In this document: piece after piece, positions 1 to 64,000 of the stretch | Layout of the letters: every line of letters begins with the position of its first letter | How positions within the stretch are numbered: the first letter of the stretch is position 1 | NCBI RefSeq assembly: GCF_035083965.1 | Contig: NC_089724.1 | Span: forward strand, 25,988,974-26,052,973 | Reading direction: 5' to 3' | DNA length: 64,000 nucleotides | Source of the DNA: Branchiostoma lanceolatum | Lineage: Eukaryota; Chordata; Leptocardii; Amphioxiformes; Branchiostomatidae | Program-made: the position numbers and the translations under genes | The notes under the pieces: generated by a model | Databases searched by the model: none | The model's input: only the letters and a program-made list of their open reading frames with translations | What the model was told of the DNA's origin: nothing

Positions 1-1290
1 TGCAGCAGCGACACCTAGCTGCAGTGTGAAGCAGAACCAGGTTATGTTCATTGGCTGTGTACACCAAAATGTATGCACTCTTTATTGAGATCTTACCCAC
101 TTTGTAGCAAATATAGCAGAACCTGTCTTATCGAATATGGAGGTAAAGTATTGTGACGATCACCAGGCATGTAATGAAGTGTCGTGGGAAAAATTAGATT
201 GAAATTACGTACTACTAGTATCTTATTTCTGTGGACGATGTCTTTAGCTGTGTTTCTGCGCATACTGTGAATGGTTTCATCATATATATTGGTTAATCAC
301 TACACAACTAAAGAGTTGATACCTAGCCGACGTTTCGATGACAGTCTGTAACCTTCCCCAGGGCAATACTTTCTGTTTCCACTTCGCACTGTGACAAGGT
401 GTTGCTTCGCGTTGCAGCAGCGACACCTAGCTGCAGTTTGAAGTAGAACCAGGTTATGTTCATTGGCTGTGTTAACAAAAATGTATGCACTCTTTATTGA
501 GATCTTACCCACTTTGTAGCAAATATAGCAGAACCTGTCTTATCGAATATGGAGGTAAAGAATTTTGACGATCACCAGACATGTCATGAAGTGTCGTGGG
601 AAAAATGATTATAATTAAAATTACGTACTACTAGTATCTTATTTCTGTGGACGATGTCTTTAGCTGTGTTTCTGCGCATACTGTGAATGGTTTCATCAAA
701 AATATTGGTAAATCGATATACAACCAAAGACTTGATACCTAGCCGACGTTTCGATGACCGTCTGTCACCCTCCTCAGGGCAATACTTTCTGTTTCCACTT
801 CGCACTGTGACAAGGTGTTGCTTCGCGTTGCAGCAGCGACACCTAGCTGCAGTTCGAAGTAGAACCTGGTTGTGTTCATTGGCTGTGTACACAGAAATGT
901 ATGCACTCTTTATTGAGATCTTACCCACTTCGTAGCAAATATAGCAGAACCTGTCTTATCGAATATGGAGGTAAAGTATTGTGACGATCACCAGGCATGT
1001 AATGAAGTGTCGTGGGAAAAATTAGATTGAAATTACGTACTACTAGTATCTTATTTCTGTGGACGATGTCTTTAGCTGTGTTTCTGTGCATACTGTGAAT
1101 GGTTTCATCATAAATATTGGTAAATCACTACACAACTAAAGAGTTGATACCTAGCCGACGTTTCGATGACAGTCTGTCACCTTCCCCAGGGCAATACTTT
1201 CTGTTTCCACTGTAGGTGTTGTATCACGTTGCAGCAGCGACACCTAGCTGCAGCGTGATGTAGAACCAGGTTGTGTACACAAAAATGCAT
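1..1290. repeat. ~415-bp tandem repeat, Penelope-like/hammerhead-like
   Basis: Three full units and a partial one begin at about 2, 414, 830 and 1231 with the same start (GCAGCAGCGACACCTAGCTG). Each unit contains, read on the minus strand, a CTGAGGA or GGGGA box, a short self-complementary stretch and GAAACGTCGGC (near 329-360, 737-775 and 1147-1190). This layout resembles the CUGANGA / stem II / GAAA core of hammerhead ribozymes that Penelope-like elements carry. Short open frames here are repeat translations, not genes. The tandem structure is directly visible; the origin is inferred. Confidence 0.75.
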
Positions 1291-2130
1291 GCACTCTTTG
1301 TTGAGAACTTACTCAATTCCATTTTAAAGAAAATAAGTGACTGGTTGGTTAATTGGCCACGTGTAAACCGCCGTAGATTTAGCCTTTTATGCAAACCTAT
1401 TATAGCTCCCGAGCCTATATTTGCGGAGAGGAGACTTGGGAGCTGTAATAGATTTGGATACCGGGCTACCGTATATTTCGACGTTCCTAGCACATCCCTC
1501 TTTGTTTACGCAGTTAACAATGACGGCCTTTATTTTCCAGAAATTCATTGGACAGGAGTAGATTATGGCTTGCATTTCCCTTTTTTTTCCGGACTGATTT
1601 GAAGTCCAAATGTAAATCCACCGGCGCCCGCTCGACCCCCAAATTAGCCCGGCAGCCACCGTTACTTCCTGCCACTCTTATGGTAGTGCATTCAAATATC
1701 TACGAACACACACCAATCCAAATAAACAGACATAAACACCGAAAACATAGTCCCCTTCCATGGAGTCAATGACATCATAGTTTGATGTGATCTTAATTTA
1801 CTGATATCTATTGACCTAAGATTTGGGAGCAGAAACCACGGGCGTACAATCGTGGACCCTTTTTCGTAGCTGCTGACTATTGTGGCTGAAAACAGTAGGG
1901 AACCTTCCTGGTGTGAGTGGATCAAATAAATCTTTCCGGATGAGGCTTGTACTCGTCAGTAAAAACCTGGTGTGTCACGCAATGGGGCTGTTTACCGGGT
2001 ATGCAATACAAACGCCCAAACAAAACGACACTGGCAAGCTGTAGTACGGAATCTGGCACCACGTCTACTCAACACTGATATCGTGCCCAGGAAACATGTC
2101 AGATTAAACTTAATCTCGTACACAGGGAAC

Positions 2131-5100
2131 ATGGAGGTCTTCACCTTACTTGAGATCATCGCGGTCTTATGGGTGACGTATTTAGTGTTTACCTGGTGGT
2201 TGGAGAAAGGACGTGTATCACAGGTCAGTTTGTTTTTTAATTTTGTTTGTTCAATTGCAATTTTTATATAAGAACACGATAAAGGCTATTTTCGTAAGTT
2301 CTATACCACAGGACCTTTTGTGTCAAAATGAAATCATATTGGCCGTACTTCGATTTAACGGCTAATGTTGTGTGATGCATTGTATTGTATTGTATGTATA
2401 CATTGCATTCCATATGTACCTTACATTGCATTGGAACCAAGGTATGCACGTAATGTATTCAAGACTGTTACATATCTATTAATCTGCACGACTGTATGGT
2501 ACAACGTATGACAACAACTATTAAATATAATGCAACGTAGAGAATAAATACATGATGAGAAGAAAATTGATAAATACATACTACCTGGCTCATACGTTTA
2601 CCGCCTTTTGGGGCACAGGTAGTTATGATTGAAGGTAGCAGATTTAAGAGGATGATCACAACTGTATAATGGAGGAGTACCCGATGTGTGTACAAATTAC
2701 CAGTATCGTGATTATATCAATTTTATTTACTTACGAGAAGTAACCGGGACATTTTGAGGGGTTTGACGAGGATGAAGGTAAAATACCCAGGTAATGACTC
2801 AGAGATACATAAGGTAACAGTTACTCAAGCAACTGGATAGATTTGAAGAGATCTTTGGAAGATTTGAAAGACTTTTTTCGAAGGTTTTCCGAAGATTATG
2901 GAAGACTTTGAAAATTTCTTTGCAAGATATTTGCATTTCTAAGCGGGGTTCTATTTGTCTACTAGCTGGCAGACAAAACCGTTGTAATCACCGGGTGTGA
3001 CACCGGGTTCGGTAACCTCCTGGCCAGGCGGCTGGACCAGCTCGGCCTGCGGGTGTTCGCTGGCTGTCTAACCGAGGCAGGCGTGGCGGAGTTACGGCAG
3101 TCCTGCTCCGAACGGCTGCAGCCGATCCAGATGGACGTCACCAGCTCAGACAGCGTACAAGCCGCGTTCCGGGTGGTGGAGAGGGCTGTGGGGAGTAAAG
3201 GTAGGAATATTTGCCGATTGGACAGAATCTTCCAGCTTCTAATCTTTTACATTCTAGTCAGATGTTTCTGACCGACACACGCTATCCCCTCATTAATTGC
3301 TGATTTAGAGCCAAATAACTATGTAACTGTAAAGAATGGGGAAATTCTTTGATTCCAGTGGTTTCTATGATAAGATTTTAATACATGTAACATGCAATTC
3401 ATGGCAGGCGAAACATTAACAGATAGATACCAATTATGCTAAAAGCATAATTGCCCAATCAATGCAAAAGTGCAATAATTCCTAAGTGGTAAATGATGGG
3501 AGGTTCATTCGAAGACTAAAGGTGTACATCGACATTCATAGATTATGTAATTATGAACGTCATTTGCATAACTTGTAAACATGTAAACAAGTATAATGTA
3601 ATTTTGATACAAAAGATAATCAATGAAAATAGATGTATCAACGAGACAGAAAATGTACAAAAAAATCTGAATTTTCATGGAGGTTATAAGTATTCGAACT
3701 TTGTTTGATATTGTAATTAAGCTGCGAAACATTTCTATTTTCCTTCAGGTACTTAGCTTGTAGATGAATTAAGATAAACGTAATTTCCTTGCATAGAAAT
3801 GACGGCGTGTGGTGAGTGGCATAATTTTCTTTTTCGTTTTTCCCAGGTTTGTGGGGGCTGGTGAACAATGCAGGCATTCTAGGTTCCGCGGTAGCAACCG
3901 CGGAGTGGGTAACTCTGTCCGATTATAAGGTTTGTATAGCCAGGTTTTCTGGCGACATTCTACGGTAACTGCAGTGAAAATTCCGGTTTTGATATCTCGT
4001 GTTTTGGACATGCTACGGTTGTGATGTTTGAGAGGTAGATAGGAACAGAGAGGAAGTTTGGTCCCCTAGGGGCTAGTTTTGTTGTAGTCTTTGAAAGAGG
4101 ATAATTCAGAAAGGGATACATGAATCGTTATGATTTGTGGTATGAAGATAGCTTAAGTTAAGATTAATTTACATAATTGGATGATGATTATTCAAATCAG
4201 GCACTAATTTTCTTAATCAGTGAAAGCACCTTATAAATCTGACACATTGTACGGTAGAACTCTCAAACATATAATATATGAAACTGAGAAAGAGAGGAAT
4301 ATTCAATAGATATCAAATGAAGCTCTAATTTGCATAATTCCTGAGAATATACTTTCATAATGGTAAAATAACGGACGGGAACATTATAAGGCATAAATCA
4401 TGCAAATTAGGGCCTTATTTACATAATTATTAGAATCAATTAGTGAAGTTAGACAGTCGTGGAACTCTAGATACTAAATTACTTTCTCTTTTATTCTAAT
4501 CATCAGGCCGCCCTGAATGTGAACTTGTTGGGGATGATTGACTAAATACTTAATTACTTTCTCTTTTATTCTAATCATCAGGCCGCCCTGAACGTGAACT
4601 TGTTGGGGATGATTGACTAAATACTAAATTACTTTCTCTTTCATTCTGATCATCAGGCCACCCTGAATGTGAACTTGTTGGGGATGATTGACTAAATACT
4701 TATTTACTTTCTCTTTTATTCTAATCATCAGGCCGCCCTGAACGTGAACTTGTTGGGGATGATTGACTAAATACTAAATTACTTTCTCTTTCATTCTGAT
4801 CATCAGGCCGCCCTGAACGTGAACTTGTTGGGGTTCTTGTTGACAAAATACTAAATTACTTTCTCTTTTATTCTAATCATCAGGCCACCCTGAATGTGAA
4901 CTTGTTGGGGATGATTGATTAAATACTAAATTACTTTCTCTTTCATTCTAATCATCAGGCCACCCTGAATGTGAACTTGTTGGGGATGGTTAACTAAATT
5001 ACTTTCTCTTTCATTCTGATCATCTGGTCGCCCTGAACGTGAACTTGTTGGGGTTGGTTGACTAAATACTAAATTACTTTCTCTTTTATTCTAATCATCA

Positions 5101-8100
5101 GGCCGCCCTGAACGTGAACTTGTTGGAGATGATTGACTTAATACTTATTTACTTTCTCTTTTATTCTAATCATCAGGCCGCCCTGAACGTGAACTTGTTG
5201 GGGATGATTGACTAAATACTTATTTACTTTCTCTTTTATTCTGATCATCATGCCGCCCTGAACGTGAACTTGTTGGGGATGATTGACTAAATACTTATTT
5301 ACTTTCTCTTTCATTCTGATCATCAGGCCGCCCTGAACGTGAACTTGTTGGGGATGATTGACTAAATACTTATTTACTTTCTCTTTTATTCTAATCATCA
5401 GGCCACCCTGAATGTGAATTTGTTGGGGATGATTGATTAAATACTAAATTACTTTCTCTTTTATTCTAATCATCAGGCCACCCTGAACGTGAACTTGTTG
5501 GGGACGATTGATTAAATACTAAATTACTTTCTCTTTCATTCTAATCATCAGGCCACCGGGAATGTGAACTTGTTGGGGATGGTTGACTAAATACTAAATT
5601 ACTTTCTCTTTCATTCTGATCATCAGGCCGCCCTGAACGTGAACTTGTTGGGGTTGGTTGACTAAATACTAAATTACTTTCTCTGTTATTCTAATCATCA
5701 GGCCACCCTGAACGTGAACTTGTTGGGGATGATTGATTAAATACTAAATTCCTTCCTCTTTCATTCTAATCATCAGGCCACCCTGAATGTGAACTTGTTG
5801 GGGATGGTTGACTAAATACTAAATTACTTTCTCTTTCATTCTGATCATCAGGCCGCCCTGAACGTGAACTTGTTGGGGTTGGTTGACTAAATACTAAATT
5901 ACTTTCTCTGTTATTCTAATCATCAGGTCGCCCTGAACGTGAACTTGTTGGGGTTGGTTGACTAAATACTAAATTACTTTCTCTTTCATTCTGATCATCA
6001 GGCCGCCCTGAACGTGAACTTGTTGGGGATGATTGACTAAATACTAAATTACTTTCTCTTTCATTCTAATCATCAGGCCGCCCTGAACGTGAACTTGTTG
6101 GGGATGATTGACTAAATACTAAATTACTTTCTCTTTCATTCTAATCATCAGGCTTCCCTGAACGTGAACTTGTTGGGGATGATTGACTAAATACTTAATT
6201 ACTTTCTCTTTCATTCTAATCATCAGGCCGCCCTGAACGTGAACTTCTTGGGGTTCTTGTTGACAAAATACTAAATTACTTTCTCTTTTATTCTAATCAT
6301 CAGGCCGCCCTGAACGTGAACTTGTTGGGGATGATTGACTATTAGTAAATACTTAATTACTTTCTCTTTTATTCTAATCATCAGGCCGCCCTGAACGTGA
6401 ACTTGTTGGGGATGATTGACTAAATACTAAATTACTTTCTCTTTCATTCTAATCATCAGGCCGCCCTGAACGTGAACTTGTTGGGGATGATTGACGTCAC
6501 CAAGACTTTTCTACCTCTTCTCAAGAAGTCACGTGGTCGTGTCGTCAACGTCGGGAGTGCCGCTGGGAGGCTGCCCATGCACAGCAACACACATTACTCT
6601 GTCTCTAAATACGGCGTGGAGGCGTTTTCTGACTCCCTCAGGTGAAAACTACATTTTCTCGCTTTTCTGTGTAACTACGGCATAAGTGTGTACCGTGTCA
6701 CGTCAGCTGGAGACTAGAAACTGGGGATTTTTCAAAAGCAACGACAAGTGATTTTTTTGACATCGACATATCGCGATGTCTCTGTACTCGGAGATGATGT
6801 TTTATAAACGTGGTCAATGCCTTACATAATGAACACTTAGAAGTACTATACTTACGCTTTGATGCAAATTTGACCGTCCCTTGCCCAGCTTGTCATTGAC
6901 ATCGTCAGAGCCAGAAACACTTCTATCATGAATGCTCATTCGTTAAAAGCTGCCAGAGTTTCAGCCCAGTAAAAATCGTAAATATTTGACCCCTGACCTC
7001 CCTCACGAAACAGCTGGCATCCTCACTTCCGCGCGCAATGCTATTTTCTTCCGGAGAATACTCCATCCCGGTTATAACCGGTTGCGTCACACAGGGCATG
7101 TTCCTGTATCCCTAATATAACCGGGCGAGGCAACTTAAGGATCTATTTTTTATGACTTATTATTCCGTGTCAACTCTCACAACTCCACTAGGTACCCTAA
7201 GACCACCACATCTAAAGCAAGTGTGTTCTCGAGGCCGTTTTAAGAATATCTTTAACACTTATTTTTTAAGCGTTTACCTTAACCTTATCTAGACCGGGGG
7301 GGGGGGGGGGGCAAAAGGTGCCCGCGGCAACTTTGACGTCCAATAGCTGCTGCACGACGTATGCTAGGACTACCAAACTAGTTGGCAACAATTTTATAGT
7401 AATAGTATAAGCTTATGATTTTTTGTGTTGCCATGGCAACGACTTTCTGGCATATTTTACAAAATTCACCAATTTCGGTTTTAACAATGAGGTCTCAAGG
7501 CTTTCTTGATCTACCACATTTGTTTTCCTACATCATTAAGATCCTGTGTTATCTAATGTAACTTTCATGATTAAATATTCATAAATTAAGCTAATTTGAT
7601 GACGTCATCGGTCGAAATCCAAGATGGCGGACAACGATTAGTTAAGGTGTAAACAGGCTTTTCCCCTACTTCAGATTCGTCCATACCTGCTATGTTTTCA
7701 ACAAAAAAACATTAAAATCAAGGTTTCTAGTCTATTTTGATTGTGTTTTGGGGTCTGAAGTAGCAAAAATTGTATTTCTAAAAAATTCTAGATCGCCAAT
7801 CCAAGATGGCGGATCCCATGGGATGGCTGAAGCCTGAAGGCATATGACGTGATTCTATGACCTCATTTTGACGTCAACGCAGTTACCATTGGCAACAGAG
7901 GTCTTGTCAGACTTCATTATCAAAGAAATACCCTTTTTTGTTAAATGATCGGTTAATACCATCATGTATTACAGAAATTCCCTATTTACACGATTTTAAC
8001 AAAGCAATTATATTTATGACGTCATAATTACGTCACATTACGTCATAACAAAACCAAAATTTCAGGAATTATTAAACTTTACATATACATCAGTCTATAC

Positions 8101-9153
8101 AAATTTGGTGATTATACCACATACCGTTCTGAAATTATGGGGGGGGCCGAATAAGCCCCCCCCCCCGTCCAGGAAGTCTAAAAAAAGCCCGGTCTAGATA
8201 GGGTTAAGGATTTCTGATACTGCAAAACAGATCTCTTGAAATTTACCCTCTATTTCAATGCGGTGGTCTTGGTTACCCCGGGATTATGAGAGTCAACGCT
8301 ATGTATTTTTTACAACATAGCGTTGGCTGAAAAGTTTTACAAACGCCAGAATTTACATATGAAGTATTTAACTTTTGGTTCGCCCAGGCGTGCTATGAGG
8401 TGCTTTGGGATCAAAGTTCACATAATCGAGCCTGGCATCTTCCGGACAAACATCAGCAACCTGGACATCCTCATTCGCGGTCTGGACGATAACTGGCAGC
8501 GGCAGAGTCCAGAGACGAGGGAGGAGTACGGAGAAGAGTTCCTACAAGCTGGTTAGTTATTAGCCCTTTCGCAGATTCGAGTACGCATGTGCAATGTCAA
8601 AGGTGAAGGCCCCTGAGACGTAAACATGCCGCCTTCCCATTGTTTTGGAAATCCAGACGATGTCGAGACGAGAACTGTTCATAAGCCAGGGGCCTTCGCC
8701 TTTGACACTGCACATGCGTACTCAAATCTACGAAAGGGCTTATTCAAACATCTTTGTGTGTTTAGGTTATGAGGTGTAGTTCCAGGATGCAAGATATTCT
8801 AAATACAAAATGATTCCTCTTACATGTAATAACATTTTGATAATGAAATATTTATTGACACAACAAATATGCATGCCCTTTATCTGAATAAGAATAAATG
8901 CCTTCTATTTCTATCGACAGCAAAGGACACCGTGGTAGCTATAGATCGGATTAAGGAAGATCCAGTAACTGTCGTTGATGCCATGGAGCATGCGCTGTGC
9001 GCTACCCATCCCCGGAGCCGTTACGTGATTGGCTGGAAGGTATGGCTGGTCGTTGTTCCCATTTCCTGGCTTCCCACGGACCTGGGCGACCTGGCGTATC
9101 GCCTAGTGCTACGGAAGGAAGCAACACCAGCGTCTTGTAAGAAGGATGAATGA
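2131..9153 (+). CDS. SDR9C-type short-chain dehydrogenase (retinol / 17-beta-hydroxysteroid dehydrogenase-like), 6 exons
   Basis: Exons 2131-2223, 2966-3200, 3847-3929, 6460-6641, 8388-8551 and 8921-9153 join in frame through GT-AG introns to 329 codons plus TGA, the usual SDR9C length. Exon 1 gives a hydrophobic N-terminal anchor (residues 4-22) typical of microsomal retinol/hydroxysteroid dehydrogenases. The NAD(P) motif TGCDTGFG is at 40-47, NNAG at 116-119, and the active site is Asn in ALNVNLLG, Ser170 (VNVGSAAG) and Tyr183/Lys187 (YSVSK). The start was chosen as the ATG just before the hydrophobic segment. The family oxidises or reduces retinoids, steroids or other lipid alcohols at the ER; the substrate here is unknown. 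The oddity is intron 3 and the start of exon 4, which are amplified into 26 upstream decoy copies (separate entry). All catalytic residues are present, so the gene looks functional if the last acceptor is used. Confidence 0.9.
2755..2850. repeat. Penelope-type terminal-repeat remnant
   Basis: The stretch GATGAAGGTAAAATACCCAG followed by TTACTCAAGCAACTGGATAG matches, in degenerate form, the terminal arm of the Penelope-like element at 61.5 kb. It lies in intron 1 of the dehydrogenase gene and is followed by purine-rich GAAGAT-type simple sequence to about 2935. Confidence 0.4.
3935..4110. repeat. Dispersed repeat (TACGG-TACTGCAG family) in intron 3
   Basis: This segment shares the pattern TTCTACGGTA, ACTGCAG, then CGTGTTTTGGACATGCTACG with segments near 16.2 kb, 44.4 kb and 51.5 kb. 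It is non-coding, has no terminal repeats I can define, and lies just after exon 3 of the dehydrogenase. About 300 bases of AT-rich unique-looking intron follow. Confidence 0.4.
4471..6495 (+). repeat. 75-bp minisatellite carrying copies of the exon-4 splice acceptor and first 12 codons
   Basis: Counting the exon-start motif gives 27 copies, spaced mostly 75 bases. Each unit has a pyrimidine tract (TTTACTTTCTCTTTTATTC), an acceptor ending CATCAG, and 36 bases encoding AALNVNLLGMID or close variants. In 26 copies the reading then hits TAA (GAC TAA ATA). Only the last copy, whose acceptor precedes 6460, continues into GTCACCAAGACT and the rest of exon 4. The TGACTAA after each coding piece could act as a branch site for the next acceptor. 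Variants include AAC/AAT, GCC/ACC and a GGGGTTCTTGTTGACAAA form. Confidence 0.95.
7277..8209. mobile_element. Non-autonomous inverted-repeat element, family I (copy 1), intron 4 of the dehydrogenase
   Basis: The ends are inverted copies of TTAACCCTATCTAGACCGGG (left end one base different), each followed by long G or C homopolymer runs. The interior is non-coding and carries repeated CCAAGATGGCGG and GACGTCA motifs. A second copy lies in the opposite orientation at 50103-51029. No transposase is visible. Half-related ends occur near 17.7 kb and 60.5 kb. Confidence 0.8.
8563..8739. mobile_element. Short TIR element (MITE) with TTA duplication
   Basis: Arms of about 50 bases begin GCCCTTTCGCAGATTCGAGT and mirror the right end, with AAGGTGAAGGCCCCTG inside. 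TTA flanks both sides, a size and sequence typical of PIF/Harbinger-type insertions. It sits only 11 bases past the exon-5 donor of the dehydrogenase. Confidence 0.75.
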
Positions 9154-9459
9154 TAGTTGAAGCGTGTGATTTCGATGTTGATTTTAACCAAGAAAAAACA
9201 AAACTTCCATCCTCCCTAGAAAGTTAATTGAACAAATATATAATGCAATGTACGTAGTTTTAGCATGCTTCCAATGCATGGGCAAGGCGCTCCCTAAGCA
9301 ATGGTGGAACATTACATTGTTACCATCTCAGCACCACCTCGTTAACCTTCAAATTTAGTTGATTTTACTTAAATTCATTCATGTTTGCAAAGGGTTTCCC
9401 AGAGAAACAGCACCACCAAGCTGTCGATTCGACGGATTCAAAAATTTCAAAAAGTATAA

Positions 9460-9465
9460 AATAAA
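9460..9465 (+). terminator. Candidate poly(A) signal of the dehydrogenase
   Basis: AATAAA lies about 310 bases after the TGA, in the otherwise featureless stretch 9154-9850. No transcript evidence is available; other variants could be used. Confidence 0.3.
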
Positions 9466-9855
9466 AAAGAGTCAGTTGTGATAACGAAACGGCTGTTACT
9501 TGTACGTTGTACGTTATCTAGTAGTTCAGCTCAATTAATAGAGGGCTCGGATGGGAGTATCAGTACCCAGGAGCATGTCAGAAATTTGGCACCTAGCATC
9601 GATGACATTTGAGATAAAACATGACTATAATCACGATCCGAAATATGCCCCATGAATAGGTTAAGCCTAGCTGAAATTATGAAATTAAAATTGCCCGGTT
9701 TCCAGCTCATGCGTTCGCCGGATCCGATCGGATCGCGCTGACATCACCTGGTAGGGCCTTAGATACGCTGTGATGATGGGCGACATCTTGAAACACCTAA
9801 TATCTGCTGTTACCGTAGCAATTACATATGCTAGCTTCTGATTGGTTGTGAAAAA

Positions 9856-10033
9856 AGGACGATCCTGCCAGCAGTACAAAAATTTGCACTGCATACGGGA
9901 CGATCCTGCCAGCAGTACAAAAATTTGCACTGCATACAGGACGATCTTGACAGCAGTGCAAATTTTTGTACTGCTGACAGGATCATCCTGTATGCAGTGC
10001 AAATTTTTGCACTGCTGGCAGGATCGTCCTGCC
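9856..10033. repeat. Near-perfect 178-bp palindrome with internal repeats
   Basis: AGGACGATCCTGCC units alternating with AGCAGTACAAAAATTTGCAC run toward a centre near 9945 and are mirrored to the right end. The DNA or RNA could fold into one long hairpin. It begins 44 bases from the last EGF exon, inside the 3' part of that gene or just beyond it. Confidence 0.85.
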
Positions 10034-10076
10034 ATTAGCCTTTGGCAAAGGTTTTTGTTAAACAGTGAGTACCCAC

Positions 10077-13000
10077 CTGTTTCACATTTGTCTCCAGTTG
10101 TCTCCGGAGGGCAGGCACAGCTGTGTCCGGTCACGTGATCAAGACACGTCCCTCCGGATAAACACGGACCGCTAGCACAGTCGTCAATGTCTGCGGCAGT
10201 AAATAAAGGAAACAGGTCAAACAAGACTGGCAATGATAAAAAGACATTGCCATGGCGACGGTGGTTGTTGTTTTAATTTTTACTGTACCCTGCTTAGTTT
10301 ACGGCACAGTGATAGGTGGTGCTGGTCATACAGGATTTCTAACGAAAAGGGCTGTTCTACTGGACAAATACACACACAGACACGCACACGCACACACACA
10401 GACAGCGACAGTTCCACTAGATTCTATCAGACACACCCCACTGCCAGAACGAACATCGATTTCATCACAGCCTGATCATGACAACTGAAAACAGCCCACG
10501 GCCCGGGTTCCCACCATACAAAATGACTATTCTACTCTGATAGGACTGCTGTTTACAACATGTTAGGCCAAATCTACACAAATTTTAACATCATAGTCCA
10601 CTTACCAACAGACACAGCATACACCATGCAACAGTTTGTACACTTATGTTCCCTGAACTATAGAACTAAGTCCTCTAGAGCGTGAATGGCCAGGGATGTT
10701 AGCTAAGGATGGAATGACAGGATGGAATCCCATGATGGAATGCCAGGATGGAATCCCATGATGGAATGCCAGGATGGAATGCCAGGATGGAATGCCGGGA
10801 TGGAATGCCAGGATGGAATGCCAGGATGGAATTCCAGGATGGAATGCCAGGATGGAATTCGAGTCCCACTGGAATACCAGGAACACCAGTCATAAAGGAA
10901 TTTGCCAGTAATTCCTGGAGCCCTAATGAAATGCCAGCCCGGGAATCTTAATCCACAGAAATGTTGTTGTGTAAAAATGTGTCCCATGTGTTCTTGGAAG
11001 TGTACAGGATTATATCAGCAAGAAAGTGGCATCTTATCAGCAGGATAATCATCTAGTACTAGTACAACTGGCTTGCTAAATTTCCTTGCGACAGTGAAAT
11101 TTTTCATTGATCGATCTGGCTTGGACATGTTCCCAATGTCATGAATGAGGTTAATGCCCTTTGATTAATCTGCTTGTATAGGTAACTGAAGCAGCGTGTG
11201 CACAATCGTTATCAGTACAGAGTTGATGCAGTTATGACCTGTTCCCTGAAGAAAGACATTAAATCTTACACATGTAAGGACCAGCATTAGGGCATCTAAA
11301 AACATTGTAACAGACACACATCGTTTTAGAAAAGAGCAATATTACTGTAGAGCTGAGGTCTTAAATGGGTCATGTATACATAAGCCTGGCACATCTGGTA
11401 GACAGATGTAGCTGCCTGTCTAGGTTAATCTAGGAGGAATTTCCCGAGGGAGGCTTTCTGTCTGACTAACATTCCTAACATTCTTATTGTCTTAATATGC
11501 CTATGGACACATGCCTGTACAATTCCTAGAATAGTTGCAATCTGCACACAATACTATATCATTTGGCTCGCCCCTGAGGCGTCGCCAAAAAGTAAGTAAA
11601 CCAAACCAGGACATATGTGTGTAAGAGGTCTCAAGGCCGATCACAGACTCGTGGTTCCGGAAGTTATTTAACTTCTCTTTACACTGCAAATGGACTGACA
11701 CACACCTGCGTAAATCATAAGTTAACAGACTTTGCGAAAAAATCTTAAGAAATTAGACGACTAGGCGCATAGGGTGAATAATTCGCCACAGGAGTTAGTT
11801 GTCTGGCCAAAAAGCGTCCAACTGGATCAATTTTCTCAGCAACCAAAGCACGTTTACAGAGATTGTGAATTTTTCATGTTCATCATCTTAAGACCATAAA
11901 AACATGTGGTTCACAGCCTCACCTGGTGAGCCATTGACGTCATCAAAGCAGGTGGAATTTACTGGACAATGTGAGCTGCTGCACTCGTCTATGTCTGTGA
12001 ACAGGGAAGTTGTAAACAAAAACTTTCGGAGCAAGACGTTGTGAGTTATTTTGTTTTGAACTTATCATATATAATGATCATAAATTAGAATACGTTGTAT
12101 ATGGCCACCTCCCTCACCATTAGACACCGCTGTTTAAACAATGTTGATTATGTTTATAGCACCCAACTTTGTAGACGACATGGTGTGAGCAGAGTGTTGA
12201 TGTCTATCAATAACTCCTTGGGGGGGGGGGAGGGCGAATAGAAATATGAAAAGTTGTGACGTTCTTGGTAAAGCTACCTGTTTGACAGTCCTCTCCGGTC
12301 CATCCAGGTGCACACTGACAGGTGAATCCGCTCACGTGGTCGATGCAGGTGGCGTTCTGTGGACAGGGCGAGCCGTGACACTCGTCTACGTCTGAATTAC
12401 ACATGTTCGGGATAACCAAAGGATGACTATATAGAAATGATATGTGCAGGATGTACGCCTATGCCTGAGTTAGGCCACAGCAAGTAATTTTTATGGATGA
12501 CATCAGCGCGCTCATTAATTTTCGCCTGATTTCGAAATAAAAAACAAGAAATTTCATTGTCCTCCGACGGTGGTCAAGATGCCAAAAATTGGCAGATATG
12601 TCGTAAAGGTTGACAGTCTAAGGTGTTTCATTGCATATGAATACCCAGTGTAGTTCCTGCCCATAATGGTATGATAACAAGCTGTTTTCTGCGGTTGTTC
12701 TAGTTAGTTGAGCTGTATACACATCTTTAAGAACAGTTTAATGTTGACAGTCTAAGGTGTTTCATTGCATATGAATACCCAGTGTAGTTCCTGCCCATGA
12801 TGGTATAATAACAAGCTATTTTCTGAATTTGTTCTAGCAAGGACATTATGTAAATAATGGGGGGGGGGGTCTAGTTAATTGAGCTGTATACACAAGGTGT
12901 TTCATCGCATACGAATTCCCAGTGTAGTTGCTTCAGATGATGGTACAACAAGCTCTTTTCTGCATTTGTTGTAGTTAGTCTATTGAGATGTATACACATC

Positions 13001-14410
13001 TATTTGGTTGAATACAGGAATATAGCTGTTGGTCATGATATCATATTTCGTCGCCTCAATTCTTGTTTAACAAGACTTATGATCTCAAAATTTGAAAATA
13101 TAGGAATCTTGTTTTTTTTGGCCCGCCTTGTTTTTTTTCGCCCTATCTCATTAATTTTGGAGTCTGCGGAGGATGTCATCCATAAAATTTACTTGCTGTG
13201 GCCTTACAAGTGCATGAGGATGAACAAAGGATGACTATAAAGTTAACGTTGATGAAAGTTAGACATCCAGGTAGTAAGATACGCCAAAAATAATTACTCA
13301 AGCAACTGGAAAAAGTTTTGAAAAAGTCAGACGTTTCAGACAGCATCCACTGCCTTTCGTCAGTGACCAACGATAGGACTGAGAACACCAGGTTTTATAC
13401 CAAAACTCTGAATGGGTATGTTAATGAGGATAAGACAATTAAGGATGTCTTAAAGTACAAAATGATGACTATAAACATTTAAGTTTGCATGTCGTCTGAT
13501 AAAAAAATCTACATTACAGCCAAGGGCTAAACATCTAGTACAATATGTAGTTTGGGAACCTTAATTTCGTCTTCCGCATACGAAACCCTATGTCATCTAA
13601 ATACGAATAATAATGTCTACTCAATTAGATAATAAAGTACCCCATTTACTATACCTGATCGAATCAACTCAAGGAAAAGTCCATACAAGTAAAATGTGGG
13701 AGTCTTGGGTGCATCTGACATTGTCTTTCAATTTCCCTGTAAAATTTAAGACTCATGGCACTCTTTTTAATGACGTCTGATTTTAGTCTCGTAAAAAAGC
13801 ATAATTTCTAGGGGTGAACATAATCCAACGGGCTCGCCTGTTTCGCAGTGCACGCCTGTCCAGCCCGGGTGACATCCGCAGGTGTAGTGTCCCAGGTGAT
13901 CCACACATGACCCGTGAAGACAGGGGGAGCTCAGACACCCATCTATCATGTCTATCACAACACGGATATAAAAAAAAGGTAAAGCAGTCATCCTCAATTG
14001 AGGTGAAGCATGTAGATAGTGGAAGTGCAATGCGGCTTCGCCACGGCTTGAGTTTTTGACCAAGCACAACGGGTCACCCCTACTCTTCTCGATAAGTATG
14101 TTGGGTTCTTTTACGTGCAGAGGTTTGACGCTTGAGGCTTATGCCCGAAGCTCCTTCAAACACGGGGCCACATCAAATGTGCATGCATTTCTGTGAGTGT
14201 ATGTCTATGTATGTTAGGCAGACCATGTACCAGCAGTTTGCCCAATATTGAAGAACTGGTGGTGACTTTCAGTGTAGCTATCAGGTAAAGAACATGTCTG
14301 GCTCTGACCTGTCTCACACTTGTATCCCGTCGCCCACGGGGGACATTGGCACAAGAAGTTGACGGGAGTCCCTCCGTTCATGCAGGGGAAGTCCAGCAAA
14401 GCCTCTCCGA
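10077..14410 (-). CDS. EGF-repeat protein (partial), five phase-1 EGF exons
   Basis: In transcript order the exons are 14410-14309, 13951-13838, 12391-12278, 11994-11923 and 10190-10077. All start and end in phase 1, so each can be spliced in or out without a frameshift. The 114-base exons encode full six-cysteine EGF domains of 38 residues ([10 protein letters not shown]...[19 protein letters not shown]...[17 protein letters not shown]...GVHCET). The first two listed carry calcium-binding-type starts (DVDEC, DIDDC). The 102-base exon lacks the first and third cysteines. The 72-base exon stops after the third cysteine ([10 protein letters not shown]...STCFDD). The 13838 donor is GC rather than GT. 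No signal peptide, transmembrane segment or terminal exon was found, so both gene ends are missing. By family it is a secreted or cell-surface fibropellin/Notch-like protein; which one cannot be said. Confidence 0.75.
10370..10403. repeat. (CA)n microsatellite
   Basis: Interrupted CA repeat with CACG and CAGA variants, in the EGF gene intron. Open frames on both sides are by-products. Confidence 0.8.
10695..10865. repeat. 13-bp minisatellite
   Basis: About a dozen copies of AGGATGGAATGCC with variants ending CCCATG or TTCC. Open frames in all phases arise because the unit lacks stops; they are not genes. Confidence 0.85.
12473..13203. mobile_element. TIR element family II (copy 1), TTA duplication
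   Basis: The ends are inverted copies of GGCCACAGCAAGTAAWTTT followed by TATGGATGACATC, flanked by TTA on both sides. The interior has internal near-direct repeats (AGGTGTTTCATTGCATATGA three times, roughly 120-150 bases apart). It has no coding capacity. Copies are at 32029-32508 and 55202-55986 (inverted). Confidence 0.85.
13255..13445. repeat. Penelope-type terminal-repeat fragment
   Basis: Contains TTAGACATCCAGGTAGTAAG, TACTCAAGCAACTGGA, CAGACGTTTCAGACAGCATC and TTTCGTCAGTGAC in the same order as the arms of the element at 61.5 kb. Read on the minus strand it has CTGACGA, a 6-bp stem (AGGCAG / CTGTCT) and GAAACGTC, a hammerhead-like core. It starts about 50 bases beyond the TIR element ending at 13203. 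Confidence 0.65.
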
Positions 14411-16060
14411 CTGCACGTAGAACAAATGTAGTAATATAATCATGAATCATGAACCTGGAATCCAAACTGTTGCCAGGGCCTCATCCAGGCCAGCTCTTCG
14501 GCACCAGTACCAACATGTCCCCGATTAAATTTTTGCCAAAGTCCCCCTAAGATAGTCAGGTACGGCCGCGGGTTCCCGAATGAATCCTAGTCGTCCTTTA
14601 CCCGACGAGTCCGTCATGTGGTAGGGCTGAACAAGACAGATAGTCAACTTCTTCCAAACTTGCTTGAACCTTCTCAGTCCAAGTGTCATATTGGACGAAC
14701 TTTGCCACGTGACAAGCATTCGTACTAATAATCACTTGGCCCAATTGGACTGTTACACTAAAACCCTCTGGGATTTATCGGGGTATTTATTTAGTTAACA
14801 AATCATCACAGCGTACGTAAGAAACTGGCTCGAACATTTCGCCGAGAACGTTTGTAGTAACCTGTAGAACTGGTTAAAAACCGGCATACACCCAGTTTGA
14901 AACGTACATGAAAATGTTGCTAGTTTTTGAAATGGTTTGATCCGGAAAGTGGTTCGACCTGCTGAACATGTCGAGAAAGGGCATGTCGTGTTGTTCTCTA
15001 CAGCCCCCTGGCGATTGCAACCACAGGGAGTTGGCTGGTAGCTGTAATTTCCGAGCAGATGTTAGAAGGAAAAGCCGTGCCGTTTTTTGATGGTCTGGGC
15101 CCTTTCACTGATCCACTCTTGTTTGGCCAATATCATCATCATTGAGTGTTTTTTCAAAGGTAAACGTTACAACAACAATAAGTGCGGCAATTAAAAATTA
15201 TTGCCATAGCGAAGGTGTCTGGATTGATCTTACTTCACTGTAAGGAAAGTACCAACGTAGCACTCTAGATCTTAGTTCTGCCGTAATATTGTGCAAAACG
15301 CACTTAGAAATCAGAAAGGCATCTGCCAAGCAGATATAGAAAGGCACCATGTAACTCGAGGAGTTCCTAGCATATGTGGAAAGGCCGGAGTACACTCCCG
15401 TTGTAGTGTCTTTCTTCTCTGGCATTGTTGGATAGGTGGGGTGAGAAAGTAGGCCAGAAGTTTCGAAAATCGGTATGATGGGGCTCCTATGATCGTTTTG
15501 GTTGTTATTCTAGCCCTGTAGGATGTGTTTTCGAGGAGCTACTGTTGTTTTTCCTACACCGCACGCCTCCCCGTAAGGCGTTCAGTGTAGACTGCCCAAG
15601 CGGTAACCCAAGTTATTTATCGTTCCGTTTAAAACTTTGCCTTTCTTTATATGCTTGGATCTCCTCAAGTTTTGGTTTTGACAGAGGTTTTTTGGTGGGA
15701 GGCATGGTGTTCAGCACGTTCTTGTGATAATAGATCAACTGGGATGCGCAAACCCTTTTCAAAGCTAGAATACTAGATTCGGTGAACTCCCTGACACACT
15801 CCGGACAGTACGAAATCGGACACCACGTAAAAGTAGGTCATCTGTCATCGACAGCAGAGTGCATGGATGCCAGACGTGCTAATGAGGTATCAAGTGACAG
15901 GAGGGCATCCACAGAGTTGGCCGGACGGATTCCTGAAATTCCTGTGGAATTCTGGGAATTCTTGCCAATCGGGCCTAAAATATACTATTAAGCTTGCCCC
16001 TCAGGCTTCGCTAAAAACAAAACAAATATAAATCGTGACAAAATACTGCTCGGTTCGTTA
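14411..16060. other. No recognised gene
   Basis: I see no exon with family resemblance here. A 31-codon basic reading frame on the minus strand (about 15610-15705, starting MPPTKKPLSK) is too short and unsupported to call. The upstream exons of the EGF gene would be expected on this side but are not visible. Confidence 0.4.
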
Positions 16061-16199
16061 CCTCCATGAATTGCATTGGAGTTTATATATTTAGTAGCGT
16101 TTCTGTGTCTGTGTGTATCTGTTGGTCAACAAGCTCAAGAGAACGGCTCATTTGATGTGATACTAGTAGTAGGTTTTGACAAATATTGGAAATGATTAC

Positions 16200-17290
16200 C
16201 TTTTTGGTCCCTAGTGACTTACCTAGGTATTGCAGCGGAACTTTCAGTTTTGATATCTTGTGTTCTGGACAAACTATGCAAATGTTCTTTGGCGGCAGAT
16301 AGCTCTTGTGCATAAGATTGGCCTATTCGTGTTATGCGAATACGGACTTAATTTGCATAATTAATGCGAAAATTCTTTAATTCCATTAAACAACAAAAAC
16401 TAGTGTTCCACATTCGCCAAATGATATTAACTTTTACGAATGATGTTTTATAAAGCTTTCTCATTGATCACGCAAACAGGTTGTATTATTAACACACCGT
16501 CATGAAAAGCACTGCCCACATGTTGACCAAACAAAAAATTCTATCCCCGGTCACAATGTCCATTTGGTGTCCTGTATATATGTCGCCATCGGAAAAATAG
16601 CACATTGAAAGGGGATTTTAACTTTTCCTCATTAATTATGTGAATAAGGCCCCCCGATTTGCATTTCATTATGTTAATCATCATCAAACGTGTCTACCTG
16701 CCCAAAACAATGAAAATCCACCAAGCCCTGCTTGAGTTATCCTCCTCCAAATTTTTGATGAAAACCCCCACTGCAGTTCCAAACAAGCTACTAGGAGTGC
16801 CAAACTAACACAACTTCTTTCCTGCCAAAAGAGCTATCCATCACATAAAAATCACGACCACAGCAAATCCAGACATGAACTCAAAACCTTGAAGTCCCGC
16901 TGCAGTACCGTAGGTAGCCGCTGGGAGGCTCATGATCAAACTTGACCTTCGTTTTCCCGACCTCCACGAACCCACCAAATTCTATCATGGTCAACCAAAT
17001 GCCTCTTGAGTTATCCCGCCAACAAACAAACCAACAAACACCAAAGGTCCACTGCAGCACCGAAGGACCCCCCCACACCCCCCCCCCCGAAGACCCATCT
17101 TCGAACTTGACCTTTGTCTCCCCAACAGAAACTTACCTACCGAAAATCACCAACATCCGTCCATTGCAGCAAGAGTTATATCGCCAACACCATCACTCCA
17201 CAAATCCCGACCAAAAATATACCCTTCTGACTACGGCGAAGGCAAAAATGACCTTCTGCTAAGAGTTCGGAGACGCCATACCTCCCTGAG
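16200..17290. repeat. Diverged dispersed repeats (TACCGTAGGTAGCCGC / ACTTGACCTTC family)
   Basis: Repeating blocks of roughly 130-170 bases contain GCTGCAGTACCG, AACTTGACCTTC, ACCAAAT or AAAATCA and CTTGAGTTAT. The same blocks recur at 18420-19075 and, inverted, near 44.4 and 51.5 kb. Open frames through the region are low-complexity by-products. Confidence 0.6.
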
Positions 17291-17589
17291 ATATTCAGAG
17301 GTTTTGTAAATTTCTTCTTTCATCGAGAATTGGCCGTTCCATAGCAACAGTAGCTTGGTAACTAGTTTGTGCCTAAAATCTACTTATAATATTCAAAACA
17401 CCAAGTGTATTAAACATTAATTCTTAAATCAATTTCAAATCATTGTTACAATACGTCATTCAAGTCCAATTCTTCAGTGATAATTTGTAGAAAATGTGTA
17501 AATGGCATTTCTATACTTACCCCAACAGTCATTATGTCTGGTAGCTTCAGTAGGTAGTGTGTTTAAACATACAACTGTAGGGATTACAC

Positions 17590-18420
17590 ACAAACGCTAA
17601 CAAAACTAGAGTTCCACGAACACATTATCTTCGCCAAATAATCAAGGCTTATTGTGGAAAGTGATTAATATTTACATGCTTATCACCCCCTGCAAACTTG
17701 ATCATACACCATACCGTTTGAACGTTATGATAAGGGGGGGGGGAGAATGAGTCCAGTCTAGATAGGGATAAAAATTCATTGGTGGTACAGGACTAGTATA
17801 TGTGTATAGTGTGCAGATATATGTTATAACTGGTCATCAAAAAAATTGAAAGCTATAATTAAATGGTACAGTCAATATATATGAATAGAATAAATCTTTA
17901 TTCCATATCATACACATTTTGCAAGACATAGTACATGTTACTTTTCCATACGGTGCTAGGTAATACCTAGCAGTGGTGCAGTTTTGGTGCAGTGTACTCT
18001 CTGAGCAGAGGAGTGGGTCCGGCTGGTTATTCACATGTTTTTAGGTGTTTTGTAAGGCTTTCTATTTTGTTCCCTTTCCGTTATGTCTCAACCCGTGTGT
18101 TGGACAAAAATGCCGAAACTGAACACTTTAAAAACAAACGGACCCACACATCTGCTTGAATTGTAGTGAGACTGCCCCATTTGTTTATTTAGGTACCCCA
18201 TCTGTTTATTTATACTTCTAGGCAAGGCCTTCTGCTGGCCTGTTTCGGGAACCCTGTCACATGCCCCATTATTGAATGTAATGGATTTACAATTATCCTT
18301 ACTTATTATGCAGATTAGCCCCTGTTTTCTATAATCAGACATCGATTGTGCAAAGCACCATCTGAGCTCTCTACATACAAAACTTCACGACAATCTCTTC
18401 ACCCCTTCTCAAGTAATACG
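17590..18420. repeat. Dispersed ~830-bp segment, copy 1
   Basis: Runs from GAGTTCCACGAACACATTAT through an end-like AGTCCAGTCTAGATAGGGAT and TGGACAAAAATGC to CACCATCTGAGCTCTC. The same order occurs at 60390-61200. The middle has a G-run and an inverted-repeat end related to element family I, which suggests a composite of old insertions. Confidence 0.7.
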
Positions 18421-19075
18421 TGTCCGAATGTCAAAACAAAAACACCCACTGCAGTTCTGAACAAGCCGCTAGGGGGCCCAACTTACAGAACTTACTTCTT
18501 GTGGCATGAACTATCTACCACACAAATATCATGACCATAGCACTTTCAGAAAATATGCCAGTAAATTTTGAAGCTCCGCTGCAGTACCTTAGGTACTCGC
18601 TAGAAGGCCGATTATCGAACTTGACCTTCCTTTCCGTAAACTCTACCCATCCACTAAATATCATACAGATCCATCAACAGTTTCTTGAGTTATGTTGTCC
18701 ACAAGAAAATACACATCCACACAAAGCCCGCTGCAGTACCGACGGAAAATGCCAAGAAAACCATTTTTGAACTTGACCTCCGTTTCTACAACATCTACAC
18801 ACCTGCAAAAAATCATGAAGATCCATCAACGTTTCCGTCACTTTTTTTGCCTACATACAAACGCACGAAAATTAAAAGTCCGCTGCAGTACTGTTGAAAA
18901 ACGCATGGTGAACCATTTTTGAACTTGACCTTCCTTTGCACAACCACTACACACCTACCAAAAATCATAAAGATTCATCAAAGGTTCCTTGAGTTATGCT
19001 CTTGACATACATACAGACCCACCAAACAGCTGGCTCAACCGAAAACATAATCTACCCCGAGTACTATAATACTCG
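18420..19075. repeat. Diverged tandem blocks of the TGAACTTGACCTTC family
   Basis: Four blocks share CCGCTGCAGTACC, TTTTTGAACTTGACCT, ACACACCTACCAAAAATCAT and TTGAGTTATG. They are non-coding. The stretch 19075-19916 beyond has no feature I can support. Confidence 0.6.
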
Positions 19076-19916
19076 GCGAAGATAAATATGCAAATACATC
19101 TCCCATGGCTTTATATGTTGGCCAAGTTGTTTCCAAATGTCATTCAATTTTCAGAGGTAAGGATTTCTAAATAACAATCTGTATATTTATCAAAAGAACA
19201 CATTTGAACGCATGCATATGGCTGTTAAGTACCATCAACTGCCATCGCTCTGACGTACATTACTAGTAGTACGACAGTACCCCAAACCGGAAAAACCAGG
19301 TACAAGGACAGCTTACACCAGTACAGTGCAGAGATAGCTGTGTTGGGGCATGCTTATAACCGGAACATTTGGTTCTCTTCGACACGCTGATTGAAGTAGG
19401 TAATTCTTATACTGATTTTGTTCTGATCGAAGACTAAAACTGGTGAAACATTTTCTTGAAGTACCGCGTACCGTTGACTATCGAATTTGAGCCCGGTAGT
19501 AGATATAACGCGGATGTGGTTTTCAAGTTTGGGAACATGTACGCTTCAATTTGCAAGGTAGCAGAAGCGATGGCCTCACAAAGATACCATTCATGTATCA
19601 AGATCAAACGTCTTTTGTCATCCTTCCCTTAGAGTCGAAACTTTCTCAAAAGATATTGTCTTTCACGTTTTGTGTTGTGTTCCACATTTAAAACTAGGTC
19701 GCATATAGCCTTCAGCGAAGTAGTCAAGGACTAAGCATTTTGATAATGCATGTATTCTCACAAGGCCTGTTTGGGAAAAACGTCGCCAGACGACAGCGAT
19801 GTTAACGTTGTTTTATTTTGTCGGCTTTCTTCTCAACAAACACTGAAAGACCAAAGGTTTTAGTGTTTTATGAAGTGATATTTCTTATGCGTATGACAGT
19901 TGTGTGTCTGCTTGGT

Positions 19917-20596
19917 ACCCCGTTCACACTCATTTTTTTCAATCGCGATTGAAGTATAATCGCGATTGTTCGATCCGATCGCGATTGAACGCAAAGAAAC
20001 TTTTGCGTTCACACTGCTTTTCGCCAAGTGGATTAAAGTACGCCGTGATCAGATCGTGATTGAAGCACGATTGAGGCACGCTTATTATTTGAGGTCATAG
20101 GTTGAGGTACGGTTCGTCGTCGCTTGCTACAAAATGGCGGGAGTCCACCAACTTTGGAGAATGTTCTGTAGCCGTGGAAGGGAAGGCAATCGGCGGGCTA
20201 TGATCGCGAGAAGGCGTGAACAACGAAGGCTCTTGTATATTAGCCTAGCTGTAATACAGGTAATGAACGCGGCAAGAGCTGTAGACAGGACAATCTGGGA
20301 GCGTGAACGAAGCGACGATTGGTGATTCCCACCCCCGGAACAAACCGAAATACACACCGATCGCGATGGAATGAATGGTAGTTGCGTTCACACTCAAAAT
20401 TTGATAGGATTGGATTGGATCCGATCGCGATTGATCCTCCCCAAACTACCTCCGGAGGTGGATCAGAAACAATCGCGATTGGATCGATCCAATCGTGATC
20501 GGGAGCGTTCACACTGAAAAAATCAATCGCGATCGGATCGATTCAATCGCGATTATACTTCAATCGCGATTGAAAAAAATGAGTGTGAACGGGGTC
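19917..20596. mobile_element. TIR element with possible Harbinger-type protein remnant
   Basis: The ends mirror each other (CCCCGTTCACACTCATTTTT then CAATCGCGATTGAAGTATAA), about 50 bases each, followed by further ATCGCGATTG motifs. Inside, on the plus strand, a 63-codon frame (20134-20325, ending DRTIWERERSDDW) resembles the arginine-rich N-terminus upstream of Harbinger nucleases; this resemblance is weak. The target duplication is unclear. Confidence 0.7.
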
Positions 20597-20599
20597 TTA

Positions 20600-21516
20600 G
20601 AGGCGCGGGCCGTCTCCATGCAGTGACCCTCTAGTCATGCAGCGCTACCATCATTATTGTCAAAATACTATTTTTCGATAAACAAGAATCGAATATGTAC
20701 ATGTATATTTTGAATGCAAATGACAGCTATGTGCATGGACTTGGTTTATTTACATGCCTTATCAGCATAGCCAGTGGTCACAAACACGACGTACTTATGT
20801 ATAATAAGATCAGGAAAAAATCCGTGCGATGTTAGGGTGCGTGCGATGTTAGGGCGCCCCCCGTTATCTGTAATAATACTGCTTTTTCAAACACACAGGT
20901 TGTATCGAGTTTATATCGGCAAACCGGCACATTAGAATTTAGATACTAGTATGATTTCTCAGCTGGCCTGAACAACTTCCAAAGCTCATAGAGGCGTCCG
21001 TCATAAAGCGGTATGTTCATATCCCTTTTTTTGCAGTACTAGTATTTCATACAGGTCACTGATATAAATGGAATTGAATGCAGCTACCTTTCAGTCAATG
21101 TAGATGTATGTCCTCAAAATGGTGCAGATTCCATTCTACGGAAGGTTCAATTTTCCATGATGTAGACATTTTCTCATTTTCAATCGGCGGCTATTCATCA
21201 AATCAATTTTGAATGATGGTCTTGATGTATTGTATGTGTAAAAGTCCCTTCCTTTGGTAGAATTGCATGTTTACATTTCATTATGTATTATACACATGAC
21301 TTCCGCGTAAATACACAATCTATGAATGGTCATGCACATCTTTAACTTGCTTAACGTTACATGTCACAAGCATGAAATCCCCACTAGGGAAATAAGGCAC
21401 TTTCGTCTTGATTATGCAAATAAGACCATGAATTGCATAATTTGTATCCGTCAATGTCTAACCTGCCGCACGTTAAGTACGTTACTATATCAGACAAAGT
21501 CCTAATATATATGTAA
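20600..21516. other. No recognised feature
   Basis: AT-rich sequence between the element ending at 20596 and the upstream region of the sulfotransferase gene. I see no exon, RNA gene or clear repeat boundary. Confidence 0.4.
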
Positions 21517-21625
21517 TACAACACGGGGTATTCTGTATCACCCGAGGTACCAGCCCGACTGCGGGTAGGATCGCTCGAAGGCTGGAGGGCGATCCGACTC
21601 GCGGGAGGGCTAATGTGTTGTATTT
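21517..21625. repeat. Short GC-rich repeat with inverted ends, upstream of the sulfotransferase
   Basis: ATACAACACGGGGTATTCTG at the left is mirrored by GTGTTGTAT at the right, enclosing CGCTCGAAGGCTGGAGGGCG. It lies about 220 bases upstream of the sulfotransferase ATG, so it could affect its promoter, but it looks like a small insertion. Confidence 0.4.
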
Positions 21626-21843
21626 TATTTATGTCATACCCACCCGAGAGAACACATATATTGATGCGGAATGCGCCAAAAGTTTAGGAAGTTTGGGTCC
21701 TCGAACACAAAACTGTAACATCTTGATTTTATTGGGCGAAGATATGAGGTCGTGGAACTCTAGTTCTGTATCATTTATATTTGCAGTGGTGAAGATTCAG
21801 ACGAAAGACGCTCAGGTTGAACACAAACGAAATCGTCCTCGCC

Positions 21844-24800
21844 ATGGCGTCGGCTAGAATCGCCATTGTGATCGTGTCTGCTGCTATCCTGCTTCTGCTC
21901 TTCACCTCTCCACTCCTGTTTGACGTGAAACAGCCGGACATGGCGGTTCCCGCGATTAAGGCAAAAACACAGCAGCCAGAGGGAAACACAACTCAACAAC
22001 GTGCGTCAGGTACTGTAAATCGCTTTAATAATGCGGTCGGTAATTATAGCGGCTGGGTGAAAATGGATCAGCTCACGGTACTCTCCAAGCAGAGGATGGG
22101 TTCCCTACTTCATACACCTTAGTGATACAAACAATGTTTCCCTACTTCATACACCTTAGTGATACAAACAATGTTTCCCTACTTCATACACCTTAGTGAT
22201 ACAAACAATGTTTCCCTACTTCATACACCATAGTGATACAAACAATGTTTCCCTACTTCATACACCTTAGTGATACAAACAATGTTTCCCTCCTTCATAC
22301 ACCTAAGTGATACAAACAATGTTTCCCTACTTCATACACCATAGTGATACGAACAATGTTTCCCTACTTCATACACCTTAGTGATACCAACAATGTTTCC
22401 CTACTTCATACACCTTAGTGATACAAACAATGTTTCCCTACTTCATACACCTTAGTGATACAAACAATGTTTCCCTACTTTTATACACCTTAGTGATACA
22501 AACAATGTTTCCCTACCTCATACACCTTAGTGATACAAACAATGTTTCCCTACTTCATACAAGCTGGTGTGTTACGCCGAATGGCGGTTATACCGGCTAT
22601 ACAGATACAGATACAGACAGATACACCTTAGTGATACAAACAATGTTTCCCTACTTCATACACCTTAGTGATACAATGTTTCCCTACTTCATACACCATA
22701 GTGATACAAAACAATGTTTCCCTACTTCATACACCTTAGTGATACAAACAATGTTTCCCTACTTCATACACCTTAGTGATACAAACAATGTTTCCCTACT
22801 TCATACACCTTAGTGATACAAACAATGTTTCCCTACTTCATACACCTTAGTGATACAAACAATGTTTCCCTACTTCATACACCTTAGTGATACGAACAAT
22901 GTTTCCCTACTTCATACACCTTAGTGATACAAAAAATGTTTCTCTACTTCATACACCTTAGTGATACAAACAATGTTTCCCTACTTCATACACCTTAGTG
23001 ATACAAACAATGTTTCCCTACTTCATACAAGCTGGTGTGTTACGCCGACTGGCGGTTATACCGGCTATACAGATACAGATACAGACAGATACACCTTAGT
23101 GATACCAACAATGTTTCCCTACTTCATACACCTTAGTGATACAATGTTTCCCTACTTAATACACCTTAGTGATACAAAACAATGTTTCCCTACTTCATAC
23201 ACCTTAGTGATACAAACAATGTTTCTCTACTTCATACAAGCTGGTGTGTTACGCCGAATGGCGGTTATACCGGCTATACAGATACAGATACAGACAGATA
23301 CACCTTAGTGATACAAAACAATGTTTTCCTACTTCATACACCTTAGTGATACAAACAATGTTTCCCTACTTCATACAAGTTGGTGTGTTACGCCGAATGG
23401 CGGTTATACCGGCTATACAGATACAGATACAGACAGATACACCTTAGTGATACAAAACAATGTTTCCCTACTTCATACACCTTAGTGATACAAACAATGT
23501 TTCCCTACTTCATACAAGCTGGTGTGTTACGCCGAATGGCGGTTATACCGGCTATACAGATACAGATACAGACAGATACACCTTAGTGATACAAACAATG
23601 TTTCCCTACTTCATACACCTTAGTGATACAATGTTTCCCTACTTCATACACCATAGTGATACAAAACAATGTTTCCCTACTTCATACACCTTAGTGATAC
23701 AAACAATGTTTCCCTACTTCATACACCTTAGTGATACAAAAAATGTTTCCCTACTTCATACACCTTAGTTATACAAAAAATGTTTCCCTACTTCATACAC
23801 CTTAGTGATACAAACAATGTTTCCCTACTTCATACACCTTAGTGACACAAACAATGTTTCCCTACTTCATACACCTTAGTGATACGAACAATGTTTCCCT
23901 ACTTCATACACCATAGTGATACAAACAATGTTTCCCTACTTCATACACCTTAGTGATACAAACAATGTTTCCCTACTTCATACACCTTAGTGATACAAAC
24001 AATGTTTCCCTACTTCATACACCTTAGTGATACAAACAATGTTTCCCTACTTCATACACCATAGTGATACAAACAAATTTATATCTCCAACGAGTTCAGA
24101 CAAACCTTCTATGAAACAGATCTGCTTTTACATTTTTACCATTACAAAAAAGGGACAAGAAATCGCCTTTACTAACATTACTATCCATGTCGTAACTTGA
24201 CAATGTATAAACTTATGTGTCTGTTAACTGTTCTTTTGTTGTGACCTTTACTTGATCCTGTGGGTATATTATGTAAAATAAAGGTCTTCATCAATCAATA
24301 AATTAATTAAGTCATTAATTGACATATCTAAGAAACTGACCAATAATGACCAAAAATGACTACACAGTAGTCATAGAGAGTAAAGGTTTTTGCATCTTGA
24401 TGATAATCTAAATCCTAAGTAGAACCCTGGTAGATTGTCAATTTGATTGATTAATTGATTAATTAGTTAGTTCAATCATTCATTCATTAGATTAATTTAT
24501 TAAATCATTCTCTCTTACCTTCATTCATTCATTCATTCATTCATTCATTCATTCATTCAGTCATGCATTCAACATCAGTCTATTGCGGAAATCAATTCAA
24601 CCACTTCCTCCTCAAATATCCCTCTGTTTTGCAGACGAAGAATCTCACAGTCCATACGAGCGCCGGGCGGGGACACACCTGATTAAAGACTACTGCAGGA
24701 AAAACATCAACAGATCTGAGGTTAGCTCAAGTATGACAGTCTCTATCTAGTCTTTATCAGTTTTAAGCCCCTGTCACACCTGTGTGTTAATACAATTACA

Positions 24801-27800
24801 AGTCCGCATGGGTTGCATATTAATATGTTTTTCGTTTAGGTTAAGTTTGCAGCCGAATAAGTGATTTCTTAGGTTCGATCACTAGAATGCACAACGATTG
24901 GTCAAAGTAGAAAGCAAATTTTCCCCGCAAACCTTACTTTAACCAAAAAATGTTAATGCGCAACTCACGCGCACTTCAGTATACGCTCCAGTGTGACAGG
25001 GCCCTAACTACGCTGGCTATACATTGACGTCAAATTGATTATAACATGAATCCACGGCCACCATGTTGTCGGGTAAAGCCCATGTTACACTTTCAGGACA
25101 TTCAGTTACCCCTCCCCCCCACGACCTTGCTGCAAGGTTCACTAAAAGTTGGCGTAAGGTTGGGAGCAGCCTGTCCAGGTTTAGGCCTTAAGGCCACGGA
25201 CCAGTAATTAACGCAGGCGCAGAAGACCCACTTTTAGCTAGGTTTGGTACCCTTGGTAAAAGTGACTATAGAGTGGCTTTTCTTTGGGACATGTTTGTAT
25301 TTGGGAGCTGGATATTACAGGTAAGTTTTTACCTTCTTATTGTGTTAAAAAAATCAGACTTTTAGCCATGTTTGTGGTGTCTGTAGGCTGTAGAAGTTTG
25401 ATGTTTTGGTGTGGTTATCAGGTAGTATGAGGGGTCAAAGGTCAATTTTTGTAAACGTGTCTGAGTACGTACGGGCCACAGAAGCGTAATCAAGCTTCCT
25501 ATCTTAATATATGGCAATCATGTAAGAAAGAAGCTGTCAAAAGTCACCTACCTGAGTTTTAGTCCATGCAAAACATGCATTGGCAGGGCTGTCAGGCCTC
25601 TAAAGTTTCAACCTAGAGCATAATTTCAACTTTCTAATCGGCGCAACCCCTACGAATCCGACCTTGTTTGCCAAAATTGACCTTTGACCCCCCTCTCCAC
25701 CTGATAATCACACAAAAACAGCAAACTTTGCAGGCCTACAGACACCACAAACATGGATGAAGGTCTGATTTTTCAACTTAATACGAAGGTAGAAACCCTT
25801 ACCTGTAACATCCATCTCCAAAATATCAACATATCCTGAAAAAAGCCCCTTTACAGCTACCTTTACCAAGGGTACCAAACAAAGTTGGCCTTCTGCGCCT
25901 GCGCGGATTACTGGAGTGTCGCCTACGGGTTATGCCGTGTAGAATGTAAAAACTCTGCTCTAGATTGAAACTTTTGAGGTCGGACACCCCTGTCAATGCA
26001 TGTTTTTCGTGGACTTTTGACAGTCTCTTTCTTACATGAATACCATGTACATGTATTAGATAGCGAGTCTTGATAACGAGCCTGTGGCCTTAATAGGCGG
26101 TAGATAATTAGAGGCTTCCCACCTGAATGGCTCATTACATGTAGCATGTGACGTGGGTGAGTCTGGTAATGCTAGGGTCACATTTCCTAACCGGGGCCCG
26201 GCCGGGCTGTTTGCGGAAACGAAAAATCAAAGTGTATGTCAATAAATTTGCACAAGCTATGCTCTTAAAAAATTTTGGGTACGTTCTGGTTTTTGTTGTC
26301 TTTTATATCATACTTTTCGTTCTAAAAGACTGCCCGTTCGGGCCCCGGACTAGAAATGTGACCCTAGCTTAACCAGGCCATCCTTGAAAGGAAACTCCGG
26401 AAATGTACTGGAGACAATTCTCTTAATCTTTAAAGGCAACCCAAGCAATATTAGGGACCGAAAATCGGATTTTGAAAGTCAATTTATTTACATAAATGAT
26501 AAGTTCAAACAACACTATCACAATGTTTAACGACGTCCATGATTCAAACATATGACTTCGTTGTAATGTGAGAACTCACTGAAAATCGTCGCCGGAGTTT
26601 TCGTAGGCTCACGAAACTAAGGGGATCATCGCATGCCATATTTTTGCAAGGTTTTTAAATGCTCAAAGTATGAAGTTATTACACACATGTGCTAGACAGT
26701 GTTAGTAAATGTCACTACAATACATTTTGTTTTCATTTCCATTGTTTGGTCCCTAATATTGCTTTGGGTGCCTTTAAGCAGATGTTGGGAGGCAAAGTCC
26801 CCCAACATGTGGCAGCTTGTAACAGAAACGGGCAGCTGGGAAACGTAGCGAGTTGGCCTCCCAAAATCTGCTTGGGGACTACCTTTTTCTTCACATACTG
26901 ACCCCGACTTCACACAGCAGATACTAGATAGCTCTACTAGAACTAGTGTAGAGACCATAGCCATCAACGAGAGATGACCAAACCTAGGAGTTTCGATCAC
27001 CCTCTGCAAATTGAAGCTGGTAGATACAACCGAACTGTAGATGCGAGTGCAAATATGTATCGCAGTTAATTCAGTGTATGTACAAAATGTATGTACATCT
27101 ACGTTCCGTTACACGCACTGTATTGTCCTTGATCAGCGGGCCTAGCACTTTGTAACATAGAAGTATGGTCGTGTGTCTTGAACAGCAGGACCAACAGATT
27201 GATAGATGAATAAGACATTTCGTGTCTGCATTGGTTAAGACTTAATATCGAAGCAGATCTATCGGTGGCAATGACAGTATCCAAAGGTCAAAAGCAGCAT
27301 TATTGGCCATGGCGTTCGGGTGGCCGATGATACTGCTGTTGCCCTGCTGTTGCCCTGCTGTTGCCCTGCTGTTGCCCTGCTGTTGCCCTGCTGTTGCCCT
27401 GGATACTGTCATCGCCACCAATAGATCTGCTTTGAAATTAGTTAGACGTCTTTTGGTAATCCTGCCTTTCATACGATTTTTCCTTTGCATTTTATTTCAT
27501 TTTATTTCAGACACCCCCAAGAGACATTTTAAAAAATCTTGTCGTCGTCGATAAGTACAAGGTCTTATATTGCCGAGTGTATAAGGGCGGGAGTTGGTCA
27601 ACCCTCCAGCTGCTCTACAACCTTGAACTGGGGACTAACATGAGTCGAAATGAAGTCAGACGGCTTGCAACGAATACTAGTCAACCCTTACCGGTCCTCG
27701 CAGAGTTCCCTGAAGACGAGATCCGTGTGCGTCTCAACACTTACCGCAAGTTTTTGGTGGCGCGCAACCCACTGGAAAGGTGAGTCATGATTCTTTAGAG

Positions 27801-30800
27801 AAGAACTTAATTGCACGACAATTGTACGCGATACAATGCATGGCAACAACTATTTAACATTGTACAAAAAACGAGGTGTAGAATAAAACTTAACATCCTA
27901 ATTACTACATGTAATACAGTAAGGGCTAACATATATAGTGTTACAATCGAGCGCGAGTGGGGCTTGGGCTAATCATGAGTTTCGGTATTTTCTAATGAGA
28001 AAGCAGTCATTTTTGTATTTACCCATCTATACGTGTTACGATATACAGCTATGTCTAAAAACAAATTGAGTCACTGACTGTCAGGCATGTCAATGCCAAT
28101 GATATATGTAAATGATTTACATATCAGTGACATTTACATACTAGTACTACGATTATGAGTCAGTGACTTTGTCCTGTTTAACCGGTTTTTCTAGTTACAT
28201 CTCGTGTTACACTAGTATTAACTTTTTTCTTTTCTATAAGTGTGGTAGGCTCTTTTACGTGATCGAGGCGTGGCTCTCAGGCCAAACGTTCTATCCGAGA
28301 AACATCCCTAACCGAAGCTAGGTACCCATTTTACACCTGGGTGGAGTGAAAGTCCTGTAAAGTACCTTTGCCAAGGGCACAACATAATTGGCATGTCAGG
28401 AGATTCGAACCCAGTACCTCTGGGTTCTAGGCCAAACAAGTTACATGGTTTGACTGGCCTGAAACATGCCTATGTGCTTACGTTGTTTGTCCTGATATCG
28501 GTTGATGACATGTTTCGTGATCGATGTAGAACGGAACGATGTACTACAGAAACTAACATTCACCTTCCTTCTGCAGGCTTGCATCTGTATGGAACAGCTT
28601 CTTTGTCGGATGGCCTATGTATAATTGGAATGAGAGATACCAACGTATGAGAGAAGCTGTATGCCCACCGACGTCACATAATGAGGTTAGATTGAATCTT
28701 TGTTATCTGCAAACGTCATGTACTTTGGTAATCACTGCCAAGTTAACATTCCACCTTTAGCCGTGTGCCTTAAATGTATTGTTTTCGAGAAGCAAAGCAT
28801 ATACGTGAAAAGAATCATCGGCTAGGTTTTAAAACATAAACAGTGTCCTTCTGCATTACATTTGAATTAGTGCTGTGTTCTTAAACGTAACGTCAGGTAC
28901 AGGTACTGGTACAGAGGTTTAGGTACAGGTCCGGACCTGTACCTGTACCTGTACCTGAACAAAATTAACAAGTGTTTTTCTGAACTTCTTCAATGACAAA
29001 ACCATGAACTGTTTTCCACTTGTCAGTATCTTTATTATTTATAGACTTTGTCAACATTGTAATTTAAATCGAATAGAAGATGAGCAACATTTCGTCTTAG
29101 ATTGTAAATTATACGATATCGAAAGAAGTGTACTCTTTAACTTTATCAAAGAAAAATTCCCATATTTCGAACATCTTAATGCAACAGACGAATTCATATT
29201 TTTTATTACGCCTGGATAATCCTTGTATAAGTAATATTGTCTGTTCATACATTTACACATGTACAAAGAAGCGAGAAGAAGTCGACACTACTGGACTAGC
29301 TTAGTTTGATAACACGTTTGTCTACTCTATATGTTTACAGCTTGTATTGTTGTATTATGTCCTTGTATGTTCCATGTGTTAAGTTAGACGACCTGTATCT
29401 AGGCCCCCGGGGCATGAATGTACAATAAAGGTCTTTCATTCATTTATTCAAAGAACATAACTAAGTTCCTTACCACCAAACTCCATTGGCCTTGCTATCA
29501 AAACTCCCGGCCTACCTGGATTATCTGTTGCATATTAGTTACGCTGTCCCAAGGTGTCACTTTGGTCACGTTTGGTGTTGCATGAGGTCAGGAGATTAGT
29601 CACAAAATAAGCACATACATGGTGTAAAGTTATATCGGTTCAGTACCGGTACTTCATGATCCGGTATTTTGGACCTGCATCGAATCAATTTTTACGGTAC
29701 AGTACCGTTACACAGTACCGGTGCGCAGCACTAATTTGAATGATTTTCCAATATGTTCTAACTAATCACCCAATGACGTATTTTTATTGCAGCCGTTCTG
29801 CAATGAAATGACTCAAGGCCACAGGCTTGTCCCCTTCAGAGCCCTGGTCAAAGCTGTTGCGTGGAATATGACGGAGTATTACAATCAACACTGGCATCCA
29901 ATTTCGTCTTTTTGTCATCTTTGCCAAGTAAGTACCTTCGTCAGCAAATATATATGTCACAGTACAGATGGGAATCCAGTACAATCTGGAATTCTACTAG
30001 TACAGATAGGAATTCCAATCTGTACTAGTATAGATTGGAATTCCGATCTGTACAAATATAGATTGGAATTCCGATCTGTACTAGTATAGATTGGAATTCC
30101 GATCTGTACTAGTATAGATTGGAATTCCGACCTGTACTAGTATAGATTGGAATTCCGATCTGTACTAGTATAGATTGGAATTCCGATCTGTACTAGTATA
30201 GATTGGAATTCCGATCTGTACTAGTATAGATTGGAATTCCGATCTGTACTAGTATAGATTGGAATTCCCATCTGCACTAGTATAGATTGGAATTCCCATC
30301 TGTACTAGTATAGATTGGAATTCCGATCTGTACTAGTAGGATTCCAGATCCTACAAGTACAGTTGGGAATTCTAATACAGATTGGAATCCTACAACTGAA
30401 CTGTATTGTAATTCACCTAGCAGGGCCCGAAATACTGGGTGCATGTGCACATGTGTGCATCCAAAATTGGAGTTGTGCACCTAATTTTTGACTGTGAGTG
30501 CTCTGGTGCACAATATATTTTTGAAGGCCATAGGGTATACAGACTATTCTTGAAATGTAAGCAACATTAATTGATGTATTACTTGTTTGAAATTTTGAAG
30601 TTAGCTTTAGAATTAAAGATTGAAGTTCTTAAAAGCGTTAAACTTTGTAATTATGTTTTGCTGACACTCAACTTTATTTCATGTGGTGCACCCAAAATTC
30701 TTTCCGTGCACCTATTTTTTTGGGGGTTGGGTACACCTATTTCCAAAAATGAATTGCGAGCCCTGCCTAGAATAGTAATGGTGAATGTAGGCTTACCTAA

Positions 30801-31873
30801 ACTGAAATTTTAGGTATGAAATGATTCAGTCTATTTTCCCAATCATTTTGGTTAAATTTGATACAATCCGAATTTCTCCTATTACAATTACAGATTGTCC
30901 AGCTAGAATTCCCATTTATCCCAGGACAGATTGGAATTCCAATATTCAGAACCCAGTTCAGTAGTAGGATTCCAATCCGTACTAATACAGATGTGAATTC
31001 CAATCTGTACTAGTAGGATCTGGAATCCTACTAGTACAGATTGGAATTCCCATCTGTACTAGTAGCATTCCAGATTGTACTGGATTCCAATCTGTACTGT
31101 GACATATACATTCATTGTATTGACTTCATGCTGTATTCTACGGATGGTGTATCAATACAAGGTAAAACATATTTGGCCCACATTTTCAATACTTAAAGGA
31201 TTCCGTCTACTTGAGTATAACTATGTACTGATTCTACCTACGAACCTCGTCTATTTTGTTACTAATATTTTGTCTGTTTCTAAATCTGTGTTTGAATTTG
31301 TTTGGGTTTCAAACGATTGCTTACCTATAACCCGCCATGTTTGTCCGTTGATGAAGGTTAGACATCCAGGCAGTAAGATACGCCAAAAATAGTTACTCAA
31401 GCAACTGGATAAAATTTTGAAACAGTCAGACGTTTCAGACAGCATCCGCTACTAGTATCTTTCGTCAGTGACTATGGAAGGATCTGGCAGAACTATGTTT
31501 TATACCAACTCTGAATAGATATGTTAATGAAGTGAACAAAATTTCAGATGGTTCAATAGAATAGTAAGTTAAGACAAGGTTGTATGCTAATGTTCATGTT
31601 CGTCCTTTCCAGGTAAACTACGACTTCGTTGTTCACATGGAAAACTATGCGGAAGATCTGGAAACCTTTTTCCGGCAAGTTGGAGTCGTTGGAAGGGACA
31701 ACCTTTTCCCCACAAAGCGCGCGAGAAAAGGTGCTAATGTGCTCGTGAAGGCTTTTAAGAATGTCCCGATTGAGGACGTTCAGCGAATGCAAGAAAGATA
31801 CAAAGATGACTATGCGTCTTTCGGTTACTCTGTTCAGGAAGACTTGAAAAAGATTAAACAGCCTTCCTCGTAA
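21844..31873 (+). CDS. Carbohydrate sulfotransferase, HNK-1/CHST8-14 family, 6 exons
   Basis: Exons 21844-22009, 24635-24720, 27511-27779, 28577-28685, 29793-29927 and 31613-31873 join in frame (GT-AG throughout) to 341 codons, within the family range. The ATG was chosen for its GCCATGG context and because a single N-terminal membrane segment follows (residues 5-26), giving a type II Golgi protein. Family landmarks are the PAPS 5'-phosphosulfate loop region (VLYCRVYKGGSW, about 102-113), the 3'-phosphate region (FLVARNPLERLASVW), YNQHWHPISSFCHLC and NYDFVVHMENYAEDLETF. The enzyme transfers sulfate from PAPS to a glycan; the acceptor is unknown. The 5' loop departs from the usual PKVGCTNWKR form (YKGGSW), so activity is not certain. 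An alternative exon-1 donor at 22001 keeps the same phase and would drop three codons. Introns hold several mobile elements. Confidence 0.88.
22098..24076. repeat. 37-bp minisatellite with five embedded LINE-tail pieces
   Basis: Roughly 48 units of TTCCCTACTTCATACACC plus TTAGTGATACAAACAATGT. Five copies of a ~67-base insert (starts 22560, 23029, 23238, 23377, 23516) begin AAGCTGGTGTGTTACGCC and end in GATACAGATACAGACA. The same insert, inverted, is the 3' end of the LINE remnant at 52.06 kb. The unit is not a multiple of three, so the open frames through it are not genes. It lies in intron 1 of the sulfotransferase. Confidence 0.95.
24090..24300 (+). mobile_element. Possible LINE 3' end
   Basis: Ends in AATAAAGGTCTTCATCAATC, like the AATAAAGGTCTTTCATTCAT ends of the LINE remnants at 29.4 and 40.06 kb. 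No protein-coding part remains. Confidence 0.35.
24471..24561. repeat. (ATTC)n microsatellite
   Basis: Tetranucleotide run ending just 74 bases before exon 2 of the sulfotransferase. Confidence 0.85.
24766..25005. mobile_element. Small TIR element (AGCCCCTGTCACAC ends)
   Basis: Left AGCCCCTGTCACACCTG and right GTGTGACAGGGCCCT are inverted. The left flank is TTA. It lies just after exon 2 of the sulfotransferase. The ends resemble those at 36502-36852. Confidence 0.65.
25201..25914. repeat. Large fold-back element, ~225-bp arms
   Basis: Left arm CCAGTAATTAACGCAGGCGC and onward is mirrored, with drift, by the right arm ending GCGCCTGCGCGGATTACTGG. Shared internal marks are GGTACCCTTGGTAAAAG, TTACAGGTAAG and CATGTTTGTGGTGTCTGTAG. 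It lies in intron 2 of the sulfotransferase and has no coding content. Confidence 0.8.
26170..26368. mobile_element. ~200-bp MITE, family III copy 1
   Basis: Ends TGCTAGGGTCACATTTCC and mirror, then AACCGGGGCCCGGCCGGG. Two further copies lie side by side at 37699-37899 and 37954-38155. Confidence 0.85.
26431..26776. mobile_element. ~345-bp MITE (TAAAGGCAACCCAAGC ends)
   Basis: The left TAAAGGCAACCCAAGCAATA plus TTAGGGACC is mirrored at the right end. Non-coding; intron 2 of the sulfotransferase. Confidence 0.8.
27249..27432. repeat. Inverted repeat enclosing a 12-bp minisatellite
   Basis: Arms GCAGATCTATCGGTGGCAAT plus GACAGTATCC and their mirror flank six copies of CCCTGCTGTTGC. It ends 78 bases before exon 3 of the sulfotransferase. 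Confidence 0.8.
28235..28445. repeat. tRNA-derived SINE-like repeat
   Basis: Shares GAACATCCCTAACCGAAGCT-type text, CACCTGGGTGGAGTGA, GTACCTTTGCCAAGGGCA and GGAGATTCGAACCCAGTACC with segments at 42010-42265 and 42795-42945. GGATTCGAACCC is a reversed B-box, so the element probably runs on the minus strand. Confidence 0.5.
29046..29450 (+). mobile_element. 5'-truncated LINE, C-terminal reverse-transcriptase remnant
   Basis: A frame reading LCQHCNLNRIEDEQHFVLDC then KLYDIERSVLF has the C-terminal cysteine/histidine pattern of non-LTR reverse transcriptases. It is followed by a 3' region ending AATAAAGGTCTTTCATTCAT. The near-identical copy at 39670-40064 confirms it is mobile. It lies in intron 4 of the sulfotransferase. 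Confidence 0.75.
29951..31108. mobile_element. Inverted-ended element with 28-bp subterminal repeats
   Basis: Ends TATATGTCACAGTACAGAT and mirror. The left part holds about a dozen 28-base units (TAGATTGGAATTCC plus GATCTGTACTAGTA); the right part holds a few inverted versions. A second element (30421-30765) is nested inside. It starts 23 bases after the exon-5 donor of the sulfotransferase. Confidence 0.8.
30421..30765. mobile_element. Nested hAT-like MITE
   Basis: Ends CAGGGCCCGAAAT and mirror-like GCGAGCCCTG, flanked by CCTAG on both sides. CAGGG-type ends are typical of hAT elements. Internal TGCACC-rich subterminal parts (GTGCACCTA) occur at both ends. Confidence 0.6.
31352..31560. repeat. 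Penelope-type terminal-repeat fragment
   Basis: GTTAGACATCCAGGCAGTAA, ACTCAAGCAACTGGATAAAA, CAGTCAGACGTTTCAGACAG and TTCGTCAGTGAC follow the order of the 61.5-kb element. It ends about 50 bases before the last sulfotransferase exon. Confidence 0.65.
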
Positions 31874-32028
31874 AGGTACCACATAGGCAATGGCAAAGGG
31901 AGACAGCCCCCACCCAAAAATAAGGCAAAAGAAAACAACAAATGCTAATGTTTGAGCAGAAAGGTATTATATAGCTTATTTTCTATGATATTGCCTCATT
32001 CATGTCCTACAATGTTAAATTCTTGTTA

Positions 32029-32508
32029 GGCCACAGCAAGTAAATTCTTTGGATGACATTCGCGCGCGCATTTTCGCCTGATTTAACAAAAGTCTTTCCT
32101 CTCCGGGAAGCAGAGGCTAGGGATTTCCTGGAGGATCCACATGGAAAATAAGGGGTCAGCTTCTGGCCTGTGCACGTAGGCAGTAAGCAGGCGGGCTATT
32201 CTCTCCGACTTGTGTGTACTTGTAGTGATACAAGTTCGGTAGGTGTATAAACTTGTGATACTAATGCCCCTAATACTAATTGTCCCTGATGTAGTTGTAA
32301 AGTATAATGATACTAGGCTACTATAGTAGTGTTACTTTTCGCACTTCTTGCACACAGCAATACTTGTTGGCTGTGATACCAAGTTTCATCGCTTCAGTTC
32401 TTGTCACGACGATTATGATCTCTGTTTTCATGATTTAGGCATCTTGTTCATTTCGTCTATCTGCAGAGTCTGCAAAGAATGTCATCCGTACAATTTACTT
32501 GCTGGGCC
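32029..32508. mobile_element. TIR element family II (copy 2)
   Basis: GGCCACAGCAAGTAAATTCT and mirror, with TTA/TAA flanks. It is shorter than the other copies through internal deletion. It lies in the 3' region of the sulfotransferase gene; an AATAAA at 32641 lies beyond it. Confidence 0.75.
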
Positions 32509-33044
32509 TAAAACGTTTACAACAAGAGAATTATATTATGTCCATTAATGTGTTATCTTTTGTTCATCTTAGTAACAAGTTGATGAACTAACAAACAGAT
32601 ACAGCTGTGTTTTCCAATTTTTTTTTAAAAAATTTCTTTTAATAAAGGATATGTTTCAAAAGATTTGTTGTTGTTGTAACGGCTTGAGTAGTCTAATAGT
32701 AAGCTACGGATATCTATGGTGGTGTTGTTTGAGACTATTGGGTTATTAAAGGCAAATCATTTGTCAATTGTGGAATAGAGCATTTTGTGAAATAAAAATC
32801 AACTTTAAATTTTTTTTTTCTGTATTTTAGATCGTACTCGATATAGACTTGTGATAGTACACATCAATAGGCGACTGTGCCTTGTGGGTGGCTACTACAT
32901 TCAAATGGTCGAGACTTTGACACTTTGAATTTGCCTATCGGGGTCCAATATTTCCAATCAATGGAGATCGATATACATCCCTGATAAACTCGTGCAAAAC
33001 GTAGAAATGCAAACAAACAAAAACGTACACATCATGTCAGACTA

Positions 33045-33576
33045 TAAAGGAGTCCTAAACTCCAGAAGTCGGTGTTATTTTCCACTAGATTATGTATCAA
33101 TCAATACATAATCAGCCGATTTTGTACAGAATTCCGCTTGTGGTGAATTGCACAAGGTGTGTTTTTTAAAACAATATGATACTCACTAAACCCCTGCAGA
33201 CTCTACCAGTGTATTCCCTATGCGTAAACATTTTTTTTTAAACGTGGATATTTTCGGCGTACATGGGGGTGGTTAAGCACAATAAGAAGGCCAATTTGTT
33301 AATAAGATATAAAAGAACATATAGCAAGACGAGTTTTTCTTAACCACCCTGACATTCTTTTTGTAATCTAACTTTTGTCAGGCATTGTCAGGCACATTGT
33401 AAAAAAACACATAGGCTGAGGGTCACCTGGGGAATTCGGTAGAATACTGAATGGTTTTGGATGCGCACGGGACAAGTGGGTACTTTATCGTATACTGTAA
33501 AAATATTCATTTTTACTTCCTAAAATTACCATCCATTGGAAAATAACTCCCCCCTCTGGAGTTTAGGACTCCTTTA
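33045..33576. mobile_element. ~530-bp MITE (AAAGGAGTCCTAAACTCC ends)
   Basis: TAAAGGAGTCCTAAACTCCA at the left is mirrored at the right (TGGAGTTTAGGACTCCTTTA). Non-coding. The flanking stretches 32520-33040 and 33580-34230 show no gene. Confidence 0.8.
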
Positions 33577-34241
33577 ATCGATGTATATTCATTTATTCCC
33601 CAAGCAGAGGTCGGGTGGGAAGATTGTGAACTTCTTCTGACTCTCCCCGTTTTAGTTCAGTTCATCCTCAGTGAGGTGACACAAGTGTCTCCACATGTTC
33701 TCTCTCCCCGTTAGTTAACTGCTATCCCATCTCTTATTAGAAGGATAACTAATGACATTAAAAGGCTTTGGAAGTTATTGTGATTACGAAAATGACATTT
33801 GTTGGCTGTCGATTTAAGGTACACACACAACCTGTGGTGCTAAGGTCGCAGAACACAGTATTCATCTGCAACCCAGGCGTCCCAAATAGTAGTTTTGGTA
33901 TATAAAGTAGTGCGTCACAGTACCTAAAAAGGCGTAGATATTCTCCTGTGCACAGAGTTTGAGACTTGCTCCATAATAGACAAATAGAATGTTTGTTTCT
34001 TCGTTCGCCTGAATATTGTTACCGCCAACTGTGGCTACATTTATCATGACCTGCATAGGGCATATAAAATTGGGTTTAAAAACAATGAACCGGAAAAGTC
34101 AAACATATTGAATATTTCATTTTTTTGTGCCATTGTGTTCCCAACTACAAATTTTGAAGCGTCAATTCAGGTTCTCAACAATGTAAATAAATCATTCTAG
34201 GCGAAAAACTGTGTTCTGCTACCTTGAATCTGATAGTGGCG

Positions 34242-37200
34242 CTAACCACGTGAGAGGGCACACAGGTCATAGGGGTGCGGCATGTTGATCAGGGCGGTCA
34301 TGTTGCCTTCGGGGGACGGTGCAGGTGCGCCCTCCGGCAGATGGAAGGTGAAACGCTGCATCAGGGAAACGTACAGCAGGAAAAGCTCCATCTTTGCCAG
34401 CAGTTCTCCCAGGCACACGCGAGGACCTGTGATTTTTTTAGAGCAAAATTTTCAGAAACAACTCGGAAAATATACTCCAAACAACAAAACATTGACAGAG
34501 TATGGAACGAAAGTAAAAAATTATAAGAATAGGGGAAAGAATCATCTAGGGCTTGAACTTTGATGAGTCCAGAGAGACATAAAGTCCCCCAACTCACCGA
34601 CGGAAAACGGGATGAGCGCCTCGTGCTTGACGAAGTTTCCGTCCTGATCCAGGAACCTGTCGGGGTTGAAGTTCCGCGGCTCCGGGAACAGCTGAGGGTT
34701 CATGTGCACGGACCAAATATTGGACTGAAACAAACACGACATCATGCATGTAATGGAATATTGGGTTGCACAGTACATTGTCATTGACGAGTTGTCTTGT
34801 TTTCTGAAATCTACTTAGAAGATGTAATGACAACAATTGCAGTAGAACATTCGATTGCTACCTTCAAAGTAAACATCAGAAGGGAGATACATTTTGATCA
34901 CAAGAATATTGCTAGTCCAATATGTCAGAAGCCCAGTTCTCCATTAGAGTTTTGCCACCCCCACCCTCAAATTATGACATTCACGAAAAGACGTACTATG
35001 ATGGACACGTCAGCAGGGATGGTGTAGCCGTTCAGGGTGGTTGTTCTGGAGGGGGAATGCGGAACGCCGATCGGAACTGCCGAGTTGATGCGCTGTACTT
35101 CCGCTAGGGTCGCTGTTGTGTAGGGCATCTTGTCCCGGAGAGCGTAGGACGGAACGGCCTGTCCCAGGACAGAGTCGATCTCTTGGTGCACCTAGTATAG
35201 GACAAGAAAACATACACAATCAATCAATCAATCAATCAGCCAATCAATAAAAATGGTTCATTCTTCAACAGACCTGGAAGCACTACGTGTAGGGTGAATT
35301 GCGCCTATTGTTACATCGCCATCATACATACTACGCGGAGATAGCATGTCAATGTACAAATATTTCTGATTGGATTCGCCCCTTGGGCGTTGTCAAAAAG
35401 GCAACTTGCCTTTTCCTGTACATCCGGATACAGCAGCATGTACAGCACAGCCCAGCACATAGTGGTAGCAGTGGTCTCCGTACCAGCCAGAAACAGGTCC
35501 ATGATTATCTGTCATAAATTTTGAAAGGGAAAAACGGCAGGTATTTTTGCTTAATGCTACAAAATGAAATATAAATGACTATCTTCTTTAATTCGTTTCA
35601 AACTCGAAGAAAGAAATTGAGGAAAGAGTCAAATGGTACGACAAAGATGAAATATGCTGCACTATAACTCACTCTAAAACGAATATACATTTATTTAATA
35701 TATATAGATAAAACACAATCAAATACATTTTTTCTCAGAGAGTCCAAGACAGTCTGGCAGTTGTGTTATTCTTAAATCACAATTTATTCGGATCACAACA
35801 TAACTCAAGTGCAGTACAGGACACATATTCCGGCTCAGGATTAAACATTTCCTTGTGAAACACAACAGTAAGAAGAACTCAGACCAACCTCCTGCAGCTG
35901 TTTGTCCGTGAAGCTGGACTGCGCATGCTCTCCTCCGGCGTGCTGCTGTTCCAACAAGAAGGCATCGATAAAGTCCCGGATGTCGTTAGGGTCAAAGGTC
36001 TCCCTGTGCGTCTCTATCTGTCCTCTACAGTACGTCTGGAGTTTGGACGTGCTTTTTGCCAGTTTCCTTTGTTCCGGAGAGCCGAAGGGAAGATGGCGTA
36101 GCGCGGGGTGGATGTTAGCCAGGAGGTCCTCTGATGGCTTTACATTTACATTGTCATTCAATACCTCAATCAGCCACAGGAACTCAGGGTCGCCATACTC
36201 GAACCGCTTCCCGAAGACGATGGAGCAGATGATGTTAGAAACTGCGTTTTGCATCAGATGCTTGATGTTGAACGGCTGACCGTCTTTCGCCACGAGTTCC
36301 TGACTAAGAGCTGCGGCCTCCTCACAAATCTTCCCCTCCAGGCTCCGCTTGCCGACGCCGAAGTCTCGGAGGGTCTTCAGGGCAAACCTTCGCTGCTGCC
36401 TCCAGTCGTGTCCGTACTCGGCGAACAGCACACCTGAATATAAAATTGCCTTTTTGTTTAAAACGCGTTCTGGTAGTAAAGAAATCGGGTTTATTTGCTT
36501 AAGCCCCCGTCACAAATAAGAAATTCAGCTCGGCCACGTGTTGGCGAGCTTCAAATGTGCATTTTCGGCCGAAGTACGGCCGACGTCCTGTCGATTACGC
36601 GGGCTTCGGGCGATTTTTAGAAATCAAAGTTGATCCAAATATTGGCCTTTTACCAGGTTAGTCGATACTGACTTCGTCCATGTCCAATAGATAGTACCAT
36701 CTCATGGGGGATTTTTAGTTTTTAGTGTTCGACGGACGTTGCCCGAGATTTTCATTGGAAAATACGGTCGACGCTCGGGCGATTTTGAAATTCGGCGAGC
36801 TTCGGGCGATCTACAAATTCGGCCGACGCTCGCATGAATTGTGACGCCGGCTTTAGAAATTCAGCTACAGAAAATGCTATAAAATAGCTACAGAAATTCA
36901 GCTACAGAAAAGCAAAGAGTAGGTTCCTTTTGCCTCACCTTTAGCTGCCTTGGAGGACGTCCCATCTCCACGGGTGTCCACGATCGCTGGCGGAACTTTC
37001 CGACTGGAGAAGTCCTCGGCCCTTCTGACCAGGACCTCTCGGATCGTCTCGTATCCACTGATGATGACGTAAGGTTCCCTCGCGACCCACATGGTCATGA
37101 CGTCACCGTACTTCTGAGATAGCTGGTACAAGGTATCGGGTGGGAAGGTAGACTAGTGGGCCAAAGAAAACAGATATAGTTGTAGTGATTTTCTACACGC

Positions 37201-38462
37201 TCCACAAGGGCTGGGGATCACCAGAACTGACTGGAAGGTCTACGCCGAGAGTAGACAAACCTGTTGAGACCTCTGCATGTCTGTAGCTGCCATGCATCAG
37301 ACCCTGATACTTGCGAATGATTGATTGTATCAAACTTAAACTGCAATTTTCCGAAATTCCCATGTGAACACAGTGTCTGACGTTAGCAGCGGAATTTTGG
37401 CAATGAAATAGATTTCCAATGACATGTTTACCCATACAGTTGATTAAGTATTTATTGAAATAGGATGGACCGAAGTCATGTTTTCTAACTTTCTGCGCCC
37501 GCCCGGAACTTTGATCAGCAAACTGGACTTCGGCACTACAAACTTAGTACAAGCAAATCACAACGCAATAAAAAGTCTCCAAAGACTGTGTACGACCAAT
37601 ACTTTTTTTATACATCATGCATTATATGACAATTTCTTCCATTTGAACACCGGTCCATTTTTTCTTCATTTCTTTTTTGCTCAATGGTCACCACGTAATG
37701 CTAGGGTCACATTTCCAAACCGGGGCCCGGCCAGGCTATTTTCGGAAACAGAAAATTAAAGTGTATATCAATAGATATGCACAAGCTATGCTCTTAGATA
37801 ATGTTTGGTATGTATTGTGTTTTTTTGTCTTTTATGTCATATTTTTCGTTCCCAAAGACGACCCGGCCGGGCCCCGGATTGGAAATGTGACCTAAGCATA
37901 ACAAGACCCGAAAGGTCACTTCAAGGTGCGATGCAAAGGCCACTCCGATGTAATGCTAGGGTCACATTTCCAAGCCGGGGCCCGGCCGGACAGCTTGTGA
38001 GAACGAAAACTATGATATAGAAGACAACAAAACACACAAAACTTTTGAAAAACTATTCCTTACCATACGTTATGTATATTCTTGATATGCAGCTTTTATT
38101 CTTTGTTTTCTCAAACAGCCCGGTCGGGTCCCGGCTTGAAAATGTGACCGTAGCATAACGGGTTACATATATATAACTGTAACAGTGACTCTTCTCTCTT
38201 CTCGACTCTAGGATAGAAACATCTCCACAAGATAGAGTTACTACAATGGTTACCTTACTTATACAACACGTACCCCTTTCCAATATATCCAAGCCATATA
38301 CGGGATGTTCCCTAGTATCGGCAAGGTCGGGGGGCCGGGCGGTAGGTTCTTGTGACGCTGCAGGTACATGTAAGTCAGCAGACAGGTCGACATCGCCACC
38401 AGGATCGTCGGAAGATCCACATAGAGACGAACCGCCGCCACTGCTTCCATCAACGTGAACAT
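34242..38462 (-). CDS. Cytochrome P450, clan 2 (CYP2-like), P450-A, 7 exons
   Basis: Exons 38462-38274, 37152-36939, 36433-35889, 35508-35410, 35191-34997, 34724-34598 and 34426-34242 give 517 codons and TAG. The start is the ATG giving MFTLMEAV, matching P450-B. An N-terminal membrane anchor is followed by a proline hinge (NLPPGPPTLP). Helix C has W145xxxR149, the I-helix AGTETT is at 324-329, ExxR is E380-R383, and the haem motif is [11 protein letters not shown] with Cys461. All essential residues are present, so a functional ER monooxygenase is likely; the substrate is unknown. The exon-4 donor is GC (AAG then GCAAGT), as in both paralogues. The middle of exon 3 differs sharply from P450-B while its ends are nearly identical. 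It is head to head with P450-B. Confidence 0.92.
36502..36852. mobile_element. TIR element in P450-A intron 2, TTA duplication
   Basis: AGCCCCCGTCAC and mirror GTGACGCCGGCT, flanked by TTA on both sides. The interior repeats CGGCCGACG / TTCGGGCGA motifs. Non-coding. Confidence 0.7.
37699..37899. mobile_element. MITE family III, copy 2
   Basis: TGCTAGGGTCACATTTCC ends with CGGGGCCCGGCC. The interior closely matches copy 1 at 26.2 kb, including CACAAGCTATGCTCTTA. It lies in P450-A intron 1. Confidence 0.85.
37954..38155. mobile_element. MITE family III, copy 3
   Basis: Same ends as copies 1 and 2, but its interior (ATAGAAGACAACAAAACACA) reads as the reverse orientation of theirs. It is 54 bases from copy 2. 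Confidence 0.8.
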
Positions 38463-38524
38463 TTTGTATGGTTTGTGTCCGTCGAAGGCTCGCCAGCGAA
38501 CTTTGCGTCGCAGTGTTATCTTAT

Positions 38525-38537
38525 CGACCTTTGACCC
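38525..38537 (-). promoter_or_regulatory. Candidate DR1 nuclear-receptor site upstream of P450-A
   Basis: On the minus strand GGGTCAAAGGTCG is two AGGTCA-like half-sites separated by one base, the DR1 layout bound by HNF4, RXR or COUP-TF-type receptors. A GATAAG follows directly. It lies about 65 bases before the ATG. Position and family make it plausible; a chance match is possible. Confidence 0.35.
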
Positions 38538-38902
38538 ACGGGACACACCACTACAAGCACGGGGGAGTCTTTCGTATGCTTACAATGTATATACAGATTC
38601 TACAAATTGCATGTAATATCTATTCATATACATTTATGTATAGGTTAATTCACTTGTATCCACTTGACTGTTGGTATGTATAGATGTAGTGGACCTTATG
38701 AAAGTCCTTGTACTTTTGTTGTACCAAAAAAGATCGCAATGTAATCCTTACTTTGCACAGAAAATGTATGAGTCTACAATGTGTTCTTTGAGTATGACAG
38801 GAATTTCAAACACATGCAATATGTAACATAGAAGGAGACGACAATTAATAGAAATCAATCATGCAAATGAGAACCTAATTTGAATAATCTAGGAGAAAAT
38901 AT

Positions 38903-38984
38903 GGTTGGCAACATAACCTCCCTGATCAACATGGCGCGCCCCTATGACCTGTGCGCCGTCCTACGTCAATCTAGTCAGGGTTAG
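38903..38984 (+). pseudogene. Relic of a P450 last exon
   Basis: Reads GNITSLINMARPYDLCAVLR then QSSQG and TAG, against [21 protein letters not shown] at the end of P450-B. Nothing upstream of it resembles the rest of exon 7. It is a leftover of a further plus-strand P450 copy between genes A and B. Confidence 0.7.
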
Positions 38985-39345
38985 CACTATCACCAACATC
39001 AACATCACATGTTGTGTGTGTCACTAACCGCGCGGTCTTAGCTCCTGATCGACCGCACGGTCTCAGCTCCTGACCGCATTACACCAATGTCGTCTAAAAA
39101 AAGGCCGAAAAAGTTAAAAAGTTGCCCGTTTTGTAACAATTGCGACATGACATGCAAAATATTATAACGCAGTTCACCCGTCCTCTGACGGAGTTTTACT
39201 GCCCAAGACCCGGTAGTTTTTTTTAGATAACCCCCTCCCTCCCGTCGTGCTACTACGAGCCAGGCGGGTTAGCGCTCAGGCCGTTATAAAAATGGCCAAA
39301 AGTTTCCGTGGTGAAGCTGACCCAAGAGAAGCTGGTCGTTTATTT

Positions 39346-39489
39346 CTAATCTCCAAGCAGATCTACACGGGGCGCGAAAATCGTATATGCTAGCCAGAGA
39401 AGGTCCAGTCAGCCAGATAAGACTGACTGGAGCTTCTCTGGCTAGCTTATACGATTTTCGCGCCCCGTGTAGATCTGCTTGGAGATTAG
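39346..39489. repeat. Near-perfect 144-bp palindrome
   Basis: CTAATCTCCAAGCAGATCTA continues for about 65 bases, turns around AGATAAG near 39417, and is mirrored almost without mismatch. It lies in the A-B intergenic region and would form a strong hairpin. Confidence 0.9.
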
Positions 39490-39669
39490 TTTATTTCTTG
39501 CTACGCAATGGGAGCATGCACACGTCACCCTTTTTGTCGAGTGAAGGTCGTGTTTGTATTTCGCCACTAATCAATAACCGTGCACAAATATCCCCGTGTT
39601 CATGCATAATGACCCTGCGAACATACAGTAATACAGTTGTATCTATCTATCTATATGTCTGTATATACA

Positions 39670-40064
39670 TATGCGTTCATTAAATCGAGTAGAAGATGAG
39701 CAACACTTCGTCCTAGACTGTAAATTATACGATAGCGAAAGAAGTGTACTTTTTAACCTTATTAAAGAAAAAATCCCATATTTCGAACATCTTAATGCAA
39801 CAGACAAATTCATATTTTTATTACGCCTGGATAATCCTTGTATTAGAAATATTGTCTGTTCATATATTTACACATGTACAAAGAAGCGAGAAGAAGTCGA
39901 CTCTACTGGACTAGCTTAGTTTAATAACACGTTTTGTCTACACTATATGTTTACAGCTTGTATTGTTGTATTATGTCCTTGTATGTTCCATGTGTTAAGT
40001 TAGACGACCTGTACCTAGCCCCTCGGGGTATGAATGCACAATAAAGGTCTTACATTCAATAAAG
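39670..40064 (+). mobile_element. 5'-truncated LINE, second copy
   Basis: RVEDEQHFVLDCKLYDSERS and onward, then the same 3' region and AATAAAGGTCTTACATTCAA end as the copy at 29.05 kb. It lies between P450-A and P450-B, preceded by a short CTAT run. Confidence 0.75.
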
Positions 40065-40827
40065 AATAGCATTAAAAGCCGAAAGTTGGCCTTAAAATGT
40101 GTTTCCTTGTATGAAAAAATTTGAGGTTTATATGTATGAATTCGTTTGACATCTGGTTTTACTAATAATTACCAAGGTTAAATGTTATGGTTAACTATTA
40201 TCTGTTACTACAAGGTATGCGAAATACCTATAATTTATGCGTCCTAATAAAAACACCCTCGACATTTCCATGTGCGCACTAGTAATCGTGCCGTTTCCAT
40301 GTCAAAAGGTAAAGACGTATAAATTATGAATAGGAGGCCTCTGCAGAATGCGTTCAACTGTGAAAATGTTCAAATGAATTCAATAATTGTATTTGAACGA
40401 ATATTAATGCCATTATTGATATTGCCACTTGTGCTATTCATTAGATTCATTATAGACAATTAACACTGCTAAGTCTTAAAGGAGGACCATCTATTTCCAC
40501 ATACATGTGGTACGAAAAAACACCGTATCTACCATTGTGTTCAATTTCGAAATTCCCACGCACCGTTTCACTCTTGGTTAGCTTCCAACAGGCTTCGTAT
40601 GCCTGACAATGCACACGTACTTTTATTTCAAGATTTTATTTGACAATACGCATTTCTTTATTTCTCCACCCCATTCGGTTCTTTAAAGACTTCGTGTGTG
40701 AAGTTTGCTCTGTACATTTAGCAGTCGCTGCCAAACTTTGACCCAGTTTCTGCCTCGATGGTAATCAGTAATCAGTCGGACCCACGATAAAAGCAAATAT
40801 TGTCAGAGCGTACAACCCTATCCAGTT

Positions 40828-40925
40828 CACTCGGGTAAAGGGTCGGCGCTCTTTCCCCTCGTGACCTTTTTGCCCCAACAATCTGTTAACAGTCGCCCGT
40901 ACAACCGCTGCAGAACAGGTGTAAC
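40828..40925 (+). promoter_or_regulatory. Conserved 5' region of P450-B, with a TGACCTTT half-site
   Basis: About 95 bases before the ATG (CGCTCTTTCCCCTCGTGACC then TTT, ATCTGTTAACAG, GTACAACCGC, AACAGGTGTAAC) recur, inverted, in front of the P450-C start at 61.3-61.45 kb. AAAGGTCA on the reverse strand is an extended nuclear-receptor half-site. Conservation may reflect recent duplication alone. Confidence 0.4.
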
Positions 40926-43900
40926 ATGTGTGTTCTGATGGAGGCCGCGACGGCCGCCCGCCATTCCGTGGATCTTCCGACGATCCTGGTGGCGATGACG
41001 ACCTGTCTGCTGACTTACATGTACCTGCAGCGTCACAGGAACCTACCGCCCGGCCCCCCGGCCTTGCCGGTACTAGGGAACATCCCGTACTTTATGTGGT
41101 TTAAGGTGAGTGCTGTGGAGCTTACATCATATGTAACGCTGTGGTATATTTCTATGTTGATGCACAAACGCCCTCGCTCTTAAAAACAAAAACTCTCATT
41201 GGAGTTTAAAGAATGTGCTGCGCAGTGATCTATCTCTTTCTCTCTCGAGCTCTTTCTGGCTCTCTCTTCAAAGTATGTACGTAATCCGATCATATGTAGG
41301 CGTAAAGGTTCCGTTTCTTCACTCATGCTTCGAGGTGTGTTTAGGGATCGCGTTGTCGTAAATACAACCTCTTTGGTATATAGGAGGGAATTGAACACGA
41401 GAACATTCAGAACCTGGATTGGTGAAATATTCACCTAAATCTGCAACAGTCACATTGCTGGAATAATTCACGGACCGCCCAAAAGATAGAGGGACAAGAT
41501 TTCGAAAACAAAAACGGTGGCGTGATCACAATGTATATTTGCCCTCCACATAATGTTTACATGAGCCAAATACAGGTAGGATTTTGAAAACGGTCAGACG
41601 TTTCAGGTAGCATCCAGTACCCCTCACCAGAAACATTGTAGAACAACAGGTTTGTAACCACCAGCTATGAATTGATATGCAAATACAGTGAGTGGGAATA
41701 AAGAGAAGACAACTTCAGATAGTCCAATAGGAAACAAAAGTATTAGACTGTATAAGATTTTCTTCACTTTACCGGAAGAATACGATTTGTTGTCAAGCTG
41801 TCAGATGAGCAGTGAAGCATAAACGTTAACATTGCGGGGAGATCTAAAGTGTCAGTCGTATAGAGTAACGTAAAATAGGTTCTTTTGTTTTTGTTTTGTA
41901 TCGCATAACTGGTATATCGCCTTTAGGCATAACAAACTAGTTTTGTACAGTCGGCACATACCAGACTAAAAGGTTTAATCCACTTTTACCGGGATGGACC
42001 CCTACTATTTTCGAAAAGTGTCGATGGATCTTTAACGTGCTCGAAGTGTGACGACCCTCAATTATATACACGGGAAGTTCAGTTTTAGGTCTCATCCGAG
42101 AGGACGTCCCTAACCGAAGCTAGGCTCGCATTTACCCCTGAGTCAAGTGAATAAATAGATGAAATGTACCTTTCCAAAGGGCACAGCATGGCGGCCTGCC
42201 CGGGATTCGAACCCAGAACCTTTAGATTCTAAGTCAACAACCTAGCCACGAGCCTTGCCGCCTTAACTTAAACTTCTAGTCACTGTGAAAACGTCAGATG
42301 ATCGCCCTATTTGTCTCCACAGCCCGAGTTCAGTCCCGCCTTTTTGACGGATTTGTCCAAGACGTACGGTGACGTCATGTGTTTCTGGCTCGCCGGCAGT
42401 AGACTGCACGTCGTGATCAGCGGCCGGGACGCCATCCGGCACGCTCTGGTCACCAGGGCTGACGACCTCTCCAGCCGCAGGGTACCGCCAACAACCGCGT
42501 ACATCCGAGGGGATGGGACGTCTAGTAAAACGGCTAAAGGTAAGGCGATAGGTGCCATTATACTCCTGCTCATTCCGGACACTATTCCAGCCGGAGAAGT
42601 ACCGCCAACAACCGTGTACATCCGAGGGGATGGGGCGTCTAGTAAAGCGACTAAAGGTCATTGCAAGTGTCATTACAAGAAAGTTCGAAACATGGTAGAT
42701 AGTGTCATTTATTTAGTCATTTTGCTTTTGGACAGACAAGGGCGACGTGGCACTGCACTCAGGTTTTTTTATAACTTATACTAACAGTGCCATGTAAAGG
42801 GATAACCCATTTTTACACCTGGGTGGAGTGACGAAAATCGTGTAAAGTGCCTTTCCTAAAGGCGCAACATCTGTGATGTCAGGGGATTTGAACCCGGGAC
42901 CGCTGGGTTGTGGGTCAAGCACGATAGTGGTTGTTGGCCTTAGCCATCAGTTTCTCATCTCTGTGCACATAGGATATTGGTTGACCTTTGACCGTAGACG
43001 TTGTTTGATTTACGCGATGATAGAGATATAGATTGCATCACTTTATTATGCGATGCTTTCCCTTAAAGTTTTCTTGACAAAAATACGTTTCACTGCCATT
43101 TTGAGTTATTGAGCTCTCCATGGCCAGTGTGTACGTTTAGGTGCTCTAGCCCGTCGTTTCCTAAAACGAATCCAAAGATGAAATAAAAGAAGATAAGCTT
43201 ATTTTAATTGGTTTTATAAAATGCTTCTGAAACGCTAAACGAAAGCCCTTTGCTACTTTATAGGTGTGCTGTTCGCCGAGTACGGACACGACTGGAGGCG
43301 GCAGCGGAGGTTTGCCCTGAAGACCCTCCGAGACTTCGGCGTCGGCAAGCGGAGCCTGGAGGGGAAGATTTGTGAGGAGGCCGCAGCTCTGAGCCAGGAA
43401 CTCGTGGCGAAAGACGGTCAGCCGTTCAACATCAAGCATCTGTTGCAAAACGCAGTTTCTAACATCATCTGCTCCATCGTCTTCGGGAAGCGGTTCGAGT
43501 ATGGCGACCCCGAGTTTCTACAGATAATCACCTTATTGAACAATATCGTAGCAGCAAGGCCTGGGAGAGATATTCTAGTCAACATCCATCCCATATTTCG
43601 CCACATCCCCTTTGTCTCTCAGGAGGACAGGAAAGTCAACAAGAACTTTTCAGAAATGCAGGCGTTCTGCAGGCAGCAAATACAACAGCACAGGGAGACC
43701 TTTGACCCTAACGACATCCGGGACTTCATCGATGCCTTCCTGCTGGAACAGCAGCGCGCCGGAGGAAACCAGACACAAACCGGCTTCACGGACAAACAGC
43801 TGCAGGAGGTTGGTCTGAGGTCTTCTTACTGTTATGTTATGCAGGGAAATGTTTGTTTCTGAACCAGAATGTGGGCACTTTACTGTATTCATTCATTGTC

Positions 43901-44235
43901 AAATGATACAGTACATTACACCGACTCTCGAGGCAGCGTAGCTGATATTGGAGAGTCGACATATATGGACAGATACATAGGCAATGGAAATTTACACAAC
44001 ACCGCACTTTACTGGACTTCACTATAGAGTATTGTTGTGATCCAAATACATAGTACATGTAATTAAAAAGGAATAACTGACAAACCGTGTGTTTGTGTGT
44101 GTGTGTGTGCGTGTGTGTGTGTGTGTATGTATGTGTGTGTGTGTGTGTGTGTGTGCGTGTGCGTGTGTGTGTGCTTGTGTGTGTGTGTGTGTGCTTGTGT
44201 GTGTATGTGTGTGCGTGTGTGTGTGTGTGTGTGTA

Positions 44236-44310
<75 letters not shown>

Positions 44311-47300
44311 GTGTGTGTGTGAACACAATAACTCAGCAGAATGCCTGGGTGGATTGATATTTGGTATATAGGTGATGAGACCTTAAAACTATATGATAAG
44401 ATTTTTGACCCCCCAGCGGCTTGTTCTGGTACTGCAATGGAACGTCTGGTTCAAGTTGATGTCTCCTGTTCTGGACAAGCTATGGTCACGATTTTGGCCC
44501 AAAGGTTTGAGCCCCTAGCAGCTTGGTCTGGAACCACAAGGGCGTTCTTGTTAGAAATCTTTGAAAGCGGATAACCCGGGAAGGGGTTGTGATTTTTGGT
44601 GAATATTCTCAATACGTACGTACCCGAATGCTATCGACGAATGGTGAGGAAGAGTCAACATTAGCTTCAAAGTTCAATGCTTCATGCCCTACATTTTCGC
44701 GCAACTGAAATGTCCAGGACACTGCACAGCCATTGAACATTGTTCACTCTTATCAGAGGTTGTAAACATGATCACAGCCGCATTACAGTATACACAAGAC
44801 GGCTAATAAACTACGCACAAAAAGTTCGGAAACTTAACTTTGGTCGATCATATTTCCGTTATTTTTTTACCGATTTCAATGTATTACATATCATTTTAAA
44901 GCTTATTTGATTTCCTTTCCCATGATACCATACTTATTGTGATTACGAGTTCATGAAACGAGCATCAGGCCTGCTAAAGTGAGTGGGTCGAAGAAATAAA
45001 GTGCCCAGATTACCTTACTATAGTCAAACATGCTATTCCGTACATATTCTTCTGTTGATATTGACTTCTGTACGAGGGTATTGTAAAAAATTAACAAGAA
45101 TAAACAAGACATATTCATGAAAGCTAAGTTTATTCTGTGTCTTAGTAACGGGTTAGCAAGGAGTCTTAGTAACGGGTGGCCTAGCCACGCGCTGTCACTA
45201 CAGCACGGCACCTCCTCCTCATACTCATCGCCAGTCGCGCAATGCGATGCTGTGGAATAGCGTCCTATTCCTCCACCAGCAGTCGTCCTAGGTCAGCCAG
45301 CGTTGTTCTCTCGGTCACTCTTGCACGGACAGCTCGCCCAAGCTGATCCCATAGATGTTCGATGGGGTTCAGGTCCGGGCTCTTAGAGGGCCACTCCATC
45401 CTCTCTATACGCATGCTGGAGATGGTCGGCGATGATCCCTGTCCGGTGTGGGCGGGCGTTATCATCTTGCAGCAAGGCATTCGGCCCCATGTTATGGAGG
45501 AAAGGGATGGCCACCGGATCAAGTATTGTGTCACGATATCTTTCTGCATTGAGGGTTCCTGGTACAAGTCTTGTCTTTCCCATGGAGGTCATGCCTCTCC
45601 ATACCCCAAGGTTTGTTGTGAAACAATAACAAAAAATAACACCTGTGGATGACGATACCGTTGCAGGACGCAGGTGTTTATGTGGTGTAAACAATTGGAT
45701 CTTCGATGTGCTAAAAATAACCTTGGATGTTCTGTGTGCTAGAAATAACCTTGGATGGCCTGTGTTCTAAAGATAACCTTAGAACCTGAGGAAACAATAT
45801 ATTGAATCATCATCCGCGCCCATACCAATGTCACAGCGCGCGTATGACACCAACAGGGAATTTTGGGCACTTTTTATCCGTGACCCACTCACGTTATTAG
45901 TCCTGGTACTTCTTCCGTGGGTTTTCAATCACAATAAGTTTGGTATCATAGAACAGGGAATCACACAAGCTTTATAATGATATATAATGCATCAAAATCG
46001 GTAAAAAACAACGGAGATATGGTCAACCAAAGTTAAGTTTCCGAACTTTTTGTGCGTAGTTTATATAACCACTGTATAATGTAATCGTCCATAGGTACAA
46101 TTGGACCTGTTCCTGGCTGGTACGGAGACCACCTCCACCACCCTCGGCTGGGCCCTACTGTACATGCTGCTGTATCCGGATATACAGGAAAAGGCAAGTG
46201 TTTTTTTTTACAAGACGTTTGAGGGGAGCCAATTTTTTTGCATGCAGAGAAACATCCTGCAATATCCAAATCTTTTTTTTACTGTATTTTTTTTTCTTTT
46301 ACCATACGAGATGCACCAAGTCTCATAAAATTTATTTCAAATACATCTAGTTACAACGTTTTTTTTCCTTCGCTCTGGTGCATGGTCCTTCTTCTTGCAC
46401 TGTTATAGCGTCTTACACAGTTACAGTGTCCTTTCACTTGCACATCACAGATGCCCTTGTTCAAGGTTCACTTGCACTAACTTGCACAGTTGTAACAGTT
46501 CCAGGGTCATTCCACTTTCACTGTTGCAGAGTCATCGCTTGCACTGTTACAGAGTAATTCACAGACTCTGTTTTAGTCTCTCTTCCCTTTCCGACAACAG
46601 GTGCACGAAGAGATCGATTCTGTCCTGGGACAGGCTGTTCCGTCTTACGCCCTCCGGGACAAGATGCCCTACACAACAGCGACCCTAGCGGAAGTACAGC
46701 GCATCAACACCATATTGCCCTTCAGCGTCCCGCATTCAGCTTCCGTAGACACCACTCTCAACGGTTATACCATCCCAGATGACGCAACTATCTTGGTAAG
46801 TGCGTTTTCATACTGTACATCTGTGTCAAATTGTGCCATTTGAATGGATGATAGTACTTCTGGCTCATACAGGTATCTAACACCGAAAAGAATACATGGA
46901 TGATATTGTCAGTGGTATCTTGTTGAACTTTCAGGCAATCATCCTTTGTGGAATATTTGATATCGACAGTACTGCTCAATTTAACCAAGGGGGTTAAATA
47001 TATATATACGGTATGCCGAAACACCTCAACCGAACTCAATCGAACTCAACCGAGTCTAAAATGCAGGGACATTTTTTGACGCTTTGGATACATTATACAT
47101 GCACTTATGAATACAAAACAAGCAGCAAACTCTAAGTATTCACCAGTTTTTATAAGTTTCTCTGCTCGTTTCCAAGATAGAAGGGATTTGTGGCCACCAT
47201 ATTGGATTTTCACTGTTGGGGTCTGCATGGGGAAGTTCTTTGTACCTTTTTTTTTATTTTTGTCCGATAAGACGGTGGGTACTTATTACATTTTTATCGC

Positions 47301-48890
47301 GATCCACTCATAATAACTGTACATAATAACTGTACACAAAGTGTTTTTCAGCCCAACAGTTAAAATTCAATATGGCGGCCACAAATTTATTCTTTCTTGG
47401 AAACGAGCGGAGAAACTTCTGAAAAGTGGTAAATACTTTAGAGTTTGCTGCTTGTTTTGAATTCATAAGTGCATATATAATGTACCAGAGCGTCGAAAAA
47501 TGTCCCGGCCCTGCATTTTAGACTCGGTTGAATTCGGTTGAGGTGTTTAGGCATACCTCCTTGATTTAACGTACTTACATTACAAATATGAATGTATAAA
47601 ATATTGTTTCTTTGCAAAAGTCAAAGTCTATGCCAGGAAAATATAGAAAAGTGAGCTTACACTGATCCCTGCACTGATCGACAATGCTGTAAGAAAATAG
47701 GCGACTTTCATAGTAATACATGCAACATGTGCGTGCTTATAAATGACTATGTTGTCCGCGATATTGCTTGCAAGTCTTCACAAAGATGAGGATATTCGTC
47801 ATCTCAATTTTCCTGGATGGCGTGCAACCAGATTCCGTGGTGTAGCGGTTATCACATCTGCCTAACACGCAGAAGGTCCCCGGTTCGATCCCGGGCGGAA
47901 TCATTTTTCTTGTGTATATACGACTTTAACATTTGGATCTGATCCAAAATCCTTTTTATCACCTTTAGACAATCATTGGGTCCGGAGGAATTACCATCCT
48001 GTTAAAATTGTTCACATGGTCATAGTATGGTGGGACAACACCATAGCACTGTTTTTACACACCTGTGTTGTTTTGTAGGTGAACCTGTGGTCCGTGCACA
48101 TGAACCCTCAGCTGTTCCCGGAGCCGAACAAGTTTAACCCCGACAGGTTCCTGGATCAGGACGGAAACTTCGTCAAGCACGAGGCGCTCATCCCGTTTTC
48201 TGTAGGTGAGAGACACATCTTACATCTGAATCATCGACGTTCGAAACTCATGTATTATCTTTTTTTCAGACAAGTATGAGTTTTATCGAAAATATATATC
48301 TGACGACAATTTTCTCTGAAGCTAACCTAAGGCTCTCTGTTTGTGTGTTAATTTAACTACTTGCTTAACTACTGTTTGGTAAGCTAGAGAAAATCGATCA
48401 AGGCAGGGAACTTCCAGTAGTCTTATCGGCATTCAATGTGAACAAGTACGTGACAACAATGGGATTTTAAACGCTCATCAATGATTACAAAACATTGTTT
48501 TCAGTATCAATTCACAACATTACATTCGATTGACAATATAACATTCAGATGACAATACTACGTTCAATTAACAATATTACACTCAATTGACAATATTACA
48601 TTCAATTGACAATCTTACATTCAATTGACAATCTTACATTGAATCCACAATCCTACATTGAACCCACAACTCGTTGGTGCTAAATTACCGATCATTTGAC
48701 CACAGGTCCTCGCGTATGTCTGGGGGAACAGCTGGCAAAGATGGAACTTTTCCTGCTGTTCGTTTCCCTGATGCAGCGTTTCAGCTTCCATCTGCCAGAG
48801 GGCGCCCCTGCACCGTCCACGACAGGAAATATGACCGCAATAATCAACATGCCGCACCCTTACGACCTTTGTGCCGTCCCGCGTGGCTAG
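40926..48890 (+). CDS. Cytochrome P450, clan 2 (CYP2-like), P450-B, 7 exons
   Basis: Exons 40926-41105, 42323-42539, 43264-43808, 46095-46193, 46601-46795, 48079-48205 and 48706-48890 give 515 codons and TAG with exon phases identical to P450-A. It has an N-terminal anchor, [10 protein letters not shown] hinge, helix-C W143xxxR, AGTETT in the I-helix, EVQR as ExxR, and [11 protein letters not shown] with haem Cys459. The protein looks complete and functional. Exon 4 ends in a GC donor. Intron 2 holds a stray copy of the exon-2 tail. Intron 3 holds a GT microsatellite and a Tc1 element. Intron 5 holds a 578-bp MITE and a tRNA-Val gene. Its downstream half is duplicated in inverse orientation as P450-C. 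Confidence 0.92.
41550..41765. repeat. Penelope-type terminal-repeat fragment
   Basis: GGTCAGACGTTTCAGGTAGC, ATGAATTGATATGCAAATA and GATAGTCCAATAGGAAAC follow the arm order of the 61.5-kb element. The CTGACGA box is altered here (CACCAGAAAC region). In P450-B intron 1. Confidence 0.6.
42010..42265. repeat. tRNA-derived SINE-like repeat
   Basis: CCTAACCGAAGCTAGG, GTACCTTTCCAAAGGGCA and GGGATTCGAACCCAGAACC match the segment at 28.2-28.4 kb. Probably minus-strand. It ends 58 bases before P450-B exon 2. Confidence 0.5.
42591..42662 (+). pseudogene. Duplicated tail of P450-B exon 2
   Basis: GTACCGCCAACAACCGTGTA and onward repeats the last ~70 bases of exon 2 (from GTACCGCCAACAACCGCGTA), 118 bases downstream. 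Its donor has changed from GTAAGG to GTCATT, so it should not be used. Confidence 0.8.
42795..42945. repeat. SINE-like repeat, third copy
   Basis: CACCTGGGTGGAGTGACGAA, GTAAAGTGCCTTTCCTAAAG and GGGGATTTGAACCCGGGACC; same family as 28.2 and 42.0 kb. Confidence 0.5.
44085..44322. repeat. Long (GT)n microsatellite
   Basis: About 235 bases of GT with scattered GC, CT and TATG interruptions in P450-B intron 3. Cys/Val and His/Thr open frames in it are artefacts. Confidence 0.95.
44340..44580. repeat. Dispersed repeat, reverse of the 16-19 kb family
   Basis: AGCGGCTTGTTCTGGTACTG then CAATGGAACGTCTGGTT and TCTGGACAAGCTATGG follow the same order as 51.5 kb and, inverted, 18.4 kb. Confidence 0.5.
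44809..46061. mobile_element. Tc1/mariner element, TA target duplication
   Basis: Inverted ends AACTACGCACAAAAAGTTCG plus GAAACTTAACTTTGG, flanked by TA on each side. It carries a broken transposase on the minus strand (separate entry) and three degenerate ~30-base repeats of ATAACCTTGGATG (45690-45785). Inserted in intron 3 of P450-B. Confidence 0.9.
45265..45694 (-). pseudogene. Tc1-type transposase, frameshifted remnant
   Basis: One frame reads [18 protein letters not shown]; after a shift near 45412 another reads [20 protein letters not shown] then LGRAVRARV. These are the second-D and third-acidic-residue regions of Tc1 DDE transposases. The N-terminal DNA-binding part is not recognisable, so the copy cannot move itself. 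Confidence 0.85.
46986..47563. mobile_element. 578-bp MITE in P450-B intron 5 with empty site in P450-C
   Basis: CAAGG ends and ~210-base inverted arms (GTATGCC, ACACCTCAACCGAA, TCTAAAATGCAGGG). ATTTAAC occurs on both sides (46979-46985 and 47564-47570). The matching site in P450-C (about 58427-58440) has a single ATTTAAC, which fixes the boundaries and the 7-bp target duplication. Confidence 0.9.
47831..47903 (+). tRNA. tRNA-Val (AAC)
   Basis: 73 bases with a GATTCCG / CGGAATC acceptor stem, A-box TGGTGTAGCGGT, anticodon loop CCTAACA read as AAC, B-box GGTTCGATCCC, and a T-run just after. It lies inside P450-B intron 5 in the same direction as the gene. Paralogous copies are at 48934, 51299, 56135, 57041 and 58145. 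Confidence 0.95.
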
Positions 48891-48933
48891 CTCTTTTGAA
48901 CTGATGCCAATTGATATCAGACCAAAGTCAAAA

Positions 48934-49006
48934 TGATTCCGCCCGGGACCGAACCGGGGACCTTCTGCGTGTTAGGCAGATGTGATAACCGCTACACCAC
49001 GGAATC
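48934..49006 (-). tRNA. tRNA-Val (AAC)
   Basis: Minus-strand 73-base copy, one change in the T-loop (GGTTCGGTCCC), otherwise as the 47.8-kb gene; a TTTT terminator follows. It lies 44 bases behind the P450-B stop and faces it, so the two could be transcribed toward each other. Confidence 0.93.
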
Positions 49007-49777
49007 TTCCTTGACTCGTAAAGCTAAAATGATTTGGATATCTGTAATATTTCATTAAAATGAATGATTGACAGGCCTATATTGTACGTTTATGCTCTAA
49101 CAAGCTAAGTACATGTCATGATGATAAAGCATAATTATCATAAGTATAATCACAGTAATATCAAAACGTCATATCTAATAACAACATCTAAAGACTAATT
49201 TTAATTAGTCTTAGAACCTCTACACAGTACTATTAAAATAGTACTATGTACAGGTTCAACTTTACATTTCTTGTAATATTGTTACCCCCTTATTCCGCGG
49301 GCTTCCTCTATCACGGCTATAGTAAATGACGGCGGTGCCTTTATCAATGCGATGCAGATATTTTTGTCAGTTGCCAGATACATACTCCCATATTAGAAGG
49401 ACAATCGTTGAAAAAGTGCAATACTAGAAATAAGATCTATATGTATTATGCAAAATGATGCAAAGGTGTAAGACACTAAAGAATGAGACGAATACTTACA
49501 TCTACAACAATTACCACTACTTCAAGCACAATATGAATATGTTGCGGGTAAAGACAGGACCGACACATGTTCGAGTCAGCTTATTCAAGTTATTGATCAA
49601 ACTTAGAACCACGACATGAACTCGATTAAACAATACCAAACGTTAACGTTCCAATGATTCATATCATATCATGATTGTTGTGTCGTCTATTTCCATACAC
49701 CAATATTGTGATTACCAAGAGTGTTATGGAATATTAAAGAAGATAAAGTAATTGCTGATGTCATAAAAAATAAGAGC

Positions 49778-49859
49778 TGGCAGCGGTGGGATTCGAACCC
49801 ACGCCTCCGAAGAGACTGGTGCCTTAAACCAGCGCCTTAGACCGCTCGGCCACGCTACC
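49778..49859 (-). tRNA. tRNA-Leu (AAG)
   Basis: 82 bases on the minus strand with GGTAGCG / CGCTGCC-type acceptor pairing, a long variable arm (TCTCTTCGGA), anticodon stem CTGGT/ACCAG with loop TTAAGGC giving AAG, and B-box GGTTCGAATCC. A T-run follows. No intron. Confidence 0.95.
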
Positions 49860-50102
49860 GTCAAGATGATTCTTTTACGACATGCCTTCATCCACAGCAC
49901 TATGTTGGAGTTTCAAACAAGACAAGAACTAAGTTTCAAATATCAGCGCCACCGTCCGATTCTAAGATCAAACAAGACTTTAATCGGACATGAGGCAGAA
50001 AAGCTGTCAATGTAAATAAAGTAGAAATCAATCACTTGATAAAGTTGTACACTTGTGGTCTTGTGCTGTGGAATTGGGGTGACCTGGGCTACTTTTTTGT
50101 CG

Positions 50103-51029
50103 TTTAACCCTATCTAGACCGGGCTTTTTTGAGACTTCTTGGACCGGGGGGGGGCTCTTTCGACCCCCCCGTCATAACTTCCGAACGGTAAGCTCTATCA
50201 TCACCAAATTTGCAGGGAGTGATGATCACGTAAAGTTTTATAATTCCTGTAATTTTAGTGACGTTATGACGTAATATGACGTAATTATGACGTCATCGAT
50301 GTGATTTTATTGGCTAAATAGGGAATTCCCATAATTTCTAAAATTATTAGACAAAATGGTGCGTATTATTGATTTAAAGGTAGGGCAAGACATTTGACGT
50401 CAGTTGTGACTTAGTTGACGTCAAAATGACGTCGGAGAATGACGTCATGTGTTGTTAGCGACCCCCTGGGATCCGCCATCTTGGATCGGCCATTTTGAAA
50501 TTTTTAAAAGTACATTTTTTCCATGTATGATCCCAAATATCAATCAAAATAGACTAAAAACATTAATCTGAATGTTTCTGGTTAAGAAAATTCCAGGTTG
50601 TGACGAATTTAAAGGCGAAAAAGCCTGTTTATACCGAAAATAATGATTTTGTCCGCCATCTTGGATTTTGAGCGATGACGTCATCAAATTAGCATAATTT
50701 ATGAATATTTAATCATGGCAGTTACATTAAATCACATGTGATGTTATACATATAGGAAACTAGTGTGGTTGAGCAAGAAAACATTGGAAACAACTATGTT
50801 TTTATCGAAATTAGTGAAATTTGCATAAAATGCCTCTTCAGAAACCCGTTGCCATGGCAACACGAAAAATGCTAAATTTATACTTTGATCATAATAATGT
50901 TGCCAACTAAATTTTAGGAAAAGTCACCAAGTTAGGTTGTCCTACAATACGTCGTTTGGCAGTTATACGATGTCAAAGTTGGCGCGGGCACTTTTAGCCC
51001 CCCCCCCCCCCCGGTCTAGATAGGGTTAA
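50103..51029. mobile_element. Non-autonomous inverted-repeat element, family I (copy 2)
   Basis: TTAACCCTATCTAGACCGGG at both ends, inverted. The whole element is in the reverse orientation of 7277-8209 and shares its G/C runs, GATGACGTCATC and CCATCTTGGAT motifs. Non-coding. Confidence 0.85.
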
Positions 51030-51298
51030 AGACGCAGCTAGTTTGATGCAACCAAGTGGTCTTACAATTACAGATCGGAAGTAAGTATCATTGGTTACAG
51101 AGAAACTGCATAGTACATTATATAGAATGTCCTCGGTACAATGTACTCTTATGATCTTATAATAGCTTAAGACACCGAAATATTATTATATTATCATCAT
51201 CCGTCGGAAGTCTTTAAACATGAAGAGTTGCAGAAATCAATGTTACACCTGATATCGCACAATAGTATTATCAATATCTAAAGCAAGCTGTGTAACCA

Positions 51299-51371
51299 GA
51301 TTCCGTGGTGTAGCGGTTATCACATCTGCCTAACACGCAGAAGGTCCCCGGTTCGATCCCGGGCGGAATCA
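51299..51371 (+). tRNA. tRNA-Val (AAC)
   Basis: Identical in sequence to the 47831 gene, with a TTTT four bases downstream. It lies in the spacer between the P450-B and P450-C arms. Confidence 0.95.
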
Positions 51372-51389
51372 TCTTGTTTTGTAGTAGTG

Positions 51390-51670
51390 ACGTGCAATAA
51401 GGGTAGTATGTTTTCGGGTGCGCATGCGCATGTGTTTGTGTGTCTGTCTGTGAACAGTATTACACGAGAACCCGTGGATGGATCCTTGCGATATGTTGGT
51501 TGGTGTTGGCGAAAGGAAGAGACTATTAGATTATGCCCTCCTAGTGGCTTTCTACGGTACTGCAGCGGAACTGCCGGTTTTTGTATCAGGTGTTCTGGAC
51601 ATGCTGCGGTGGTTATTTGTCAGGCAACCATGGGTTCGAAACTCTGGCATATTAAAGTAAGGGTTAAGCA
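51390..51670. repeat. Dispersed repeat (TACGGTACTGCAGCGGAAC family)
   Basis: TTTCTACGGTACTGCAGCGG and GTGTTCTGGACATGCTGCGG match segments at 3.95, 16.2 and 44.4 kb. The open frames here do not resemble any family. From 51670 to 52050 nothing else is recognised. Confidence 0.5.
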
Positions 51671-52054
51671 AGAAGACAGCGTTTGTCCTGAGATTTCAAC
51701 GTGCAGAGCGACACCCTAGCATTTGATAAAGAAAGTAAGGCCATGCTTGTCGTGCCAAACAACGAAATGCAAAACTATGAAACTTGTTGTACCTGCAAGG
51801 ATCTGCTTGAGTTGAGCTTGGCTACTTTGCCAACGGTATTGCCGCCATCGGCACCGAACAGATCGTCTGACAAGACTTACAAGGGTATGACGAAGGTCTG
51901 GTTTAAAACCATTCAACACTCTTCGTCAACAACGCCGAACCGCGAAGAAGGGACACAGCGTATGTACAGGCTTTCAGTGAATACTACATTAGCATAAGAT
52001 CAAGGAGGGCCTGCATGGCGGGTTCCGACAACGCTCTAAGCTAAATTCAGAGGG

Positions 52055-52490
52055 CCTGCTACGTATCTGTATCTGTATCTGTATCTATATAGCCGGTATA
52101 ACCGCCATTAGGCGTAACACACCAGCTTCGCAGGCAGCAGCTGGTCATATTACACCGAACGGTCTCTTACACCTAGTCTTTACATATCTGACTGCAACCG
52201 TTCTTTAAAGCTACTTAGTGAAGAAGCTCCTACAGTACTTGATGACAACGAGTTCCATTCTACTATGGTTCTCGTGAAATACGAATTTTTGAACACATCA
52301 ATCCTTGGCTGATAACTCTGGTACTTAAAAGCATGACTATTTCTAGTCCTCTTCTGAGCTGGCATTAGATACTTATCAGTCGGTACGTCCACAAGTTTAT
52401 TAGTCATCTTGTACATCATGAAAAGTCTGGACATTGTTCTCCTGTCCTCAAGTGACATCCATTGCAGATCTGCTTTCATTTTTGTATTAC
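52055..52490 (-). mobile_element. LINE 3' end with reverse-transcriptase C-terminus
   Basis: A 99-codon frame (52479-52180) reads RRTMSRLFMMYKMTNKLVDV then RTRNSHAFKYQSY and TIVEWNSLSSSTV, the C-terminal tail pattern of non-LTR retrotransposon polymerases. Downstream come GCTGGTGTGTTACGCC and a TATACAGATACAGATACAGA-type tail. This tail is what is embedded in the minisatellite at 22-24 kb. Truncated at the 5' side. Confidence 0.75.
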
Positions 52491-53029
52491 AATGAATTCA
52501 GGAAGCCTCTCTGCGCTCTACGGTAAATTCGGAAGCTTCCCAATGCATTATGGAGGACTCAAAGTCAAACACCTAGCGGCTGTACATAAGCATCAACGTT
52601 AGTAACTTTTGAGGTTTGGAGGTGACAATTACATCGTCTTGAATGTTAAAAGTGACAATGATAATATCTGTTATATAGAACCAGTTTGTGATTATGCATA
52701 TTGTGGGTAGCAGTAGACGGCACACATGCCATGCTTCATGGTAGTAAATGTTGTCAGCTTATGTATTTTATGAGCCATGTGATGGGACTTGACAGAAACA
52801 CCCCCGAATCAATGACAGTCGGTCCTGAATATTGTTTACAACTTGTTTGTTGATCTTAGCTTGACCTATGTGCACATTCCCAACACTTTAGGTCACGTGA
52901 GTTGGCATAAGGGGGCAGGGTTTTCTTGTCAACTTCTTTTTTAATCGTAGGAAAGATTCAGAATCCCCACTTTCTAACGATGATACTCGAAGCATCTTAA
53001 TGGCTGCATCGAACATTGATGATGATGAG

Positions 53030-54127
53030 ATTTGTCTGTTCATAAGTTTAAATTTTGCCTTCACAAATAGTAGATACCTTCGTCCGTCACGCCATCCGCA
53101 AATATTGACATGACCTGTGACCTATAGCTAGCATTACTACATCATTGGCCGTTAAGTCATTGAGGTCTATAACGTTACATATCTATGTGTTAAATGGACC
53201 CTAAAGTTTCATCAACTTTGGGAAGATCAAGCTCATCCAGAAACTGTCATTTGTATTCATCTAGTTTAGAAAACGTCTCTTGATATTTTGAAGTTCACAC
53301 CCGGTCAAAACACTGGCCAAGATCCACCAAAAGATGAAAAGCGATGATTAAGCTACGGTGTGAGATATTCAGTTGTATTCCCCCGGAAAAAGGACTGTTC
53401 ACATTACGCCGTGAGTCACACAATACTTCCCTCTTGATCTTCTGATGATTTTTCAAATCTTACAGTTCAGGGGGGGGGGGGCGACTTCCTTTCCCATTAT
53501 TGGTCAATGCACATGTGCACGGTGCAGTTAGGCCGTCTTGCCTGCCTTTCTACGGTGTTTGGGCGCGGTTTGATCACACCAAGTAATTTATGATATACGA
53601 ATGTCTTTCAAATTAGATATCCTTGTCTACAAAATAAAATAACTACAGAGTATTTGATAATATGTTGACGAAATTTGCCGATAAACAGACTGTAATGGCA
53701 AGAAATGTAAAGCTTCAATCTTCCAAATAGTGCAGTGTCGTTGCCTTAAACAGTCAGACACTCCAACGAAATAGTCAAGATGAGTAGCGGTGGGTTATAT
53801 TGAACAAAAACAGTTGTAAGCCACTAAAGATGCAAATAACACAAAGCAAAGATGCACAACGATCAGTACAGATATTTGTACTCCTTATCTCATGCTAAGT
53901 TATTTGCGTAGATTAGATAAAGCTTGGCAAATGTTGAAGATTGAGAAGACAGTTGATATCGGTCCAAAGTTCACCTTTGGATTGCGCACATGCTCTCAAG
54001 TTACGCTCTATGTTGAATTGAAGAGGTCGGGAAAGCTTTACGTAGAATTAAAACGGTTGATTACACTCTATGCAAAAGGGAATGCAGGCCCCCTTATAAT
54101 ACTCTTTTTGCAAGATGACTTCTTTTT
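53030..54127 (+). repeat. 1.1-kb repeat, left arm of an inverted pair
   Basis: Matches 62920-63990 in inverse orientation almost throughout. Includes a G-run, a shared 77-codon frame (from 53892, MLSYLRRLDKAWQ) and ends at GCAAGATGACTTC. The frame has no recognised family. It brackets P450-C together with the right arm. Confidence 0.85.
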
Positions 54128-54128
54128 T

Positions 54129-54174
54129 TACTGGGTCGTTTGTAGAGCAGGCCTACTGCACAAACGACCCAGTA
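54129..54174. repeat. Perfect 15-bp-stem hairpin
   Basis: TACTGGGTCGTTTGT and its exact mirror enclose AGAGCAGGCCTACTGC. It is absent from the matching place in the 62.9-kb arm, so it arrived or was lost after duplication. Confidence 0.8.
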
Positions 54175-54329
54175 CAAAAGGAAGCCATCAGCAAATAGTG
54201 TATCATAAGCCAAACAAGAAAGCTTTTTAAAAAAAGCTGGCCACGCAACCATTTGATAAAAGTGAGGATCAAATGGTGGTTGCATGTGTAGTGACTTATA
54301 TAGACTTCCTTACCCCGTACGTATACAGT

Positions 54330-54640
54330 ACCTATGCATCAAATATTACATCCGTAGTATTTACCGTAAGTTAATACAACTTTCTGATTAATTATGCAAA
54401 TGAGGTCCTCAACCTCATAGCCAGGCGTACTCACCTTTCTTAAAGGTACCTACACTTCAAAAATGAGATCCGTAGTATTTACTATAATGGAATTACACGT
54501 TTCTGCATATATCATGCATTAGCATAATTTATATACAGGTGTATTCACCTTTTCTAAAGGTACCTACAAATCAAATATGACATCTGTAGCATTTATCGCA
54601 AGGGAAATACAAGTTCCTGAATAAATCATGCAATAGAAAG
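54330..54640. repeat. Three diverged ~110-bp tandem copies
   Basis: TCCGTAGTATTTAC, AAATCATGCA-type and CACCTTTCTTAAAGGTACC recur three times with drift. Non-coding; purine-rich DNA follows to 54745. Confidence 0.6.
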
Positions 54641-55201
54641 AGAAGAAAAAGATGAAGACACGCCAGCAAAAACAATAGATCTCCTCCTTATATAAAAAGA
54701 AGGGAAAAAGGAAAAAAAGAGAAAAGGAAAAAGTTTTCCGTACCGGGGGCCTCCTGATCGCCATAGTACGAACTGATCACCATACTACTAACTTGAGCTA
54801 GTGAGACATCGCTTTTTCACTGGAATTTTAAAGATACTCAAAGTTCAAATCTCAGCACACCGTACCATTTTGTTGCTCACATTTAGTTCATTTTCTTAAC
54901 AAATCAGTTCCTTTTTGTGTAATTTTTGGATGCCTTTAAAAAAAACTGTAAAACTCATTTCTGTTATTGCACCTTTTCAGCGATTACCCTCCTCGTGTGG
55001 GAGTAGGTATCTGGCAACTGACAAAAATCGCATTGATAAAGGCACCGCCGTCATTTACTATAACACAGAAGAAGCACGCGGTGCGGAATAAGGGGGTAAC
55101 AATATTACAAGAAATGTGAAGTTTATCCTGTACATAGTAATATTAATTAGTCTTTAGATGTAATAAGATATGACGTTTTGATATTACTGTGATTATACTT
55201 A

Positions 55202-55986
55202 GGCCACAGCAAGTAAATTTTATGGATGACATCCTCCGCAGACTCCAAAATTAATGAGATAGTGCGAAAAAAACAAGGCGGGCAACAAAAAAAACAAGAT
55301 TCCCATATTTTGAAATTTTGAGATCATAAATCTTGGTAAACAAGAATTGAGGCGACGAAATATGGTATCATGACCAACAGGTCTTTTATTCCTGTATTCA
55401 ACTAATGAGGTTTCATATATACAAATGTAATATAAAACCTCCTTGATTCAACAATAAACATGTCCTTTACATAGATGTGTATACATCTCATTAGACTAAC
55501 TACAACAAATGCAGAAAAGAGCTTGTTGTACCATCATCTGAAGCAACTGCACTGGGTATTCATATGCGATGAAACACCCTGTGTATACAGCTCAATTAAC
55601 TAGAACCCCCCCCCCCCCATTATTTATATAATGTCCTTGCTAGAACAAATGCAGAAAACAGCTTGTTATTATACCATCATGGGCAGGAACCACACTGGGT
55701 ATCCATATGCAACGAAACACTATAGACTGTCAACATTAAACTGTTCTTGAAGATGTGTATACAGCTTAATTAATTAGAACAAACGCAGAAAACAGCTTGT
55801 CATACCATCATGGGCAGGAACTACACTGGGTATTCATATAGACTCTCAACGTTTACGACAGATTTGCCCATTTTTAGCATGTTGACCACCGTCGGAGGGC
55901 AATGAAATTTCTTGTTTTTTATTTCGAAATCAGGCGAAAATTAATGAGCGTGCTGATGTTATCCATGAAAATTAATTCCTGTGGCC
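55202..55986. mobile_element. TIR element family II (copy 3)
   Basis: GGCCACAGCAAGTAAATTTT and mirror, TTA on both sides. Reverse orientation of 12473-13203, with the same internal repeats. It interrupts the P450-C arm of the inverted duplication: the corresponding B-side sequence near 49.15 kb lacks it. Confidence 0.85.
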
Positions 55987-56134
55987 TTATGATAATTATG
56001 CTTTATCACCATGACATGTACAGTACTTGGCTTTTAAGAGCGTAAGCGTACAATAAAAACCTAGGTCTTTTATTCGTTCATTTTTATGAAAGATACCTGA
56101 TATATATATCATTTTAGCATGTCGAGTATAGCAA

Positions 56135-56205
56135 GATTCCGTGGTGTAGCGGTTATAATTATCACATCTGCCTAACACACAGAAGTTCGATCCCGGGCGG
56201 AATCA
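56135..56205 (+). pseudogene. tRNA-Val pseudogene
   Basis: Begins GATTCCGTGGTGTAGCGGTT and ends CGATCCCGGGCGGAATCA, but has a 6-base insertion in the D-arm/stem region (ATAATT) and lacks part of the T-arm (AGGTCCCCG shortened). It should not fold as a tRNA. Confidence 0.85.
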
Positions 56206-56224
56206 ATTTTAGGTCTGATATTAA

Positions 56225-56599
56225 CCACCCTCCTCAGGAGGCCCGACTCGCTCGGTACTTTACCTCCCGCATCGGCCCTGCTATTCCAAGCCCTTATTCT
56301 GGCTTCTGGCGACGTCAACACCAAAACAGCTTTCAGCCAATCAGAGGCTTTGCACAAGCTCATCTTTTTCATCTTGTGTAAAACCGCAAAGGTCGCTGGG
56401 AAGATATCAACCAATCAGGTTACGTCTTACATCGCTACTTTGGGTTCAGAGCCAAATAAGGGCTGTTTGTGCCAAATAAGGCTGGATCATTAATTATTCA
56501 TGAGCAACTGTCAGTAACGTCGCCAGAATACGGGCTTGGAATAGCAGGGGCGATACGGGAGGTAACATACCGAGCGAGTCAGGCCTGCTGAGGAGGGTG
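56225..56599. mobile_element. ~375-bp MITE with ~85-bp arms, relative of the helicase-bearing element
   Basis: Left CCACCCTCCTCAGGAGGCCC, CGACTCGCTCGGTA, ATTCCAAGCCCTTATTCTGG is mirrored on the right. GATAT flanks both ends. The interior shares ATCAACCAATCAGGTTACGT and GCCAAATAAGG / TCATTAATTATTCAT with the element at 59620-60096. Confidence 0.8.
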
Positions 56600-56941
56600 A
56601 TATGAAGATGAGCGACAATCGCTGTTTAAGACAATAGGATTAGACAAGAAATGTACCAAAATGTCAAAGCAGGACACTTTTATATACCTGATGTCATGTA
56701 CGAACGAACATATAATAGAAAAGATGTGTAGTCATGTTTCAAAATGTTTCAAAAAGAGAGAAGAAACTACTAGGTGACCAACATTAGTTTAGCAATAGTT
56801 CTCAGTTTGTCTATCTTTTAGTTTTTCAATGTTAGAATGTAGCTGCTTATCAATTCATGTTTTGTATTATGCTTCTTATAGACCACGTGTGGTCATATGT
56901 GCATTTAGCCCATCTGGGCAGGAATATGCAATAATAATAAT

Positions 56942-56943
56942 AG

Positions 56944-56998
<55 letters not shown>

Positions 56999-57040
56999 CA
57001 TTATCATTATCATTATCATTATCATTATCATTATCATTAT
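56942..57040. repeat. (ATT)n and (CATTAT)n microsatellite
   Basis: Simple repeat that runs directly into a tRNA-Val 3' half at 57041. Poly-Ile and Met-Ile frames are artefacts. Confidence 0.95.
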
Positions 57041-57073
57041 CAGAAGGTCCCCGGTTCGATCCCGGGCGGAATC
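57041..57073 (+). pseudogene. 3' half of a tRNA-Val
   Basis: CAGAAGGTCCCCGGTTCGAT and CCCGGGCGGAATCA are the anticodon-stem 3' side to the end. The 5' half is replaced by the microsatellite. It is the counterpart of the tRNA at 48934, at the same distance behind the P450-C stop. Confidence 0.9.
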
Positions 57074-57117
57074 ATTTTTACTTTGGTCTGATATCAATTG
57101 GCGTCAGTTCAAAAGAG

Positions 57118-59362
57118 CTAGCCACGCGAGACGGCACAGAGGTCGTAAGGATGGGGCATGTTGATTACTGCGGTCATATTTCCTGTCGTGGACGGTGCAG
57201 GGGCGCCCTCTGGCAGATGGAAGCTGAAACGCTGCATCAGGGAAACGAACAGCAGGAAAAGTTCCATCTTTGCCAGCTGTTCCCCCAGACATACGCGAGG
57301 ACCTGTGGTTCAAAAATTATTGATAATTTAGCACCAACGAGTTGTACATAGCAATGTAGGGTTGTGGGTTCAATGTAGGATTGTGAATTGAATGCAGGAC
57401 CGTGGATTGAACGTAAGATTATGAATTGAATGTAAGATTGTCAATTGAATGTAATGTTGTGAATTGATATCGAAAACAATGTTTTTTTAAAATCATTGAT
57501 GAGCGTTTCCCTGTCAAGCGAACGTCCGTGTAAATTACATTTTTGTTACGTGCTTCTTCACATTGAATGCACCTTTCAATGGCACATAAGAGTACTGGAA
57601 GCTCCGTGCCTTCATCCATTTTCTCTACTGAGCTCACCAAACAGTAGGCAAGCAAACAATCAAATGAACAAACAGAAAGTTTTAGGTTAGCTTCAGAGAA
57701 AATTTTCGTCAGATATACAATTTCGATTAAACTCATACTTGTCCGAAAACAATTATAATACATGATTCTCGAATGCCGATGATTCAGATATAAGTTGTGC
57801 GTCTCACCTACAGAAAACGGGATGAGCGCCTCGTGCTTGACAAAGTTTCCGTCCTGATCCAGGAACCTGTTGGGGTTGAAGTTGTCCGGCTCCGGGAACA
57901 GCTGAGGGTTCATGTGCACGGACCACAGGTTCACCTACAAAACAGCACAGGTGTGTAAAAACTGATTGGCCGCAGTGCTATGGTGTTGTCCCACCATGCT
58001 ATGACCATGTGAACAATCTTAACAGGATGTTAATTCCTCCAGACCCAATGGTTTTCTAATTTTGATAGTGACCCAAAGGCCAAAGGTGATAAAAATGATT
58101 TTGGATCAGATCGAAATGTTAAATTTGTATATAAACACGAAAAGTGATTCCGCCCGGGATCCTTCTGCGTGTTAGGCAGATGTGATAACCGCTACACCAC
58201 GGAATCTGGTTGCACGACCTGCTGGAAAATTGAGATCACGAATATCCTCCTCTTTATTAAGACTTGCAAGCAATATGAAATGAAAGTCGCATATTTTCTT
58301 ACAGTATTGTTAATCACTGTAGGGATTGCGCGTAAGCTCCCTTTTCTATATTTTCCTGGCATAGACTTTGACTTTGGCAAAGAAACAATATTTTAGAAAT
58401 TCATATTTGTAATATCTAAGTACGTTAAATTGAGCATTACTGTCGATATCAAATATTCCACAAAGGATAATTGCCTGAAATTTCAACAAGATACCACTGA
58501 CAATATCATCCATGTATTCTTTTCGGCTACCTGTATGAGCCAGAAGTACTATCATCCATTCAAATGGCACAATTTGACACAGATGTATGAAAACGCACTT
58601 ACCAAGATAGTTGCGTCGTCTGGGATGGTATAACCGTTGAGAGTGGTGTCCCCGGAAGCTGAATGCGGGACGCTGAAGGGCAATATGGTGTTGATGCGCT
58701 GCACTTCCGCTAGGGTCGCTGTTGTGTAGGGCATCTTGTCCCGGAGGGCGTAGGACGGAACAGCCTGTCCCAGGACGGAATCGATCTCTTCGTGCACCTG
58801 TTGTCAGTAAGGGCATAGAGACTAAAACAGAGTCTGTGGATTACTCTGTAACAGTGCCAGCGATGACTCTGCACGTGGCAGTGGGATGACTCTGGAACTG
58901 TGCAACCTAACTGTGCAAGTTAGTGCAAGTCAAACGACTCTGTAACAGTGTAAGACTCCCCCTTAACGCTTTAACTCCCCCCCAGGGTTGCTTACACCCC
59001 CTAAACGCTTTACCCCAACTTAGGGGTGTTGTTTAGTACGTGAAAAAGAACACTGTAACAGTGCAAGAAAAAGGACTCTGTAGCAGTGCGAAAGAAAAGA
59101 CGCTGTAATTTTGTGTATTTGAAATCCATTTGATGAGACTTGGTGCATCTCGTATTATGGTAAAAGAAAAAATGTCAAAAATAGACATTTGGATATAGCA
59201 GGATGTTTCTCTGCATGCAGAAAAATAGGCTCCCCTCAAACGTGTTGTAAAAAAACAACTTGCCTTTTCCTGGACATCTGGATACAGCAGCATGTACAGT
59301 AGGGCCCAGTCCAGGGTGGTGGAGGTGGTCTCCGTACCAGCCAGAAACAGGTCCAATTGTAC
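57118..59362 (-). pseudogene. Cytochrome P450-C, 5'-truncated paralogue (exons 4-7 only)
   Basis: Exons 59362-59264, 58797-58603, 57934-57808 and 57302-57118 match P450-B exons 4-7 in length, phase and sequence, and are open. They carry AGTETT, EVQR, NPNRFLD and the haem motif GPRVCLGE. The GC donor after exon 4 is kept. Homology to P450-B intron 3 continues to about 60376 and then stops. Exons 2-3 are not in the window, and only a promoter/exon-1 scrap remains at 61318-61447. Without the anchor and helix C it cannot be a working P450. The open frames suggest the loss is recent, or that a truncated transcript or assembly gap exists. Confidence 0.88.
58145..58206 (-). pseudogene. tRNA-Val pseudogene in P450-C intron 5
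   Basis: Same position as the 47831 gene in P450-B, but 11 bases covering the T-loop/T-stem are deleted (CCCGGGATCCTTCTGCG on the plus strand). Acceptor and anticodon arms are intact. Confidence 0.9.
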
Positions 59363-59619
59363 CTATAGACGATTAGATTATACAGTGGTTATATATTTTT
59401 CCACCATCTTTCTAATGATAACGGTAAATTAAGATTTTACAAACATGTAATGGAAAGTTATTTATGCCATAATTAATTTGACAAGCGGTCCAGTATCTGT
59501 AAGATAAGAATCCGATGTGTGCCCACCCACTAGAGATAGAAAAGGGACGTTATAAAAAGCTGTCAGTTCAGGAGCACCCTCATTAAATCAGGACCCATAT
59601 CGCTCCACGTTACATCGCT

Positions 59620-60096
59620 CGCGAAAGGGGCCCTGATAAAAAGCACCACCAGACATGGTTATGGCGACGGGTCTGCTTCCCCTCATCGGAAGCAAACGCG
59701 CAAAGAACGCTGGTAAGCTATCAACCAATCGGGTTACGTGTTACATCGTTGCTTTGCTTACCCAAAACAAATTGTAGCCGATAGTTTTGCTTCAGCTGTG
59801 GAAGACTTGTTTGGATTAGAACGGCTTCGTCAGCATCAGCAGTCCACCCTACAGACAGTGCTTGATGGCAGGGACGTATTTCTAAGTGTAAGGACAGGCT
59901 GAGGGAAGAGCCTCTGTTATATGGGCTTCCCAGCGGCAGCGAAAGCCGAGCAAGCCCACCAACCTTGTCCGCGACTTCTGTCTGGAGATGAGTTCGTCAG
60001 TCCACTCATTGCCAAATAAGGTCAGCTCATTAATTATTCATAACCACGTTCCATAACCATGTCTGGTGGCGCTTTTTATCAGGGCCCCCTTTCGCG
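59620..60096. mobile_element. 477-bp inverted-repeat element carrying a RecQ-like helicase segment
   Basis: Arms of ~45 bases (CGCGAAAGGGGCCCTGATAA plus AAAGCACCACCAGACATGG) are mirrored at 60049-60096. Between them are a broken helicase coding segment (59784-59934) and sequences shared with the MITE at 56225. This suggests a deletion derivative of a larger transposon that encodes or captured a helicase. Confidence 0.75.
59784..59934 (+). pseudogene. RecQ-like helicase fragment, stop in Walker A
   Basis: Reads FASAVEDLFGLERLRQHQQS, TLQTVLDGRDVFLSVRTG, stop, GKSLCYMGFPAA. The order FG..LR..Q, GRDVF.S..TG.GKSLCY is the RecQ-family motif 0 and motif I. TGA replaces the codon between TG and GKS. 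Only ~50 codons remain. Confidence 0.7.
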
Positions 60097-60389
60097 AAAC
60101 TCCCCCCCCCCCACCCCCCCCCCCCACCAGTAATGTAGTACGTAGAAATATTAGTTAGACATAGAATAGACACTTGTTACCATTGTAACCCTTTCTACTG
60201 TTTGTACCCTTGCAATTAGCCTACGAGCATGAATTTGCAGATAAAGATTATCTATATTAGCCGTCTTGTGCATACAGTATTGCGGTTGTAATCCTGTTTA
60301 CAACCTCTGATAAGGGTGAACAATGTTAATCGCTATGCCACACTCTTGCTCAGGCCCAAACATTTCCCTGCGAAACATGTACATAATAG

Positions 60390-61200
60390 TAACTGGAGTT
60401 CCACGAACACATTATCTTCGCCAAATAATCAAGGCTTATTATGGAGAGTGATTAATATTTACATGCTTATCACCCCCTGCAAATTTGATCATACACCATA
60501 CCGTTTGGAAGTTATGATGGGGGGCGGTGAGTCCAGTCTAGATAGGGTTAAAAAATCATTTGTGTACAGGACTGCAGTATATGTTTCTAGTGTGCTGATA
60601 TACGGTAAAACTGGTCATGAAAAAATATAGAAAGTGATGATGAAATGGTACAGTCAATATATATGAATAGAATAAATCTTTATTCTATATCATCCACATT
60701 TTGAAAGACATAGTACATGTGACTTTTCTATACCTAGCAGTGGTGCAGTTTTGGTGCAGTGCACTCTCCAAGCAGAGGAGTGGGTCCGGCTGGTTTTTGA
60801 CGTGTTTTTAAGTGTTTTTGTCAGGCTTTCTATTTTGTCCCCTTTTCGTTATGCCGCCAACCGTGTGTTGGACAAAAATGCATAAACTGAACACGTTAAA
60901 AACCTACTGGACCCACACCCCTGCTTGGAGTGTAGTGAGTGTCCCATCTGTTTATTTATATGCCCCATCTGTTTATTTATACTTTTAGGCAAGGGCTGAG
61001 ATGTTTTCAAGAACACTGTCACATGTACAATTATGAGTTGTAGTGGATTTACAAACTTTCCTTACTAGTTATGTAAATAAGCTCCTGATTTGCATGATAA
61101 GTCATTGATTATGTAAAGCACCATCTGAGCTCTCTCCATACCAAACATCACGACGATCTGTCGACACCTTCTCAAGTTATTCATGTCCGAAGGTCAAAAC
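60390..61200. repeat. Dispersed ~830-bp segment, copy 2
   Basis: Same order of marks as 17590-18420 (GAGTTCCACGAACACATTAT to CACCATCTGAGCTCTC). It fills the place where exons 2-3 of P450-C should be. Confidence 0.7.
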
Positions 61201-61317
61201 TGATATCAGGTACGTTAAGTTTACGTTAAGTTTATTTTTGTACCGTTACTCCTGCCCCTCCGTTTCACTCCGACCTTGTCGAAAAGCGGCCATATCATGG
61301 CCGAACAAGCACTCGAA

Positions 61318-61447
61318 GCCGTCACGGCCTCCATTAGAACACGCATGTTACACCTGTTCGCGGCGGTTGTACAGACAGAACCTCGCGGCTGTGTTAACAG
61401 ATCGTTGGGTTATAAAGGTCACGAGGGGAAAGAGCGATGACCCTTAC
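61318..61447 (-). pseudogene. P450-C promoter and first codons of exon 1
   Basis: From ATG at 61346-61344 the minus strand reads MRVLMEAVTA and then leaves homology with P450-B ([14 protein letters not shown]). Upstream, ~95 bases match the P450-B 5' region, including CTCGTGACCTTTATAA. The TATAA form here replaces TTGCC in B. Confidence 0.75.
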
Positions 61448-61606
61448 CACTTGGTTCTTCCCAAATCTTGTCAGTGATTTGGTTGTAAAACAAAATTTCT
61501 AGTATACAAGCTGAGATGCGTCGATGAAGATTAGACATCCAGGTAATAAGATACGCCAAAAAGCAATTACTCAAACAACTGGATATGATTTTGGAAACGG
61601 TCAGAC

Positions 61607-61637
61607 GTTTCAAGTAGCATCCACTACTTTTCGTCAG
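61607..61637 (-). other. Hammerhead-like core, left arm
   Basis: Minus strand CTGACGA, 6-bp stem AAGTAG/CTACTT closed by TGGATG, then GAAAC. Box order and stem II fit the catalytic core; I could not build a convincing stem I. Confidence 0.4.
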
Positions 61638-61806
61638 TGACTGTGAGCAAGATCAGTTGAACAGCAGGTTTATAACCACGAACTATGAATTGATATGCAA
61701 ATAAGGAGAAGACAAATTTTTAGATAGTCCAATAGAAAGCAAATTAGACAACTCAAGACAAGGTTGAAGTAAAGGGAACAATAGCTCCTATGTTTTAATA
61801 TAGGAG

Positions 61807-62304
61807 CTAAAGCTGGTTTGCCCTCAAGGCTATGTCCCAAGTGCCAGACAGTTCCACCCTTAGCCCTCCTTTCCTGTTGAGGGTTGGATTGTATATCCTC
61901 TCATATATTGCCTCCCTTACTCCACGTTCGAACCAGCGGGGTTCGCGGTCAAGGATATCAGTGGATTCGAGATTGAACGAGTGCCCCTGGTTGTGTTTTA
62001 GGTGGTGGAAAATGGCCGAGGAGTAGCGGTTAGCGCAATGTTCTTTGTACCTTTCATTAAGTGATCGGCTGGTCTCTCCGATATAAGTGTTGTTGCAGTT
62101 GGGTTCTTCACATTTGAGTCTGTAGATGACATCGGCCTTGCTGCCTTTGCGGGGTCGGTCTTTAGGATGTACAAGTCTTTGTCTGAGAGTTGATTGAGGT
62201 TTGAAGTTGGTGGCAATGTTGAAGTTTTGGAAGATCCGTCGGAGTTTTTCGGACACTCCTTGTACATACGGAATAGTGATGTTGGCCTTGTTTCTGTTGG
62301 TCAA
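61807..62304 (-). CDS. GIY-YIG endonuclease domain of a Penelope-like element (5'-truncated)
   Basis: An open 165-codon frame holds VIYRLKCEEPNCNNTYIGET followed by SRSLNERYKEH, then FHHLKHNQGHSFN and REAIYERIYNPTLNRKGG. These are the IY...YIG pair, the downstream arginine, the conserved Cys/His residues and the glutamate-bearing helix of Penelope GIY-YIG endonucleases, which nick target DNA for reverse transcription. The reverse-transcriptase part is absent, so this copy is not autonomous. The ATG at 62304 is just the first in the truncated frame. Confidence 0.88.
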   Translation of the reverse strand: MTNRNKANITIPYVQGVSEKLRRIFQNFNIATNFKPQSTLRQRLVHPKDRPRKGSKADVIYRLKCEEPNCNNTYIGETSRSLNERYKEHCANRYSSAIFHHLKHNQGHSFNLESTDILDREPRWFERGVREAIYERIYNPTLNRKGGLRVELSGTWDIALRANQL

Positions 62305-62534
62305 CGGTGTACACTTAGGCGTTTTCTTGGACTGGTCAGACGGTTTGAGGGCAAACCAGCTTTAGCTCCTATATTAAAACATAGGAGCTATTGTTCCCTT
62401 TACTTCAACCTTGTCTTGAGTTGTCTAATTTGCTTTCTATTGGACTATCTAAAAATTTGTCTTCCCCTTATTTGCATATCAATTCATAGTTCGTGGTTAT
62501 AAACCTGCTGTTCAACTGATCTTGCTCACAGTCA

Positions 62535-62565
62535 CTGACGAAAAGTAGTGGATGCTACTTGAAAC
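62535..62565 (+). other. Hammerhead-like core, right arm
   Basis: Mirror of the left-arm core, now on the plus strand: CTGACGA, AAGTAG, TGGATG, CTACTT, GAAAC, followed by GTCTGACCGTTTC, which can pair back with GAAAC. Confidence 0.4.
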
Positions 62566-62919
62566 GTCTGACCGTTTCCAAAATCATATCCAGTTGTTTG
62601 AGTAATTGCTTTTTGGCGTAAGCTGAGATGCGATTGGTAGTCCGTGCGAAGCTGATTGCTTTTGGACCAATCACGACCGACAAGACAATGTATCTGATGT
62701 TTGCAAGGGGCCATAGCAATGGATAACCAAGCTGGGTACACAATGAGCTGCTCGTCCTGGGTGGAGTTATCACGGGTCTTCGGCCGCTTGCATGACCGAG
62801 AGGTTAGACCCGTCTTGGTGTAACCTGTGGGCATTCGATATTCACTAGCTTCCATAGTAGGCTCTATGAGCCTTTTTTGGCTTATTATACACTTTTTGCT
62901 GATGACGCAGTAAAAAAAA

Positions 62920-63990
62920 TGAAGTCATCTTGCAAAAAGAGTATTATAAGGGGGCCTGCATTCCCTTTTGCATAGAGTGTAATCAACCGTTTTAATTCTA
63001 CGTAAAGCTTTCCCGACCTCTTCAATTCAACATAGAGCGTAACTTGAGAGCATGTGCGCAATCCAAAGGTGAACTTTGGACCGATATCAACTGTCTTCTC
63101 AATCTTCAACATTTGCCAAGCTTTATCTAATCTACGCAAATAACTTAGCATGAGATAAGGAGTACAAATATCTGTACTGATCGTTGTGCATCTTTACTTT
63201 GTGTTATTTGCATCTTTAGTGGCTTACACCTGTTTTTGTTCAATATTACCCACCGCTACTCATCTTGACTATTTCGTTGGAGTGTCTGACTGTTTAAGGC
63301 AACGTCACTGCACTAGCGCACTATTTGGAAAATTGAAGCTTTACATTTCTTGCCATTATAGTCTGTTTATCGGCAAATTTCATCAGCATATTATCAAATA
63401 CTCTGTAGTAATTTTATTTTGTATACAAGGATATCTAATTTGAAAGACATTCGTATATCATAAATTACTTGGTGTGATCAAACCGCGCCAAAACACCGTA
63501 CAGAGGCGGGCAAGACAACCTAACTGCTTCGTGCACATGTGCATTCACCAATGGGAAAGGAAGTCCTCCCCCCCTAACTGTAAGATTTTTCAAAAATCAT
63601 CAGAAGAGGAAATTATCGTGTGACTCGCGGCGTAATGCGTACAGCACTTTTTTTCAAGGGGGAATGCAACTGAATTACATTTCGATATCTTTTGGCGGAT
63701 TTTGGCCAGTGTTTTGACCGGATGTGAGCTGCAAAATATCAAGAGACGTTTTCTAAACTAGATGAATACAAATGACAATTTCTGCATGAGCTTGATCTTC
63801 CCAAAGTTGATAAAACTTTAGGCTCCATCTAACACATAGATATGTAACGTTATAGACCTCAATGACTTAACGGCCGACGATGTAGTAATGCTAGCTATAC
63901 ATGTAGGTCACAGGTCATGTCAATATTTGCGGATGGCGTGACAGACTAACGTATCTATTTGTGAAGAGGCATTTTGGCCACTTAAAAATT
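62920..63990 (-). repeat. 1.1-kb repeat, right arm of an inverted pair
   Basis: Inverse of 53030-54127, including the same 77-codon frame (from 63151 downward). The sequence differs by scattered substitutions and small indels. The window ends inside or at the edge of it. Confidence 0.85.
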
Positions 63991-64000
63991 TTAACTTATA

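Follow-up and report, generated by a model that had tools for sequence, protein, structure and literature searches.

Minisatellites whose tandem unit spans an exon-intron boundary, with the splice signal present in many but not all units, have been described in amphioxus genes as mirages. In BflGb6, the repeated segment combines an intron's 3' end with the 5' part of exon 2, and one haplotype carries 6 units, another 3; the units show concerted evolution, and RT-PCR was taken to suggest regular splicing (PMC3087553). The mirages of Adh3 have units of 10-72 bp lying over exon-intron boundaries and are said not to disturb splicing (as described in PMC3087553 and PMC3902484). For similar structures, PMC3087553 also cites a report on an amphioxus microsomal retinol dehydrogenase (Dalfo et al. 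2001, its ref 69). In PGBD5, units of 60 bp number 2 or 7 and units of 108 bp number 3 or 6, depending on the sequence version; its splicing rests on homology, with cDNA for the N-terminus only (PMC3902484). Related literature deals with intronic minisatellites of C. elegans (PMC4039745) and with splice-site competition (PMC9225289).

We analyzed an array of 75-bp units in a 64,000-nucleotide stretch of DNA (the window). The array is a further member of the mirage class, itself already known: its unit spans an exon-intron boundary, and the acceptor AG is found in many, but not all, of the units. It shares with BflGb6 the combination of intron end and exon start and the splice signals in many units, but consists of 27 copies of 75 bp known from DNA alone, compared with units of 150-160 bp, 6 and 3 copies, and RT-PCR data for BflGb6 (PMC3087553). 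Like the mirages of amphioxus Adh3, it is a boundary-spanning minisatellite in a dehydrogenase gene, here of presumed lancelet origin in view of the literature match; somatic instability has been reported for Adh3 (via PMC3087553 and PMC3902484). Tandem repeats also overlap splice sites in PGBD5 and troponin C, where they are argued to be harmless to splicing (PMC3902484). The expansion in Cryptococcus CNN00420 likewise carries splice signals, but its repeats enclose entire introns, as opposed to an acceptor plus exon start here (PMC2395259). The comparison of copy number covers BflGb6 (6 and 3) and PGBD5 (2 to 7), both exceeded by the 27 copies here. New introns have been proposed to be seeded by arrays of this type (PMC3087553), a proposal to which the present case is relevant.

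A 75-bp array in a DHRS9-like gene

The host is an animal gene of the retinol-dehydrogenase-like kind, intact, with six exons on the plus strand, and coding for a DHRS9-like dehydrogenase; its frame is open over 329 aa when copy 27 is taken as the start of exon 4. Exon 1 (2131..2223) provides the start codon and a hydrophobic N-terminus, exon 2 (2966..3200) the cofactor motif TGCDTGFG, and exon 3 (3847..3929) the NNAG motif, ending in phase 0 before intron 3 (3930..6459). The 182-nt exon 4 (6460..6641) starts within copy 27 and ends at the donor CAG/GTGAAA (the slash marks the splice junction); it is followed by exon 5 (8388..8551) and by exon 6 with the stop codon (8921..9153). Intron 3 measures 2530 nt, or 577 nt minus the 26 decoy units. 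The best PDB match of the host protein is DHRS9 (9b2f, E 2e-75; runner-up 2.1e-25), the alignment being ungapped at the exon 3/4 junction, and the exon 4 peptide matches Pfam adh_short. A short-chain dehydrogenase domain is present, and DHRS9, the best PDB match, is presumably a member of SDR9C. Adh3 is a medium-chain alcohol dehydrogenase, of a family unrelated to that of the host gene. By eye, we found VN in the repeated part, and the S of NVGSAAG and YSVSK downstream, as candidates for catalytic N-S-Y-K residues, and we take them to be such. An N-S-Y-K catalytic tetrad is named for SDR9C in PMC9859523; lancelets are not mentioned in the main text of that paper, which hence offers no support for conservation of the intron position. 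PMC8387019, in treating Rdh11/12 genes, has nothing on the host gene, and the retinol dehydrogenase gene of Dalfo et al. (2001) may be the host gene or a paralogue. A tblastn search of the window for dehydrogenase paralogues gave nothing with an E-value <1 outside the gene, and an NCBIfam search gave 0 above the curated cut-off among the 25 matches listed.

Tandem Repeats Finder delimits the array at 4467-6495 (plus strand; period 75, 27.0 copies, matches 91%, indels 1%, score 3289). Anchoring on the exon core gave 27 copies as well, 26 decoys and the copy that continues the exon, lying across the intron 3/exon 4 boundary. Copy-to-copy spacing (n = 26) is 75 bp in 22 cases, 77 bp in two, and 68 and 81 bp in one each. 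In each unit, ~39 nt of terminal intron 3 sequence precede the initial 36 nt of exon 4. The intronic part, TAAA plus 35 nt ending in CATCAG, contains a branch-like motif, a pyrimidine tract, and CAG; the exonic part makes up 12 codons, which in the real copy (copy 27) encode AALNVNLLGMID. The remainder of exon 4 follows copy 27 only, with the exon start at 6460. These results bear out an earlier note on this DNA, which had described a dehydrogenase exon start amplified together with its acceptor, a catalytic-region Asn within the repeat, and a 27th copy that alone continues the exon. That note did not place the array in the known mirage class. Judged by inspection, a 75-bp unit present in 27 copies with 91% matches exceeds what chance would give.

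With 2 kb of near-identical units, one may ask whether assembly gave rise to the array or to its number of copies. The BflGb6 haplotype 1 mirage was seemingly misassembled in the draft genome (PMC3087553), and PGBD5 repeat counts disagree between two lancelet sequence versions (PMC3902484). We nevertheless consider an artefact highly improbable, as the units are not all alike (the 26 decoys have a mean pairwise identity of 91%), indels are private to some of them, and the longest exact run between places at least 60 bp apart is 143 nt, at a distance of 225 bp within the array. Mis-assembly, moreover, tends to collapse tandem arrays rather than create them.

Stops, acceptors, and variation in the decoy copies

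The 26 decoy units extend over 4472..6424 (plus strand), with exonic parts starting at 4507 through 6385. Every one of them leads to a premature stop, giving 149-174 aa as against 329 at full length. The stop is at codon 13 as GAC TAA in 17/26 decoys, GAT TAA in 4/26, and AAC TAA in 1/26. Frameshifts in copies 5 and 24 put their stops after 15 codons, in copy 25 a TAG follows 13 codons, and copy 9, which has no stop of its own, is read on into copy 10 and terminates after 37 codons. The earlier claim that all 26 copies run into TAA after GAC is therefore correct as to the premature stop, but literally so for 17 copies only; its companion, that use of any decoy would truncate the protein, holds for all 26, which would end it before the later catalytic residues. 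Assuming otherwise normal splicing, the stops of all 26 decoys lie at least 385 nt upstream of the last exon junction.

The acceptor AG is kept in 24 of the 26 decoys and lost in copy 8 (5027; TG) and copy 11 (5252; AT), which reduces by these two the 26 good acceptors counted previously. No AG occurs from -29 to -3 in any of the 27 units, and by a crude tract measure the acceptors of 22/26 decoys are on par with that of copy 27. Splicing to the acceptor of copy 25 or copy 26 would produce an exon of 338 or 257 nt, respectively; exon size alone would not silence these copies.

No selection on decoy codons was found: the distinct variants comprise 10 of 83 possible nonsynonymous and 4 of 25 possible synonymous changes (p = 0.54), a test of low power with 14 distinct variants of shared ancestry. 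Changes at the AG site, also at low power, number 2, with 2.1 expected under neutrality. We conclude that decoy variation fits neutral decay.

The retained AGs, the AG-free tracts, the acceptors that mostly equal that of copy 27 by the crude measure, and stops well ahead of the last junction are all compatible with a copy-number rheostat, in which decoy acceptors compete with copy 27, premature-stop mRNAs result, and array length sets dehydrogenase output. We regard this as unlikely, since the decoy AGs change at a neutral rate and codon changes appear unconstrained. Mirages of like build, too, are reported to splice regularly, though degraded products can escape RT-PCR (PMC3087553). Tuning of expression by copy number, put forward in the earlier note, is thus unsupported: the changes look neutral, and for similar amphioxus structures regular splicing has been reported or inferred.

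The 71 nt compared between copies 22 and 27 show no difference, and at each of these positions the base of copy 27 is the most frequent one, at one position in a 13:13 tie. Conservative variants recur in the decoys, e.g., Ala2 to Thr and Met10-Ile11 to Leu-Val. Were the array to swap sequence with the real exon start, as a conversion reservoir, such variants could enter the protein. We think a reservoir of this kind very unlikely: the identity of copies 22 and 27 may just mean recent expansion at the 3' end, and exchange is expected of any tandem array, from which function need not follow. What survives of the proposal that the array is a gene-conversion donor is the compatibility of that identity with exchange; direction and function lie beyond the data. 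Signs of concerted turnover among the units are mixed. The exact runs of up to 143 nt and the identity of copies 22 and 27 speak for it, as does a pair of unit types that recurs three times along the array (copies 7-8, 15-16, and 18-19), which 82 of 200000 shuffles match, in a test picked post hoc; on the other side, similarity of units against distance exceeded shuffles at p < 0.05 at 0 of 12 lags (5000 shuffles).

Splicing across the array

Taken together, the anatomy of the array, the open gene model, the pattern of variation, the build shared with published mirages, and a second boundary duplication in the window point to an amphioxus-type mirage, most likely an unstable minisatellite that is tolerated and spliced out with intron 3, with copy 27 as the used acceptor. 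It would have originated by tandem duplication of a segment reaching from the 3' end of intron 3 through the initial 36 nt of exon 4, creating an in-frame stop where exonic ...GAC joined intronic TA(G/A)ATAC; unequal exchange or conversion would later have multiplied the units and shuffled them. The array would leave with intron 3, joining exon 3 to copy 27, which is chosen probably because its acceptor is the closest to the donor of the 182-nt exon 4. Any leakage into upstream copies would yield premature-stop mRNAs, and these would be degraded. The array would be mostly neutral, and its copy number is probably variable; polymorphic lengths are on record for other loci only.

A lack of donors within the array failed as a reason for use of copy 27. 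Donors of the form GTRNG are absent from the array, but this is a poor argument, because the pattern fits only 1/5 real donors of the host gene (the exon 4 donor is among those that do not fit) and GTGAA follows AAC or AAT in 27/27 units. Sequence alone does not settle why copy 27 should win. Recursive splicing was dropped by eye: the units have CAG/GCC, and the sole AG/GT (copy 20, AG/GTCGCC) is not donor-like.

The array might instead serve as a variable brake, leakage into the 3'-most copies leading to decay of part of the transcripts, so that retinol-dehydrogenase output would depend on array length and differ between individuals, perhaps also between cells of one animal. In a further variant, decoys would be included as 12-nt in-frame microexons (Ala-Ala-Leu-Asn), because the GTGAA of the unit matches the exon 4 donor from +1 to +5. 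We give these possibilities little credence. The 24 AG-bearing, near-identical acceptors upstream of the productive one offer a strong natural test of how the spliceosome chooses among equal 3' splice sites, setting the first acceptor across the intron against the one at the shortest distance from the donor across the exon. Near-exclusive use of copy 27 would make exon-wise proximity the simplest cause; leakage growing toward the 3' end would turn array length into an expression variable.

Other duplications in the window

A 114-bp duplication (54422-54636) was suspected as a mirage on account of a GGTGAGT-like string and was dropped on reading of the sequence, where no listed frame of at least 85 aa overlaps it. 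A second boundary duplication of the window is found on the donor side, as two copies of a CYP2-like exon 2 end with its donor (42470..42658, plus strand). The copies are 90% identical, with GTAAGG in copy 1 and GTCATT in copy 2.

The repeat array and its host gene

Tandem Repeats Finder placed a 75-bp unit at 4467–6495, with 27.0 copies and 91% matches, across the intron 3/exon 4 boundary of a DHRS9-like dehydrogenase gene. When the 27 copies were anchored on the exon core, 22 of the 26 copy-to-copy spacings were 75 bp, two were 77 bp, and one each was 68 and 81 bp. Each unit contains a branch-like motif (18 of the 27 copies have TACTAAAT, the other 9 a close variant), a pyrimidine-rich tract followed by CATCAG (25/27 copies), and an exonic part of 36 nt encoding AALNVNLLGMID or a variant. 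Only the last, copy 27, runs on into exon 4, as claimed in the earlier note.

The dehydrogenase exons (plus strand: 2131–2223, 2966–3200, 3847–3929, 6460–6641, 8388–8551, and 8921–9153) join in frame to give 990 nt including the stop (329 aa), and all five introns have GT-AG borders. The closest solved structure for the protein is DHRS9 (9b2f, E = 2e-75), and this alignment is ungapped where it passes from exon 3 into exon 4 (DYK|AALNVN). The gene model starting exon 4 at copy 27 appears sound because of the open 329-aa frame and the ungapped alignment over the junction. Intron 3 is 2530 nt long, or 577 nt minus the 26 upstream copies (decoys).

A premature stop is reached in all 26 decoys, by GAC TAA in 17, GAT TAA in 4, AAC TAA in 1, and by different routes in copies 5, 9, 24, and 25. 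The acceptor AG is intact in 24 of the 26 and absent from copies 8 and 11. The earlier note, which had described 26 good acceptors, each running into TAA after GAC and truncating the protein if used, is correct in substance: the acceptor-like form, the stops, and the truncation stand, and its counts of GAC TAA and of intact acceptors are slightly too high. The Ser, Tyr, and Lys that we take to be catalytic (motifs read by eye) lie downstream of the repeated part and would therefore be missing from a decoy product.

Acceptor form and the use of copy 27

Acceptors were compared by a crude measure of our own (pyrimidines in −20 to −4, an intact AG, and no AG in −29 to −3). By this measure 22 of 26 decoys match copy 27. 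Elsewhere in the window, 65 of 1814 plus-strand and 27 of 1728 minus-strand YAG sites equal or surpass it. Judged from sequence, the decoys are thus good acceptors in form. PMC9225289 describes a preference, where flanking introns are large, for the splice sites nearest across the exon. Such a preference would favor copy 27, which gives an exon of 182 nt; starts at copies 26 and 25 would give 257 and 338 nt, lengths that make some leakage into upstream copies plausible. There is also precedent: PMC3087553 reports boundary-spanning repeats in the Adh3 genes of B. floridae and B. lanceolatum, and states that Adh3 data and globin RT-PCR suggest undisturbed regular splicing. From proximity and precedent, we infer preferred use of copy 27.

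No donor-type site of the form GTRNG occurs in 4471–6459. This absence was considered as a cause of copy 27 use and dropped, since GTRNG fits only one of the five real donors in this gene, not including that of exon 4 (CAG|GTGAAA), and every unit holds GTGAA (AAC|GTGAAC in 20, AAT|GTGAAC in 6, AAT|GTGAAT in 1).

Given otherwise normal splicing, the last junction is 385 nt or more downstream of the stop for each of the 26 decoys. Messages with stops that far before the last exon junction are expected to decay, and decay of decoy mRNAs would therefore be expected.

Variation among copies and origin of the array

Distinct exonic changes in the decoys comprised 10 of 83 possible nonsynonymous (2 of the 83 being stops) and 4 of 25 possible synonymous changes (p = 0.54), a count that omits the end of copy 7 and, in copies 5 and 24, the tails beyond the frameshift. 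At the AG position, 2 changes were seen versus 2.1 expected from divergence at other sites between −35 and +27 (63/1560). Neither the codon nor the AG-site counts gave any sign of decoy maintenance, a weak test because the units share ancestry. The array is most likely tolerated rather than functional.

Mean pairwise identity among the 26 decoys is 91.3%. Copy 22 equals copy 27 over 71 nt; throughout this stretch the base in copy 27 is a most common one, with a 13:13 tie at one position. Copies 7, 15, and 18 are of one type and copies 8, 16, and 19 of another, always adjacent, as defined by a handful of variable sites; this recurrence arose in 82 of 200,000 shuffles, in a test picked post hoc. 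Copies 2 and 26 also share a type, and copies 5 and 24 an insertion. Similarity did not fall with distance (lag 1, 0.9145 versus 0.9132 shuffled; none of 12 lags at p < 0.05), which speaks against a simple order of the copies. Together, these patterns are consistent with, but do not prove, an exchange of blocks within a mixed array.

The sequence is ...GAACTCTAGATACTAAATT in the 5′ flank of the array and ...GATTGACTAAATACTTAATT at the first unit junction. Read by eye, these suggest that exon ...GAC was fused with the intron at C|TAGATAC in the initial duplication, with one base common to both; an intronic TAG or TAA would thereby have become an in-frame stop.

Amphioxus parallels and other repeats in the window

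PMC3087553 describes boundary-repeat lengths as unstable and cites further loci with similar structures (refs 69 and 70), ref 69 being the amphioxus microsomal retinol dehydrogenase gene; PMC3902484 adds PGBD5 and troponin C as lancelet examples. The resemblance to these published cases suggests that the window itself comes from a lancelet. The 75-bp array is thus a member of this described class, and may be the published retinol dehydrogenase locus itself. Beyond the ref 69 citation, a search mostly of titles and abstract openings found no published account of it. The structure is real, striking, and of known kind.

Two related CYP2-like genes lie in opposite orientation at 36177–37146 (minus) and 42323–43523 (plus). 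In the latter, the end of exon 2 and its donor are present twice (42470–42541 and 42586–42658, plus strand, 90% identical), with GTAAGG in copy 1 and GTCATT in copy 2; this is a further boundary duplication, of donor type. The minus-strand paralogue (exon 2, 37146–36937; donor GTGAGG) has no second donor-side copy in the approximately 150 nt read past its exon 2. Peptide identity of the pair is 98% over 86 aa in exon 3 but only 56% over 71 aa in exon 2, and recent conversion between the two genes is possible. A DDE superfamily endonuclease match inside the CYP2-like gene region (45265–45588, minus) is probably a transposon remnant.

Tandem Repeats Finder returned 37 rows for the window, some overlapping. 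Two boundary duplications in 64 kb and these many repeats suggest that such events may be common in the genome. Upstream of the dehydrogenase gene, a 416-bp unit in 3.1 tandem copies (1–1276) reaches the window start. A long 37-bp minisatellite at 22101–24076 has higher-order periods of 111, 139, and 209 bp, and a 41-bp unit at 9856–10034 (about 4.4 copies, partly in reverse-complement orientation by eye) adjoins a minus-strand exon that by eye is EGF-like. An open frame at 61807–62361 (minus), with a GIY-YIG match of 22.4 bits, just below the Pfam cut-off of 22.6, is perhaps a retroelement remnant.
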